Source: Onthophagus taurus (taxonomy: Eukaryota > Arthropoda > Insecta > Coleoptera > Scarabaeidae). Taken from it: 64,000 nt of DNA. The position numbers were made by a program, and so were the translations under genes. Location: positions 4,464,001 to 4,528,000 of the forward strand of contig NC_091976.1 in NCBI RefSeq assembly GCF_036711975.1, given 5' to 3'. Under the pieces are notes generated by a model that was not told the origin of the DNA, searched no databases, and was given only the letters and a program-made list of their open reading frames with translations. Shown here one piece after another: positions 1-64,000 of this stretch. Every line of letters begins with the position of its first letter. Positions within the stretch are counted from its first letter, which is position 1.

Positions 1-163
1 GATTCCAGTAATTTATTTCTTCTTTAGAGATACCCTATTTCGAAAGCTACGAACCATAAAAATGAAACTGTTCAAATTTTCCCTCACTGTTATGAAGATC
101 TTTTCGTTGTATAATATAGTGACGACCGTAACTTTCTGTCGATATTCATTTTGTTTATTTTAG

Positions 164-816
164 GTGAGTTGATACGAAAGAAATGGAAGAACATTAGAGA
201 TAGATTTGCGAGGGAATTGCAAGAAAGGAAAGGAAAGTCTGGGGATGGAGCAAGAACAAAAGCTCCGTATGTGTATACAAAGCATTTACAATTTTTAAAA
301 GATATTTTGACACCAAAACAAACCATAAATTCTTTAGAACAAATTTCAAATACCGAACCAATAATATCTGAACAAGAACCTGGACCTTCTATGACCAACC
401 CTCCACAAACAGAATGGAAGAGACTTGGGAAGAAAAGACTGTATCCTTTTGAGGACAAATTAATAAATTCGTTGGAAACTGTTCAGAAAAAAATGATGGA
501 AGCAAAATCTACACCTCCAGATGATAATGACGACAACCGGCATTTCGTCCTGTCTTTGCAACCAAGTCTTTCAGCGTTACCAAGACACCTAAATACACTT
601 TGCAGAATAGAATTATTGCAAGTCATGTCCAAGTACGAAACATACGGTCATTCACGTCAAAATCAATTACAAACAATACCCAGTTTCACGCAAAGTCAAT
701 TTAGCAATATGCAACAACACCATCAACAACAACCTCAAGTTCCAGTTCCATCGCCATCTCCAGCAAGTTCCTATATATCAACTTTTAGTACTGAAGAAGA
801 CTCATTCCCATACTAG
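164..816 (+). CDS. MADF-BESS protein of Harbinger, 3' exon(s)
   Basis: An open frame of about 217 codons follows a good splice acceptor (TTTATTTTAG at 154-163). Its first 50 residues match the second half of a MADF (Myb/SANT-like) DNA-binding domain (KKWKNIRDRF, then APYVYTKHLQFL). Around codon 130 is a BESS-like segment (FVLSLQPSLSALPRHLN) and the tail is Gln/Ser/Pro-rich. In Harbinger elements such a protein accompanies the transposase and recognises element ends. The first MADF exon must lie left of the window. It converges on the transposase exon at 888. Confidence 0.7.
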
Positions 817-887
817 GTTGTTAATATTATAATAAATATATTTTTGAATAAAAAGCTTGAATAAATATGATTTTTTTTCTTGCTTAC

Positions 888-1198
888 CTAAGAGTAATGA
901 CTAACTTTTCTTCAGGAGGAATACTACACCTCATACGAGTATTTGTTTTAGTAATATTTCCCTTTATAGTATTTAATAATTCATCGAAAGTAGTCATTGA
1001 CATCCTCAAATAATTGAAAAATTTGTCTTCGTCACTTTTTAGTTCCGCAAATAAGGTTTGAAACTGACCTTTCTTTTCTCTTTCCATTACAATGGGATGC
1101 ACCCACATTCTACGATTTTTTTTCTTTTTTCGTTTCCAAAGCACATATAGCATTGACAAATAAATAATATGATTTAAATAATCATTGTAATCATCCAT
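888..1198 (-). CDS. Harbinger transposase, first coding exon
   Basis: Starting at the ATG at 1198, the frame encodes a basic stretch, then MWVHPI, then a helical segment with FFNYLRMS..FDELL and a final EEKLVITLR. It ends at a consensus donor (TAG|GTAAGCA, exon end 888). The same exon occurs in the second Harbinger at 30022-30354 (YWIHPL, FFDYYRMS, EERLAVTLR), ending at the same place. This is the HARBI1-type N-terminal region. The DDE nuclease exon is not in the window. Confidence 0.7.
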
Positions 1199-1332
1199 CT
1201 TTGAATAACCGTTATACTTAACAGAAAACCGAGAGAATATTGCAACTGGTAAAAACCGCAATGTGTGCCAAATAGTCGCGGCAGCCGACTCGGCTGCCGA
1301 TTCGGCGAAAACCGCCGTGTCTGTCATCGCCC

Positions 1333-1722
1333 TAAGTTGGAGGGTTGCCGCTGCTGCTGCTTAGGTGAAGGACGTGATGATGTTGATGACACATGTTGAA
1401 CAGGCTCCGCTGACGTACTTGATGAAGGGTTGGAGGGTTGTTGTTTAGGCGGATGACGCAATGATGCCTGTTGAACCGGACCGGCCGATGTACTTTGTAA
1501 AGATGATGGTAGTGGTGGTGGCGGCGGCGCAACACAACGTGGAACATTTAGTCCATGTACGCTTCTTTGATGGTGTTTCAATTTGTCAGATCTTGAATAA
1601 CCTTTTTCGCAGATACGGCATTTAAAGTTCGATTCCCGCACATCACCGTGTTTCACAAGTATATGCCGGGTAAGATTGTGTTTTAAGGTAAACGCACCGT
1701 TACACACTTTGCAAAGAAACAT
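1333..1722 (-). pseudogene. C2H2 zinc-finger N-terminus, possibly of a zinc-finger/DNA polymerase B ORF
   Basis: From ATG 1722 the frame encodes two C2H2 fingers (CKVC...H....H and CRIC...H....H, residues about 4-55), then a Pro/Ser/Gln-rich linker with a PPPPP run. The coding frame is cut at 1332 by the Harbinger. It lies directly downstream of gene X on the same strand. Zinc fingers plus proline-rich linker resemble the N-terminus of large Polinton proteins that continue into a protein-primed B-family polymerase. That link is inference: no polymerase motif is in the window. It could also be an independent zinc-finger gene. Confidence 0.45.
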
Positions 1723-1861
1723 TTTATTACGAAATTTAATAAATTTACGCGACGACCGCTAACGCTGAACTGATAAGCAGCTAGGCGTGTGATTAGAGTT
1801 ACGGTGGTCAGTCGACACTATCACGAGGTGATCACGTGATCCGAGAGGCGCGGTCACGTGA
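1723..1861 (-). promoter_or_regulatory. Intergenic promoter region with CACGTG palindromes
   Basis: This 139-bp gap precedes the zinc-finger start. It holds the 12-bp palindrome GATCACGTGATC (1830-1841) and a second TCACGTGATCA (about 1854-1864), both with a CACGTG E-box core. On the minus strand a TTATCAGTTC initiator-like element lies about 50 bp before the ATG. A promoter role is inference. Confidence 0.35.
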
Positions 1862-2252
1862 TCAAATAGAAACTGTTGTAGTGGAGTTTATTATTTCCAA
1901 GTATTCCATCACATAAAAATTAATTTCCGATAAATTATTTAAACATAATTCTTCAATGGACGTCGTGTTATATATATCATCGTCGTCAACAAGCTGTAGA
2001 GATTTAATGTATTCCATAAAATTTAGGCTATCCAAAAGGTTCATTTTATAGGTAATTAGCTTCTCCATTGCGAAAATCTTATCGATATCCGTTGAATGAA
2101 GTAAAATCGGTATGAATACACCACTTTCAGAATCCTCAATCACATACGTTAGATACAGGTAATCATCATCATCGTCAAATTCGACCTTTAGGTTACCTTC
2201 GGCTAATGGTAGCGTCTGCGAGGAAACTTCTACATTGAAACGTATCAGTTTA
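1862..2252 (-). pseudogene. Gene X C-terminal part (A1)
   Basis: About 130 codons encode the true C-terminus of gene X: after the shared segment ending DKIFAME the protein continues about 65 residues to TTTVSI. The complementary N-terminal part is at 6344-6826 on the other strand. The 200-bp shared segment (LKLIRFNVEV to DKIFAME) occurs at both places, so the gene was split and partly duplicated by the A1 inversion. This is the only copy in the window showing the normal C-terminus, since A2 lost it. Confidence 0.7.
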
Positions 2253-2255
2253 AGG

Positions 2256-2575
2256 GTAGATAACCCGAACAATTACACAGATCCGATCTCCCTGTAAATA
2301 TAATACGCGTGACGTCCGTTCGCGTGGAGTGTAATATAATTTCTGGATCATATTACAACAATAAGCAGTCACATACGCTATTTGAATTTGCACCGGCGGT
2401 AGATCCTGGCTTCAGTATAAATATAGAGCCTAGGAACCCAATATATTTTGCAGTCGACACCGATCGACCGATAACGAACATTACCCTTAGACTCCTGGAT
2501 CAGCGCGGTAGATTGGTAAACTTTCGAGGAGAAGAAATCGTAATTAGGTTAGAGCTGAAACGTGTTGCATTATAA
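2256..2575 (+). pseudogene. Penton-like protein, C-terminal half (A1)
   Basis: Matches residues about 160-263 of the A2 penton-like protein nearly perfectly, including the VRVECNI and FRGEE segments. It lacks any N-terminal half on this strand, which sits at 6831-7221 in the opposite orientation. The stop overlaps the next ATG as TAATG (2573-2577), exactly as in A2. Confidence 0.8.
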
Positions 2576-2718
2576 TGGGATTTATGTTTGAAACGCCTGG
2601 TGGCGGTGGTGGGACCTATCGCACACCACCATCACAGCCTACCTTGAAAAAGGGTAAAGGGTATAAATGTAAACGTAAGAGAACGTCTAGATCAGTCTGC
2701 AGAAAGACTTCCTTGTGA
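2575..2718 (+). pseudogene. Small basic Polinton protein, truncated (A1)
   Basis: Counterpart of the 68-codon A2 ORF at 55284. The Pro/Gly-rich start and the Lys/Arg/Cys-rich core (KGKGYKCKRKR) are preserved, but a CGA-to-TGA change stops it at 2716-2718. Downstream sequence still matches up to the MCP start. Confidence 0.65.
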
Positions 2719-2755
2719 CCTGACAACGTTCGTTTACTTCAAGATTTGGGATACC

Positions 2756-3994
2756 ATGTCAACAAAAAAATTAAACATTTATAGAGATCCTATCGTGGAT
2801 AATTCCATCGCTAGGGAAGAGGTGCACAGTTACCATCCTTCAACAAATTCGTTTCAAAACAACGATGTGTTCACCATTGAACGGAACCAAGAAGATGTTT
2901 TATTTTCCTTTTTCGAGAGTTATATACGAATTGAGGGTAACTATGTTAAAAAATTGACGAATCCTGCAGATAACGTAAGTTTAACGCACAATTTGCCGGC
3001 ATTTCTATTTGAGTACATCGCATTCGAACATAATGGCGTTGAAATAGAACGGGTTCGTGAACCAGGGCTCACATCGCTAATTAGAACACTTCTACACCAT
3101 AACGATGTGGAATGTAAATCATTGGAAATTGCCGGGTTAAAATGGCCTCCTGAAGGCGCCTTACCCACGGTGGACAGCGCAAACGATAACTTTGTATTTC
3201 AAATCCCACTTGTGCACATTTTTGGATTATTTAGAGACTACAATCAGGTTATGAGAGGTCGTTTCAAGTTTAGGTTTGTCAGAAGCCGCACAGATTCAAA
3301 CTGTTTTAAATCTATATCGACTAAAGCCGACCCCAGCACTGCAGAGTTTACCCTAAAGACAGTGTCATTACTGGCGAAGCATGTTTCTCCCAGTCCATCG
3401 ATAAAGATTAAACTTTTGGATGGACTAAATAAAAATTCGAATATAGCTGTACCTTTTCGTAAATGGACGTTTTATGAATTGCCATCTATGAGACGGGGGA
3501 ATAAAGAGATTTGGCCTGTTACATCAACTACCAACAGGGGTAGACCGCAATATGTCATAGTGACATTCCAAACCAATCGAAAGGATCAGCCGAAATCTGA
3601 TTGTACGCTGTTTGACCACTTGAACATTATAGATCTTAAAGTCTATTTAAATTCATATTCCTACCCATTCGAGTCTATGAATTTGGATTTTACGAAGGAA
3701 AACTACGTTGAACTATATAAAATGTATACGGAATTTCAATCATACATTTGGGAATCTAACCGAAAACAGCCGATAATGGATTTCAACAGTTTCAAGAAAA
3801 GACCTCTATTCGTAATTGATACCACAAAGAATAATGATGAGGAGGCAGCGCCATCTGCATCATGTGAAGTACGGCTTGAAATTCAGAGTGATAAAGATTT
3901 TCCCGCCAACACGAAGGCATACTGTATCCTAATACAGGAATCTATGTATACCTATAAGCCGCTGAGTGGGGAGGTCTCAATCGTTATTAATTGA
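2756..3994 (+). CDS. Major capsid protein (A1), double jelly-roll type
   Basis: An intact 412-codon frame, about 98% identical to the A2 copy. It has the features I associate with insect Polinton-type double jelly-roll capsid proteins: N-terminal YHPSTNSF followed by an ND-rich strand, LFEYIAFEHNGVEIER near residue 85, a PSMRRGNKEIWPV loop, FDHLNI..LKVYLNSYSYPFE near residue 295, and C-terminal NTKAYCILI...YKPLSGEV. It would self-assemble into the icosahedral shell. The assignment rests on remembered family patterns, not a search. It stays open although surrounding genes are broken. Confidence 0.75.
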   Translation: MSTKKLNIYRDPIVDNSIAREEVHSYHPSTNSFQNNDVFTIERNQEDVLFSFFESYIRIEGNYVKKLTNPADNVSLTHNLPAFLFEYIAFEHNGVEIERVREPGLTSLIRTLLHHNDVECKSLEIAGLKWPPEGALPTVDSANDNFVFQIPLVHIFGLFRDYNQVMRGRFKFRFVRSRTDSNCFKSISTKADPSTAEFTLKTVSLLAKHVSPSPSIKIKLLDGLNKNSNIAVPFRKWTFYELPSMRRGNKEIWPVTSTTNRGRPQYVIVTFQTNRKDQPKSDCTLFDHLNIIDLKVYLNSYSYPFESMNLDFTKENYVELYKMYTEFQSYIWESNRKQPIMDFNSFKKRPLFVIDTTKNNDEEAAPSASCEVRLEIQSDKDFPANTKAYCILIQESMYTYKPLSGEVSIVIN

Positions 3995-4026
3995 GTCAAT
4001 TTCGATTGCGCATCATAGTCAGAGTT

Positions 4027-4572
4027 ATGGAGTTGCGTAGAGCGGTAGTTGATATTCAGGGGTTCTATATAGACTCTGAATTCATAGTTAAAGAATTCAC
4101 ACTTCTGGACCTTATCACCGACTATGCCGTACATCTCCACTTCAAGGCTGACAGACCCTTTCGATGCTTATCGGTTCAAGATCAACGATCCGCCAAGTAT
4201 TTAGAGCGAAATCACCATAAACTATCGTATATTGGAGGATGGATGGACCTGTCGATGGGGTTAAATTTACTGGATGATATACTGTCGTTCTATGATGAGG
4301 TGTATGTGAAGAGTAGCCAGAAGAGGGAGTTTTTGGAAAGCAGACCCTATTATCGGTTCCGATGTCATCGGAATTTGACGGTCAGGGATATTGCCTCGGA
4401 GTTTTCTGAGAAGGCGGTTGAAGAAGATACTAAATTGACGGCAACTTCCAATCCATGCTGGTTCCACAACGATGCTCCCGCAGTTTGCTCGCAAAATAAC
4501 GCCATAATTTTAAAGAATTTTTATGTAATTTGCGTAGACGTGTTATATAAGAAGTTGTTAAATTTTTTTTAA
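4027..4572 (+). CDS. Unknown 180-residue protein downstream of MCP (A1)
   Basis: I chose ATG 4027 (MELRRAVVDIQGF); the upstream extension starts on a TTG that overlaps the MCP stop. A VVDIQGF...FIVKEF start and HHKLSYIGGWMDL centre recall a small arthropod-element protein family with a possible RNase H/DEDD-like fold; no catalytic set can be confirmed. A late CWFHND..AVC segment could bind zinc. The C-terminal end differs from A2 because of a one-base difference near 4523. Confidence 0.5.
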   Translation: MELRRAVVDIQGFYIDSEFIVKEFTLLDLITDYAVHLHFKADRPFRCLSVQDQRSAKYLERNHHKLSYIGGWMDLSMGLNLLDDILSFYDEVYVKSSQKREFLESRPYYRFRCHRNLTVRDIASEFSEKAVEEDTKLTATSNPCWFHNDAPAVCSQNNAIILKNFYVICVDVLYKKLLNFF

Positions 4573-4660
4573 TACATATATTAACTTTTATTTATTGTAT
4601 TTATTTTTGAATCCTTATACATCCTTCATGCAATCAGTGTCTGACCTCCATCACGCAAAC

Positions 4661-6272
4661 ATGTACATTGCGAGAGTTATTTTAGTATATACGCTCTGGG
4701 CGCTTCCAATACGAATTTTAATGGAAGATTTGATGTACGATAGGGATATGGAAATCTATAAATATCTCAAAGCATTTGGATATTTAAATGGGAATGTGAG
4801 CGGTTTACATCATCATCATCAAATGGGATATACAACAACAATGACGGAAGGGTTACGTAAATTGCAGGGATATTTTCACCTGCCAGTATCGGGTGAAGTT
4901 GATTTTAAAACTTTGGATTTGATTGGTAAACCAAGATGTGGGAATAAAGACTTGGAAGACATTTCAGTAGACGCTAAACGTACGATACATCGAAAGTGAG
5001 GGATCCCAATAGTTAAATGGGCCATCTATAATAAATATCCAGATGGCTTTCCCAATATCGTTGAAAGGGCATTTGCGGTTTGGGCTAAGCATATGGATTT
5101 AAAGTTTCAGAGCTCGTTTACCGACGTCAACATTCTAATCGGGTTTAAAGGTTACAACCATACGTGCATAAGGAACGTTGGATCAATGTGTGGTAGTACA
5201 TTCAAAAATGGAATTTTAGCTCACGCATACTATCCTTATATTAATGGGCGTAATGTTGAAATCCACATAAATTCAGATTTAGAGTTTGATTTATCCAACT
5301 CTACAGTAGATGGAAAATATAACCTATTTTTGGTAATGGTGCATGAAATTGGACATTCCTTAGGTTTAATGCATCGAGTTGAACTCGATTCCATCATGCA
5401 TCCCAACTATGGTAACACGAGAATTGAGGATTTCAAGTTGAATAGCAGAGATATTGTGGCAATTCAAGCTATATATGGTAGACCCAAACTGTATACATCA
5501 TCGACTGTTCCAAGTCACGTTACGTCATCATATAGGACCACGACGAGTCGGTCTACGACAAAGCCCGCTCAACCCTCAGCATTTAGAGACGTTTGTGATG
5601 TGGATTCAAAGTTTTCCGGTTTTTTGATTCACTATCAAACCATGTACGTGCAAACAATGGGTTTGGTTAATAGATTTAAAGTCTAAACGACCTAAACAAC
5701 CCAATCCTGTAGACATAAATGATTGGCTGCCGACTTTGAGGAATGTTTTTCGTACTGTAGACTATAGTTATAAAGTGTCTATCTCGCCTATAGGTGACCT
5801 TATACTTATAATGGAAAATTCAATATACAGAATTGATTTTAAGAGTATGAATGTGCGGTCTGTGTGGCCGTTCACTTCGACCGAGTTAGGGTTTAATAAT
5901 TTTACTCGAGTTAACGGAATAGTTACAAGCAATTACGGTTTACCTTACATATTTTTCGATGATATGTACGCAATTCAAGTGGATTTTAATTACTTTAGAA
6001 AGGAGAGAGTTATAGTTTCGATTGGTGAACTTTTGCCGGGAATCCCAACTTCTTTCAATGGGATTTACAAAGGTTCCGACGGCATATTTAATTTCTTTGT
6101 TGGCGATCGAATCCTCCAATACGATGAATATATAAAGGAGGTTGTAGGCACCTCTGACAAGAGTGTATCGATATTAGGGATAACTTGCCCCTATATATCA
6201 ATTTTAGATCAATTGAAATCTCTCCTCTCAACAATCATTTCAACCAATCTCTCAATTCCCATAAATTATTGA
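4661..6272 (+). pseudogene. Matrix metalloproteinase-like gene, broken (A1)
   Basis: Same gene as A2 57360-58976. The signal peptide, cysteine-switch PRCGNKD, catalytic HEIGHSLGLMH and hemopexin-like C-terminus are all visible, in three frames. A TGG-to-TGA change closes the first part at 4999, and a 6-base-class loss plus frameshift near 5645 ends the second at 5686. The third open part runs 5736-6272. Divergence from A2 is small, so inactivation is recent. Confidence 0.85.
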
Positions 6273-6343
6273 GATGGTGGGGGGAGGGGGTAATTAATTA
6301 TATTCACCCGTCGCGTGCATTTAAATTCAGTTCTCCATTGGAA

Positions 6344-6826
6344 ATGGATATCGAGGGAGGAGTGAGCGACGTCTGTGAAGAGATGGGCTCGGATTATTGG
6401 AATTCAATCGGCGCGCAGTGGAAACGGTATCGTGAATTGATAAAAAAGGAGACTAAATTTATCGGGGAAACGCAATTTTCAACCGAATCTTTCGGCATTA
6501 AAGTTGGAATTAGCGTCGCTAGAGGGGGTACAACCTGTGTAAAGTTCGTAGTTAGAACATGCAAAGGTTTGGAATCCCAGTCGCATCAAATTACGTTTTT
6601 ACGTCAAGATTGGGAGCACCTAATATCTACCCTTAAACTGATACGTTTCAATGTAGAAGTTTCCTCGCAGACGCTACCATTAGCCGAAGGTAACCTAAAG
6701 GTCGAATTTGACGATGATGATGATTACCTGTATCTAACGTATGTGATTGCGGATTCTGAAAGTGGTGTATTCATACCGATTTTACTTCATTCAACGGATA
6801 TCGATAAGATTTTCGCAATGGAGAAT
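6344..6826 (+). pseudogene. Gene X N-terminal part (A1)
   Basis: From ATG 6344 (MDIEGGVSD) this matches A2 gene X to DKIFAME, then at about 6826 runs into reversed penton sequence. See the A2 entry at 59052 for a possible PC4-like fold. The missing C-terminus lies at 1862-2252. Confidence 0.7.
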
Positions 6827-6830
6827 CCTA

Positions 6831-7221
6831 AAATCGAAGCAATCGAATCGGATTCTGTGAAATCAATCTCCAAGTAGTCGCTGCTAATCTCGCACTGTAA
6901 CGTATTTTTATTAGTCTTGAGGGACAATAGGGTCTCAGGTCTATCTATCTTATCCAATCCGACCAACCGTAGAATCTCCTTTTGCAAATATTTTTCAATA
7001 TCTGAAATTTCGTATACGCCCGTAGGAATTCCGATTACCTCTTTTGAAGTATTCTTAGGCCCCTGCTGCTGCTGCTGCCCCCTCTTCAATGTTGGGTATG
7101 CTGTTGTATGTGTACAGACCAATCAGTCCCAATGAATAAAGTTGGGATCCAATTGTATAGGTGGAAAGTATTCCTCAGAAATTTCGCTCTTCGTACCAAC
7201 CAGTGTGAACGTCTGCGACAT
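6831..7221 (-). pseudogene. Penton-like protein, N-terminal half (A1)
   Basis: Read from ATG 7221 (MSQTFTLVG) leftwards, it matches the first half of the A2 penton-like protein, including the Gln run (shorter here). There is a small deletion and frameshift near 7122. It is cut at the inversion junction around 6831. Confidence 0.75.
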
Positions 7222-7223
7222 CG

Positions 7224-7607
7224 TTATACATATGACCCGCTTCCTGTTTGAAGTAGGAATTTTATACATAAATGCCCGCAATTGTACTGATTGTCCTTTT
7301 GATAATTATCGTGGTTGTATATAATTTGAGTGTCTTTAAAGTACTTTAAAAGTTCTTTGGGGGGTTTGAGATCCCGATAACTATCAAAATAGAACACTCT
7401 ATTACCGGATTTTCTATAGGCTACCCAATGTGTTCCATCTCCGCTTTGTACATCTAAATTCACCACCGCCGCTTCATCCGTTTTAGGGCCCCCTTTTGGT
7501 AATGCGTTTCGCATATAGACGCCGCGGAATTTTGGGATATTTAGAGATTTAGCGTAACGTAGTATATCAAAGTTGGTTAGAGGTCTCTTGGGTAGCAGCC
7601 TTAAAAG
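7224..7607 (-). CDS. Adenain-like cysteine protease (A1), entered by -1 frameshift
   Basis: The frame is open from the frameshift heptamer at 7607-7613 to the stop at 7224. Visible are GTHW (His), YFDSY (Asp), a Gln before the final motif and NCGHLC (Cys), the adenovirus-protease/Ulp1 order. The first in-frame ATG is at 7514, inside the conserved part. The conserved upstream segment (PLTNFDILRYAKSLNIP) has no ATG, so translation most plausibly enters by -1 slippage from PLA2. It would mature capsid proteins. Confidence 0.8.
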   Translation of the reverse strand, partial: LLRLLPKRPLTNFDILRYAKSLNIPKFRGVYMRNALPKGGPKTDEAAVVNLDVQSGDGTHWVAYRKSGNRVFYFDSYRDLKPPKELLKYFKDTQIIYNHDNYQKDNQYNCGHLCIKFLLQTGSGSYV

Positions 7608-8476
7608 TTTTTTTGAGTCTTCTTCTTCTTCGTTAAATATATACCCAATCCCTTTTTATACCTTTTAATGTAAATACCACTCCCCGTCTTTCGGATCGCA
7701 ATGTCCTCCATTGCTTTATTGTGCCGCTCAGCTTCTTTCATTTTATCCTTCGCCTCTTGAGTTTTCTTTACTGCTCTATAGACTCCGGCCGCGCCTCCGG
7801 ATAGTGCGCTGAGAGCTGACAGTCCGGCAAATATCGCAGGTAAAAGTGGTAATATTCCTCCTCGTTTAACTGGAATTGGGATTGTTCGTGGAATTTTAAC
7901 TATTCGCTTTCCACCTACAGACTTTACGGCTATGCGAGCACCTTTCAACGCCAATCGCGCCGCTTCTCGTAAACTATCGGTGTTTTTCGGTAAATCATTT
8001 GCTATACGCTTAACTATCCCCTTTTGAAAGGTCACCTGTTTACCGCCACTTTTCGACTTCAATGATCCACCTCGACGTTTTCTCCGGCTTTTACCACCTT
8101 TACGCTTATGCCCCATGCCTAATTTACGTTTCGCTTTCATAGCGTTTGTAACTAACCACGCCGCAGTCTTTTCACCAAGTGATGAGTCTTTCGCCTTCAC
8201 CCTTTCCCAAGCGGTATCCTCTAAACGCCTATCGGCCTCGTGACGTTGATCTAATGTTTTATTATCCCTATAGGCTATATCGTGTTCTCTACAGGCGCGA
8301 TCTAGCGGATTTATACCTTTTTCACCTCGTGCCAAGCGTTTATCCAACTTTGTTCCGGGCCCGCAAAATTGATATCCGGGAATGTGTAACTCTACGGGGA
8401 GTTTGTTGATAATTGAATTTAAAATTCCTCCACCTCGAATTGAAGCTACTGTTGATGTGTTACCTTGAGCGAGCAT
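7601..8476 (-). CDS. PLA2-domain minor capsid protein (A1)
   Basis: From ATG 8476 (MLAQGNTST) an open frame of about 291 codons. Residues about 30-75 carry a parvovirus-type phospholipase A2 core: GYQFCGPGTKL (calcium loop) and LDRACREHDIAY (HD dyad). Then come Lys/Arg/Gly-rich stretches and a hydrophobic segment (LPLLPAIFAGLSALSALSGGAAGVY) suited to membrane contact. A2 has extra glycines in the basic linker. It ends within a -1 frameshift site. Confidence 0.85.
   Translation of the reverse strand: MLAQGNTSTVASIRGGGILNSIINKLPVELHIPGYQFCGPGTKLDKRLARGEKGINPLDRACREHDIAYRDNKTLDQRHEADRRLEDTAWERVKAKDSSLGEKTAAWLVTNAMKAKRKLGMGHKRKGGKSRRKRRGGSLKSKSGGKQVTFQKGIVKRIANDLPKNTDSLREAARLALKGARIAVKSVGGKRIVKIPRTIPIPVKRGGILPLLPAIFAGLSALSALSGGAAGVYRAVKKTQEAKDKMKEAERHNKAMEDIAIRKTGSGIYIKRYKKGLGIYLTKKKKTQKNF
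7607..7613 (-). promoter_or_regulatory. -1 ribosomal frameshift heptamer (A1)
   Basis: On the minus strand the PLA2 frame reads CAA AAA AAC TTT TAA. A_AAA_AAC is a canonical X_XXY_YYZ slippery heptamer in the zero frame, two codons before the stop. Slippage by -1 leads directly into the protease frame. The heptamer and spacing are the same in A2 at 54101-54107. Confidence 0.7.
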
Positions 8477-8521
8477 TACTCTCAAGTGATGCGATTTCAA
8501 ACATAACCGGGACCTTTATAT

Positions 8522-9262
8522 ATGCGTGCAGGTACGTTAGAGTCTCAGTCAATTTTTGACAACATGCGTGTAGTGAAACACCCTTCTCTAACTATGCCAT
8601 TGACTGATCTCGATCGACTGGTATCAGCAACGGAGACTAAGCGTAGACATAGCGATTTAATACCCAACAGTTTACGCGCAATTGTCTGCGGACCTTCTGG
8701 CTGTGGGAAGACAAATTTAATTTTGAATCTAATATTTGATGAAAATGGTCTGACATTCGAAAATATCTACATTTACTCAAAGTCACTGGAGCAACCGAAA
8801 TATGAACTTTTAAGTTTAGTTTTGAATCGACTTCCGGAAATTGGATTCTGTCGATTCAGCGATAATGACGCCGTAGTGGATCCGAATGAAGCTAAGGAGA
8901 ATTCAATTTTTATATTCGATGATGTGGCGTGCGATAAGCAGGATAAAATTCGAGCGTATTTTTCTATGGGCAGACATAGAAACGTAGACTCTTTCTACCT
9001 TACACAGACCTATACGCGTATACCTAAACATCTAATTCGGGATACCGCTAAAGTGTTAGTGCTTTTCAAGCAGGATGAGGTGAATTTGAAACATGTATAC
9101 GACGAACATATAAATACCGATATGAGGTTTGAAGAATTTAAAGAGATGTGTAGACGCTGTTGGAACGACGGTAAATATAACCCATTAATTATAATGAAAG
9201 ACTTTGAAATTAAGGATGGTAGATATCGTATAGGCATGGATAAATACATCTACCCAGATTGA
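8522..9262 (+). CDS. FtsK/HerA-type genome packaging ATPase (A1)
   Basis: An intact 246-codon frame from ATG 8522. Walker A is GPSGCGKTN (about residue 55), Walker B is IFIFDDVA (about residue 130). They are followed by the sensor-like region MGRHRNVDSFYLTQTY..IPKHLIRD, typical of Polinton/adintovirus packaging ATPases. It would pump element DNA into capsids. It is divergent from PLA2 across a 45-bp gap. One Asn-to-Thr and a few other substitutions separate it from A2. Confidence 0.92.
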   Translation: MRAGTLESQSIFDNMRVVKHPSLTMPLTDLDRLVSATETKRRHSDLIPNSLRAIVCGPSGCGKTNLILNLIFDENGLTFENIYIYSKSLEQPKYELLSLVLNRLPEIGFCRFSDNDAVVDPNEAKENSIFIFDDVACDKQDKIRAYFSMGRHRNVDSFYLTQTYTRIPKHLIRDTAKVLVLFKQDEVNLKHVYDEHINTDMRFEEFKEMCRRCWNDGKYNPLIIMKDFEIKDGRYRIGMDKYIYPD

Positions 9263-9320
9263 AAAGACGCATTGCTATTTTACATGCGTTTGTGTGAGGT
9301 CATCATCACCATTATCATCG

Positions 9321-10240
9321 ATGGCCACTTATAGTAGTAAACAAAATAAAGTAGGCAAGCGGTCAAACGCCGAACGTGATAGAGCTATAGTAAACATCAC
9401 GAATGCGATAAAGCGTAAACGCCTGGCGATTAGACTAGGCCAGGAACGCGATGACGCGCTTATAGCTAAACTCCACCGACCGTTAAGCGATACTTTGAAG
9501 GATATATCAAAAAAATTGGATGACGTAAAGGTACCGATAAAATTGCATCGAAAGACTCAACAGAAAACAGTTAAGGGCAAAATTAAAGAGATAAAGTTTA
9601 GTGATGAAGATGTTGATAAATTTGAGGTTAAAAGTCCGACCGTAATTCCCAAGGGTTCGCAAATGATTGAAAATTTGGGAGCTGATGTATCAAAATCCCC
9701 TTCAACGTCAACGTTGACGAAACCCGATGCAAAATTAGAGCGTATACCTATTGGAAGGCTACCCGTCGGAATTAGAAATTGATCTCAGAATGGGTATAAG
9801 GTACGATTCTAAAACAGATGGATGAAAGATCAGTTCAAAACCTGTTGAACTTACCGACGCTCACATATCACTAGACGGTGGTAAATTAAATATTAAAAAA
9901 TATTATAAAAATTTTACGGAAGAGGATCTTCGCAAGTATAAAGAGATTCTAACGTATACGGGAGCCCATAAACAGAACTATACCGGTCCCATAGCGAGTA
10001 ATCGTTCTGAAAAATATATTAAAATAATTAAACCGCTATTTAGCAGCGCGGGTGAAACCGCAGGGTCAGGTCTAGAGATTAATTCCAACCGGATTCAGTA
10101 TAAATACTGGGATGATGTTAACGAATTGGTAGATCGATTGCGATTGTTGCATGCATCGTATGCGGCCGGAAACAATTCGCATAGAAACGAGATTGCGTAT
10201 ATTGTGGAGGAGCTTAAAGAAATCAACGTTATCAAATAAA
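9321..10240 (+). pseudogene. Virion-associated unknown protein (A1), two deletions
   Basis: Counterpart of A2 51383-52369. ATG 9321 follows a non-ATG extension. The frame ends at 9782 because about 31 bp present in A2 are missing. A second deletion removes a segment near 9893. The C-terminal part (KYWDDVNELVDRLRLLHASYAAGN) is still readable to 10240. Confidence 0.75.
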
Positions 10241-10251
10241 TTACTACGGAC

Positions 10252-11213
10252 ATGTTTGGAGGTGGTGTTGGTGGTATTATCAGTATCGATAAATTCGGAC
10301 GTACGTTGCACGCATCTTCATGGGGTAGAATAATTGATGAGGCCGGAACGTCTCAGCGGGGGGTTGGTTAATCTCATCTGGGGATTATGATATGCAGGGA
10401 CGTAAACTTAGTAATGTACAAAGTCCATCGTTAGAAAACGATTGCGTTATAAAAGCATATGTAGATGAGATGTTTAAGACAAACGATACGGAGTATAAAC
10501 GTATGTTCGATTCAATAAGTAGGACAATGCGAGCCAATAGGAATCTTCATTATACTTTAAAATCGGTGGTTGAGGATTTGCGAGATAAATCCAGACAAGT
10601 TACGTCGGTGATTGAAACCCTACGTGATGAAATTGATGCCAGCAAGAAATATATTGATCTTCAAGTTTCCGGAAATTTAAAGCCTTCAATCGAAGCGATC
10701 GAGGATCAGATTTTAAATTTAAAATCGCACTGGGTGTCCGATATTAACAATCTGAATGCTAAAATTGATGTTGGCGATGTAAAAATTACCGACATTTCCA
10801 ACGAATTAGCTGATACGGCGGCAAAGTTCACAGATGTTATTAATCAAAATTACTCGGACGTCTCTGGTGATTTAACTCAACTTTCCGATCGATTAACAAA
10901 GTTGGGGGACGCGATTAAAACGGAATTCACTAATTTATTAAATCAAGTAAAGCTTAACAAATCGAATATCGAAGATGTATCGAATTTATTAGACCCATCT
11001 AAGACCGGACAGATCGCATCGCTAATTAAAACGGTAAACACCGATATACCTTTAAATCTAAATCGCATTACAAATCGTCTATCGGTGATTGATACGCTCA
11101 TATCGAATATACGACAGTCGATCGGTGCGCAAAAGTCGCGAGTTGACCTCATGGATTCCGCCATATTTTCCCGACTTGATATATTAGAGAAAAAGGTTGG
11201 TCTCAAACCTTAA
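10252..11213 (+). pseudogene. Coiled-coil fibre-like protein (A1)
   Basis: ATG 10252 gives MFGGGVGGI and the conserved SSWGRIID segment, but a short deletion near 10362 breaks the frame. It reopens at 10392 (MQGRKLSNV) as a 273-codon coiled-coil frame. DYDMQGRKL..V..P..ENDCVIKAYVDEM is the entry motif of phage/adintovirus-type fibres. It has one copy of a roughly 56-residue coiled-coil unit where A2 has two. Confidence 0.75.
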
Positions 11214-11221
11214 TTGGCACA

Positions 11222-12160
11222 ATGGAGAAGGTGTCAGATGCGAAACGTGTCATTGTGGAGGAACTCCATCGCCCCGCTAGACGTATTTTCGCTAGACGAA
11301 GAACCATCCTGAAGGGGATCGATGATCTATGGCAGGCGGATCTAATTGAAATGATTGAGTTTGCCAAATTGAATTCCGGATATAAATATATATTAGTGGT
11401 TATAGACTGTTTCTCCAAGTTTCTTTGGACGCGTCCGTTAAAAAGTAAAAATTCTACGGACGTCACCGCAGCGCTACGCTCAATTCTCACAGACGACGGT
11501 CGCGCGCCTCGAAATCTACAAACCGATCAGGGCAAAGAGTTCTACAACAGTCAATTTAAACGGTTGATGTCGGATTTTAAAATTAATCATTTTTCATCGT
11601 ATAGCGTTATGAAAGCGTCGATGGCTGAACGTGTAATTCGAACCGTTAAACAAAGAATCTACAAGTTCTTCAGTCTATATGGAAATCATAAATGGGTGCA
11701 CCTATTGGAGGATATAACATCTCGATATAACAGTACGAAACATTCGACTACGAAAATGAAACCGTCTGAAATAAATTCGAAATCGGTGGAGAATAAACTT
11801 CTCGATACTGTGTACAATCATATTAAAATTGCCGGCAGAGGAAAGTTTAGAGTTGGAGACGCTGTTCGTATCAGTAAATATAAACATGTGTTTGATAAAG
11901 GATATCTGCCCAACTGGACCGCCGAATTGTTTAAAATCGTTAAAGTGAATATCACAAATCCAATTTCATATTTATTGGAGGATGTGCGTGGCCAGCCGAT
12001 TAAAGGCGCTTTTTACGAATTCAAACTTCAAAGGACTGCCCAACCTAACGTTTACCTCGTTGAAAAGGTGTTGAAGAGGAAGAAGGATAAGTTGTACGTA
12101 AAATGGTTAGGATTCGATTCATCCCATAATTCTTGGATATCAAATAAAGATATATCATAA
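11222..12160 (+). CDS. Polinton integrase with chromodomain (A1)
   Basis: An intact 312-codon retroviral-type integrase. The N-terminus LHRPARRIFARRR..GIDDLWQADL is typical of Polintons. Catalytic residues are D40 (QADL), D102 (TDQGKEF) and E136 (MAERVIR). The C-terminal 45 residues form a chromodomain (YLVEKVLKRKK..YVKWLGFDSSHNSWI), which could steer insertion to modified chromatin. It lies 8 bp after the fibre stop. A2 lacks two residues just before the catalytic Glu; this copy keeps them. Confidence 0.95.
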   Translation: MEKVSDAKRVIVEELHRPARRIFARRRTILKGIDDLWQADLIEMIEFAKLNSGYKYILVVIDCFSKFLWTRPLKSKNSTDVTAALRSILTDDGRAPRNLQTDQGKEFYNSQFKRLMSDFKINHFSSYSVMKASMAERVIRTVKQRIYKFFSLYGNHKWVHLLEDITSRYNSTKHSTTKMKPSEINSKSVENKLLDTVYNHIKIAGRGKFRVGDAVRISKYKHVFDKGYLPNWTAELFKIVKVNITNPISYLLEDVRGQPIKGAFYEFKLQRTAQPNVYLVEKVLKRKKDKLYVKWLGFDSSHNSWISNKDIS

Positions 12161-12244
12161 AATTTTTTATATCGATGTGAATTATTTTTTTAAATAAAAT
12201 TTAATTTTTTAAACGTCTATTTTATGGAATTTTACTCGAGTTTC

Positions 12245-12395
12245 TTTTTCCTTAAGAAACCACATTTGATAAGGGTTTGCAGCATAAGAACGTTGCACCC
12301 AAGTTCTTTCCTTAGGAAACCACACACTTGATAAGGGTATACTGTAAAGGGTATAAAGCCTTATGCAATACCGTTTTACCGCATTTTCATTTACA
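12245..12395 (+). promoter_or_regulatory. Promoter of TIR three-exon gene (A1)
   Basis: Two direct copies of a roughly 30-bp element (core CCTTARGAAACCACA then TTGATAAGGGT) lie about 60 bp apart, followed by GGGTATAAAG and then the ATG at 12396. TTGATAAGG is a GATA-factor-type site. The same arrangement is in both A2 inverted repeats. Confidence 0.5.
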
Positions 12396-12721
12396 ATGTA
12401 TAACCAAAGAGGTGAGCTCTAAATTGTTAAAGTTTAGTTTAAGTTTTGAGTTTAAAAGTCATATTTTTTCAGTTAAACTAATAGTGGAGGAGATAGCGGG
12501 GAGGCTCCTGCCCGCCCATTTAAAAGTAAGTCTCAATACAGAGGTTTAATTTCATTCATTATTTTAATTTTTATCTTTAAATTTAGAGCGTGCCGTTATC
12601 GATATTTCTATCGAGAAAACTACCCAGATACAATTGTCCGAGGGGCTTTATGCGCTTAGAGCAGGGCCTGTTTTACCAAGATATGGGGACGTATGTCTCC
12701 ATATTATACAGGTTAGAATAG
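12396..12721 (+). CDS. Small three-exon TIR gene (A1)
   Basis: Exon 1 is 16 nt from ATG 12396 to a GTGAGC donor. Exon 2 begins after TTTTTTCAG and ends at AAAA|GTAAGT. Exon 3 begins after AAATTTAG and ends at TAG 12719-12721. The phases agree, giving a basic protein of about 66 residues. Unspliced, none of the three parts is a convincing ORF, but the junctions are retained in all three copies. No family recognised. Confidence 0.5.
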
Positions 12722-12872
12722 AATGTGAGTTTATTCATTTTAAATTGTTATTATATTTATATTAACTTTCATTTTTTAATTTATTTAGATTAAAATGCGC
12801 TGACCTGAATTTAATTTGTTTTCTTTATCAAATCTCCATCCCCCCATACATATATCTTTAAAGAGTTATTTA

Positions 12873-13051
12873 CCGTATTTTCTCGAATCTAATCCGCACC
12901 CTTTTTACAAATTTTGTATGCTCTAAAATCAAATGCGGATTACAATCGGATGTGGATTACATTGGAAAACCAACTTTTTTTACCATCATTGCATTTTTAA
13001 AATCGAGGTGCGGATTAGATTCGAGTGCGGATAAGATCCGAGAAAATACGG
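12873..13051. mobile_element. Tc1/mariner-type MITE, 179 bp
   Basis: Terminal inverted repeats CCGTATTTTCTCG...CGAGAAAATACGG are flanked by TA on both sides (12871-12872, 13052-13053). A2 has uninterrupted sequence at the same point (GTTATTTAATATT), so the insertion is clean. Internal sequence repeats the CTAATCCGCAC motif in both orientations. It is noncoding. Confidence 0.85.
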
Positions 13052-13317
13052 TAATATTAATTCCTCAATGCGTTTGGATTATTTAAAAATATCAAACAAT
13101 TTCTTAAATTATAAAAAATTATTTATTTAAAAAAGTATGCCTTATTTATAATAAACTAACTTATCTTTTATATTTAACTTACAAGCTTATTTTAAAAATA
13201 ATATACCTACATTATTTAAAACTTTAAATTTAATTTGAAATTAGTCTATTTCCAGTAAAACGTGCTCTTAATGATATTTTTATACACTATTACAATATCC
13301 TTTTCTATTGATTTAAT

Positions 13318-13995
13318 AACGAGCTACTTCTATCATTAAAAATTGGTATACAACTTCGGAGCATTCTACTCTTAAACTTACTCCAAAATTTGGGCGCTTC
13401 AAGCAGAACGTGCACCACATTTTCTCGCTTTCCACTAGCTCAATGAATTCGCTCTTATTTATAGTTTGAAACCCCCCAATTACGCTGTTTAGTGGTTTTC
13501 GTTGAAATCCTTCTTTATTTTCTAAATAACCAATTGTAAGCTCTCAATCGAATATATCCCAACAATCCCAGCATACACGCCCGTGTTTAGTTTCAGCGTA
13601 TAATATCCTCACGTATACTACTCCATCCCCATTTATTTGATTGAAAATTTCATCGCTAAAATATTATTAACATTTCAATTACCTTTAAAGACTATATTTT
13701 AATTTCTAATTTACCTGAAAATTTCAACATTTCTAAAGATGGCGCATTGTAACTTATGATTGAGCCTTCTATTAAACACATCCATTGTAATACACCTCAC
13801 GTCCACATCATCGGAACATTTTTTATGCGCCCCAAGCTCGAACCAATTATCCTGGAACCACGTGTTCCATAACTCTAACACTACTTTCCACGGCAAGTAT
13901 TCTTTGAGTGATAGTACATGTAGACGTTTCGATATGTTTAAATTGATTTTTGTTTGAGCCAAATCGTTCAATGAAGGTGCGTTGATCAAAGCCAT
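13318..13995 (-). pseudogene. TIR two-exon CxxC gene (A1)
   Basis: Exon 1 (13715-13995, MALINAPSLNDL...) ends at TTTCAG|GTAAAT. Exon 2 follows after a TTTTAG acceptor near 13652 but is degraded and partly lost in its middle. The WCTFC-type second CxxC knuckle and C-terminus are still discernible. See the A2 copies for the intact form. Confidence 0.55.
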
Positions 13996-14313
13996 TGTAG
14001 TATATGTTAACGTAAAACAAGTTAAATGATACTAAACTCCTTAATTTAAAACTATTGTATTTAAGCGAAAAGTCGAGAATTCGTAATCTTTATCTAACCA
14101 CATTAACCCCATTTAACGGTTGCAAGATTTTTATTCTAGTGATAATTACGTTAAATTATTTTATTTATTTTAAATTACATCTTTTTAATTTACATCAATC
14201 TAATTCGATTTACGACAGCGATAGGGATGATGCAATAATTAGGGAGCTACTCCCTTACTTCAAGGGTATTTTGCGGTTTTTAGAATTTAGATTTTCTAAT
14301 TGGTGGATTCACT

Positions 14314-14327
14314 GATGCGCGCGCATC
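14314..14327. repeat. Perfect palindrome GATGCGCGCGCATC (A1)
   Basis: A 14-bp perfect palindrome about 75 bp before the start of the 14401 gene. It is present in both A2 repeats (47329-47342, 61905-61918) and in an altered form in A3 near 20777. Function unknown. Confidence 0.6.
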
Positions 14328-14400
14328 TTTTTGGCTTAGGGTAATTACCACCCCTGCTGTAATTTCAATGTAGTCCGAGGTAGCCGTTCATACTGATAAG

Positions 14401-14901
14401 ATGTCTCGTCTAAATCTTTTGGGTTCATACGTTTTCCCATTGAAACGTTCGCTTTCTTCGCTACAAATCGATCATCCTTACCCGATTGTGAGAGCTAAAA
14501 GAATCGCATCGAACAAATGGCCCTCCGTTATTGTAGAGTTGGAAGATGGTTTTGCGGTATATTTACCGTTGAGTAAACCGTTGAGTTACCGTTGAATTGC
14601 CGAAGCTATAACTGATGAAGAGTTACGGTCCCTCGATAGGATGTCTTTAGTATATCTCGGAAAGAGGGATTTCGGGAAACAGAATCCTGTGAATTTAATC
14701 CGATTCGATCAGAAAATTTATACGACTCCTTCTCCGGTAGCGGACGTCGCTGAAAATTTGGTGGTGGCCCATACTGTTCCGGAAGTGTCCACACCCGTCA
14801 GCAGACGATATCATGGGGCAGCACAGGCCCCTCTTCATGAACGTAACCAAGGCGGTTTCTATTACAATTTAGCGACCGATGTCGTGAACAGTACAGACTA
14901 A
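14401..14901 (+). pseudogene. TIR OB-like protein 1 (A1), interrupted
   Basis: Starts MSRLNLLGSYVFPL. After KWPSVIVELEDGF and a YLPL motif, a small duplication (TTGAGTAAACCG...) introduces a stop at 14593-14595. The frame resumes from 14596 to 14901. The A2 copies are intact at 159 codons. Confidence 0.7.
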
Positions 14902-15208
14902 TCTTATCCGTTAATTATGTTTAATTGAAATTTAAATATATATGTATTAACTTTAATTTTTTGTGATTTTCTCTTCCTCCTACCCTCAATCAATAATAAT
15001 AAAGAACATATTTTAAGTCATCGCTCAGCGGGGGATTAACTTCCGCTGATAAGCATACGATCGTCGACGTCGTCTCCCATTGATCGTTATCTGAAATTTA
15101 TGTGCGACCTATTGTAATATAGATGGCGCTTATGTAATTTTTATCTCCTCCCATATATATTATATATCGCTACCGTTTTATATTTCAGTCGACGTCTAGC
15201 GTTACGAT

Positions 15209-15514
15209 ATGTCCCAACGCGATTTGATTGTTGCGATACAAGGTTTAAATGCCTTAAGTATAAGCGCGAGCAAACCTAAAGTTCCAATTTCGTCGTTAGA
15301 GAAGAATAGGGTGTATCGGGTGATACGTTTCACGCAAGACCCAGATTCGTATCAAGACCTTCTGGCAGAATTGGAGCACGTTAGGGTATATTTACCACCC
15401 CTTTACGCTGATCGCATTTAGAAAGATATCATAAACGGACAAGAGCAACTCGATTCGATTAATCTATGAAGGATATACACCCGCTACTGAACGATTGAAA
15501 TTTATACTTTTGTA
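15209..15514 (+). pseudogene. TIR OB-like protein 2 (A1), interrupted
   Basis: MSQRDLIVAIQGLNAL... matches the A2 105-codon gene. A TGG-to-TAG change stops it at 15419-15421, and a deletion shifts the tail. TATA-type sequence (about 15155) and a TCAGTCG initiator (about 15187) precede it, as in A2. Confidence 0.75.
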
Positions 15515-15530
15515 ATTAAACTGCTACACA

Positions 15531-15647
15531 ATGGGCAAATGTTTAAATAGCTTACTATCTTTCGTCGCCGAAATTCTCTGTACTTTGATCGATGTTGTGA
15601 CAAGCGCTGTCTGTATATTTTTATCATTTTTGGCATGTTTAATTTAA
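15531..15647 (+). CDS. 38-residue hydrophobic peptide (A1)
   Basis: ATG 15531 opens 38 codons beginning MGKCLNSLLSF and continuing as one hydrophobic, cysteine-rich segment. The A2 copies (63157-63273 and 45974-46090) have the same length. Differences between A1 and A2 are mostly third-position or conservative (I/V, C/F, W/L), with no indel, which suggests coding. It is likely membrane-associated. No family recognised. Confidence 0.55.
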   Translation: MGKCLNSLLSFVAEILCTLIDVVTSAVCIFLSFLACLI

Positions 15648-15736
15648 ATTTAAATTTTTAATATATGTATTAACTTTAATTTTTTGTGATTTTCTCTTCC
15701 TCCTACCATCAATCAATCAATCAATCAATAATAATA

Positions 15737-15900
15737 GGGCACTAATAGGGGGTGATGGGGTTGAAGGGGCCAATAGGGCACTAATAGGGGGATGAAGGGG
15801 GCCATTAGGGCACTAACATGGGGTTGAAGGGGGTCAATAGGGCACTAATAGGGGATGAAGGGGTTGAAGGGACCATGAGGGCACTAACATGGGGTTGAAG
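15737..15900. repeat. Minisatellite in A1 terminal repeat
   Basis: Imperfect tandem units of about 30-35 bp built on AATAGGGCACTAACATGGGG and TTGAAGGGG. The same array, in different copy number, is found near every A-type end in the window. Confidence 0.8.
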
Positions 15901-16015
15901 ATGACACCGGAAGTGACAAGATACCGGAAGTGGGATGACACCGGAAGTGACGTCATGGGGGATTAGGGGGATGGGGGATTGACTTCCGGTCCAGAACCGG
16001 CATTTATTATCTACT
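15901..16015. promoter_or_regulatory. ETS/CRE motif array and terminus of A1
   Basis: Three copies of ACCGGAAGTG, the last fused to TGACGTCA, are followed by GGGGGATT repeats and the end ...AACCGGCATTTATTATCTACT at 16015. ACCGGAAGTG is the ETS-family consensus and TGACGTCA the CREB/ATF palindrome. Confidence 0.65.
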
Positions 16016-16106
16016 CCAATCATTGCTTCTTGTAATTACCGTCTGGTTTTCTAAAGATAAGAAACATATTTATTAAGTGCTCATTAAATATAGGCGTAAC
16101 TCTGTT

Positions 16107-16113
16107 TATATAA
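16107..16113 (+). promoter_or_regulatory. TATA box of densovirus-like gene
   Basis: TATATAA lies 29 bp before the ATG at 16142 of the NS1-like ORF, consistent with a short-leader viral promoter. Confidence 0.5.
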
Positions 16114-16141
16114 CTTTCGTGCCGTGTGCAATTCATTTAGT

Positions 16142-17428
16142 ATGAGTTCATCGTCTACAAGTAACTCTTCATTTGTGCAGCTAAGTATAAAAAGTTTTTT
16201 CACCGAAAATGGCAACAGATGCTTTGCGAGAACCAGAGGCGATCAGAGACTCCGAGGAAGAAGAAGATGTCCTTCCATCAGCTCAGAATCCAGTCGAAGA
16301 CCTCAATCAATTAGAGACATTTTTCAACAAGAAGAAAACGGTGGAAGATGTGGTACTTCAAATCTTTCCGAAATATCCAACAGCATCGAAATTGATGACA
16401 TTTCTAATGGCATGCTCGAGGTTAGCCAACGCCAAGAAGTGGAATGCCGAGATGCAATGTCTGAAGAACTTGTGGCTTCCGATATCGACAAAATGGAAAT
16501 CGATTCAGAAAAGGTCGGAAATAACTTCCTGGAAATGTTTCCAGGAAGTTATTTCCACGATATCGTGCGATCTGCTATCATTGACGAGTACGGAACAATT
16601 AGAAACTTTATTACTAGACTACGACAAACTGAATTCAGAGGTGAGGTGTTCTTCCACTTCCACATCATACACGACTGCCCGTACTCGGGAAACAGATGCA
16701 GATGCGCCCGCATCGAAATATGCAAGGGATTCCGCAGGAGGACGAGTAGGACGATTATTTGCAAGTCAGAGCTTACCTTCGAGAGAAACCAGTATATCGG
16801 AATATATGTATGCACGGGAGAACGGGAGGTTGTATTCGCTGAAGTGTCAGGCCGACGCTTCGGACGAGTATATCATTCAACTCAAAGTATTCTCGACATC
16901 AGAAATCGCTCGTCTCGATCCCAACCTATGGTGGAAGAAGGCGATGTACAGGATGCAAGTAGCATTGCCTTCTTGCAAACCGGAGATTGCGGAAGTAATG
17001 TGGGATATGATAGCAGACCTCAAGAACAAATTGGAGAACACGGAAGGTGTACAAGCGAACGAGAGCCCGGACTCCTTCAATTCTTAAAAGCGAATCCGTT
17101 TTCTCCAATTCAACTGGTTTTAGACAGTGAGTTGTGGTTTTCTAGTAAGTACAGATATATAATTGATAGACGAAAATTAGATCCAATGTTTGTAGCCTTT
17201 AATCATTTTTTTTGTAACAAAAATTTATTTGAAATTTACGAATATGCTATGTCAGTAAATGTTAGGTACGGATGTATTACTGAAAACTTAGATTCCATGT
17301 ACTACGATGTTGAGGAGTCAATTGAAATAATAAAAAAATTATTAATGTATCAATTAGAGGACTTAGAGTTAGTTAAACAGTTCATGATTCGAACTAATGT
17401 TGAGCAAGACTCCAAGTTATTTATATAG
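16142..17428 (+). CDS. Densovirus NS1-like N-terminal domain (endogenous)
   Basis: A 428-codon frame from ATG 16142. The mid part has FHFHIIHDCPYSGNRCRC (about residue 175), a Cys/His pattern I recognise from ambidensovirus NS1, followed by a basic FRRRTSR stretch and a strand with EVSGR. In densoviruses this region precedes the origin-binding/nickase part and an SF3 helicase. No helicase Walker motif is present, and the frame ends at 17428, so it is C-terminally truncated. The family call is from memory of motifs and should be tested. It lies just outside the A1 terminus. Confidence 0.6.
   Translation: MSSSSTSNSSFVQLSIKSFFTENGNRCFARTRGDQRLRGRRRCPSISSESSRRPQSIRDIFQQEENGGRCGTSNLSEISNSIEIDDISNGMLEVSQRQEVECRDAMSEELVASDIDKMEIDSEKVGNNFLEMFPGSYFHDIVRSAIIDEYGTIRNFITRLRQTEFRGEVFFHFHIIHDCPYSGNRCRCARIEICKGFRRRTSRTIICKSELTFERNQYIGIYVCTGEREVVFAEVSGRRFGRVYHSTQSILDIRNRSSRSQPMVEEGDVQDASSIAFLQTGDCGSNVGYDSRPQEQIGEHGRCTSEREPGLLQFLKANPFSPIQLVLDSELWFSSKYRYIIDRRKLDPMFVAFNHFFCNKNLFEIYEYAMSVNVRYGCITENLDSMYYDVEESIEIIKKLLMYQLEDLELVKQFMIRTNVEQDSKLFI
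16209..17087 (+). CDS. Densovirus NS2-like overlapping ORF
   Basis: A 292-codon frame lies entirely inside the NS1-like frame, shifted by +1, starting 67 bp later at ATG 16209. It is acidic at the N-terminus (SEEEEDVLP) and has a helical middle. Densoviruses encode NS2 in exactly this nested arrangement. Both frames are open over 879 bp, which is unlikely for old neutral sequence. Confidence 0.55.
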   Translation: MATDALREPEAIRDSEEEEDVLPSAQNPVEDLNQLETFFNKKKTVEDVVLQIFPKYPTASKLMTFLMACSRLANAKKWNAEMQCLKNLWLPISTKWKSIQKRSEITSWKCFQEVISTISCDLLSLTSTEQLETLLLDYDKLNSEVRCSSTSTSYTTARTRETDADAPASKYARDSAGGRVGRLFASQSLPSRETSISEYMYARENGRLYSLKCQADASDEYIIQLKVFSTSEIARLDPNLWWKKAMYRMQVALPSCKPEIAEVMWDMIADLKNKLENTEGVQANESPDSFNS

Positions 17429-17635
17429 GAAGATTAATTTTAGATATAACTTTCACGATCAATTGACCAGGTTTTTTTTTTACTTTTCCACCTGACCATC
17501 GCACGGGTTTGTTTGAGAGATCTTTCTCATACCATATTTACAAATTCTATAATCTTATTTCGATGGCTGATAAGAAATTAAGTTTATCGGAATTCTAATT
17601 CCATCCTATTATTGAATGAATGAATGCGAGGTAGG

Positions 17636-17960
17636 TAGGTATCAAGGTTTATACAACCTTGGGCTACACGGTGAAAGCTTGTATTAGTGATTGTGGTGGA
17701 AGTAATGTTCAATTATAGAGAGATCTTGGTGTAACATATGAACATACTTATATAAAACACCAAATTATTGGGAGTAATATATATTTTTTTCCTGATGCTC
17801 CACATCTGCTAATATTAATTCAAAATTGGCAACCATTTGAACAACTGACAGTAATTTCAAATTAAATGAAAATCATGTACGGTGGTGTCGAAGATACGAA
17901 ACACAAAATGTTGCTTTGGCAGCTCAACTGCTATCATATACTACTGCGGTGGCGTTAAGA
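17636..17960 (+). pseudogene. P-element/THAP9-like transposase fragment
   Basis: Reading with one stop, the region encodes YTVKACISDCGGSNVQL, RDLGVTYEHTY, then FFPDAPHLL..IQNW. This is the RNase H-core neighbourhood of P-like transposases (SD..NV..W..LG, DAPHLLK..RN). Further stops follow. No ends are recognisable. Confidence 0.5.
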
Positions 17961-18030
17961 AAATATAGCTCAGTAGATAAATAATGAGAGTTCTGGAGCG
18001 GAAGTCAATCCCCCATCCCCCTAATCCCCC

Positions 18031-18297
18031 ATGACGTCACTTCCGGTGTGATGACATCACTTCCGGTGTCATCCCACTTCCGGTATCTTGTCACTTCCGA
18101 TGTCATCTTCAACCCCATGTTAGTGTCCTAATGGTCCCTTCAACCCCTTCACCCCCTCTTAGTGCCCTATTGGCCTCCTTCAACCCCATCACCCCCTTCA
18201 ACCCCATATTAGTGCCCTATTGGCCTCCTTCAACCCCATCACCCCCTTCAACCCCATGCTAGCGCCCTAATGGCTCCCTACTACCCCGCTTCAACCC
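18031..18297. repeat. ETS/CRE array plus minisatellite, A3 left end
   Basis: TGACGTCACTTCCGGT and further CACTTCCGGT copies (one mutated) at 18031-18107, then the reverse-oriented minisatellite (CTTCAACCCCAT..TAGTGCCCTA) to 18297. Confidence 0.7.
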
Positions 18298-18299
18298 CA

Positions 18300-18436
18300 A
18301 GCATTCATAGATTAATCCAAGCTTAATCGAATCGAGTTGCTCTTGTCCGTGTATGATATCTTTCCAAATGCGATCAGCGTAAAGGGGTGGTAAATATACC
18401 CTAACGCGCTCCAATTCTGCCAGAAGGTCTTGATAC
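18300..18436 (-). pseudogene. TIR OB-like protein 2, C-terminal fragment (A3)
   Basis: Encodes YQDLLAELERVRVYLPPLYADRI..DIIHGQEQLDS, the second half of the gene seen at 62824. It is joined in frame to the DUF7869-type gene at 18437, giving a chimeric ORF. Confidence 0.75.
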
Positions 18437-20220
18437 GTTCCAACAACTTCACTTTTAAGAGCTATGTAGAAATACAGTTTATTTGGTGGAACATAGTTCT
18501 TTACCAACTGCATAACATCTTTTTGTTTAGCCTTTTTCAATGGCAATGCATGATCATACAGCCGTTTCTGAGGCAGAATGGATAGCTGGACTTGAGCATT
18601 TCGCATTATGGGAAAATAATCAAATATTGGTATTCCCGTTGTAACACTTATTGCAATCGTTTCAATGTGGTCTTTACTGTATTCAAAAACGCGATATTTA
18701 GATATTTTGAATCGTATCTTCTCGGTATTAGTTATTACTTTTTTGAAATGACTTTCATAATGTTGACTGAAGTTAAGTATCATATTTTTATCTGCTTTCA
18801 CAACTTTAAAGTTTTTAGATGCTTGAACAATAGAATCGGCATATTCAGAGGTAGTAAAGACGTAATCTTTCCTTCTATTAAACTTTTCTATAACTCCGAA
18901 ACACCGATCACAGGGTAAGAAGCTGTGTCCTGGCTCAGGAAATCGCTGAACAATCTTCTTAAAATGTGAACACCTCATAAGCATATATAGATAGCGAACT
19001 AAAGTAGAGTTCTTATTTTGTGCGGCTGCGTTATCAGAAAATAAATACAGTATTTTAACTGTGCTTGGTAATATGTTATCTATGTAGTGATTTATAAAAG
19101 ATATGACTTCGTTTGGGGATTTTCTAGCTACAGTTTCGTCATATAAATAAAAGTGAGCCATTCCTGTTTTCGCTGAGTGTATACAAAAATTATATGCCCA
19201 AAGTTGACGTTTATAGAATGCTTCACCTGCTGGAATTTTGGGCAATGACATATTCTGCTGATAATCAAATGTTAATACCTCGCACTCTTCATTAGAAACA
19301 GCAAGTTGACTCTTCTCTTTTAAATCAACAATAAAAGTGTCGGCCTTGGTTTGGTGGAGACTCTTCTCTATCTGTATTTGTTGAGTGTCATCGCTATCCA
19401 AAGTCTTATCTTTTAATTTGTTATCCAGCATGTCGCACTTCTTGCATGTGTCTGAGCGAGGTGATCCAAAACTGTATTTAAAATTTTGCTTAAAGAATAA
19501 TAAAAATCAAATGATACTACAGGCTTAGCAGATGCTTCCAGACCAGGCTCATGCTTTTTCAAATATAAATCGTACATCCTTTTAATGTTCAACTCTGGAG
19601 ATAGATAATAACGAGAGCTTTTATTTCTGCTGTAGTGTGACTCGCGACGTGGAAAACTTCTAATATGAGAATCAACTTTGGAAACCCATTCACTTGGAAT
19701 ACGATTTGGTCTATTTTGATGTTTCCCACGCTTAGACTTAGCTGGTATAGTTACATTAGGGTCTCGATACTCTGTAGCAATATTGTCTACACGCTTTTTG
19801 GATATTCCATGGATAGATGCCATTTCTGCGAACTTGTATATTTCTATTTCCTAATTTAATATAATACTTGTGTGAACAGCTCAGTTTATTCCTCGTACCA
19901 CTTTTAGATCTTTCCCTTACAACATTCTCAGTTTTAATTAAACCACCTAAGTATACGTTTTGCACATAGGCTTCTTCCAATTTATTAAAATTTTCCAATA
20001 TTAATTTCCTATCTCCTTCATTAATTTGAACAAAACACTTATACTTACTTACACTTACACTTCTTGCAACAACAATTCGGTCCAGTTTTTCTTTCGCCTA
20101 TTTCACGGCCTTTATAGTTTAAATAGCCTTTTCCAGTAGCAATAGACTTCCGAACTACATTCCGTTTCCATTCTGAAGGATTCGCTTTTACTGCAAGGTC
20201 CTCAATTTCAATTAGCTTTA
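18437..20220 (-). pseudogene. DUF7869-type transposon protein, inserted in A3
   Basis: Minus-strand pieces read in order: an N-terminal Cys-rich exon (NCCCKKCK, about 20070-20220), CFVQINEGDRK..LILENF..YVQNVYL, then HIRSFPRRESHYSRN..YYLSPELNIKRMYDLYL, FGSPRSDTCKKCD, and DYQQN..P.IP.GEAFYKRQLWAYNFCIH..YLFSDNAAAQNKN..RFPEPGHSFLPCDR. This is the layout of a widespread arthropod family annotated DUF7869, likely a transposon nuclease. Two frame changes (near 19430 and 19800) break it. It replaced A3 sequence between OB-like 2 and the CxxC gene; no terminal repeats are evident. Confidence 0.6.
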
Positions 20221-20247
20221 TAGACTATATATTAATTTCTAATTTAC

Positions 20248-20528
20248 CTGAAAATTTCAACATTTCTAAAGATCGCGCATTGTAACTTATGATTGAGGTT
20301 ATTATTAAACACATCCATCCTAATACACCTCACGTCTACATCATCGGAACATTTTTTATGCGTCCCCAACTCATTCCAATTGTCCTCGAACCAGGTGTTC
20401 CATAACTCTAACACTAACTTCCACAGATAGTATTCTCTAAGTGTTAGCACATTTACAAGTTTCGATAAGTTTAAATTAATTTTCGTTTGAGCTAACTCTT
20501 TCAATGAAGGTGCGTTGAATAAAGCCAT
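20248..20528 (-). CDS. TIR CxxC gene exon 1 (A3)
   Basis: From ATG 20528, MALFNAPSLKELAQTKINLNLSK... to the conserved TTTCAG|GTAAAT donor. It diverges from A1/A2 by about 20% in protein. Exon 2 has been lost with the DUF7869 insertion. Confidence 0.55.
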
Positions 20529-20865
20529 TAAAGCCCAACGTAAAGTTGGAAATTCGTAATCTTTATCTAACCACATTAACCTCATTTAACGACTACCAGA
20601 TTTTTATTATATTTACGTTAAATTATTTTATTTTCAAATACATTTTTTTAATTTACATCAATCTACTTCAATTTGCAACGTCAATAGGGATGATGATGCA
20701 ATAATGAGGGAGCTACTCCCTTACTTCAAGGTTATTTTGCGGTTACCAATTTTGATTTTTAATTGGTGGATTTACAGATGCGCGCGCGCATATTTTTGAC
20801 TTAATCTAATTACTGGACCTGCTTTAATTTCAATGTAGTCCAAGGTAGCCGTTCTTACTGACAGG

Positions 20866-21182
20866 ATGTCTCGTCTAAATCTTTTGGGTTCGTACGTTTT
20901 CCCATTGACGCGTTCGCTTTCTTCGCTACAGATCGACCAACCTTACCCGATTGCGAAAGCTACAAGAATTGCATCGAACAAATGGCCCTCCGTTATTGTT
21001 GAGTTGGAAGATGGTTTTTCAGTATATTTACCGTTGAGAATTTCCGAAGCTATAACTGATGAAGAGTTACGTTCCCTTGAAAGATGTCTTTAGTATATCT
21101 CGGCAAGAGGGATTTTGGGAAACAGAATCCCGCAAACTTAGTCCGATTCGATCAGAAAATGTATGCGATTCCTTCTCCAGTC
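20866..21182 (+). pseudogene. TIR OB-like protein 1 (A3), truncated
   Basis: MSRLNLLGSYVFPL.. is followed by KWPSVIVELEDGF. A one-base loss near 21080 shifts the frame and the gene is cut at about 21182 by a deletion into the terminal array. Confidence 0.65.
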
Positions 21183-21187
21183 GCGAA

Positions 21188-21324
21188 GGGGGATGATGAT
21201 GACACCGGAAGTGACAAGATACCGGAAGTAGGATGACACCGGAAGTGACGTTATCACACCGGAAGTGACGTCATGTGGGATTGGGGGATTCACTTCCGCT
21301 CCAGAACCGGCGTTAACTATCTAC
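21188..21324. promoter_or_regulatory. ETS/CRE array, A3 right end
   Basis: Four CCGGAAGT cores, two followed by TGACGT(T/C)A, then GGGGATT and the terminus at 21324. Confidence 0.6.
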
Positions 21325-22027
21325 GTACGAATTCGAACTTCAAAGGACCGCTCAACCCAACGTTTACCTCGTTGGAAAGGAAGAAGGATAAGTTAAGTAC
21401 GTAAAATGGTTGGGATTCGATTCATCGCATAATTCTTGGGTATCAAATAAATATATATCATAAAATTTCTTTGTATCGTTGTGAGGCTACTGCCCTCCCA
21501 ATTAAAGGCTCCCTACGGGGGTTTAATTTCAGTGAATTAATTGAATTCTATCTTTAATTTTAGAGATTACCAAAATCGATTTTTATATCGAGGAATATTT
21601 TAACTTTTAACTTTTTTATTTATAGGAATACTTTAAAGTTCATATTTAATTAGCTTTTTAGAAATATCAAACAATTGCTTAAATTAAAAAAAAAATTATT
21701 TAAAAATAGTATACGTAAATTATAATAGACTAAATTATCGTTTTATATTTAAATTACGGGCTTATTTTAAAAATAATATACCTAAATTATAATAAACTAA
21801 CTTCTTATTTTCTATTCTGCGTATAAAAATCTATGGATCAGTTCGAAACATGATTCTCTTAAATTTAATTTAAAAATAGACTGTTTCCAGCAAAACGCGT
21901 TCTTATTGATACTTGACATGATGATGACACCGGAAGTGACAAGATACCGGAAGTGACGTCATCACACCGGAAGTGACGGGGAGCAGGGGGAGCACTTCCA
22001 CTCCAGAACTCTCATTAATTATCTACT
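21325..22027. mobile_element. A-type Polinton right-end fragment
   Basis: Begins with the last 45 codons of an integrase (TTCAAAGGACCGC...; chromodomain remnants to 21463, with a small deletion). It continues with decayed inverted-repeat sequence holding no open gene (21464-21900), then an ETS/CRE array at 21919-21980 and the terminus ...TTAATTATCTACT at 22027. Confidence 0.65.
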
Positions 22028-22096
22028 AACTTCCTCTTTCCATTGGTATAAAGATTGTTCATTTTGGATCTGTACGAAGATGTTATCCAAGGTACA

Positions 22097-22947
22097 ATGA
22101 GTGTTGGAAGTGATTTCTTCAATATGAAGGAAGTATTTTCCGTTTTAAATATACCGTTCAGTCATCTAAGTTGTACCAAAAATGTTAAAATCGAGTAGCT
22201 GATGCTTGGGAGGGTGTTGCAGTACAAGTCATGAAAGAGGTTGCAGTTGAAGAAGCCACATATGCCATACAAAATGGTAAAGTGGATCACGATGATGTTC
22301 CATTAATAACTGTTGTGGCCGATGATGCTTGTTGAATCAAGAGATCTTACAAACAAAATTACAACGCGTTGTCAGGTGCTGCAGCTATCGTAGGTGCTCA
22401 ATCAGAAAAAGTTGCTCAATCAGAAGGTTTATTACAAGGCTTTAAAGTTTGAGAAGAAGTATACGACTTGCAGTATGCGACAGTGATTGCTGATGGTGAT
22501 AGCAGCACCATCAGCAAACATAACAGAATATTGGACTCTAGACCGTATACAAATGTAATTGCAGAAAAAATAAAATGCTGCAATCAACTATTACGAAGCT
22601 ATTACAATAAATTAACAGCATTAACTAAAGAAACCACATTTATGTTAAAGTTCCGTAAAATAATTACCAAAAATATACGTTTTCGTTCTGGCGCAAATGG
22701 AACAATAAACCACAGACGAGATAAAAATAAGAAGGAAGATGCTATACATCTTTTAAAAAAGGACATCGACAACTCTTTGTATCATATTTTAGGCCACCAC
22801 GACAACTGCGAAATATACTATTCCACCCCAAAAGAAGAAACAAGCTACATTATGGAAATGAGAACTTTGTGTCCAGAAATGTATTATAGATTACAACAAA
22901 TCATCTCGTCAATTTCAAATCGAAGTAGGAGTCTTTTAGTCAGATAG
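22097..22947 (+). pseudogene. Mutator-like transposase-domain protein, broken
   Basis: In-order fragments include NYNALSGAAAIVGAQ, LQGF, and YATVIADGDSSTISK..LDSRPYTNVIAEKIKC.NQLLR. This is the pattern of the insect family annotated Mutator-like transposase domain (DDE-type D in ADGDS). Stops occur near 22196, 22334 and 22450. The last 159 codons (22468-22947) are open. Confidence 0.55.
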
Positions 22948-23570
22948 AGATCTAAGAGTTTATATTCCTCGCGGCACACCTCATTGTTTTGATTGTTAAT
23001 TAAAAAGTAAAGTTAAAAGTAACATTTCTTTTGAGCGATTATTTGAAGAGATGAGACCTGGAGCGCTTGAACGAGAAGTCAGTCATTTAAGTGCATCCAA
23101 CGTTGTGGAATCGAATAATGAAAGTATGGGTACTTATAACTCATTAAATATCAATTCTGGATATGAGCCAGTTCTATGTAAATATAAAAGATGGGGCATC
23201 AATCTCAAAATATGATACGGAATATTTAAACAAATTATACCAAGATGGACAACAATCTGATAATTCAAGTCAATGTAGCTGTAAAATCTGTGACGATGAT
23301 GAAACGATATGTATAAATCTATCCACATAAATTAACGGATGCACTAATGTGTACTCCGCCAAGATCGCCACTTCCACCAACGTTTTATGACAATCAAAGA
23401 AGAGAAGTAATCCGTGAAATACCAGAAGGTAGCGAAATTGATATAGTATTAACGAATGAAACTGGAGCAAAAACACAATCACGACGTAGCAGTGGAAATA
23501 ATAGTGAATCAAGAAATACTAATGGTCTTAAACGTAAAAGAACAAACTTCAAACTATTGTATAGCATATG
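22948..23570. other. No recognisable gene
   Basis: Only short frames occur, such as 23347-23571 with a PPRSPLPP start and a basic end. Nothing resembles a known domain. It precedes the lineage-B fibre remnant. Confidence 0.3.
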
Positions 23571-23573
23571 AGA

Positions 23574-23875
23574 TACAATGCAAAATAATGCAAACAATAT
23601 TTAACAATGAAACTTATATGAAATATAGGGATAAAATCTTGAAGGAAATTGATAAAGCTAAAGCGGAAATTACTTTAGATTATCGCTCAAACTTCGTTAA
23701 TTTGAAAAATCTCACCGAAACCTCTATAAATAACTCTGCAAACGAAATCATAAACATAAAAAGCAAATTATTGATCATAAAACATACAATGACAAGTCAT
23801 CCGTGACGATAAACAATCTTAGCGCTGAAATTCTAAAGCTTAAAACTAAATTGATGAAAATAAGGTAGAGGTAGA
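23574..23875 (+). pseudogene. Fibre-like coiled-coil remnant (Polinton B)
   Basis: Heptad-rich frame with KILKEIDKAKAEITLDY and LKNLTETSINNSANEIINIKS lies just before an integrase, as the fibre gene does in lineage A. It is shorter and frame-shifted. The assignment rests mainly on position and coiled-coil character. Confidence 0.4.
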
Positions 23876-23962
23876 TAAGGAATTCATATATTTTAACGAT
23901 ACTTTGTTTCATATTGTAAACTCAGTTAAAACATCCAACGAGAATATTCGATAATACCATCA

Positions 23963-24924
23963 ATGGCTAAAGTATCCAAAGCAAAGGAAACCATAGTTGT
24001 AGAACTACATCGTCCGACTAGGCGTATATTTCCTCGACGAAGAACTATACTAAAGGGGATCGATGATGTATGGCAAGCTGATCTTATTGAAATGATTGAG
24101 TTCGCTAAAGTTAATTCCGGAAGTAAATACATTAAGTTGTTATCGATTGTTTTTCAAAATACCTATGGACTCGACCACTAAAAACCAAATCAGCCACGGA
24201 CGTTACTCACGCGTTACGCACAATCTTATCTGAAAACGGACATCGCACGCCTCGCAACCTACAAACGGACAACGGTAAAGAATTCTACAATAATCAATTT
24301 AAAAAATTGATGGAAGAATTTATCATTTACCATTATTCTACGTTCAGCGTTATGAAAGCTTCGATGGCTGAACGCGTTATTAGAACTATAAAACAAAAAT
24401 TGTATAAATTGTTTAGTCTTTACGGAAATCATATATGGCTGCAAACTTTAAAAGATGTAACATTAAAATACAACACAAAACATAGTACCACAAGGTTGGC
24501 ACCAGCTCAAATTAATTCGAAATCCGTTGAAAACGATTTACTTAAAACGGTGTACAACCACATTAAGATTGCTGGTAAAGGAAAATTTAAAATTGGTGAC
24601 ATCGTTCGAATTAGTAAATATAAACATGTTTTTGATAAAGGCTACTTGCCCAACTGGACTACTGAATTATTTAAAAGTGTTAAAGTGCAAATTACAAATG
24701 TAACCTATATATTGGAAGATATCAACGGGCAGCCGATTAAAGGAGCGTTTTATGAATTTGAACTTCAAAAATCTAGACAATCGGATACATATCTTGTTGA
24801 GAAAGTGTTAAAACGTAAAAAGAATATGCTATATGTAAAATGGTTAGGTTTTGATTCAACGCATAACAGTTGGATATCATCTCTCGGTATACATAGCGTG
24901 TCTTATGTTTTACAGTTAGTTTAA
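23963..24924 (+). pseudogene. Polinton integrase, lineage B
   Basis: ATG 23963 gives MAKVSKAKETIVVELHRPTRRIFPRRR..GIDDVWQADLIEM (first Asp). A frameshift near 24150 is followed by TDNGKEF (second Asp, about 24270) and SMAERVIRTIK (Glu). The chromodomain (YLVEKVLKRKKNMLYVKWLGFDSTHNSWI) ends the gene. It is about 75-80% identical to lineage A, so a separate family. A Harbinger sits immediately after the stop. Confidence 0.85.
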
Positions 24925-24937
24925 GGGCGGCCGCACA

Positions 24938-24980
24938 TTTGCTACTTTTTGATCCGATTGTCGGATCAAAAAGTAGCAAA
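24938..24980. repeat. 19-bp hairpin at Harbinger left end
   Basis: TTTGCTACTTTTTGATCCG, a 5-base loop, then its exact complement. The right end carries only one arm (GACAATCGGATCAAAAAGTAGC). The left terminus therefore folds on itself as well as pairing with the right. Confidence 0.7.
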
Positions 24981-25227
24981 TAACTAAAAACTAAATAACT
25001 GTAGTTTTATACGACCATATCGCAAACCTACGATCCGATATCAGGTCGGACGTCCGACTCGGATGCAGGCCTAGTGCATCCTACTAGTCGGTCCGACAAA
25101 AAATCGGAGCAGACTGTCGAAAGGCGCGCTGTGCATAGTTCTCGCATGCTGAGCCGCAAACATACGATTATTTTGTCAGATCTGGCGCGACAGCAGGTGG
25201 GTTGTGACGTGTCTGTGACACACAAAC

Positions 25228-25399
25228 ATGTGCGATACCGAACATCTAATTACTTCGATCGAAAAATATCCGTGTTTGTGGAATGTTAGCCACGAATCTT
25301 ATCATGATCGCGACTTAAAAGATCATGCCTGGGAACAAGTGTGCTTGGAAGTAATTAAGGATTGGGACAGTACAAGTGACGAGGACAAAAAGAAGAAAC
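25228..25399 (+). CDS. MADF-BESS gene exon 1 (Harbinger)
   Basis: From ATG 25228: LITSIEKYPCLWN, HESYHDRDLKDHAWEQVC. This is the first helix pair of a MADF domain. It ends at a consensus donor (AAAC|GTAAGTG). Exons 2 (26420-26579) and 3 (29373-29994) follow. Confidence 0.7.
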
Positions 25400-25451
25400 G
25401 TAAGTGAAACAATATTTATTTATATTATTAGTAAATAATTACTATAGCGAC

Positions 25452-26287
25452 TTAGTTATTTATGCGCCTATATTGCCAAGGTATTTCCCCAGCCTGTGAA
25501 ACAAAGTACTCTGAAAAATTGTCTCGAACATTTCGGCTTTGATTGGTAGATCTGTGTTGTGGACATCTAAATGGATTATCTTCAAAATAATGAGTAAGAG
25601 AATCTTCAACGTTATACCCATCTCTTGCGCGTACAAAATTATGTAGTACGCAAGCTGTTTTTGTGACCAGTACTGCAAAATCTGGTGGAATGGTCATACT
25701 ATTATGAAAGACCCTCCACTTGTTTGAAAGGATTCCAAATGTACACTCTACAAGACGCCGTGCCCGACTCAGCCTATAATTAAAAACTCGACGTTGTTCG
25801 TTCAAATTGTTTCTAGGGTAAGGCCTCAGAAAATTTATATTTAGAGCGAAAGCTTCGTCGCCCAAAAATACATATGGCAGCGATGGATTATCAGTATTCG
25901 GCAATGCTTTTGGAGCAGGCAAATTGAGCTCATTTCTAGCAAGTTTTTTCCCAACGGTCCAGTCGTTAAAGATGTTGCTGTCACTTTCTCGCCCATAGGC
26001 ACCCACATCAATTGCAATAAAACGATAGTCGGCATCAACAACAACCAACAGAACTATAGAAAAATATGTCTTATAGTTATAATAGTTGGAACCACTGTGC
26101 CTAGAATTGTCTACTGCGCCTAGACAATTTGGAAAATTAGCTTTGTTATTAAAATTCTTTGCTATTTCTTCCCATCGTTCTTTTGATATGGTGGTTGCAA
26201 TTCCAACGGTTTTAAAATTCTCCATATTGCTTCACACGTATCATGTACGATGCTAGATACGGTTCTGCTTCCCATTAAAAAATGCAC
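25452..26287 (-). pseudogene. Harbinger DDE transposase, catalytic exon
   Basis: Starts after an acceptor (AAATTAG) near 26288 with GSRTVSSIVHDTCEAIWRIL. A one-base frameshift near 26210 leads to RWEEIAKNFNNKANFPNCLGAVD (first Asp), DVGAYGRESDSNIF, FLGDEAFAL, and RRLVECTFGIL (Glu). The usual GKH..I segment after LGAVD is missing (AVDNSRHSGS), a deletion beside the active site. With the frameshift this makes the transposase non-functional. Its first exon is at 30022-30354. Confidence 0.85.
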
Positions 26288-26419
26288 CTAATTTTACACA
26301 TGAGAGCATTACCTCAACAGTCTACCGTAGTTGAACAAAGCATATCTTTCAATTATAGCTACCTACATAGGTAATATACACGGAGTTCTATAAGTACAAT
26401 AAAAAGTTTTTAATTTCAG

Positions 26420-26579
26420 GTGTCGAGTTAAAAAAAAAATGGAACAACGTACGTGATTGCTACCGGAGAGATATCAATAAAGTGAAACAAACTCCAACAG
26501 GATCGGGTGCTACAAAAGTGAAGAAATATGTTTACACCGATCTTCTAACATTTCTAGCTCCCGTTATGCAGAGTAGATG
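26420..26579 (+). CDS. MADF-BESS gene exon 2 (Harbinger)
   Basis: After the acceptor TAATTTCAG: VELKKKWNNVRDCYRRD..KKYVYTDLLTFL, the second half of the MADF domain. It ends at GATG|GTAAAC. The transposase catalytic exon lies antisense inside the preceding intron. Confidence 0.65.
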
Positions 26580-26672
26580 GTAAACACAATAATAAATATA
26601 CATTTCTACAATATTTTATGAATGCATCATGTATCGATTCAAGTTAAAGTAAATGTTTCATTTTGTTTTTAA

Positions 26673-29367
26673 CCCTAGAACCACAACGTGGCGTCGTATG
26701 CGACCGCAAGAAATTTAAATCTTAACGTGCGCTTGCGCTATATGACGTAGGTGATCACGCGTCTCAGTACCTTTTAGGTTAAGAGTGAAAAGTGTGTAGA
26801 CGAATCAGTTCCAAATTTAAACAATTGTATCTGTGTCAAAAAAATTAGCCGTCGTATACGACGCCACGTTGTTCTTTAAAACATAGAAATTCCAGAGGTA
26901 TGTGCTTCTGTTTGTATTTTGTTTTATTTATTTTTATGCAAATATATACCTTGTAGAGCAAATATGAATGAAAGAAAACGTCCCTTGTCTCAGATAGAGT
27001 TAGAAAGAATAGCACTTGCGATTCAAAATGACGAATTGGAGGACGATGAAGCAGCTGAAAGTGAAGAAAGTGAAACAGAAGATTTTACAACAAATGAAAT
27101 TTTAGAAGACGACGAGTTTGATGCAGCTGAACCACAAAATACTAATGAAGAAAGTAATCAGTGTAATGACGTGAGCGATAATACTGCAGCTTCTTCAAGC
27201 AGTTATGAGACAGAAAATAGGAAAGCGATATATGCGAAGAATGGTCGTAAATGGTATTTGAAAAGTTTTCATGCTAGAAATGCAAGAACTGCCCGGAAGA
27301 ACATTGTACTTCATTTACCCGGTCCAAAAGGTTGTTTGCGCAACTTGAAATGCATACGTAAAATTTGGAATTCATTTTTTACTGACGAGATCCTCGACAT
27401 AATTGTTCAATATACAAACCACCAAATCAATATAAAAAGGACACGTTATAAAACCGCTCAGCGATATATTGGTGAAACAAATGTTGTTGAATTGCGTGCT
27501 TTACTTGGTCTTTTATATCTTAGCGGTGTTATGAAAAGCGCGCATCTTACCCTACATGATTTATTTTCATTAGAGTTAGGACCTCCGGTTTTCAGAGCAA
27601 CAATGTGTAAAAACCGATTTGAATTTCTGATCAATTGTTTGCGGTTTGACAATAAAGCGACAAGGGAAGAAAGGAAAAAACAAGACAAATTCGCTGCTAC
27701 CAGAGAGATATGGGATATTTTTGAGGGATGTTGTAGAAGAAACTACAGCCCCTCAGAATATGTAACTATTGATGAAACTTTACTGGCATTTAGAGGACGA
27801 TGTCCTTTTAAAATGTATATCCCTAGTAAGCCGGATAAATACGGTTTAAAACTTGTGACCATGTGTGATTCAAGAACATTTTATATGTGCTCGGCCAAGC
27901 CTTATATCGGTAAAGAGGTCAGGGAAGGACCGTTTTCCATTCCGACACATTATGTTTTGAACTTGACGAAAGAAATTCAAGGCTCAAACCGAAACTGCAC
28001 AATGGATAATTGGTTTAGTTCATTAGAGGTAGCGGAAAAATTATTAGAACTCAAGCTAACCATGGTGGGAACCTTGAGAAAGAACAAACCAGACATACCA
28101 AAACAGCTTGTGGAAACAAAAGGAAAAGCGGTACAATCGAGTATGTTTGTACATAACGACCAAAGCACTCTGGTTTCGTACGTCCCAAAAAAGAACAAAA
28201 CAGTTATTCTAATATCAACAATGCATACCCAACCAGATATAAATGAACACACCAAAAAGCCAGAAATGATCATGTTTTATAATGAAACAAAAGGTGGCGT
28301 TGATACATTCGACCAGCTATGTCATTCGACGACAGTGTCCAGAAAAACTCGTAGATGGCCACTAAGAATCTTTTATGGAATGATGGACATTGCAGGAATC
28401 AACTCGTATGTCATTTACAAATGGAACGAGGATGCCGATAAACCAGTTCAACGGTCAGCCTTCCTAAAGCAACTGTCTATGTCACTGGTAGAAGAACATC
28501 TTAGAGGCAGGATGAATAATGGACGACTTCCGAGGGAAATAAGAAGTAATATTCGCCAAATATTAAAGTGCGACGAAGAAGAGGTATTGCAAAGGGCTGA
28601 GGGGCCATTAGGTCGTTGTGATTACTGCCCCAGGGCAAAAAACCGTAAAGCGCGAAACAAATGCGAACATTGCAAAAAAAGCGTATGCGCCGAGCACCGC
28701 CTCAGCATTTGTGTAGACTGCAAATAATAAAACTTTTATTTCAAATACCATAGTTTTTTATTTCAGTTTTAGCGTGGTTTCTTTCTTTTTATAAATAAAT
28801 AAAATTCTAGTATTTACTTGAACTAAATATATTTTTCTACTCCCATATTAGTAAGTTACCGATTATGTACTGTTTGGTTACTAACATAAGTAAACGGACA
28901 ATTGTTAACATTATAATGTAATGTAATATTCATTACGTTATAGTTCCGGTTCATTCTGACCAATCAAAATCGAATCGAATTGGTAGACGCTGTTCTGACA
29001 GATACACGCTGTCAAAACGTCGTAATTCTGAAAAAAAATTGAAAATATATATACGATTTTTTTCTTTCGTAGAAATAGTATAGTACATAACTCGAATTGT
29101 AAGCTTATTACATGCACGTAGAATTACTGCACTCGCCGCTACGCGGCACGCGCGCAGCTTTCCTACTCGCATATAATAAGGTCCTTACAGTCCTCATAAT
29201 GTAATATACTATTACAACCTTTCCAGTACTTCATTTGCTTTCCATATGTATAATTATATGGACGTTTTAATCCAAAAAACAAGGTATAAATAGGATTTTA
29301 TTATGGAGTCGTATGCGACGCCAGGTTGTGACTAATGTGATCAAAATTCCACGTTGTGGTTCTAGGG
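26673..29367. mobile_element. Complete piggyBac transposon, 2695 bp
   Basis: Termini CCCTAGAACCACAACGTGG and CCACGTTGTGGTTCTAGGG are exact inverse complements, flanked by TTAA at 26669-26672 and 29368-29371. Subterminal copies of GTCGTATGCGACGCCA-like sequence occur near both ends. 28728-29367 holds no gene. The insertion point is the TTAA of a splice acceptor (TTAAG) of the MADF gene. Confidence 0.95.
26964..28727 (+). CDS. piggyBac transposase, intact
   Basis: A 587-codon frame from ATG 26964 (MNERKRPLSQ); an upstream in-frame ATG at 26919 is less likely. It has an acidic N-terminus, then the DDE_Tnp_1_7 core. Aspartates are in TIDETL (about residue 269), MDNWFSS (about 347) and GGVDTFDQ (about 445), matching the spacing of the known piggyBac catalytic triad. 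The C-terminus is a Cys/His-rich zinc domain (CDYCPRA..CEHCKKSVCAEH). No stops or frameshifts, so it may be active. Confidence 0.95.
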   Translation: MNERKRPLSQIELERIALAIQNDELEDDEAAESEESETEDFTTNEILEDDEFDAAEPQNTNEESNQCNDVSDNTAASSSSYETENRKAIYAKNGRKWYLKSFHARNARTARKNIVLHLPGPKGCLRNLKCIRKIWNSFFTDEILDIIVQYTNHQINIKRTRYKTAQRYIGETNVVELRALLGLLYLSGVMKSAHLTLHDLFSLELGPPVFRATMCKNRFEFLINCLRFDNKATREERKKQDKFAATREIWDIFEGCCRRNYSPSEYVTIDETLLAFRGRCPFKMYIPSKPDKYGLKLVTMCDSRTFYMCSAKPYIGKEVREGPFSIPTHYVLNLTKEIQGSNRNCTMDNWFSSLEVAEKLLELKLTMVGTLRKNKPDIPKQLVETKGKAVQSSMFVHNDQSTLVSYVPKKNKTVILISTMHTQPDINEHTKKPEMIMFYNETKGGVDTFDQLCHSTTVSRKTRRWPLRIFYGMMDIAGINSYVIYKWNEDADKPVQRSAFLKQLSMSLVEEHLRGRMNNGRLPREIRSNIRQILKCDEEEVLQRAEGPLGRCDYCPRAKNRKARNKCEHCKKSVCAEHRLSICVDCK

Positions 29368-29372
29368 TTAAG

Positions 29373-29994
29373 TCACGAGGGGAATTACGACGGCGCAGGC
29401 GAAAGAACTTCAAAAACTGGAACTAGAGAAGAAGAAGATAGTCAAAACCCAATTGTGGAAGACTATATCACGGAAGAAAAAACTACTAATGCGAAAAAGA
29501 AAAAGGTTGCTGAGAAAGATGTGCCAACGCAAATACTAGCTATAATGAAACAGAGAAAAGAACAACCCATACATGATGACGACGATACAAAGTTTTTGTT
29601 AAGTTTCCGAAGTGACATGGAAGCAATGAACAGAACTCAGAAATTGGATTTCAAAATTGGCATGTTACAGCTACTAAACCAAATTAGCGAACCGCCACGA
29701 AATGTTCATTCCTCGCTTTCGTCGCATACCTTCAGTTCACAAAGCCCTCAGATGGTATGCTCTCCAGCTCCCCCGAGTCCTCTACACATGAATCGATATA
29801 ATATTGGCCGTAACACAGAATGTGCCACATATACAGTACTGATGCCACCGAATCCAGAACATAGTACCGTTGGGTCTGCATCTTTGCATCAACCACGATC
29901 ACAACAGCAACCACCACCACGATCATCACAAAATAGTATGTTAGAGTGTGCTGATAATGATCTTATACATGAATATTTGAATTTTCGAAAATAG
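29373..29994 (+). CDS. MADF-BESS gene exon 3 (Harbinger)
   Basis: Begins directly after TTAAG at the right piggyBac border. It encodes an acidic/basic linker and a BESS motif (DDTKFLLSFRSDMEAMN..QKLDFKIGMLQLL), then a Pro/Ser/Gln tail, ending at 29994. With piggyBac present the polypyrimidine tract has been moved 2.7 kb away, so normal splicing is doubtful. Confidence 0.65.
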
Positions 29995-30021
29995 TATGAT
30001 AATAGTATGATAATAAAAATC

Positions 30022-30354
30022 TTACCTGAGAGTAACAGCTAATCGTTCTTCTGTAGAAATTGCAAGTCTCAAATGTGTGTCCTTTTTCGTTATGTCTTTC
30101 CGAATCAAATTGAGAAGTTCATTGAATGAATTAATTGACATTCGATAATAATCGAAAAATTTTTCCGGATGAGCACGTAACTTATTATGCAAAATGTAAA
30201 ACTGGCTTTGTTGAAGTCTTTTCCTATTTAACGGATGTATCCAGTAGCGACGTTTTCTTTTTTTTCTCGGTTGTGATAATAGAAGAGCAATCGCCAGAAG
30301 TTCGTCGCCCTCCATTTTCTTTTGCGACGCGTTACACCGGAGTATGAAACTCAA
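30022..30354 (-). CDS. Harbinger transposase, first exon
   Basis: Starts near ATG 30315 (MEGDELLAIALLL), then RYWIHPL, FFDYYRMSINSFNELL and EERLAVTLR, ending CTCAG|GTAAG. The catalytic exon is 3.7 kb away at 25452-26287, with two MADF exons and the piggyBac lying in the intron on the opposite strand. Confidence 0.7.
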   Translation of the reverse strand: MSFILRCNASQKKMEGDELLAIALLLSQPRKKRKRRYWIHPLNRKRLQQSQFYILHNKLRAHPEKFFDYYRMSINSFNELLNLIRKDITKKDTHLRLAISTEERLAVTLR

Positions 30355-30503
30355 ATGAGATCAAAATCGGATGTACATATTTTGTCGGTAGTGTGCAGTA
30401 CAGCGTCAGATAGTCGGATACGACAATCGTTTCCGACAATCGGATCAAAAAGTAGCAAATGTGCGGCCGCCCTAATGTAGGTTTTTTCACACATCACCGC
30501 ATC

Positions 30504-31030
30504 ATGAACGTTTACAACGAGAACGAGTATGCCACAATCCCCTGGGATCTAATCCGGGGGATTTGTGAGTTACATCTCCCAAATGTAAGTTATACCTATA
30601 CTATAATTAATTTTTCCATATGTAATATTAATTTTTTAGCCTATTATGATTGTGACCACCAATGGTGGTTTTGAGGACTCGCTCGTCCAGGGGGGCGCAT
30701 AGTTTATAGCTATGTGACCCCCACGGATTTTTTCCTTATTGCTGAGAGCGATGTCATACCATCGCATTTTTTTATACTCTGTAAGTATTTTTTCTTTTTA
30801 CTTTAATTTATTAATTTTTTTATACTTTTATTTATAGTCGGAGGAGTAATTTTACCACCGCCACCGCTTATCCCATTAGATATGGTCGACTTAACCGGTG
30901 AAGAAGGTAATGATGACTTGAAAACTAACTGTTTTTTACTTTTTAATTAATTTTATTTTTTACAGCGGAAGGATCGATCTTACAGCGGGTGCGGGTGGTG
31001 GTGTAGACGCTGTTAATTCTGTGGTAATAG
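30504..31030 (+). pseudogene. Lineage-B TIR spliced gene, copy 1
   Basis: Exon 1 (30504-30584, NENEYATIPWDLIRGICELH) ends at AAAT|GTAAGT. Exon 2 (30640-30780, PIMIVTTNGGFEDSLVQ...) follows TTTTTAG and ends at GTAAGT. Exon 3 (30838-30906, GGVILPPPPLIPLDMVDLTGE) follows TTTATAG. A degraded exon 4 follows TTTTACAG at 30966. A G-run of six in exon 2 puts a stop in frame. Function unknown. Confidence 0.5.
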
Positions 31031-31078
31031 ACATAGACATTACCACAGAAAACGATTCAGCGGTAATTGAATTCAACG

Positions 31079-32010
31079 GTAATTTAATATTACATATGGA
31101 ATTTTTCCATATGTAATATTAATTTTTTAGCCCATTATGATTGTAACCACTAATGGCGGTTTGGAGGACTCGCTCGTGCAGGGGGGGCGCATAGTTTATA
31201 GCTATGTGACCCCCACAGATTTTTTAATAATTTCTGAGAGCGAGGTCGTGCCATCTCATTTTTTTATACTCTGTAAATATTTTTTCTTTTTACTTTAATT
31301 TTGTATTAATTTTTTATACTTTTATTTATAGTCGGAGGAGTAATTTTACCACCGCCACCGCTTATCCCATTAGATATGGTCGATTTAACCGGTGAAGGTA
31401 ATTTAATATTACATATGGAATTTTTCCATATGTAATATTAATTTTTTAGCCCATTATGATTGTAACCACTAATGGCGGTTTGGAGGACTCGCTCGTGCAG
31501 GGGGGGCGCATAGTTTATAGCTATGTGACCCCCACAGATTTTTTAATAATTTCTGAGAGCGAGGTCGTGCCATCTCATTTTTTTATACTCTGTTAATTAT
31601 TTGTTGTTTTATTGATTATATATTTTTTATTATATTATGTATTTACCCTCACGTTATCAAGTTATCCGTTGCACGGCGTAAAAATTGATTCGTCGTCAAC
31701 GCGACATTCGTCGTCAACGCGATAACAAACAAAACATAAAAATATAATTATTCACAACTCGAACGCACGTCTTTCAATGTTTGGCTGTTGCAAACAAATA
31801 AAAATAAGGTATTTTTCACGAAAGAAGTTTTTCAACCAGTGCAACCCAGAGAAACCCAGATATTATTTAAACATACTCTGTAAGTATTTTTTCATTTTAC
31901 TTTAATTTTGTATTAATTTTTTATACTTTTATTTATAGTCGGAGGAGTAATTTTACCACCGCCACCGCTTATCCCATTAGATATGGTCGATTTAACCGGC
32001 GACGGTTTAA
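31079..32010 (+). repeat. Extra exon 2/exon 3 copies of the lineage-B spliced gene
   Basis: Exon 2 recurs at 31132 and 31441, exon 3 at 31333 and 31940. Two junctions carry the inverted repeat TAATATTACATATGGA / TCCATATGTAATATTA around a short loop (about 31087-31122 and 31400-31435). In these copies the exon 2 G-run is seven bases and the frame is open. 31600-31870 is unique sequence with no gene. Confidence 0.6.
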
Positions 32011-32065
32011 CCGGTAATGATGACTTAGTTGGTTTTTTACTTTTTAATTAATTTTATTTTTACAG

Positions 32066-32355
32066 AGGAATTGATCGATCTAACAACGGGTACCGGTGGT
32101 GGTGTAGGCGCTGTTAATTCTGTGGTAATAGAAATAGACATTACCACAGATAACGATTCAGCGGTAATTGATATATTTTTATTAGAGGATAGTTTTTCGG
32201 TGTTTTTACCGAAACGCATGGCTGAGGAGATGACTGATGAAGACATCGATTCGCTAAGTTCAATGTGCATCATCTATGGAGGGGAGAAAGAAGTTGGACA
32301 AGTCAACAATGCGCACCTAGTATCGTTTTGTGAAAAATCTCCTCAACCAAATTAA
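32066..32355 (+). CDS. Chimeric exon: spliced-gene exon 4 fused to OB-like protein end
   Basis: After TTTTACAG the exon reads EELIDLTTGTGGGVGAVNS..., then switches to LEDSFSVFLPKRMAEEMTDEDI...NAHLVSFCEKSPQPN. The second part is the C-terminal half of the lineage-B OB-like gene found whole at 41443-41652. The fusion is open to a stop at 32353. An AATAAA lies at about 32396. Confidence 0.5.
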
Positions 32356-32399
32356 GTGTTAAAACATAATGAATGTAACTACTAATCTTTTTGGCAATA

Positions 32400-33030
32400 A
32401 AATTAGAAAAAACGGTTTTTGAGTTATAAACACAACTCAAACACTGAATACTCAACTTCTAAAATACTTAACTCTTTATAACTCAAAAGCCGTGATGACT
32501 AGAAAAATTCTACGTGCACCATTGGTTTCTACGTGAAAAAATCTATTAGAACCCGTTTTTACGTTTCCGGATAGCCGAGATACAGGAGGTGTCTGAAAAT
32601 CGTAAATTTTGAAACACTCCCTGTATATCAAAAACGAAGAGGGCTATGAAAATTTGGTTTGCGCCATTGTAAATTTCACAAATAAGTAGCTCAGGTTCGC
32701 TAAAGCCGCAACTTTCTATCTTTCATAATAACTGAGATACCCTGCAAACCCATCGAAATTTGGACACCCTGTGCATTTTATATAGTTCCACATAATTTTC
32801 CTTTGCGAGGTTTAAATTCATAGATTCGAACGGATAACAGTATGAGTTAAGATATACTTTAAGATCAACGATGTTCAAGTGATCGAAGAAAGTGCAGTCG
32901 GAAGCGACGTGATCTTTTCTCTTAGTTTGAAACCCAACTATAACGTATTGAGGTCGACCCCTGTTGGACGTTGATGTGACCGACCATATCTAGTTAGTTT
33001 AAAGTAGGTTTTTTTTAATGCATCATCATC
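32400..33030. other. Unclassified repeat-like sequence, no gene
   Basis: Contains phrases common in insect dispersed repeats (ACACTCCCTGTATATC, GACACCCTGTGCATTT) but no ORF, terminal repeats or target duplication that I can see. Confidence 0.3.
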
Positions 33031-33031
33031 A

Positions 33032-33620
33032 TGAACAACAACAATGAAAACGAATATGCAACAATCCCCTGGGATCTAATCCGGGGGATTTGTGAATTAC
33101 ATCATCCGAATGTAAGTTATACCTATACTAGAATTAATTTTTCCATATGTAATATTAATTTTTTAGCCCATTATGATTGTAACCACTAATGGCGGTTTGG
33201 AGGACTCGCTCGTGCAGGGGGCGCATAGTTTATAGCTATGTGACCCCCACAGATTTTTTAATAATTTCTGAGAGCGAGGTCGTGCCATCTCATTTTTTTA
33301 TACTCTGTAAGTATTTTTTCTTTTTACTTTAATTTTGTATTAATTTTTTATACTTTTATTTATAGTTGGAGGAGTAATTTTACCACCGCCACCGCTTATC
33401 CCATTAGATATGGTCGATTTAACCGGTGAAGGTAATGATGACTTAGTTTTTACTTTTTAATTAATTTTATTTTTTTATAGAGGAAGTAATCAATCTTACA
33501 GCGGGTGATGTAAACGCTGTTAATTCTGCGGTGCAGTATAGGTATGGGCGTTCTGGACCAAAATCCCATAAGATTTAACATTGGGGGTCCGAAATCACAT
33601 TTTATCCCCACCATTATCTG
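33032..33620 (+). pseudogene. Lineage-B TIR spliced gene, copy 2
   Basis: Exon 1 33032-33113 (NENEYATIPWDLIRGICELHHPN), exon 2 from 33166, exon 3 from 33366 and a partial exon 4 near 33480, with the same splice sites as copy 1. The exon 2 G-run is five bases, which closes the frame. Confidence 0.5.
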
Positions 33621-35043
33621 TTGAAGGTAATGATGATGTAGTTAGTTTTTTACTTTTTAATTAATTTTATATTTTTTACAGGTGGAGTTATGGTATCGCC
33701 ACTGGTGTTGGTAATGATGATCATGTGATCGTTATCGCTGACTCCATGAGCGCATCACACTTAGTATTTTATAAAATCTTTAATTTGTTATGTGTGATTA
33801 CAGTATTGTATTGTATAAAATTAAATTAATATATAAGAAATTAATTAATATATTTTATTTAACTTATTTTATTTAACATGTTTTATTTACATTTCATTGA
33901 ATATCCTATGTACATGTGATGAGCATTCCGTTTTTAATAGCAACCTGAAGTTGGGGCGTCTTAAGCAAAAGTTACACCAATTTCCAAACTCTAGAATAGT
34001 ATCGCCACACTCTTCTGTTGAAACTATTTCATGATCGATTTTACATTCTTCATTTGCTACTACGAATAGCCGTTCCGCAAAATAATCTTTGAAACCTCTA
34101 ACATATATGTTATAGCGCCTTATACAATCATGACACACCCCACCATGCGCTGTTTTATAATAGCACCACCACATACATATCTGCTGATTATCTTCAAAGA
34201 TTGCATCACTTTGAAATTTTTATAAAAATTAGCATCCGTTGTTTATTCATTAATTTGCTCCTACCTACCTATAACTACTGAAATGGAATGATAGCGCTTT
34301 TATACACCGATGATTCATTTCATAATTAAACGTTTCCCGTTCGATACATAGCATTTCATAATTTATATTGTGATCATATGCACCCACTATCTCATCCCAA
34401 TTATCTTCAACCCAGGTGTTCCATAGCGCTAATACTAACCCCCAGGTAGAGCTGGGCATACTTAAAATACTTATATTTAAAATATGTATTTTAAGTATCA
34501 AAAGTATTTTGGGCTTAGTATTTAAAATACTCTATAAAATTGGTACTTATATTTAGTATTTAAAATACTTCGACAATATATTTAGTATTTTATACTTAAA
34601 AAAGTATTTTAAATATCATACAAGTATTTTAAGAATCTGAAAAGTATTTTAAGTATTTTTCATTTCCAAAATACTTGTTAGATTTGCAAGTCTGAACGTG
34701 TTCAAACGAAAACTATAATTAGAATTCAGCGCCATCTCTACAAATTAGGTGGGTACTGCATTTTCGGTTTACTTGTTATGTCGGTAATATCATTTGCTAG
34801 TTGTTCTCTTGCAACTTGCAATTTGCAATCGTAGTTTGAGACGAGACGACTGTGGACTGAGACGAGTCACAAGTCGTCTGTTGCTGTGTCGAGTTCGTGT
34901 ACACCAGTAGTGAAATTGTTAAATTGAATAAACGATCGCTGTAGTGATAGGTAAGATTTTTTTTTATTACAGATTTTATTAACGAGTAAATACTGAGAAT
35001 TTTACGTTTATTGCTTGAATAACCGCAAAAAGACGTTTACGTT

Positions 35044-36838
35044 TGCAACGACCTATCCTGGTTCGGTCCTAGGAAAAGGGGTCTTGGTGCCCTGTTATGT
35101 GTTCGGGATGTTAACGGTCTCGGGCGCCACCTTATGTTTAGAGAGTTAAGGAACTCTTTCGCCTCCAGGTAACTTTTGGGGGTTACAGTCGGAGATCCAG
35201 GGATTCGGTATGGGAATGAAGAACACAAGAAAAATTCGGAATACAAATAACTATCAACTTTATTAAAAATAAACAAATAAACAAATAGGAGGGCAGTTTA
35301 TTGCTTTGTGACCACGGTCGGAGAATGGGGACGGTGGGAATAAATTGACAAGACTTTGACTTTATAATAATTGAATTTAAATTAAACAAATAAAAAAAAT
35401 GAGGTGGAGGTATGGGATACACCTGGAAACCTTCCTAAGGTGCAAAGGAACGGAATACTCGAAGAACCTTCCAAGAGTATTAAGGTTGGGACAAAATGTA
35501 CAACAATCAATGAAAATTAACAGCAAAATAAAATCAAAGTCTATCAAAATAAATTGGACTTACGGTAAACTGAAATACGGATATTTCGGAAATTAACTGT
35601 TGACGAAGACTGTTGTAGTACTTGTTGAGGACGGTCGTAGTACCGATGAAGAACTGTTGTAGATCTGATGAAGAACTGTTAGAAGTCAGAATTTTGGCCG
35701 GCTATTTATACCATTTTGGGGCGAAAACTGGATTTTTCCGCGTGGGGGATCGTATCAGTACAAGTTATCAACGACTAATTTACAATGCGCGGCGCTAATT
35801 AACAAAAATAGCAAAATTCTGACGGCGCTATCGGATGCGGGACATAAAATTACATAATTATAGTTTTTGAACGGGTAAAATCGGTTAAAGAACAGCGGAG
35901 TAATTAACAATTAATCAACAATAATTAACGGAAAAAAATTATAATACAAATCAAAAGATACCCTTACTTATACAGAAAATCACAAAAATATTTTTAACAA
36001 AATCGGCCACTGTTTACGGCACTTATATTCACAGATGTTTTCCCGACCACGTGTTTCACGTCAACACCAATTAATCGGTATTAATTTACGCGCACCTTAA
36101 CACAAAACAATTCCAGCAGTTGGGTGATGTTCGGGGCAATCCTACATGGACAATATTTTCAACGGATGACCATCAGGAATGGAGTAATTTAATTAATTAT
36201 GATGCGGGATGATTTTCGGTGAATTATTGTATTAATAATAAGCGGATCATCTTTAGAATCGTTCAACGGTTATTTCATGATATTTGTAAATATTTGAAAT
36301 CGGTTTGGTCGGTCTACGATTTCTAATTCCGCATCATAAAAAATAGTCGCTATACGGTAGCTCGACGGTAGCTCGCTGGCTGCTGAAACTTCCTCGGGAC
36401 GGTCGGCTGGACTGATAGAAACATGTGGCTTGTCATATCTTGTTTGGAAATTAGTTAGTTTCGGCATTATTTAATTATTTGATAATAATTTTTCGGAAAG
36501 CACATGTTTTCGTGATTCAGCAATTTTATTAATCACATTCATTTATTGATGATTCGGTCAGGGAACGTTGTTGGAATTTAAGATAACGGTTTCGAAATGG
36601 AAAATGGAGAAAATCAAAGTCTAATTAAGAAAATTATCAAAATTAATAAAATGTGAATTGGGTTGCATAAACGGGCGGTGATAAGGAGATAAGATATCTT
36701 TTTCGGAATTTCTATAAATCGGGTGGAAACTGTAACGTATCGAGGTAGTGTGGGAAGTATACTCGGATATATTTAATTGTCGGTAATTTTTCGGAATATT
36801 CGGTTTTTGAAAAATAAAAATAATGTAACTTCGTTACA
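35044..36838 (-). mobile_element. Solo LTR of a Ty3/gypsy-like element
   Basis: TGCAACGACC...TTCGTTACA, with TG/CA ends and flanking CGTT at 35040-35043 and 36839-36842. On the minus strand an AATAAA (about 35260) precedes a GGTGGCGCCCGAGACC-like stretch near the 3' end, as in gypsy-type LTRs. No gag or pol is present. A length of 1795 bp is long for a solo LTR. Confidence 0.6.
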
Positions 36839-37231
36839 CGTTATCTGCACACGTTTATGTTAGAAATAATTGATTATTTTTTAAATTTTTTCGAACCAAA
36901 ATAAAATAAAATGTTGTATGTACCACGGGCATAAACGTCTTTTAAGGCCCCTAGATTATGCCCTTGATGCATAAACAAGTATTAAATAAGGTCAAAATAA
37001 ATTTTTGCAATGGTTTTTTGCAATTTTTAATTCAAACAATGAGTTTAATATTCTACTTCTAAACGTTTTTCGATATTGATTTTTGATCATCCTGAGTGAT
37101 GAATTGGACACAAAAATTTAACAGTTTTTACATTCCAGTATATTACTCTTTAAAAAAATGGAAGAACCATTAAAACCAAGTTGTTCACATGAAAAATTAA
37201 TAATGCGATTGATACATCCACGCAATCCATC

Positions 37232-39632
37232 ATGAATGCACATTTACAACAGCGACTAAAAAATAGTCCATTACTGGATGGTACTTTTTTTAAAGTAGCA
37301 GGTGAAATTCGAAATTTTAAAAACTTTGAAGTTACCTGCGTTACCTGTCAACCAAAAATAAAGATTCTAAAAGCAAATTTAGATGCTACATCTAATTTAT
37401 TAAAACACCTGAAGCAATCACATCGGAATAAATTTGACACTTACATTAAACACAAATCCGAAAAAAAAAAATCCGTTAAGCGCAAAGCTAAAAGTCCTCT
37501 ATGGAAGAAACAAACATGTGAAAAATTACAGCAACCCACTTTCACTTTCACCCACGTTCAACAAGCTGAGTTTAACAGAAGATTAACACGGTTTATAATT
37601 AATACAATATCACCGTTATCAATAATTGAAAATGATAGTTTTAAAGCAATCTTTGAGGGGTTTAACGTAGATATACCTAGTCGGCGAACTATATGTAGAG
37701 ATATGGAATTATTATATGAGTCTACTATCACTCATATTCAAGCAGAAATGTCAAAACAGAATTATTTCTGTACTACTGCCGACATTTGGTCTTGCAAAAA
37801 TAGAAGCTTTTTGGGTGTAACAGTACACTGGATTGATGACAACTTAGAACGTCGATCAGCTGCTCTTTCGTGTAGCAGATTTAAAGGTTTGTGTATCGAT
37901 AGTGCTCTCTAGTTGTATAATTCCTATTTTTTTAGGTGTCCACTCATTTAACCGGATTGCTGAAGCATTAGATGAAATTAATATTAAGTTTTACTTAAAT
38001 TATAAGAATATTGTCAGCACAATTACTGACAATGGAAGTAATTTTGTCAAGGCGTTTAAGGAATTTAACTATGTAACTCCGGAACTTGATGATATGGGTA
38101 TGTTGGTTAATTCCTGTTTTATGCAGTAGAATACAGAATGACATTTTAGATGATGGTGCTGAAGATGATGAAGTTCTCCAGTTCGAATATATATCCGAAG
38201 GCGATAGGAATGATCAGGATAATATTAATATAATTCTTCCTCGTCATCTTCGATGTGCTAGTCACACCTTAAACCTCATAGCAACTACCGACATGAAAAA
38301 TATTTTACAGAAAAACACTATATTACGCAGCAGAAATATTCACGCCATTAATGAATGTTCTTTGTTGTGGAATAAGGCTAACAGGCCAAAATCAGCTGAA
38401 GTTATAAAAGGGGTGTTGGGACATGCGCTTTCAACACCTGGAGCTACACGATGGAATTTTTTGTATGACTCTATAACACAAATTTTGAAAGAAAAAGAAA
38501 AATTGCCGGTTTTGTTCAAAGAATTGGATTTAAATTCTAGTTTTAAGGATGCAGAATTAGCGTACTTAGAGCAATACGTCAACATCATGAAGCCATTAGC
38601 GCAAACAATAGATTTATTGCAGGTGTGTAATTTAACTTTAAAGGCATACCTTTAAAGTATGCCTTTACGATTTTGCCTTACAAGCGCTTACCTGACCGCA
38701 TGAGCGCTTGGTCTACCCTCTCTTTTGTCATATGCTAATATATCTTTTGCCGATAGTACATTTCGGCGTTATAAGCAGATAGCAGATAAGCAGTATACAT
38801 GAATTTTATGAATGATAAGTTTATGAAATTGTAATGTTTTTCATTTTTATATTAAAAATTTCATCGAAAGTGAATAAAAATATAATATGGCATGTGAATT
38901 ATAGATTTAAATACGTTAAAGATTATAATTCACCCAAAGAAACGTTCTGATAACTTTTTAGTTATTCAGTAAATTTATTTTTGTTATTCAGTTATGATGT
39001 TTTAGGGGGAAGAGTGCTGTTTCTATGGATTTTTATTGCCTTCTATTTTATCGTTACACCGAAAATGGACTAAAATGATTGACTCTTCACTGGATCAGGT
39101 TGGATTGATATTAAGGGGATGCATAGATGCCCTCAATAACCGTTATGGACTGCTTTTAAACCTAGAATGTGATACTGCCACTATTGCGGCTGTATCACAT
39201 CCTAGGTTTAAATTGCGATGGCTGTGTGGGATTGAAGATAAAAAGGTGGAAGAAGAAAGCAATAAAATAAAAACCAAGATTTTAAATTTAATAAATGAAG
39301 AAAATTTTGAAATAATGGACTCTTCTCCAACAGGCAGTGAAGAGGATGATTTTTTTGAATTCGAAAAACGAGGAACAAATAAAGATGTGGGACATAACGA
39401 AATCCAATTATTGAACTATCTGCAAGATAAAAGATGTGATATTAAGATGCTGAATGATTATCCAGTGATGAAGAAAATATTTTTAAAATATAATACTCCA
39501 TTACCATCTTCTACGGCAGTGGGGCGTTTGTTTTCATTTGCCACGATGATTAATACGCCGCGACGACACGGACTATCAGATAATAATTTTGAAATGTTGA
39601 CGTTATTAAAAGCTAATAAAGTGTACCACTAA
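37232..39632 (+). CDS. hAT transposase (BED finger, dimerisation domain), intron-containing
   Basis: ATG 37232. A BED-type finger spans residues about 30-65 (CVTCQPK..HLKQSHRNKF). The RNase H-type core follows (TADIWSCKNRSFLGVTVHW, ITDNGSNFVKAF, LRCASHTLNLI). The C-terminal hAT dimerisation region has YPVMKKIFLKYNTPLPSSTAVGRLFSFA. Two introns are clear: 37887-37935 and 38623-39005, both GT-AG with frame continuity. Between about 38100 and 38140 the frame changes, either a 29-bp micro-intron (GTATGT...GCAG) or a frameshift. Confidence 0.85.
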
Positions 39633-40161
39633 TAAATTACAATAATTGATTTTGACCCAATTTCAAACAACAGATTAATTTATTTTTTATTAATCATTTT
39701 ATTATTTTTCAAATGAATTAGAGAGTATTTGAAAAAGTATTTTGAAAAGTATTTAAATACTTTACACGAGTACTTAGTATTTAAAATACTTTTTATCGAA
39801 AGTATTTGTACTTAATACTTTAAATATTTCTTAAATTTAGTACTTAGTATTTTGTATTTAAAATACTTGTGGGAAGTATTTTGCCCAGCTCTGCCCCCAG
39901 GGTAAATACAAATGTAGTCTTAAAATTCCCACTCTGTTATTTACACTTAAATTTATACGTTTTAATGCTATGTCGCGTAAAGACACTGGTTGGAATTTAT
40001 ATGAACTCATTTTTACTAATATTAAAAAATTACTATCATACATCCTTACTTATATATGTCCGTTCCACACCACATCCGTTATCCCTTGCAAATGAAATGT
40101 TTAAATACATAAAATTCTGAAATTAATTAATCAGTTACATATTTAAGTTCTAAAAGGAAAC

Positions 40162-40545
40162 ATGTATAAAATGATGTCTCAGGAGGAATTTAGATGCGCA
40201 TTGAAGGTGTTTTTAAACGATATTATTATACATGCTAAAAACTCCGAAATCGAGTTGAAACTATTAAATTTAGAAGACCTGGACACTGAATTATTTGAAA
40301 ATGTTGAGGTCATTATGTATTGTGATTACTTATCGATAAACTGGAAAATCTATCGGAATGGAAATACGTTCTATGCTGGAAATAGTGATGTATTTGAATT
40401 TCATAATAAATTTAAAAGTTTTTTAAAAGAAAAAGGACACTTTATTGAAAATGAAACCGCTAAATTAATCATTATGGATAATGCTTTATCTCTCAATAAT
40501 AATATCGAACATGTGGAATTTTGCTACTTTGATTATGCTGTTTGA
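40162..40545 (+). CDS. Unknown 127-residue protein, lineage B
   Basis: Clean frame from ATG 40162 (or 40171). It is rich in Asp/Glu/Leu, with ELKLLNLEDLDTELFENVEVIMYCDYLSINWKIY; no domain recognised. It diverges from the CxxC gene across about 120 bp and precedes the STAT-site satellite. No lineage-A counterpart was found. Confidence 0.5.
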   Translation: MYKMMSQEEFRCALKVFLNDIIIHAKNSEIELKLLNLEDLDTELFENVEVIMYCDYLSINWKIYRNGNTFYAGNSDVFEFHNKFKSFLKEKGHFIENETAKLIIMDNALSLNNNIEHVEFCYFDYAV

Positions 40546-40654
40546 AGTTTATATCATAAAAATAATGTGATTTTTGCTGTATTTATAAGATATTAAATAG
40601 ATTTATTATACATGTTATATTTAAATTTCCCATTTTTGATTTCGCATACATCCT

Positions 40655-41255
40655 GTTTTTGTAAAAGACATAGTTATCTCCATGGTTTACCGCGACTTCC
40701 CGGAAATCCCCCCTATTTCTTCTTTCATGTAAACATCCTGTTTTTCATGAAAGATATAATTATCTTTATGGTCTACCGCAACTTCCCGGAAACCCCCTCT
40801 ATTTCTTCTTTCGTGTCAACATCCTGTTGTTCATAAAAGAGATAGTCATCTTTATGGTCTACCACAACTTCCCGGAAATCCCCCCCTATTTCTTCTTTCA
40901 TGCAAACATCCTGTTTTTCATAAAAGACATAATTATCTTTATAGTCTACCACAACTTCCCGGAAATTTATATCTAAACATCCTGTTTTTATAAAAGGACA
41001 GTCATCTTTATGGTCTACCGCAACTTCCCGGAAATCCCCCCTATTTCTTCTCTCATGTAAACATCCTGTTTTTCATAACAGACATAATTATCTTTATGGT
41101 CTACCGCAACTTCCCGGAAACCCACCCTATTTCTTCTTTCGCGTCAACATCCTGTTGTTCATAAAAGAGATAGTTATCTTTATGGTCTACCACAACTTCC
41201 CGGAAATCCCCCCTATTTTTTCTTCTCAACCAATGAAAGTTCTGTAAACATCCTG
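40655..41255. repeat. Satellite of about 85-bp units with TTCCCGGAA sites
   Basis: Seven units share AACATCCTGTTTTTCATAAAAGACATA, TTATCTTTATGGTCTACC, CAACTTCCCGGAAA and CCCCCTATTTCTTC. TTCCCGGAA occurs in every unit (first at 40697-40705). TTATCT is a GATA-type site. Confidence 0.85.
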
Positions 41256-41325
41256 TTTTTTTATTTCTAGATAATTCGAAATGATGTGAAATTTAAGTAC
41301 ATATAACCATAAGACGGCTTTTAAT

Positions 41326-41652
41326 TATGAGTATTCTAGTTAAAGTCAAAACTGCTATACCAAGTATGTCACTATCGCATTTAAATACGTTGGGGCTCTG
41401 TGAATCTGGAAAATTCCTCATCCTATAAAACAAGCAAAACGTGTGACAACGTTGAAATGGCCATCGGTTGTTCTCGAATTAGAGGATGATTTTTCGATGT
41501 TTTTACCGAAACGAATGGCTGAGGAGATGACTGATGAAGACATCCAGTCGCTAAGTTCAATGTGCATCATCTATGAAGGGGAGAAAGAAGTTGGGCAAGT
41601 CAACAATGCGCACCTTGTATCGTTTTGTGAAAAATCTCCTCAACCAAATTAA
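41326..41652 (+). pseudogene. Lineage-B OB-like protein
   Basis: MSILVKVKTAIPSMSLSHLNTLG.. then a stop near 41428, then KWPSVVLELEDDFSMFLPKRMAEEMTDEDIQSL..AHLVSFCEKSP. Homologous to lineage-A MSRLNLL (KWPSVIVELEDGFTVYLPLRIAEAITDEEL). A partial duplicate of its 3' end follows at 41653-41790. AATAAAA at about 41827. Confidence 0.55.
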
Positions 41653-41829
41653 GTGTTCAAACACTTCGATTCGCTAAGTTCAATAATGTGCATCATCATC
41701 TATGAAGGGGAGAGAAATAACTTGGACAAGTCGACAATGCGCACCTAGCATGCAGTATCGTTTTGTGAAAAATCTCCTCAACCAAATTAAGTTAACATAA
41801 TGAATGTATGTACTATTTTTTTAGCAATA

Positions 41830-42900
41830 AAATTACATTTATACGTTAATATTCTTTTTTTATTTCAAACATATTAAATTTACATTATTTTTATTTCAAT
41901 CCCATAATCTCATGCTATGTTGCTCTACTACTACACCATCCTCAATTCTGATATGTTCCTAGATATGTTTCACAATTAACACAATAATGATCAATGTTCA
42001 TACACGTGTCCATTAAATATGGTATCCATATAAGGCCAGCATCTATTATTTAAATATTTATTAAATTTCAGAATCTCTTTTTACTATAATTTGTTTACCC
42101 AAACAAACATAATATTAAACTGAACGTGTGAGTTCTTGTCGTCGTTTCAGATTTAATCCTAGTTTTACCTTCTTGCCCACAATGTGAGCATATCACAATG
42201 TGTTCCGTAAGCTATGTGTGACATATCTGCTCACTTGCTATTCACTTAATTCATTTAATAGTGGAATGGGGGATATATGACAGCCCCCGATCCTCGTATC
42301 CACCTCTACAACGAGGAGTAATATTTAATAAGATGGAGGAGGATGATCGTAAGTCCTTATTTTTCTTTTGCTTTACAATATTTTTTTTTTCTTAGCGGAA
42401 TGTGGGGGATATGAAAGCCCCCTAATTCCCTTCTTCTCTTCCCCTAATATGATTCCCATCACCGATCAATATCAGTGATGATGATGAGTCGTCCCGTCCT
42501 CCTTCCCGTCTCCGGTAGGATTACACACCCCCGATGTCGCGATTCGCCGAGGCCCCCCACCGGAGCGGTAGATATAACTAATTTACTCAAAGATATTATT
42601 ATAGAAATAAAAAAAAAAAATAGAACGTTAAATTTTTTGTTTTTATACTTTTAAATACGTTAATTAATTTCATTGAATGAAGATGTTTATATCAAAGAAA
42701 AACAACTCAAATTATGGCGAAAAACTCATAAATCAAAAGATTGTAAAGGTAATAAGTCACTCAACACGAAAAAACAAACAACAACAACCACCATGAAAAA
42801 AACAACTTTTCCGGAGATAATTAAAATGATTCATGAAATCATCTCTCGGTATAAATTGAGTGTCTTATGTTTTTACAGTTTATTTTTATTATTTCACACA
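41830..42900. other. No confident gene
   Basis: Two copies of a GGAATGTGGGGGATATGAAAGCC-like segment (42264 and 42401) flank GT..AG-type splice signals, hinting at further small exons. A 79-codon frame at 42673 is low-complexity (Lys/Thr). Nothing recognisable. Confidence 0.3.
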
Positions 42901-42902
42901 TC

Positions 42903-43620
42903 ATGGCCATGACTAATGCTAACAACGAGTATGCCACAATCCCCTGAGATCTAATTCCGGGGATTTGTGAGTTGCGTCACCCAAATGTAAGTTATACCTA
43001 TACTAGAATTAATTTTTCCACATGTAATATTAATTTTTTAGACTATTATGATTGTGACAACGAATGGTTGTTTTGAGGACTTGCTCGTCCAGGGGGGCGC
43101 ATAATTTATAGTTATGTGACCCCACAGACTATTTGATTATTGCTGGGGGCGATGTCATACCCTCACATTTTTTTATACTGCCTAAGTATTTTTTCTTGTT
43201 ACTTTAATGTTTTATTAATTTTTTTTTATATTTGGTTGGTTTTTATACTTTTATTTCATTTTATTTATAGTCGGAGGAGTAATGTTGCCGCCACCACCAC
43301 CGCTTATCCCATTAGACATGGTTGACTTAACCGCTGAAGGTGATGATGACTCAGTTAGTTTTTTACTTTTTAATTAATTTTATTTTTTACAGAGGAAGTG
43401 ATCGATCTTACAGCGGGCAGCGTAAACGCTGTTAATTCTGTGGTAATTGACATTATCACAGAAAACAATTCAGTGGTAATTGGTACATTTTTATTAATTC
43501 TTCTCATAATCAGTTGGTTTTTATACGTTTATTTCATTTTATGTTTTTTATAGTCGGAGGAGTGATGATGATATCACCATCACCATCACCACTCAATCCG
43601 CTAGTGATTGAAGTAAATTT
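42903..43620 (+). pseudogene. Lineage-B TIR spliced gene, copy 3
   Basis: Exon 1 from 42903 (ANNEYATIP then an in-frame TGA), exon 2 from 43042, exon 3 from 43271 (PPPPPLIPLDMVDLTAE), exon 4 from 43393 (EEVIDLTAG). All splice sites are kept, but exon 1 carries a stop. Confidence 0.5.
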
Positions 43621-43826
43621 CAAAAATATATGAACATAAAAAAATTTAAATCGTATAAAATTTAACTCAATTCTCATTAAAAAATAAAATCTTGAAGCCG
43701 TTAAATGAGGTTAATGCGGTTATATAAAGATTACGAATTTTAACTTTACGTTTAAATGCGATAGTTTTAAATTAATCACTTTAGTATTATTTAACTTGTT
43801 CTTCATTAACATATACTACTACTTCA

Positions 43827-44512
43827 ATGGCTTTATTCAACGAACCTTCATTGAAAGAGTTAGCTCAAACGAAAATTAATTTAAACTTATCGAAACGTGT
43901 AAATGTGCTAACACTTAGAGAATACTATCCGTGGAAGTTAGTGTTAGAGTTATAGAACACCTGGTCCGAGGACAATTGGAATGAGCTGGGGACGCATAAA
44001 AAATGTTCCGATGATGTAGACGTGAGGTGTATTACGATGGATGTGTTTAATAATAACCTCAATCATAAGTAACAATGCGCGATCTTTAGAAATGTTGAAA
44101 TTTGCAGGTAAATTAGAAATTAATATATAGTCTATAAAACTAATTGAAATTTTAATAATACTTTACCGATGAAATTTTCAATCGAAAAAATGTGAACGAA
44201 GTAGTATACGAATCGGCATCATACATTCAAACTAAACGAGGACGTCTATGCTGGGGATGTTGTGATATGTTCGAGTCGGAAATTCGATCGGACTATTTTA
44301 AAGATAAAGAAGGATTTCAGGGAAATTCAAAGAGCTTTATATGGTGGGATGATGATGATATCAATAAGAACCAGTTCATAGATTTAGTGGAAACAGAGTA
44401 TATGTGGTGTGCTTTTTGTCTGGTACGTCCACATTTTAAAATAAATTTAAGAGAAACAACAATTTCCGAAGTAACTGATAAATTTTTAATGGAGGAAGTA
44501 GATCGTTATTGA
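43827..44512 (+). pseudogene. CxxC gene of a deleted A-type relic
   Basis: Exon 1 43827-44107 (MALFNEPSLKELAQTKINLNL..; stops at LEL*NTW and HK*QCA). Exon 2, about 44168-44512, is open: LCWGCCD and WCAFCLVRPHFK. The splice donor is preserved in altered form. Confidence 0.65.
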
Positions 44513-44751
44513 TCCATCTCAAATAAGGACATTAGAATAGTATATAAAAGTATCATTAAGAACGTGTTTTACTAGAAATAGCCTATTTTTAAATTAAATT
44601 TAAGAGAATCATGTTTCGAACTAATCCATAGATTTTTATACGCAGAATAGAAAATAAGAAGTTAGTTTATTATAATTTAGGTATACTATTTTTAAAATAA
44701 GCCCGTAATTTAAATTTAAGAGAAGTTAGTTTATTATAATTTACGTATACA

Positions 44752-45211
44752 ATGGATGTATTTAATTATAAACTGAATCATACGTTGCAATGCGCCATAT
44801 TTAGGAATGTATAAATTTTCAGGTAAATTAGAAATTAAAATATAGTAAAAATATAGTATATAAAGTTAAATGAAATTTTAATAATACTTTAGGGATGAAA
44901 TTTTCTACCAAATGTATGGGGATGATGAAAATGGAGTACTATGTGCGTGGATGACATACATTGAAACTGAACACGGACGTGTATGTGGGAAATGTTTCCA
45001 GGATTACGATTGGCTTCTTATAATAGAACTGGATAAAATTATTGATAAGTACAAGTTCGTAGATTTAGTGGAAAATGAAGTTATGTGGTGTGCGTTCTGT
45101 TTGAAACGTCCTAAATTGGATGACGGAAAGGGACCGATAAAATTGCATCGAAAGCCTCCACCGACTCCACAGAGAAAAGTTAAGGGTGAAATTAAAGAGA
45201 TAAAGTTTAGT
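44752..45211 (+). pseudogene. CxxC gene fused to virion-associated gene (target of A2)
   Basis: A second CxxC-gene remnant (VCGKC, WCAFCLKRP) joins in frame at about 45114 to the middle of the virion-associated gene (GPIKLHRK..KGEIKEIKFS). The junction shares AAATT between the two parents. The gene is then split by A2 and continues at 63882. It shows an internally deleted Polinton, TIR joined to the capsid block. Confidence 0.75.
45206..45211. repeat. Left target-site duplication TTTAGT of A2
   Basis: TTTAGT directly before the AGTAGATAG terminus. The same six bases follow the right terminus at 63882-63887. An uninterrupted copy of the target gene reads AAGTTTAGTGATGAAG. Confidence 0.93.
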
Positions 45212-45270
45212 AGTAGATAGTAAATGCCGGTTCTGGACCGGAAATCAATCCCCCATCCCCCTAATCCCCC

Positions 45271-45697
45271 ATGACGTCACTTCCGGTGTCATCCCACTTC
45301 CGGTGTCATCCCACTTCCGGTATCTTGTCACTTCCGGTATCTTGTCACTTCCGGTGTCATCTTCAACCCCATGCTAGTGCCCTTTTGGCCCTTCAACCCC
45401 CAACCCCCTTCAACCCCATGTGAGTGCCCTATTGGCCCCTTCAACCCCATGTTAGTGCCCTATTGGCCCCCTTCAACCCCCATCCCCCTTCAACCCCATG
45501 TTAGTGCCCTATTGGCCCCCTTCAACCCCCACCCGCCTTCAACCCCCACCCGCCTTCAACCCCATGTTAGTGCCCTATTGGCCCCCTTCAACCCCCATCC
45601 CCCTTCAACCCCATGTGAGTGCCCTATTGGCCCCTTCAACCCCATGTGAGTGCCCTAATGGGCCCTCCAACCCCCATCCCCCTTCAACCCTATGTTA
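45271..45697. promoter_or_regulatory. ETS/CRE array and minisatellite, A2 left end
   Basis: TGACGTCACTTCCGGT, then four more CACTTCCGGT copies at 17-19 bp spacing to 45360, then CTTCAACCCC/TAGTGCCCTATTGGCC units to 45697. Confidence 0.7.
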
Positions 45698-45973
45698 GTA
45701 GAGATGACGATGACGGCGCTCATACGTTTATCAGCGCGGAGGCTAATCCCCCGCGGAGCGATGACGACGACGGCGATGACGTCGACGATCGTATGCTTAT
45801 CAGCGGAAGCTAATCCCCCGCGGAGCGATGACTGAATTGAAATAATACTCACCTTAAAATAGGTTATTTATTATTATTATTGATTGATTGATTGACTGAT
45901 TGATGGTAGGAGGAGGAGGAGGAAGAGAAAATCACAAAAAATTAAAGTTAATACATATATTAAAAATTTAAAT

Positions 45974-46090
45974 TTAAATTAAACATGCCCAAAATGATAA
46001 ACATATGCAGACAGCGCTTGTGATAACATCGATCAAAGTGCAGAGAATTTCGGCGACAAAAGATAGTAAACTATTTAAACATTTACCCAT
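45974..46090 (-). CDS. 38-residue hydrophobic peptide (A2 left TIR)
   Basis: Mirror copy of 63157-63273, starting ATG 46090 (MGKCLNS) 16 bp after the OB-like 2 stop. See that entry. Confidence 0.55.
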   Translation of the reverse strand: MGKCLNSLLSFVAEILCTLIDVITSAVCICLSFWACLI

Positions 46091-46105
46091 TGTGTAGCAC
46101 TTTAA

Positions 46106-46423
46106 TTACAAAACTTTAAATCTCAATCGTTCGGTAGCGGGTGTATATCCTTCATAGATTAATCCAATCCTAATCGAATCGAGTCGCTCTTGTCCGTGGA
46201 TGATATCTTTCCAAATGTTCTCAGCGTAAAGGGGCGGTATATATACCCTAACGTGCTCCAATTCTGCCAGAAGGTCTTGATACGATTCCGGATCTTGCGT
46301 GAAACGTATCACCCGATACACCCTATTCTTCTCTAACGACGAAATGGGAACTTTAGGTTTGTCCGCGTTTATACCTAAGGCATTTAAACCTTGTATCGCA
46401 AAAATCAAATCGCGTTGAGACAT
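46106..46423 (-). CDS. TIR OB-like protein 2 (A2 left TIR)
   Basis: 105 codons identical to the right-end copy at 62824-63141; see there. Confidence 0.75.
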   Translation of the reverse strand: MSQRDLIFAIQGLNALGINADKPKVPISSLEKNRVYRVIRFTQDPESYQDLLAELEHVRVYIPPLYAENIWKDIIHGQERLDSIRIGLIYEGYTPATERLRFKVL

Positions 46424-46774
46424 ATCGTAACTCTAAACGTCGACTGAAATTTAAAACGGTGGCGATATATAATATATATTTGGGAGGAGAGAAAAATTAC
46501 ATAAGCGCCATCTATACTACAATAGGTTGCACATAAATTTCAGATAACGCTCAATAGGAGACGGCGTCAACGATCGTATGCTTATCAGCGGAAGTTAATC
46601 CCCCGCGGAGCGATGACTGAATTGAAATAATACTCACCTTAAAATAGGTTATTTATTATTATTATTATTATTGATTGATTGAGGGTAGGAGGAGGAAGAG
46701 AAAATCACAAAAAATTACAGTTAATAGATATATTAAAAATTTAAATTTCAATTAAACATAATTAACGAATAAGA

Positions 46775-47254
46775 TTAGTCAGTACCGTTCACGACATCGG
46801 TCGCTAAATTGTAATAGAAACCGTCTTGGTTACGTTCGCGAAGAGGGGCCCGTGCTGCCCCATGATATCGTCTGCTGACGGGTGTGGACACTTCCGGAAC
46901 TGTATGGGCCACCGCCAAATTTTCAGCGACGTCCGCTACCGGAGAAGGAATCGTAAAAATTTTCTGATCGAATCGGATTAAATTCGCAGGATTCTGTTTC
47001 CCAAAATCCCTCTTTCCGAGATATACTAAAGACATCCTATCGAGGGACCGTAACTCTTCATCAGTTATAGCTTCGGCAATTCTCAACGGTAAATATACCG
47101 TAAAACCATCTTCCAACTCAACAATAACGGAGGGCCATTTGTTCGATGCGATTCTTTTAGCTCTCACAATCGGGTAAGGATGATCGATTTGTAGCGAAGA
47201 AAGCGAACGTTTCAATGGGAAAACGTATGAACCCAAAAGATTTAGACGAGACAT
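46775..47254 (-). CDS. TIR OB-like protein 1 (A2 left TIR)
   Basis: 159 codons identical to the right-end copy at 61993-62472; see there. Confidence 0.75.
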   Translation of the reverse strand: MSRLNLLGSYVFPLKRSLSSLQIDHPYPIVRAKRIASNKWPSVIVELEDGFTVYLPLRIAEAITDEELRSLDRMSLVYLGKRDFGKQNPANLIRFDQKIFTIPSPVADVAENLAVAHTVPEVSTPVSRRYHGAARAPLRERNQDGFYYNLATDVVNGTD

Positions 47255-47328
47255 CTTATCAGTATGAACGGCTACCTCGGACTACATTGAAATTACGGTA
47301 GGGATAGTAATTACCCTAAGCCAAAAAA

Positions 47329-47342
47329 GATGCGCGCGCATC
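47329..47342. repeat. Perfect palindrome GATGCGCGCGCATC (A2 left)
   Basis: About 75 bp upstream of OB-like protein 1, conserved in position in every A-type repeat. Confidence 0.6.
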
Positions 47343-47656
47343 AGTGAATCCACCAATTAGAAAATATAAAAACCGCAAAATACCCTTGAACTAAGGGAGT
47401 AGCTCCCTCATTATTGCATCATCCCTATCGCTGTCGTTAATCAAATTAGATTGATGTAAATTAAAAAAAAGATTTAATTTAAAATAAATAAAATAATTTA
47501 ACGAAATTATCACCAGAATAAAAATCTCGCAACCGTTAAATGGGGTTAATGCGGTTAGATAATGATTACGAATTCTCGACTTTTCGCTTAAATACAATAA
47601 TTTTAAATTAAGGAGTTTAGTATCATTTAACTTGTTTTACGTTAACATATACTACA

Positions 47657-48402
47657 ATGGCTTTGATCAACGCACCTTCGCTGATCGATTTGGCTCAAGC
47701 GAAAATCAATGTAAACATATCGAATCGTCTACATATACTATCACTCCGAGAATACTTGCCGTGGAAAGTAGTGTTAGACTTATGGAACACGTGGTTCCAG
47801 GATAATTGGTTCGAGCTTGGAACGCATAAAAAATGTTCCGATGATGTGGACGTTAGGTGCATTACAATGGATGTGTTTAATTATGAACTGAATCATAAGT
47901 TACAATGCGCCATCTTTAGAAATGCTGAAATTTTCAGGTAAATTAGAAATTAAAATATACTCTTTAAAGATAATAATTGAGATGTTAATAATAATAATAA
48001 TACTTTAGTGATGAAATTTTCAATCAAATAAATGGGGATGGAGTAGTATACAAGAGGGTATTTTTCTGTCAAACTAAACACGGACCTGTTTGCAGCCATT
48101 GTTGGGATATGTTCGAAATCAAGCTTAATTTTGGTGGTTTACAATATAAAGAAGGATTTCAACCCAAACGACAATTCAGCGGAATTCGGAGGTATCGATT
48201 TGAAAATACAATTGATCCCATTTTTCGGGGGCGTGAAATTATAAATAAGAGTGAATTCATTGAGCTAGTGGAAAGCGAGAAAATGTGGTGTGCTTTTTGT
48301 CTGGTACGTCCACATTTTAAATTAAGTTTAAGAGTAACAGTTTCCGAAGTTTTATACCAATTTTTAATGGTAGAAGTAGCTCGTTATAAGCATGTAAGTT
48401 AA
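47657..48402 (+). CDS. Two-exon CxxC gene (A2 left TIR)
   Basis: Exon 1 47657-47937 (MALINAPSLIDLAQ...), donor TTTCAG|GTAAAT. Exon 2 48009-48402, acceptor TACTTTAG. Splicing keeps the frame and gives about 224 residues. Paired knuckles VCSHC and WCAFC in exon 2 are a likely zinc site; LWNTWFQDNW in exon 1 is conserved with lineage B. Structure resembles a small nucleic-acid or ubiquitin-type zinc protein, but no family is recognised. 48403-48740 holds only AT-rich tandem duplicates. Confidence 0.65.
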
Positions 48403-48741
48403 ATATAAAAGATAAGTTAGTTTATTATAATTTACGGTATATTATTTTTTAAAATAAGCTTGTAAGATAAATATAAAAGATAAGTTAGTTTATTATAAAT
48501 AAGGTATACTTTTTTAAATAAATAATTTTTTATAATTTAAGAAATTATCGTTTGATATTTTTAAATAATCCAAACGCATTGAGGAATTAATATTAAATAA
48601 CTCTTTAAAGATATATGTACGGGGGGATGGAAATTTGATAAAGAAAACAAATTAAATTCAGGTCGAGGCATTTTAATCTAAATAAATTAAAAAATAAAAG
48701 TTAATATAAATATAATAACAATTTAAAATGAATAAACTCAC

Positions 48742-49064
48742 TTTCTAGCCTATATAATATGGAGACATACGTCCCCATATCTCTGTAAAAAATGCCCGAC
48801 CCGAGGGGCGTGAAGCCCCTCGGACACTTGTATCGAGGCACTTGCCTCGACATGAATATCGATTTCTGCACCTTCTAAATTTAAAGATATAAATTAAAAT
48901 AATGAAATTAAACCTCTGTATTGAGACTTACTTTTAAATGGGGAGGCAGAAGCCTCCCCGCCACCTCCTCCACAATGAATTTAACTGAAAAAATTTGAAT
49001 TTTAAACTCAAAACTTAAACTTTAACAATTTAACAATTTAGAGCTCACCTCTTTGATTATACAT
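48742..49064 (-). CDS. Small three-exon TIR gene (A2 left TIR)
   Basis: Mirror of 60183-60505; see there. Its promoter repeats lie at 49100-49215. Confidence 0.5.
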
Positions 49065-49295
49065 TATTAACCAAAATGCGGTAAAACGGTATTGCATAAG
49101 ACTTTATACCCTTTACAGAGTATACCCTTATCAAGTGTGTGGTTTCCTAAGGAAACGACTTGGACGCAACGTTCTTATGCTGCAAACCCTTATCAAATGT
49201 GGTTTCTTAAGGAAAAAAGAAACTCGAGTAAAATAGACGTTTAAAAAAGTAAATTTTATTTTAAAAAATAATTCACATCGATAGAAAAAAAATTT

Positions 49296-50228
49296 TTATG
49301 ATATATCTTTATTTGATATCCAAGAATTATGGGATGAATCGAATCCTAACCATTTTACGTACAACTTATCCTTCTTCCTCTTCAACACCTTTTCAACGAG
49401 GTAAACGTTGGGTTGAGCGGTCTTTTGAAGTTCGAATTCGTAAAAAGCGCCTTTAATCGGCTGACCACGCACATCCTCCAATAAATACGAAACTGGATTT
49501 GTGATATTCACTTTAACGATTTTAAACAATTCGGCGGTCCAGTTGGGCAGATATCCTTTATCAAACACATGTTTATATTTACTGATACGAACAGCGTCTC
49601 CAACTCTAAACTTTCCTCTGCCGGCAATTTTAATATGATTGTACACTGTATCGAGAAGTTTATTCTCTACCGATTTCGAATTTATTTCAGACGGTTTCAT
49701 TTTCGTAGTCGAATGTTTCGTACTGTTATATCGAGATGTTATATCCACCAATAGGTGCGCCCATTTATGATTTCCATATAGACTGAAGAACTTGTAGATT
49801 CTTTGTTTAACGGTTCGAATTACACGTTCAGCCATCGACGCTTTCATAACGCTATAAAAATGATTAATTTTAAAATCCGACATCAACCGTTTAAATTGAC
49901 TGTTGTAGAACTCTTTGCCCTGATCGGTTTGTAGATTTCGAGGCGCGCGACCGACGTCTGTGAGAATTGAGCGTAGCGCTGCGGTGACGTCCGTAGAATT
50001 TTTACTTTTTAACGGACGCGTCCAAAGAAACTTGGAGAAACAGTCTATAACCACTAATATATATTTATATCCGGAATTCAATCTGGCAAACTCAATCATT
50101 TCAATTAGATCCGCCTGCCATAGATCATCGATCCCCTTCAGGATGGTTCTCCGTCTAGCGAAAATACGTCTAGCGGGGCGATGGAGCTCCTCCACAATGA
50201 CACGTTTCGCATCTGACACCTTCTCCAT
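49296..50228 (-). CDS. Polinton integrase with chromodomain (A2)
   Basis: 310 codons from ATG 50228. Same catalytic Asp-Asp-Glu set as A1 (QADL, TDQGKEF, MAERVIR) and the same C-terminal chromodomain. Two residues (Ser-Ser) are missing shortly before the catalytic Glu compared with A1 and lineage B, shortening the loop; whether activity survives is unclear. Its last 142 codons lie inside the left inverted repeat and are therefore duplicated at the right end. Confidence 0.93.
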   Translation of the reverse strand: MEKVSDAKRVIVEELHRPARRIFARRRTILKGIDDLWQADLIEMIEFARLNSGYKYILVVIDCFSKFLWTRPLKSKNSTDVTAALRSILTDVGRAPRNLQTDQGKEFYNSQFKRLMSDFKINHFYSVMKASMAERVIRTVKQRIYKFFSLYGNHKWAHLLVDITSRYNSTKHSTTKMKPSEINSKSVENKLLDTVYNHIKIAGRGKFRVGDAVRISKYKHVFDKGYLPNWTAELFKIVKVNITNPVSYLLEDVRGQPIKGAFYEFELQKTAQPNVYLVEKVLKRKKDKLYVKWLGFDSSHNSWISNKDIS

Positions 50229-50236
50229 TGTGACAA

Positions 50237-51367
50237 TTAAGGTTTGAGACCAACCTTTTTCTCTAATATATCAAGTCGGGAAAATATAGCGGAATCCATG
50301 AGGTCAACTCGCGACTTTTGCGCACCGATCGACTGTCGTATATTCGATATGAGCGTATCAATCACCGATAGACGATTTCTAATGCGATTTAGATTCAAAG
50401 GTATATCGGTGTTTACCGTTTTAATTAGCGATGCGATCTGTCCGGTCTTAGATGGGTCTAATAAATTCGATACATCTTCGATATTCGATTTGTTAAGCTT
50501 TACTTGATTTAATAAATTAGTGAATTCCGTTTTAATTGCGTCCCCCAACTTTGTTAAACGATCGGAAAGTTGAGTTAAATCACCAGAGACGTCCGAGTAA
50601 TTTCGATTAATAACATCGGTGAACTTTGCCGCCGTATCAGTTAATTCGTTGGATATTTCGGTAATTTTTACATCGCCAACATCAATTTTAGCATGCAGAT
50701 TTTTAATATCGGATACCCAGTGCGATTTTAAATTTAAAATCTGATCCTCGATCGCTTCGATTGAAGGTTTTAAATTTCCGGAAACTTGCAGATCGATATA
50801 TTTCTTGCTGGCATCGAATTCATCACGTAGGGTTTGAATCTCCGGCGTAACTTGTTCGGATTTAATTCGCAAATTTTCAACACCCGATTTTAAATTTAAA
50901 ATCTGATCCTCGATCGCTTCGATTGAAGGCCTTAAATTTCCGGAAACTTGAAGATCAATATATTTCTTGCTAGCATCAATTTCATCACGTAGGGTTTCAA
51001 TCACCGACGTAACTTTTCTGGATTTATCTCGCAAATCATCAACCTCCGATTTTAAAGAATAATGAAGATTCCTATTGGCTCGCATTGTCCTACTTATTGA
51101 ATCGAACATACGTTTATACTCCGTATCGTTTGTCTTAAACATCTCATCTACATATGCTTTTATAACGCAATCGTTTTCTAACGATGGGCTTTGTACATTA
51201 CTAAGTTTACGTCCCTGCATATCATAATCCCCAGATGAGGTTAACGGTAATCCAACCGCCCGCTGAGACGTTCCGGCTTCATCAATTATTCTACCCCATG
51301 AAGATGCGTGCAGCGTACGTCCGAATTTATCGATACTGATAATACCACCAACACCGCCTCCAAACAT
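50237..51367 (-). CDS. Coiled-coil fibre-like protein (A2)
   Basis: 376 codons from ATG 51367. A glycine-rich start (MFGGGVGGI) and DYDMQGRKL..ENDCVIKAYVDEM motif are typical of tail or vertex fibres in phages and adintoviruses. The rest is long heptad coiled coil. A roughly 56-residue unit (TLRDE.DASKKYIDLQVSGN...) is tandemly present twice here and once in A1. Likely receptor-binding spike or fibre; no knob domain recognised. Confidence 0.75.
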   Translation of the reverse strand: MFGGGVGGIISIDKFGRTLHASSWGRIIDEAGTSQRAVGLPLTSSGDYDMQGRKLSNVQSPSLENDCVIKAYVDEMFKTNDTEYKRMFDSISRTMRANRNLHYSLKSEVDDLRDKSRKVTSVIETLRDEIDASKKYIDLQVSGNLRPSIEAIEDQILNLKSGVENLRIKSEQVTPEIQTLRDEFDASKKYIDLQVSGNLKPSIEAIEDQILNLKSHWVSDIKNLHAKIDVGDVKITEISNELTDTAAKFTDVINRNYSDVSGDLTQLSDRLTKLGDAIKTEFTNLLNQVKLNKSNIEDVSNLLDPSKTGQIASLIKTVNTDIPLNLNRIRNRLSVIDTLISNIRQSIGAQKSRVDLMDSAIFSRLDILEKKVGLKP

Positions 51368-51382
51368 GTCTAGCGTAGTTAT

Positions 51383-52369
51383 TTATTTGATAACGTTGAT
51401 TTCTTTAAGCTCCTCCACAATATACGCAATCTCGTTTCTATGCGAATTGTTTCCGGCCGCATACGATGCATGCAACAATCGCAATCGATCTACCAATTCG
51501 TTAACATCATCCCAGTATTTATACTGAATCCGATTGGAATTAACCTCTAGACCCGATCCTGCAGCTGTTTCACCCGCGCTGCTAAATAGCGGTTTAATTA
51601 TTTTAATATATTTTTCAGAACGATTACTCGCTATGGGACCGGTATAGTTCTGTTTATGAGCTCCCGTATACGTTAGAATCTCTTTATACTTGCGAAGATC
51701 CTCTTCCGTAAAATTTTTAGGTGCTTTCAATTGTATGAGCTCGTATAAACCCGAGCTGGTTGGAATATTTAATTTACCACCGTCTAGTGATATGTGAGCG
51801 TCGGTAAATTCAACAGGTTTTGAACCAATCTTCCATCCATCTGTTTTAGAATCGTACCTTATACCCATTCTGAGATCAATTGAATCCCGTTTGCCGTACA
51901 TATAATATAAATTTCTAATTCCGACGGGTAGCCTTCCAATAGGTATACGCTCTAATTTTGCATCGGGTTTCGTCAACGTTGACGTTGAAGGGGATTTTGA
52001 TACATCAGCTCCCAAATTTTCAATCATTTGCGAACCCTTGGGAATTACGGACGGACTTTTAACCTCAAACTTATCAACATCTTCATCACTAAACTTTATC
52101 TCTTTAATTTCCCCCTTAACTGTTTTCTGTTGAGTCTTTCGATGCAATTTTATCGGTACCTTTACGTCATCCAATTTTTTCGATATATCCTTCAAAGTAT
52201 CGCTTAACGGTCGGTGGAGTTTAGCTATAAGCGCGTCATCGCGTTCCTGGCCTTGTCTAATCGCCAGGCGTTTACGCTTTATCGCATTCGTGATGTTTAC
52301 TATAGCTCTATCACGTTCGACGTTTGACCGCTTGCCTACTTTATTTTGTTTACTACTATAATTGGCCAT
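51383..52369 (-). CDS. Virion-associated unknown protein (A2)
   Basis: ATG 52369 (MANYSSKQNK); the frame extends upstream on GTG only. A basic, helical N-terminus (RDRAIVNITNAIKRKR) leads into a conserved C-terminal half with YDSKTDGWKIGSKPVEF, GLYELIQLKAP, YTGAHKQNY and ELVDRLRLLHASYAAGN. I recognise it as a standing companion of capsid genes in insect Polinton-type elements, function unknown. It lies between ATPase and fibre on the same strand. The homologous gene is the insertion target of A2. Confidence 0.65.
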   Translation of the reverse strand: MANYSSKQNKVGKRSNVERDRAIVNITNAIKRKRLAIRQGQERDDALIAKLHRPLSDTLKDISKKLDDVKVPIKLHRKTQQKTVKGEIKEIKFSDEDVDKFEVKSPSVIPKGSQMIENLGADVSKSPSTSTLTKPDAKLERIPIGRLPVGIRNLYYMYGKRDSIDLRMGIRYDSKTDGWKIGSKPVEFTDAHISLDGGKLNIPTSSGLYELIQLKAPKNFTEEDLRKYKEILTYTGAHKQNYTGPIASNRSEKYIKIIKPLFSSAGETAAGSGLEVNSNRIQYKYWDDVNELVDRLRLLHASYAAGNNSHRNEIAYIVEELKEINVIK

Positions 52370-52430
52370 CGATGATAATGGTGATGATGATGACCTCACA
52401 CAAACGCATGTAAAATAGCAATGCGTCTTT

Positions 52431-53171
52431 TCAATCTGGGTAGATGTATTTATCCATGCCTATACGATATCTACCATCCTTAACTTCAAAGTCTTTCATT
52501 ATAATTAATGGGTTATATTTACCGTCGTTCCAACAGCGTCTACACATCTCTTTAAATTCTTCAAACCTCATATCGGTATTTACATGTTCGTCGTATACAT
52601 GTTTCAAGTTCACCTCATCCTGCTTGAAAAGCACTAACACGTTAGCGTTATCCCGAATTAGATGTTTAGGTATACGCGTATAGGTCTGTGTAAGGTAGAA
52701 AGAGTCTACGTTTCTATGTCTACCCATAGAAAAATACGCTCGAATTTTATCCTGCTTATCGCACGCCACATCATCGAATATAAAAATTGAATTCTCCTTA
52801 GCTTCATTCGGATCCACTACGGCGTCATTATCGCTGAATCGATAGAATCCAATTTCCGGAAGTCGATTCAAAACTAAACTTAAAAGTTCATATTTCGGTT
52901 GCCCCAGTGACTTTGAGTAAATGTAGATATTTTCGAATGTCAGACCATTTTCATCAAATATTAGATTCAAAATTAAATTTGTCTTCCCACAGCCAGAAGG
53001 TCCGCAGACAATTGCGCGTAAACTGTTGGGTATTAAATCGCTATGTCTACGCTTCGTCTCCGTTGCTGATACCAGCCGATCGAGATCAGTCAATGGCATA
53101 GTTAGAGAAGGGTGTTTCACTACACGCATGTTGTCAAAAATTGACTGAGACTCTAACGTACCTGCACGCAT
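52431..53171 (-). CDS. FtsK/HerA-type genome packaging ATPase (A2)
   Basis: 246 codons from ATG 53171 (MRAGTLES). Walker A GPSGCGKTN, Walker B IFIFDDVA, MGRHRNVDSFYLTQTY sensor region and IPKHLIRDNANVL. Intact. Its start codon overlaps the TATA box of the divergent PLA2 gene. Confidence 0.93.
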   Translation of the reverse strand: MRAGTLESQSIFDNMRVVKHPSLTMPLTDLDRLVSATETKRRHSDLIPNSLRAIVCGPSGCGKTNLILNLIFDENGLTFENIYIYSKSLGQPKYELLSLVLNRLPEIGFYRFSDNDAVVDPNEAKENSIFIFDDVACDKQDKIRAYFSMGRHRNVDSFYLTQTYTRIPKHLIRDNANVLVLFKQDEVNLKHVYDEHVNTDMRFEEFKEMCRRCWNDGKYNPLIIMKDFEVKDGRYRIGMDKYIYPD

Positions 53172-53216
53172 ATATAAAGGCACCGGTTATGTTTGAAATC
53201 GCATCACTTGAGAGTA
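53169..53216. promoter_or_regulatory. 45-bp bidirectional promoter between ATPase and PLA2
   Basis: CATATATAAAGGC at 53169-53181 gives a plus-strand TATA box overlapping the ATPase start codon (CAT). The PLA2 ATG at 53217 is 36-40 bp downstream, so its leader can be only a few bases. The same layout is found in A1 (8477-8524). Confidence 0.6.
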
Positions 53217-54113
53217 ATGCTCACTCAAGGTAACACATCAACAGTAGCTTCGATTCGAGGTGGAGGAATTTTAAATTCAATTATCAACAAACTCCCCGTA
53301 GAGTTACACATTCCCGGATATCAATTTTGCGGGCCCGGAACAAAGTTGAATAAACGCTTGGCACGAGGTGAAAAAGGCATAAATCCGTTAGATCGCGCCT
53401 GTAGAGAACACGATATAGCCTATAGGGATAATAAAACATTAGATCAACGTCACGAGGCCGATAGGCGTTTAGAGGATACCGCTTGGGAAAGGGTGAAGGC
53501 GAAAGACTCATCACTTGGTGAAAAGACTGCGGCGTGGTTAGTCACAAACGCTATGAAAGCGAAACGTAAATTAGGCATGGGGCATAAGCGTAAAGGTGTT
53601 GGTGGTAAAAGCCGGCGAAAACGTCGAGGTGGATCATTGAAGTCGAAAAGTGGTGGTGGTGGTGGTGGTAAACAGGTGACCTTTCAAAAGGGGATAGTTA
53701 AGCGTATAGCAAATGATTTACCAAAAAACACCGATAGTTTACGAGAAGCGGCGCGATTGGCGTTGAAAGGTGCTCGCATAGCTGTAAAGTCTGTAGGCGG
53801 AAAGCGAAAAGTTAAAATTCCACGAACAATCCCAATTCCGGTTAAACGAGGAGGAATATTACCACTTTTACCTGCGATATTCGCCGGACTGTCAGCTCTC
53901 AGCGCACTATCCGGAGGCGCGGCCGGAGTCTATAGAGCAGTAAAGAAAACTCAAGAGGCGAAGGATAAAATGAAAGAAGCTGAGCGGCACAATAAAGCAA
54001 TGGAGGACATTGCGATCGGAAAGACGGGGAGTGGTATTTACATTAAAAGGTACAAAAAGGGATTGGGTATATATTTAACGAAGAAGAAGAAGAAGACTCA
54101 AAAAAACTTTTAA
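53217..54113 (+). CDS. PLA2-domain minor capsid protein (A2)
   Basis: 298 codons from ATG 53217 (MLTQGNTST). The PLA2 core lies near residues 30-75: GYQFCGPGT (Ca-binding) and CREHDIAYRD (His-Asp catalytic pair), as in parvovirus VP1 unique regions, where it opens endosomal membranes. Arg/Lys/Gly-rich linkers and an alanine-rich hydrophobic segment (about residue 215) follow. Six consecutive glycine codons distinguish it from A1. The C-terminal KKKTQKNF overlaps a -1 frameshift site. Confidence 0.88.
   Translation: MLTQGNTSTVASIRGGGILNSIINKLPVELHIPGYQFCGPGTKLNKRLARGEKGINPLDRACREHDIAYRDNKTLDQRHEADRRLEDTAWERVKAKDSSLGEKTAAWLVTNAMKAKRKLGMGHKRKGVGGKSRRKRRGGSLKSKSGGGGGGKQVTFQKGIVKRIANDLPKNTDSLREAARLALKGARIAVKSVGGKRKVKIPRTIPIPVKRGGILPLLPAIFAGLSALSALSGGAAGVYRAVKKTQEAKDKMKEAERHNKAMEDIAIGKTGSGIYIKRYKKGLGIYLTKKKKKTQKNF
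54101..54107 (+). promoter_or_regulatory. -1 ribosomal frameshift heptamer (A2)
   Basis: A_AAA_AAC in the PLA2 frame (CAA AAA AAC), followed after TTT by TAA. Slippage by one base continues at 54107 into the protease frame, open to 54490. This class of heptamer is among the most efficient known (for example retroviral gag/pro). No clear downstream pseudoknot can be called by eye. Confidence 0.72.
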
Positions 54114-54490
54114 GGCTGCTACCCAAGAGACCTCTAACCAACTTTGATATACTACGTTACGCTAAATCTCTAAATATCCCAAAATTCCGCGGCGTCTATA
54201 TGCGAAACGCATTACCAAAAGGGGGCCCTAAAACGGATGAAGCGGCGGTGGTGAATTTAGATGTACAAAGCGGAGATGGAACGCATTGGGTAGCCTATAG
54301 AAAATCCGGTAATAGAGTGTTCTATTTTGATAGTTATGGGGATCTCAAACCCCCCAAAGAACTTTTAAAGTACTTTAAAGACACTCAAATTATATACAAC
54401 CACGATAATTATCAAAAGGACAATCAGTACAATTGCGGGCATTTATGTATAAAATTCCTACTTCAAACGGGAAACGGGTCATATGTATAA
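54107..54490 (+). CDS. Adenain-like cysteine protease (A2)
   Basis: 127 codons in the -1 frame. PLTNFDILRYAKSLNIPKFRG precedes the first ATG (54200), and I recognise this stretch as part of the conserved family N-terminus. Active-site order: His in GDGTHW, Asp in YFDSYG, Gln in DNYQKDNQ, Cys in NCGHLC. It would process capsid precursors. It ends 2 bp before the penton ATG. Polinton proteases normally have their own start; this one seems to lack a usable one. Confidence 0.87.
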   Translation, partial: LLRLLPKRPLTNFDILRYAKSLNIPKFRGVYMRNALPKGGPKTDEAAVVNLDVQSGDGTHWVAYRKSGNRVFYFDSYGDLKPPKELLKYFKDTQIIYNHDNYQKDNQYNCGHLCIKFLLQTGNGSYV

Positions 54491-54492
54491 CG

Positions 54493-55284
54493 ATGTCGCA
54501 GACGTTCACACTGGTTGGTACGAAGAGCGAAATTTCTGAGGAATACTTTCCACCTATACAATTGGATCCCAACTTTAACTATTCATTGGGACTGATTGGT
54601 CTGTACACATATAACAGCATACCCAACATTGAAGAGGGAGTTAACGATAAATTCCACTTTACAATAGTAAATCCCATCAATAAACGGCAGCAGCAGCAGC
54701 AACAGCAGCAGCAGGGGTCTAAGAATACTTCAAAAGAGGTAATCGGAATTCCTACGGGCGTATACGAAATTTCAGATATTGAAAAATATTTGCAAAAGGA
54801 GATTCTACGGTTGGTCGGATTGGATAAGATAGATAGACCTGAGACCCTATTGTCCCTCAAGGCTAATAACAATACGTTACAGTGCGAGATTAGCAGCGAC
54901 TACTTGGAGATTGATTTCACAGAATCCGATTCGATTGCTTCGATTTTAGGATTCTCCCAACGTACACTGAAACCCGAACAATTACACAGATCCGATCTCC
55001 CTGTAAATATAATACGCGTGACGTCCGTTCGCGTGGAGTGTAATATAATTTCCGGATCATATTACAACAATAAGCAGTCACATACGCTATTCGAATTCGC
55101 ACCGGCGGTAGATCCTGGCTTCAGTATAAATATAGAGCCTAGGAACCCAATATATTTTGCAGTCGACACCGATCGACCGATAACGAACATTACCCTTAGA
55201 CTCCTGGATCAGCGCGGTAGATTGGTAAACTTTCGAGGAGAGGAAATCGTACTTAGGTTAGAGCTGAAACGTGTTGCATTATAA
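54493..55284 (+). CDS. Penton-like minor capsid protein (A2)
   Basis: 263 codons from ATG 54493 (MSQTFTLVG); the upstream in-frame ATG at 54433 lies inside the protease gene. Y.LGLIGLYTYNSIPNI, IPTGVYEISDIEKYL, SIASILGF, VRVECNIISGSYYNN and the C-terminal LDQRGRLVNFRGEEI match the single jelly-roll minor capsid proteins of Polinton-type elements. A polyglutamine run (about residue 63) varies in length between copies. Its stop overlaps the next start as TAATG. Confidence 0.75.
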   Translation: MSQTFTLVGTKSEISEEYFPPIQLDPNFNYSLGLIGLYTYNSIPNIEEGVNDKFHFTIVNPINKRQQQQQQQQQGSKNTSKEVIGIPTGVYEISDIEKYLQKEILRLVGLDKIDRPETLLSLKANNNTLQCEISSDYLEIDFTESDSIASILGFSQRTLKPEQLHRSDLPVNIIRVTSVRVECNIISGSYYNNKQSHTLFEFAPAVDPGFSINIEPRNPIYFAVDTDRPITNITLRLLDQRGRLVNFRGEEIVLRLELKRVAL

Positions 55285-55490
55285 TGGGATTTATGTTTGA
55301 AACGCCTGGTGGAACCTATCGCCCACCACCACCACCATCGCAACCTACCTTGAAAAAGGGTAAAGGGTATAAATGTAAACGTAAGAGAACGTCTAGATCA
55401 GTCTGCAGAAAGACTTCGTTGCGACCTGACAACGTTCGTTTCCTTCAAGATTTGGGGTACCATGTCAACAAAAAAATTAAACATTTATAG
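55284..55490 (+). CDS. Small basic Polinton protein (A2)
   Basis: 68 codons. A proline-rich start (PPPPPSQP) is followed by a Lys/Arg/Cys-rich core and LRPDNVRFLQDLGYHV. Start overlaps the penton stop by one base, and its end overlaps the MCP start by 29 bp. Could be a DNA-condensing or scaffold peptide, by charge only. Confidence 0.5.
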   Translation: MGFMFETPGGTYRPPPPPSQPTLKKGKGYKCKRKRTSRSVCRKTSLRPDNVRFLQDLGYHVNKKIKHL

Positions 55491-56700
55491 AGATCCTATC
55501 GTGGATAATTCCATCGCTAGGGAAGAGGTGCACAGTTACCATCCTTCAACAAATTCGTTTCAAAACAACGACGTGTTCACCATTGAACTGAACCAAGAAG
55601 ATGTTTTATTTTCCTTTTTCGAGAGTTATATACGAATTGAGGGTAACTATGTTAAAAAATTGACGGATCCTGCAGATAGCGTAAGTTTAACGCACAATTT
55701 GCCGGCATTTCTATTTGAGTACATCGCATTCGAACATAATGGCGTTGAAATAGAACGTGTTCGTGAACCAGGGCTCACATCGCTAATTAGAACCCTTCTA
55801 CACCATAACGATGTGGAATGTAAATCATTGGAAATTGCCGGGTTAAAATGGCCTCCTGAAGGAGCCTTACCCACGGTGGACAGCGCAAACGATAACTTTG
55901 TATTTCAAATCCCACTTGTGCACATTTTTGGATTATTTAGAGACTACAATCAGGTTATGAGAGGTCGTTTCAAGTTTAGGTTTGTCAGAAGCCGCACAGA
56001 TTCAAACTGTTTTAAATCTATATCGACTAAAGCCGACCCCAGCACTGCAGAGTTTACCATAAAGACAGTGTCATTACTGGCGAAGCATGTTTATCCCAGT
56101 CCATCGATAAAGATTAAACTTTTGGATGGGCTAAATAAAAATTCGAATATAGCCGTACCTTTTCGTAAATGGACGTTTTATGAATTGCCATCTATGAGAC
56201 GGGGGAATAAAGAGATTTGGCCTGTTACATCAACTACTAACAGGGGTAGACCGCAATATGTTATAGTGGCATTCCAAACCAATCGAAAGGATCAGCCGAA
56301 ATCTGATTGTACGCTGTTTGACCACTTGAACATTATAGATCTTAAAGTCTATTTAAATTCATATTCCTACCCATTCGAGTCTATGAATTTGGATTTTACG
56401 AAGGAAAACTACGTTGAACTATATAAAATGTATACGGAATTTCAATCATACATTTGGGAATCTAACCGAAAACAGCCGATAATGGATTTCAACAGTTTCA
56501 AGAAAAGACCTCTATTCGTAATTGATACCACAAAGAATAATGATGAGGAGGCAGCGCCATCTGCATCATGTGAAGTGCGGCTTGAAATTCAGAGTGATAA
56601 AGATTTTCCCGCCAACACGAAGGCATACTGTATCCTAATACAGGAATCTATGTATACCTATAAGCCGCTGAGTGGGGAGGTCTCAATCGTTATTAATTGA
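55462..56700 (+). CDS. Major capsid protein, double jelly-roll type (A2)
   Basis: 412 codons from ATG 55462, intact. Motifs as in A1: YHPSTNSFQNND, LFEYIAFEHNGVEIER, FRKWTFYELPSM, FDHLNIIDLKVYLNS, NTKAYCILI. At 412 residues it is shorter than the 500-650 residues usual for vertebrate and fish adintovirus hexons. Structure prediction should show two stacked jelly rolls. Confidence 0.78.
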   Translation: MSTKKLNIYRDPIVDNSIAREEVHSYHPSTNSFQNNDVFTIELNQEDVLFSFFESYIRIEGNYVKKLTDPADSVSLTHNLPAFLFEYIAFEHNGVEIERVREPGLTSLIRTLLHHNDVECKSLEIAGLKWPPEGALPTVDSANDNFVFQIPLVHIFGLFRDYNQVMRGRFKFRFVRSRTDSNCFKSISTKADPSTAEFTIKTVSLLAKHVYPSPSIKIKLLDGLNKNSNIAVPFRKWTFYELPSMRRGNKEIWPVTSTTNRGRPQYVIVAFQTNRKDQPKSDCTLFDHLNIIDLKVYLNSYSYPFESMNLDFTKENYVELYKMYTEFQSYIWESNRKQPIMDFNSFKKRPLFVIDTTKNNDEEAAPSASCEVRLEIQSDKDFPANTKAYCILIQESMYTYKPLSGEVSIVIN

Positions 56701-56732
56701 GTCAATTTCGATTGCGCATCATAGTCAGAGTT

Positions 56733-57257
56733 ATGGAGTTGCGTAGAGCGGTAGTTGATATTCAGGGGTTCTATATAGACTCTGAATTCATAGTTAAAGA
56801 ATTCACACTTCTGGACCTTATCACCGACTATGCCGTACATCTCCACTTCAAGGCTGACAGACCCTTTCGATGCTTATCGGTTCAAGATCAACGATCCGCC
56901 AAGTATTTAGAGCGAAATCACCATAAACTATCGTATATTGGAGGATGGATGGACCTGTCGATGGGGTTAAATTTACTGGATGATATACTGTCGTTCTATG
57001 ATGAGGTGTATGTGAAGGGTAGCCAGAAGAGGGAGTTTTTGGAAAGCAGACCCTATTATCGGTTCCGATGTCATCGGAATTTGACGGTCAGGGATATTGC
57101 CTCGGAGTTTTCTGAGAAGGCGGTTGAAGAAGATACTAAATTGACGGCGACTTCCAATCCATGCTGGTTCCACAACGATTCTCCCGCAGTTTGCTCGCAA
57201 AATAACGCCATAATTTTAAAGAATTTTTTATGTAATTTGCATAGACGTGTTATATAA
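56733..57257 (+). CDS. Unknown 174-residue protein downstream of MCP (A2)
   Basis: ATG 56733 (MELRRAVVDIQGF), 32 bp after the MCP stop. VVDIQGF..FIVKEF, HHKLSYIGGW, VYVKGSQKREFL suggest a compact alpha/beta fold, perhaps RNase H/DEDD-like with an early Asp. Not confirmable by eye. The same gene order is kept in A1. Confidence 0.5.
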   Translation: MELRRAVVDIQGFYIDSEFIVKEFTLLDLITDYAVHLHFKADRPFRCLSVQDQRSAKYLERNHHKLSYIGGWMDLSMGLNLLDDILSFYDEVYVKGSQKREFLESRPYYRFRCHRNLTVRDIASEFSEKAVEEDTKLTATSNPCWFHNDSPAVCSQNNAIILKNFLCNLHRRVI

Positions 57258-57359
57258 GAAGTTGTTAAATTTTTTTTGTAATACATATATTAACTTTTAT
57301 TTATTGTATTTATTTTTGAATCCTTCATGCATTCAGTGTCTGACCTCCATCACGCAAAC

Positions 57360-58976
57360 ATGTACATTGCGAGAGTTATTTTAGTATATACGCTCTGGGC
57401 GCTTCCAATACGAATTTTAATGGAAGATTTGATGTACGATAGGGATATGGAAATCTATAAATATCTCAAAGCATTTGGATATTTAAATGGGAATGTGAGC
57501 GGTTTACATCATCATCAGATGGAATATACAACAACAATGACGGAAGGGTTACGTAAATTGCAGGAATATTTTCACCTGCCAGTATCGGGTGAAGTTGATT
57601 TTAAAACTTTGGATTTGATTGGTAAACCAAGATGTGGGAATAAAGACTTGGAAGACATATCAGTAGACGCTAAACGTACGATACATCGAAAGTGGGGGAT
57701 CCCAATAGTTAAATGGGCCATCTATAATAAATATCCAGATGGCTTTCCCAATATCGTTGAAAGGGCATTTGCGGTTTGGGCTAAGCATATAGATTTAAAG
57801 TTTCAGAGCTCGTTTACCGACGTCAACATTCTAATCGGGTTTAAAGGTTACAACCATACGTGCATAAGGAACGTTGGATCAATGTGTGGTAGTACATTCA
57901 AAAATGGGATTTTAGCTCACGCATACTATCCTTATATTAATGGACGTAATGTTGAAATCCATATAAATTCAGATTTAGAGTTTGATTTATCCAACTCTAC
58001 AGTAGATGGGAAATATAACCTATTTTTGGTAATGGTGCATGAAATTGGACATTCCTTAGGTTTAATGCATCGAGTTGAACTCGATTCCATCATGCATCCC
58101 AACTATGGTAACATGAGAATTGAGGATTTCAAGTTGAATAGCAGAGATATTGTGGCAATTCAAGCTATATATGGTAGACCCAAATTGTATACATCATCGA
58201 CTGTTTCAAGTCACGTTACATCATCATATAGGACCACGACGAGTCGGTCTACGACAAATCCTGCCGTTCAACCCTCACCCTTTAGAGACGTTTGCGATGT
58301 GGATTCAAAGTTTTCCGGTTTTTTGATTCACTATCAAACCATGTACGTGTTTTACAAACAATGGGTTTGGTTAATAGATTTAAAGTCTAAACGACCTAAA
58401 CAACCCAATCCTATAGACATAAATGATTGGCTGCCGACTTTGAGGAATGTTTTTCGTACTGTAGACTATAGTTATAAAGTGTCTATCTCGCCTATAGGTG
58501 ACCTTATACTTATAATGGAAAATGCAATATACAGAATTGATTTTAAGAGTATGAATGTGCGGTCTGTGTGGCCGTTCACTTCCACCGAGTTAGGGTTTAA
58601 TAATTTTACTCGAGTTAACGGGATAGTTACAAGCAATTACGGTTTACCTTACATATTTTTCGATGATATGTACGCAATTCAAGTGGATTTTAATTACTTT
58701 AGAAAGGAGAGAGTTATAGTTTCGATTGGTGAACTTTTTCCGGGAATCCCAACTTCTTTCAATGGGATTTACAAAGGTTCCGACGGCATATTTAATTTCT
58801 TTGTTGGCGATCGAATCCTCCAATACGATGAATATTTAAAGGAGGTTGTAGGCACCTCTGACAAGAGTCTATCGATATTAGGGATAACTTGTCCCTATAT
58901 ATCAATTTTAGATCAATTGAAATCTCTCCTCTCAACAATCATTTCAACCAATCTCTCAATTCCCATAAATTATTGA
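57360..58976 (+). CDS. Matrix metalloproteinase (zinc, hemopexin-like), captured
   Basis: 538 codons from ATG 57360, placed downstream of a TCAGT initiator at 57333-57337. Order: hydrophobic signal segment (MYIARVILVYTLWAL), peptidoglycan-binding-like prodomain (LRKLQEYFHLPVSGEVD), cysteine switch KPRCGNKD, catalytic domain with HEIGHSLGLMH and the Met-turn SIMHPNY (three zinc ligands plus Glu), a Ser/Thr linker, and a hemopexin-type C-terminal domain bracketed by Cys (CDVDSKFSGF ... GITCP). This is the complete secreted MMP layout. Such an enzyme could degrade basement membrane; granuloviruses carry a comparable gene. It is intact here and broken in A1. Confidence 0.9.
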   Translation: MYIARVILVYTLWALPIRILMEDLMYDRDMEIYKYLKAFGYLNGNVSGLHHHQMEYTTTMTEGLRKLQEYFHLPVSGEVDFKTLDLIGKPRCGNKDLEDISVDAKRTIHRKWGIPIVKWAIYNKYPDGFPNIVERAFAVWAKHIDLKFQSSFTDVNILIGFKGYNHTCIRNVGSMCGSTFKNGILAHAYYPYINGRNVEIHINSDLEFDLSNSTVDGKYNLFLVMVHEIGHSLGLMHRVELDSIMHPNYGNMRIEDFKLNSRDIVAIQAIYGRPKLYTSSTVSSHVTSSYRTTTSRSTTNPAVQPSPFRDVCDVDSKFSGFLIHYQTMYVFYKQWVWLIDLKSKRPKQPNPIDINDWLPTLRNVFRTVDYSYKVSISPIGDLILIMENAIYRIDFKSMNVRSVWPFTSTELGFNNFTRVNGIVTSNYGLPYIFFDDMYAIQVDFNYFRKERVIVSIGELFPGIPTSFNGIYKGSDGIFNFFVGDRILQYDEYLKEVVGTSDKSLSILGITCPYISILDQLKSLLSTIISTNLSIPINY

Positions 58977-59051
58977 GATGATGGGGGGAGGGAGGGGGTA
59001 ATTAATTATATTCACCCGTTGCGTGCATTTAAATTCAGTTCTCCATTGGAA

Positions 59052-59951
59052 ATGGATATCGAGGGAGGAGTGAGCGACGTCTGTGAAGAGATGGGCTTGG
59101 ATTATTGGAATTCAATCGGCGCGCAGTGGAAACGGTATCGTGAATTGATAAAAAAGGAGACTAAATTTATCGGGGAAACGCAATTTTCAACTGAATCTTT
59201 CAGCATTAAAGTTGGAATTAGCGTCGCTAGAGGGGGTACAACCTGTGTAAAGTTCGTAGTTAGAACATGCAAAGGTTTGGAATCCCAGTCGCATCAAATT
59301 ACGTTTTTACGTCAAGATTGGGAACATCTAATATCTACCCTTAAACTGATACGTTTCAATGTAGAAGTTTCCTCGCAGACGCTACCATTAGCCGAAGGTA
59401 ACCTAAAGGTCGAATTTGATGATGATGATGATTACCTGTATCTAACGTATGTGATTGAGGATTCCGAAAGTGGTGTATTCATACCGATTTTACTTCATTC
59501 AACGGATATCGATAAGATTTTCGCTACGAAACATTCGACTACGAAAATGAAACCGTCTGAAATAAATTCGAAATCGGTAGAGAATAAACTTCTCGATACA
59601 GTGTACAATCATATTAAAATTGCCGGCAGAGGAAAGTTTAGAGTTGGAGACGCTGTTCGTATCAGTAAATATAAACATGTGTTTGATAAAGGATATCTGC
59701 CCAACTGGACCGCCGAATTGTTTAAAATCGTTAAAGTGAATATCACAAATCCAGTTTCGTATTTATTGGAGGATGTGCGTGGTCAGCCGATTAAAGGCGC
59801 TTTTTACGAATTCGAACTTCAAAAGACCGCTCAACCCAACGTTTACCTCGTTGAAAAGGTGTTGAAGAGGAAGAAGGATAAGTTGTACGTAAAATGGTTA
59901 GGATTCGATTCATCCCATAATTCTTGGATATCAAATAAAGATATATCATAA
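59052..59951 (+). CDS. Chimeric ORF: gene X N-terminus fused to integrase C-terminus
   Basis: From ATG 59052 gene X runs to DKIFA at 59524. It is then joined without frame loss to the last 142 codons of the integrase, including the whole chromodomain. Gene X has a strand-rich core (FSIKVGISVARGGTTCVKFVVRTCKG...ITFLRQDWEHLI) that resembles a PC4-type ssDNA-binding fold, which is tentative. The joint is the inner edge of the right inverted repeat, so the fusion was created when the repeat expanded. Confidence 0.8.
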   Translation: MDIEGGVSDVCEEMGLDYWNSIGAQWKRYRELIKKETKFIGETQFSTESFSIKVGISVARGGTTCVKFVVRTCKGLESQSHQITFLRQDWEHLISTLKLIRFNVEVSSQTLPLAEGNLKVEFDDDDDYLYLTYVIEDSESGVFIPILLHSTDIDKIFATKHSTTKMKPSEINSKSVENKLLDTVYNHIKIAGRGKFRVGDAVRISKYKHVFDKGYLPNWTAELFKIVKVNITNPVSYLLEDVRGQPIKGAFYEFELQKTAQPNVYLVEKVLKRKKDKLYVKWLGFDSSHNSWISNKDIS

Positions 59952-60031
59952 AAATTTTTTTTCTATCGATGTGAATTATTTTTTAAAATAAAATTTACTT
60001 TTTTAAACGTCTATTTTACTCGAGTTTCTTT

Positions 60032-60145
60032 TTTCCTTAAGAAACCACATTTGATAAGGGTTTGCAGCATAAGAACGTTGCGTCCAAGTCGTTTCCTTAG
60101 GAAACCACACACTTGATAAGGGTATACTCTGTAAAGGGTATAAAG
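60032..60145 (+). promoter_or_regulatory. Promoter with paired direct repeats (A2 right TIR)
   Basis: TTTCCTTAAGAAACCACA..TTGATAAGGGT at 60032-60061 and a near copy at 60092-60123, then GGTATAAAG at 60137-60145, 38 bp before the ATG at 60183. Contains a GATA-type site in each repeat. Confidence 0.5.
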
Positions 60146-60182
60146 TCTTATGCAATACCGTTTTACCGCATTTTGGTTAATA

Positions 60183-60505
60183 ATGTATAATCAAAGAGGT
60201 GAGCTCTAAATTGTTAAATTGTTAAAGTTTAAGTTTTGAGTTTAAAATTCAAATTTTTTCAGTTAAATTCATTGTGGAGGAGGTGGCGGGGAGGCTTCTG
60301 CCTCCCCATTTAAAAGTAAGTCTCAATACAGAGGTTTAATTTCATTATTTTAATTTATATCTTTAAATTTAGAAGGTGCAGAAATCGATATTCATGTCGA
60401 GGCAAGTGCCTCGATACAAGTGTCCGAGGGGCTTCACGCCCCTCGGGTCGGGCATTTTTTACAGAGATATGGGGACGTATGTCTCCATATTATATAGGCT
60501 AGAAA
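60183..60505 (+). CDS. Small three-exon TIR gene (A2 right TIR)
   Basis: Exon 1 60183-60198 (5 codons plus one base), donor GTGAGC. Exon 2 60263-60315 (VEEVAGRLLPPHLK), acceptor TTTTTTCAG, donor GTAAGT. Exon 3 from 60373, acceptor AAATTTAG; either it stops soon after a further GTGAGT donor at 60506 or reads through 13 codons. Total about 68-80 residues, basic, with CPRGF. The TIR gene of lineage B has a comparable short-exon layout. 60520-60840 holds a possible 36-codon frame (60576) and AT-rich repeats. Confidence 0.55.
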
Positions 60506-60844
60506 GTGAGTTTATTCATTTTAAATTGTTATTATATTTATATTAACTTTTATTTTTTAATTTATTTAGATTAAAATGCCTCGACCTGAATTTAATTTGT
60601 TTTCTTTATCAAATTTCCATCCCCCCGTACATATATCTTTAAAGAGTTATTTAATATTAATTCCTCAATGCGTTTGGATTATTTAAAAATATCAAACGAT
60701 AATTTCTTAAATTATAAAAAATTATTTATTTAAAAAAGTATACCTTATTTATAATAAACTAACTTATCTTTTATATTTATCTTACAAGCTTATTTTAAAA
60801 AATAATATACCGTAAATTATAATAAACTAACTTATCTTTTATAT

Positions 60845-61590
60845 TTAACTTACATGCTTATAACGAGCTACTTCTACCATTAAAAATTGGTATAAAACTT
60901 CGGAAACTGTTACTCTTAAACTTAATTTAAAATGTGGACGTACCAGACAAAAAGCACACCACATTTTCTCGCTTTCCACTAGCTCAATGAATTCACTCTT
61001 ATTTATAATTTCACGCCCCCGAAAAATGGGATCAATTGTATTTTCAAATCGATACCTCCGAATTCCGCTGAATTGTCGTTTGGGTTGAAATCCTTCTTTA
61101 TATTGTAAACCACCAAAATTAAGCTTGATTTCGAACATATCCCAACAATGGCTGCAAACAGGTCCGTGTTTAGTTTGACAGAAAAATACCCTCTTGTATA
61201 CTACTCCATCCCCATTTATTTGATTGAAAATTTCATCACTAAAGTATTATTATTATTATTAACATCTCAATTATTATCTTTAAAGAGTATATTTTAATTT
61301 CTAATTTACCTGAAAATTTCAGCATTTCTAAAGATGGCGCATTGTAACTTATGATTCAGTTCATAATTAAACACATCCATTGTAATGCACCTAACGTCCA
61401 CATCATCGGAACATTTTTTATGCGTTCCAAGCTCGAACCAATTATCCTGGAACCACGTGTTCCATAAGTCTAACACTACTTTCCACGGCAAGTATTCTCG
61501 GAGTGATAGTATATGTAGACGATTCGATATGTTTACATTGATTTTCGCTTGAGCCAAATCGATCAGCGAAGGTGCGTTGATCAAAGCCAT
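60845..61590 (-). CDS. Two-exon CxxC gene (A2 right TIR)
   Basis: Exon 1 61310-61590, exon 2 60845-61238. Protein identical to the left-end copy at 47657-48402. Confidence 0.65.
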
Positions 61591-61904
61591 TGTAGTATAT
61601 GTTAACGTAAAACAAGTTAAATGATACTAAACTCCTTAATTTAAAATTATTGTATTTAAGCGAAAAGTCGAGAATTCGTAATCATTATCTAACCGCATTA
61701 ACCCCATTTAACGGTTGCGAGATTTTTATTCTGGTGATAATTTCGTTAAATTATTTTATTTATTTTAAATTAAATCTTTTTTTTAATTTACATCAATCTA
61801 ATTTGATTAACGACAGCGATAGGGATGATGCAATAATGAGGGAGCTACTCCCTTAGTTCAAGGGTATTTTGCGGTTTTTATATTTTCTAATTGGTGGATT
61901 CACT

Positions 61905-61918
61905 GATGCGCGCGCATC
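61905..61918. repeat. Perfect palindrome GATGCGCGCGCATC (A2 right)
   Basis: Same element as at 47329-47342. Confidence 0.6.
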
Positions 61919-61992
61919 TTTTTTGGCTTAGGGTAATTACTATCCCTACCGTAATTTCAATGTAGTCCGAGGTAGCCGTTCATACTGATAAG

Positions 61993-62472
61993 ATGTCTCG
62001 TCTAAATCTTTTGGGTTCATACGTTTTCCCATTGAAACGTTCGCTTTCTTCGCTACAAATCGATCATCCTTACCCGATTGTGAGAGCTAAAAGAATCGCA
62101 TCGAACAAATGGCCCTCCGTTATTGTTGAGTTGGAAGATGGTTTTACGGTATATTTACCGTTGAGAATTGCCGAAGCTATAACTGATGAAGAGTTACGGT
62201 CCCTCGATAGGATGTCTTTAGTATATCTCGGAAAGAGGGATTTTGGGAAACAGAATCCTGCGAATTTAATCCGATTCGATCAGAAAATTTTTACGATTCC
62301 TTCTCCGGTAGCGGACGTCGCTGAAAATTTGGCGGTGGCCCATACAGTTCCGGAAGTGTCCACACCCGTCAGCAGACGATATCATGGGGCAGCACGGGCC
62401 CCTCTTCGCGAACGTAACCAAGACGGTTTCTATTACAATTTAGCGACCGATGTCGTGAACGGTACTGACTAA
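61993..62472 (+). CDS. TIR OB-like protein 1 (A2 right TIR)
   Basis: 159 codons. YPIVRAKRIASNKWPSVIVELEDGFTVYLPLRIAEAITDEEL.. then MSLVYLGKRDFG. The pattern strand-KxP-strand-VELEDGF-VYLP-TDEEL recurs in many small arthropod-element proteins and suggests an OB-like ssDNA-binding fold. The tail (TVPEVSTPVSRRYHGAARAPL) is disordered. Lineage B has the homologue at 41326. The repeat location gives two copies per element. Confidence 0.7.
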   Translation: MSRLNLLGSYVFPLKRSLSSLQIDHPYPIVRAKRIASNKWPSVIVELEDGFTVYLPLRIAEAITDEELRSLDRMSLVYLGKRDFGKQNPANLIRFDQKIFTIPSPVADVAENLAVAHTVPEVSTPVSRRYHGAARAPLRERNQDGFYYNLATDVVNGTD

Positions 62473-62765
62473 TCTTATTCGTTAATTATGTTTAATTGAA
62501 ATTTAAATTTTTAATATATCTATTAACTGTAATTTTTTGTGATTTTCTCTTCCTCCTCCTACCCTCAATCAATCAATAATAATAATAATAATAAATAACC
62601 TATTTTAAGGTGAGTATTATTTCAATTCAGTCATCGCTCCGCGGGGGATTAACTTCCGCTGATAAGCATACGATCGTTGACGCCGTCTCCTATTGAGCGT
62701 TATCTGAAATTTATGTGCAACCTATTGTAGTATAGATGGCGCTTATGTAATTTTTCTCTCCTCCC

Positions 62766-62804
62766 AAATATATATTATATATCGCCACCGTTTTAAATTT
62801 CAGT
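62766..62804 (+). promoter_or_regulatory. TATA box and TCAGT initiator of OB-like protein 2
   Basis: TATATATTATATAT at 62768-62781 and TCAGT at 62800-62804, about 30 bp apart and 20 bp before the ATG at 62824. This is the arthropod core-promoter arrangement, and it is kept in A1. Confidence 0.65.
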
Positions 62805-62823
62805 CGACGTTTAGAGTTACGAT

Positions 62824-63141
62824 ATGTCTCAACGCGATTTGATTTTTGCGATACAAGGTTTAAATGCCTTAGGTATAAACGCGGACAAACCTAAAGTTCC
62901 CATTTCGTCGTTAGAGAAGAATAGGGTGTATCGGGTGATACGTTTCACGCAAGATCCGGAATCGTATCAAGACCTTCTGGCAGAATTGGAGCACGTTAGG
63001 GTATATATACCGCCCCTTTACGCTGAGAACATTTGGAAAGATATCATCCACGGACAAGAGCGACTCGATTCGATTAGGATTGGATTAATCTATGAAGGAT
63101 ATACACCCGCTACCGAACGATTGAGATTTAAAGTTTTGTAA
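62824..63141 (+). CDS. TIR OB-like protein 2 (A2 right TIR)
   Basis: 105 codons, MSQRDLIFAIQGLNALG. Its centre (YRVIRF...LLAELEHVRVYIPPLYAENI) aligns with OB-like protein 1 (PIVRAKRI...VIVELEDGFTVYLPLRIAEAI), so the two look like diverged paralogues. Function unknown; possibly ssDNA binding during replication. Confidence 0.7.
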   Translation: MSQRDLIFAIQGLNALGINADKPKVPISSLEKNRVYRVIRFTQDPESYQDLLAELEHVRVYIPPLYAENIWKDIIHGQERLDSIRIGLIYEGYTPATERLRFKVL

Positions 63142-63156
63142 TTAAAGTGCTACACA

Positions 63157-63273
63157 ATGGGTAAATGTTTAAATAGTTTACTATCTTTTGTCGCCGAAAT
63201 TCTCTGCACTTTGATCGATGTTATCACAAGCGCTGTCTGCATATGTTTATCATTTTGGGCATGTTTAATTTAA
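63157..63273 (+). CDS. 38-residue hydrophobic peptide (A2 right TIR)
   Basis: ATG 63157 lies 15 bp after the OB-like 2 stop. MGKC start, then one long hydrophobic segment with five cysteines and no charges after the first third. It would form a single membrane-spanning or membrane-lying helix. Conserved length in A1 and both A2 ends. It may be translated by reinitiation from the OB-like 2 mRNA. No family recognised. Confidence 0.55.
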   Translation: MGKCLNSLLSFVAEILCTLIDVITSAVCICLSFWACLI

Positions 63274-63529
63274 ATTTAAATTTTTAATATATGTATTAAC
63301 TTTAATTTTTTGTGATTTTCTCTTCCTCCTCCTCCTCCTACCATCAATCAGTCAATCAATCAATCAATAATAATAATAAATAACCTATTTTAAGGTGAGT
63401 ATTATTTCAATTCAGTCATCGCTCCGCGGGGGATTAGCTTCCGCTGATAAGCATACGATCGTCGACGTCATCGCCGTCGTCGTCATCGCTCCGCGGGGGA
63501 TTAGCCTCCGCGCTGATAAACGTATGAGC

Positions 63530-63881
63530 GCAATAGGGCACTAACATGGGGTTGAAGGCGGGTGGGGGTTGAAGGGGGCCAATAGGGCACTAACATGGGG
63601 TTGAAGGGGGATGGGGGTTGGAGGGCCCATTAGGGCACTCACATGGGGTTGAAGGGGCCAATAGGGCACTCACATGGGGTTGAAGGGGGTTGGGGGTTGA
63701 AGGGCCAAAAGGGCACTAGCATGGGGTTGAAGATGACACCGGAAGTGACAAGATACCGGAAGTGACAAGATACCGGAAGTGGGATGACACCGGAAGTGGG
63801 ATGACACCGGAAGTGACGTCATGGGGGATTAGGGGGATGGGGGATTGATTTCCGGTCCAGAACCGGCATTATCTATCTACT
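63530..63881. promoter_or_regulatory. Minisatellite, ETS/CRE array and terminus, A2 right end
   Basis: Minisatellite 63530-63730. Five ACCGGAAGTG copies at 63733-63822 spaced 17-19 bp, the last as ACCGGAAGTGACGTCA. GGGGGATTAGGGGGATGGGGGATT follows, then the end at 63881. Confidence 0.7.
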
Positions 63882-64000
63882 TTTAGTGATGAAGATGTTG
63901 ATAAATTTGAGGTTAAAAGTCCGAACGTAATTCCTAAGGGTTTAGGAGCTGATGTATCAAAATCTCCTTCAACCTCGGCGTTAATGAAACCTGAAGCAAA
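63882..64000 (+). pseudogene. Virion-associated gene remnant, right of A2
   Basis: Continues the frame broken at 45211: FSDEDVDKFEVKSPNVIPKG.. with a six-codon deletion relative to A2's own copy. It runs to the window edge. Confidence 0.8.

What the first reader, a model, noticed from the sequence alone, without database searches (positions are those of the whole stretch)
54101..54107. Canonical -1 frameshift site joins PLA2 minor capsid protein to the adenain-like protease
In A2 the PLA2 frame ends CAA AAA AAC TTT TAA, a perfect A_AAA_AAC heptamer two codons before the stop. The -1 frame is open from there through the whole protease. A conserved segment of the protease lies upstream of its first ATG (54200). 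A1 has the same heptamer, spacing and missing ATG (7607-7613). A Gag-Pro-like fusion in a DNA Polinton would be unusual: it would deliver a set ratio of protease into the capsid. I do not know of it being described for Polintons.
Basis: partly seen in the sequence, partly recalled or inferred. Interest (0 to 1): 0.88.

Follow-up and report, generated by a model that had tools for sequence, protein, structure and literature searches.

The report
Frameshift-made capsid-protease fusion in insect Polintons
A family of virus-like DNA elements in insects appears to make its particle-maturing protease only when ribosomes slip back one base at the end of a capsid-associated gene, a retrovirus-style trick that was not expected in these DNA elements.

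Summary
The site is real, in phase, and conserved far beyond the two near-identical window copies. The host is the beetle Onthophagus taurus. In its genome eight element families (proteases down to 46% identical) carry A_AAA_AAC in phase at the end of the PLA2 gene, and the adenain-like protease follows in the -1 frame; seven lack an ATG in its first 33 residues, the eighth (F58) has one 13 codons in. A ninth family (F48) has T_TTT_TTA instead; a tenth has neither, but an ATG overlapping the PLA2 stop. Of 240 PLA2 relatives from insects and metagenomes, 227 end in Lys-Asn plus 0-2 residues, as A_AAA_AAC beside a stop predicts; in all 227 the residue before can have an A-ending codon. From the heptamer the protease folds as a complete adenain-type domain; from the first ATG it would lose a helix and a strand. 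Best explanation: programmed -1 frameshifting that makes a PLA2-protease fusion. Only F58 has a strong downstream stem; the other seven have the stop 0-1 codon behind the heptamer, perhaps the stimulator (inference); F48 has neither. No expression data. Slippery-site fusions in adintoviruses were proposed before for other gene pairs (PMC11071296).

The parts
53178..54113 (+). Zero-frame ORF of element A2: PLA2 minor capsid/core-like protein (first ATG 53217), ends ...TQKNF*
   Evidence: Pfam Phospholip_A2_4 E=3.3e-12; translation
54101..54107 (+). Slippery heptamer A_AAA_AAC, in phase with the PLA2 frame
   Evidence: conserved in eight families
54111..54113 (+). Zero-frame stop TAA, one codon after the heptamer; possible stimulator by termination pausing (inference)
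   Evidence: protein ends 0-2 residues after KN in 227 of 240 relatives
54047..54490 (+). -1 frame, stop to stop; the protease is the part from 54101 on (129 residues)
   Evidence: adenain profile match E=3.8e-5; model pLDDT 90.5; Foldseek top 1nln E=6.2e-6
54200..54202 (+). First ATG of the -1 frame = residue 34 of 129; a start here would lose helix 14-23 and most of strand 29-34
54284..54286 (+). Predicted catalytic His (H62, GTHW motif)
   Evidence: invariant in 77 aligned sequences; aligns with adenain GVHW
54413..54436 (+). Predicted catalytic Gln (Q105, 54413-54415) to Cys (C112, 54434-54436)
   Evidence: invariant in 77 aligned sequences; both align with adenain; that these are the catalytic residues is recalled
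53907..53921 (+). LSGGA, candidate protease cleavage motif in the C-terminal half of the PLA2 protein (lead only)
   Evidence: [MIL]xGGx at a fixed distance in 200 of 224 anchored relatives, 16 more had no anchor; that this fits adenain specificity is recalled
7601..8515 (-). PLA2 zero-frame ORF of element A1
7607..7613 (-). A_AAA_AAC heptamer of A1
7224..7655 (-). -1 frame with the protease of A1

Best explanation
Programmed -1 ribosomal frameshifting. Most ribosomes end at the PLA2 stop and make the PLA2 minor capsid/core-like protein ending in Lys-Asn. A fraction slips back one base on A_AAA_AAC and reads on into the adenain-like cysteine protease, giving a PLA2-protease fusion. This would build the protease into the assembling particle in a minority of subunits and in cis, from where it could cut itself and structural proteins. 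Shown by sequence: in-phase site, dual reading, no ATG in the first 33 protease residues in seven of the eight A_AAA_AAC families (F58 has one about 13 codons in), selection on the stretch behind the site, deep conservation. Inferred: that slippage happens, its efficiency, the stop codon close behind the site as stimulator, and packaging and cleavage by the fusion.
For: Exact in-phase site. Of 49 distinct junctions in 83 loci, 35 have in-phase A_AAA_AAC and 4 in-phase T_TTT_TTA; 10 have neither. The eight A_AAA_AAC families have proteases 46-77% identical to one another (two B subtypes 90%). In F52, F53 and B representatives the window between the last -1 stop and the zero-frame stop is only 13-22 nt (one B copy 25). 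227 of 240 PLA2 relatives end KN plus 0-2 residues, chance about 2.5%. The residue before KN is never one without an A-ending codon (0 of 227, against 22-108 of 227 at each of the eleven positions before it), and what follows is a stop or a residue that a T codon can encode in 211 of 227, as -1 Leu (CTN) requires. Of the 38 of 119 relatives' proteases that reach at least 7 residues beyond the LPxR motif, 26 have KKL there. dN/dS between heptamer and ATG column is below 1 in all six comparisons where it can be computed, of nine made (0.17-0.62). Adenain fold complete from the heptamer. F58, with the stop five codons away, has a strong stem starting about 9 nt behind the heptamer (z=-5.6).
Against: No transcript, ribosome profiling or protein data. 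No stem or pseudoknot above shuffles close behind the heptamer in A, B, C61, F56, F53, F52 (F53 reaches z=-3.4 only with a 110-nt stretch), and no covarying pair in the A/B/L040/C alignment. F48 has neither a stem nor a near stop (13-15 codons behind T_TTT_TTA), and T_TTT_TTA is only mildly unexpected by itself: other in-phase canonical heptamers occur 0-4 times per gene. 13 of 240 relatives lack the KN end, among them the Tribolium (P0182, P0332) and Leptopilina (P0209) entries and one of Popillia (P0356); their DNA could not be read. F58 has one -1 ATG before the homologous position. Nucleotide evidence comes from one genome; the families are related, so they are not fully independent.
Confidence: 0.87

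Rival explanations
1. The protease is made by its own initiation: termination-reinitiation, a non-AUG codon, or the ATG at 54200.
For: In L043 and its broken relative L100 an ATG overlaps the PLA2 stop (CAATGA) just before the protease and there is no A_AAA_AAC or T_TTT_TTA, so this solution exists in the group. Many relatives' annotated proteases start just before the LPxRxLTN motif. F58 has an internal ATG about 13 codons into the protease.
Against: A start at 54200 loses a conserved helix and strand. F56 has no ATG in the whole 137-residue frame. It does not explain the in-phase heptamer, the A-ending-codon rule before KN, or KKL.
Confidence: 0.06
2. Transcriptional slippage on the A-run makes a fraction of mRNAs with one base fewer.
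For: The site holds a run of 6-7 A in most families.
Against: Slippage does not care about codon phase, yet the run is read in one phase, as Lys-Asn, in 227 of 240 relatives, and in the eight families the seventh base is C. F48 uses T_TTT_TTA. The runs are short.
Confidence: 0.04
3. A spliced mRNA supplies the start of the protease.
For: Cannot be excluded without RNA. The gene model P0182 (Tribolium castaneum) joins a PLA2 ORF to other downstream coding sequence.
Against: Does not explain the heptamer, its phase or the stop 0-2 codons behind it; in F52 the -1 frame opens only 3 nt before the heptamer.
Confidence: 0.03

Closest known systems
Retroviral gag-pro -1 frameshift sites with A_AAA_AAC (MMTV, HTLV, BLV and others; PMC3835772, passages of its table)
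   Same: Same heptamer; a structural gene is joined to its protease in the -1 frame.
   Different: Cysteine (adenain/Ulp1-type) protease and DNA element; most families here lack a detectable 3' stem or pseudoknot and have the zero-frame stop 0-1 codon behind the site.
Slippery sites proposed in adintoviruses: Penton isoforms and 'Hexon-Adenain (Hexain)' (PMC11071296, passages)
   Same: Same virus group, -1 frameshifting, adenain as partner in one case.
   Different: Other genes; stated there as a hypothetical KnotInFrame prediction. The term PLA2 has 0 occurrences in that paper's main text.
[quoted passage not shown]
   Same: A nearby zero-frame stop matters for -1 frameshifting independently of a 3' structure.
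   Different: Other heptamer, RNA virus.
Adenovirus protease with its 11-residue cofactor (1nln). That the cofactor is the C-terminus of minor capsid protein pVI is recalled
   Same: A minor capsid protein's C-terminus is tied to the maturation protease; same protease fold.
   Different: There a cleaved peptide activates a separately made protease; here the two would be one translation product.
Spodoptera frugiperda Mavericks with PLA2-domain CAP and PRO (PMC5803895, passages)
   Same: Same two genes.
   Different: Both 'frameshift' passages there concern errantiviruses, not a CAP-PRO frameshift.

Membership tests
Programmed -1 ribosomal frameshift site | X_XXY_YYZ heptamer in phase at the gene overlap | tested here: met
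Programmed -1 ribosomal frameshift site | -1 ORF under protein-level selection from the site on | tested here: met
Programmed -1 ribosomal frameshift site | Conserved in divergent relatives | tested here: met
Programmed -1 ribosomal frameshift site | 3' stimulatory stem or pseudoknot (usual, not obligatory) | tested here: not met
   absent near the site in A and most families; strong stem in F58 only, L040 borderline
Programmed -1 ribosomal frameshift site | Measured frameshift product | not testable with these tools
   no expression data
Adenain-type cysteine protease | Catalytic His, Gln, Cys and the fold | tested here: met
Polinton/Maverick (adintovirus-like) element | rve integrase, A32-like ATPase, double jelly-roll capsid protein, protease | tested here: met
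   Pfam rve, Pox_A32, DJR-like_dom in A2; protease
Polinton/Maverick (adintovirus-like) element | Protein-primed PolB and terminal inverted repeats | not tested
   not looked at
Retroviral Gag-Pro | Aspartic protease fused to Gag | tested here: not met
   cysteine protease behind a PLA2 protein: works like it, is not one

The most novel reading that the evidence does not exclude
A clade-wide rule of insect Polintons: the maturation protease is made only as a frameshift extension of a PLA2/membrane-active minor capsid protein, at a slippery site stimulated by the stop codon that sits 0-2 codons behind it rather than by an RNA fold. Lineages that change the site compensate (T_TTT_TTA, a stem, or an ATGA start). 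The adenovirus habit of activating its protease with a minor capsid protein's C-terminal peptide may be a functional counterpart or descendant of such a fusion.
Probability: 0.3. Interest if true: 0.85.

Novelty: new variant of a known kind. Interest (0 to 1): 0.74.

Why it matters
Recoding of a structural protein into a protease is a hallmark of retroviruses. Finding it conserved in DNA elements that encode adenovirus-like capsid proteins would mean that the same dosage problem was solved the same way twice, would explain why annotation of these elements misses or truncates the protease, and gives a sharp test of whether insect Polintons make particles. It also offers a natural set of sites in which a nearby stop codon may replace the RNA stimulator.

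Tried and rejected
Downstream stem or pseudoknot as the stimulator in the window copies: rejected; folding is not better than shuffles, and the A/B/L040/C alignment has no covarying pair. My pseudoknot scan was a simple stacking score.

DNA from other species: IMG/VR with protease queries found nothing. With PLA2 it found 8 loci that match over 33-39 residues only, which I did not use. GTDB contigs found nothing, and the phage collection had no match for one PLA2 relative. Nucleotide evidence therefore stays within one genome; other species are seen as proteins only.

Junctions with neither A_AAA_AAC nor T_TTT_TTA in phase (10 of 49 distinct): L043 has its own ATG; in L045 and L050 the heptamer is changed and the protease frame is broken (L045 keeps an in-phase GGGTTTA, as F58 also has); L046 has a longer A-run with in-phase A_AAA_AAA; L022, L051 and L097 have the two frames run together; L023, L052 and L064 are truncated or altered. 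I did not count these as evidence against, and report them here. The 83 loci overlap: many places were fetched twice, once around the protease and once around PLA2, which is why I count distinct junctions. Only part of the 150 protease places was read.

Uniform heptamers in high-copy families (63 of 63 F53, 65 of 65 F52, 39 of 39 F48 sites) are weak evidence: the copies are nearly identical, and the patterns allowed at most 2 mismatches outside the seven free bases.

Literature: ten searches listed no paper whose title or abstract start describes a PLA2-protease frameshift in Polintons. I saw passages of eleven papers (PMC11071296, PMC5803895, PMC8363768, PMC12567637, PMC11071308, PMC8097293, PMC10120064, PMC12721341, PMC12945077, PMC5009743, PMC3835772) and only listings of the rest; none was read whole. 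Starrett et al. 2021 (adintoviruses) is not held, so it could not be checked.

Full report
Observation. The heptamer AAAAAAC is at 54101-54107. In the PLA2 frame (53178-54113, first ATG 53217) it reads CAA AAA AAC TTT TAA, so it is a canonical A_AAA_AAC one codon before the stop. The -1 frame is open from 54047 to 54490, and its first ATG is at 54200. Element A1 repeats this on the other strand at 7607-7613, but A1 and A2 are almost identical, so this adds little. The host is Onthophagus taurus: relative P0121 is 99% identical and lies on a contig of 34,988,216 bp, the length of contig C11.

What the -1 frame is. Pfam finds no family above its cut-off for it. A profile of the frame and 20 relatives matches adenoviral proteinase (1avp) at E=3.8e-5 and ASFV pS273R at 1.4e-4. 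The model of the 129 residues read from the heptamer has mean pLDDT 90.5 and pTM 0.85, and its best solved match is adenovirus 2 proteinase with its 11-residue cofactor (1nln, E=6.2e-6). His62, Gln105 and Cys112 are invariant in 77 sequences. The 54200 ATG is residue 34; starting there would lose helix 14-23 and nearly all of strand 29-34.

Families in the same genome. The protease search returned 150 scored matches and the PLA2 search 135; both are lower bounds. I read 83 loci, partly overlapping, with 49 distinct junctions. 35 have in-phase A_AAA_AAC: family A (the window), B, L040, C61, F58, F56, F53, F52. Four have in-phase T_TTT_TTA (family F48; three further F48 copies, L101, L102 and L103, also keep it). 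Ten have neither and are listed under Tried and rejected. In L040 (one copy) and in the F53 copies read (L047, L058) the PLA2 frame is broken further upstream; an unbroken F53-type PLA2 protein, P0247, ends in VAKN. Proteases of the eight A_AAA_AAC families are 46-77% identical to one another, apart from the two B subtypes at 90%. The flanking codons differ (CAA, TCA, AGA, GCA/ACA before; TTT, TTG, TTA, TCT or a stop behind), so what is conserved is the heptamer and its phase. Given Lys-Asn, the pooled chance of A_AAA_AAC by codon usage is 0.099 per family (0.72 x 0.35 x 0.39); families are related, so powers of this number overstate the case.

The window for slipping is narrow. Between the last stop of the -1 frame and the first stop of the zero frame there are 13 nt in F52, 19 in F53 and 22-25 in B, L040 and C61, and the heptamer is inside each time; it is wider in A (52-67), F56 (49) and F58 (109-130). 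F56 has no ATG anywhere in its 137-residue protease frame. Between the heptamer and the column of the first ATG, seven of eight representatives have no ATG and all eight are open in the -1 frame, while the zero frame has 1-6 stops. The exception is F58, with one ATG about 13 codons into the protease, behind its LTDD motif. dN/dS in this stretch is 0.17-0.62 in the six comparisons within the A/B/L040/C group; in the other three of nine synonymous sites are saturated. This stretch therefore behaves as translated in the -1 frame, although it lies before the first ATG in seven of the eight families.

Beyond this genome. The three protein searches gave 414 protease relatives, and 1292 and 607 PLA2 relatives (the last with only the 7995 best candidates scored); each lists only its best 120. 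All 240 listed PLA2 relatives were used; they include a few of Onthophagus taurus itself (P0121, P0122, P0241, P0247). 227 end in Lys-Asn followed by 0 (55), 1 (96) or 2 (76) residues, none by 3-10; the expected rate is about 2.5%. The residue before KN is never F, Y, H, N, D, C, W or M, which lack an A-ending codon: 0 of 227, against 22 to 108 of 227 at each of the eleven positions before it. This is what A_AAA_AAC demands and a conserved peptide would not. Behind KN comes a stop or a residue that a T codon can encode in 211 of 227, as -1 Leu (CTN) demands. Of 119 protease relatives, 38 reach at least 7 residues beyond the LPxR motif, and 26 of these have KKL there. Named hosts include Tribolium, Leptinotarsa, Molorchus, Exocentrus, Anoplophora, Popillia, fireflies and the wasp Leptopilina. 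The 13 exceptions include gene models with odd ends (P0182 Tribolium, P0209 Leptopilina, P0325, P0356 Popillia) and others that look like true losses (P0249, P0256, P0295, P0300, P0310, P0320, P0329, P0332 Tribolium, P0335); I could not see their DNA.

Exceptions. F48 lacks A_AAA_AAC and an upstream ATG, but has T_TTT_TTA at all 39 junction sites found, also in L102 where the codon before it changed. This could be partly chance: other in-phase canonical heptamers occur 0-4 times per gene, the stop is 13-15 codons behind, and no stem follows. Some F48 copies also have an in-phase A_AAA_AAA. L043 and its broken relative L100 have neither heptamer, but an ATG that overlaps the PLA2 stop (CAATGA) just before the protease.

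Stimulator. In A, B, C61, F56, F53 and F52 no stem or pseudoknot close behind the heptamer beats shuffles; F53 reaches z=-3.4 only over 110 nt. L040 is borderline (z=-1.8 and -2.1). In these seven families the stop is 0-1 codon behind the heptamer. F58 has its stop five codons away and instead a stem beginning about 9 nt behind the heptamer (-19.5 kcal/mol, z=-5.6; L054 has the same sequence there). I infer that the stop codon, by slow termination, takes the place of the stem. A precedent is pea enation mosaic virus, where a stop 3 nt behind the site matters independently of structure (PMC5009743, passages). The same review counts A_AAA_AAC among the most shifty heptamers with mammalian ribosomes (passages). 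Efficient frameshifting without a 3' structure has been reported for Semliki Forest virus (PMC3835772, passages).

How it may work. Most ribosomes give the PLA2 protein; a minority gives PLA2-protease. The PLA2 protein's C-terminal half has a hydrophobic stretch and a LxGGA-type motif at a fixed distance in 200 of 224 anchored relatives. This fits the adenain consensus as I recall it, so the fused protease could cut there; this is a lead, not a result. Adenovirus activates its protease with a minor capsid protein's C-terminal peptide (the cofactor is in 1nln; its origin is recalled), so a physical tie between that protein and the protease has a parallel.

Novelty. Frameshifting and its sites are well known; retroviruses use the same heptamer for gag-pro (PMC3835772, passages). 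In adintoviruses slippery sites have been suggested for Penton isoforms and for 'Hexon-Adenain' fusions as hypothetical KnotInFrame predictions (PMC11071296, passages). I found no description of a PLA2-protease frameshift in ten searches of the held library (listings, and passages of eleven papers), and Starrett et al. 2021 was not readable. I therefore rate it a new variant of a known kind, with strong comparative evidence and no experiment.

Noticed in passing
L049:58-402 (reverse) and L049:1159-1614; L043: In families F48 and L043 the PLA2 protein is split: the catalytic half is a separate ORF (on the opposite strand in L049), and only the C-terminal half precedes the protease.
   Followed up: partly
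53907-53921: LxGGA-type motif at a fixed distance from the RHN motif in 200 of 224 anchored PLA2 relatives; candidate maturation site.
   Followed up: partly
54108-54199 and relatives: Synonymous differences are fewer just behind the heptamer (pS 0.36-0.57) than further on (0.65-0.82) in all six A/B/L040/C comparisons, without a conserved fold. Unexplained.
   Followed up: partly
57294-58973: Element A2 carries a matrixin-like metalloprotease ORF (Peptidase_M10 E=2.9e-28) next to a chromodomain ORF; possibly a captured host gene.
   Followed up: no
53723-53729: A second in-phase A_AAA_AAC inside the PLA2 gene of A2, not shared by A1.
   Followed up: yes
G000, families F53, F52, F48: 63, 65 and 39 near-identical junction sites: probably recent high-copy bursts of these elements.
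   Followed up: no
L097, L022, L051: Copies in which PLA2 and protease frames have run together into one open frame.
   Followed up: no
P0138, P0190, P0346: PLA2 relatives filed under Rickettsia endosymbiont or Enterobacter names; probably insect sequence in bacterial records.
   Followed up: no
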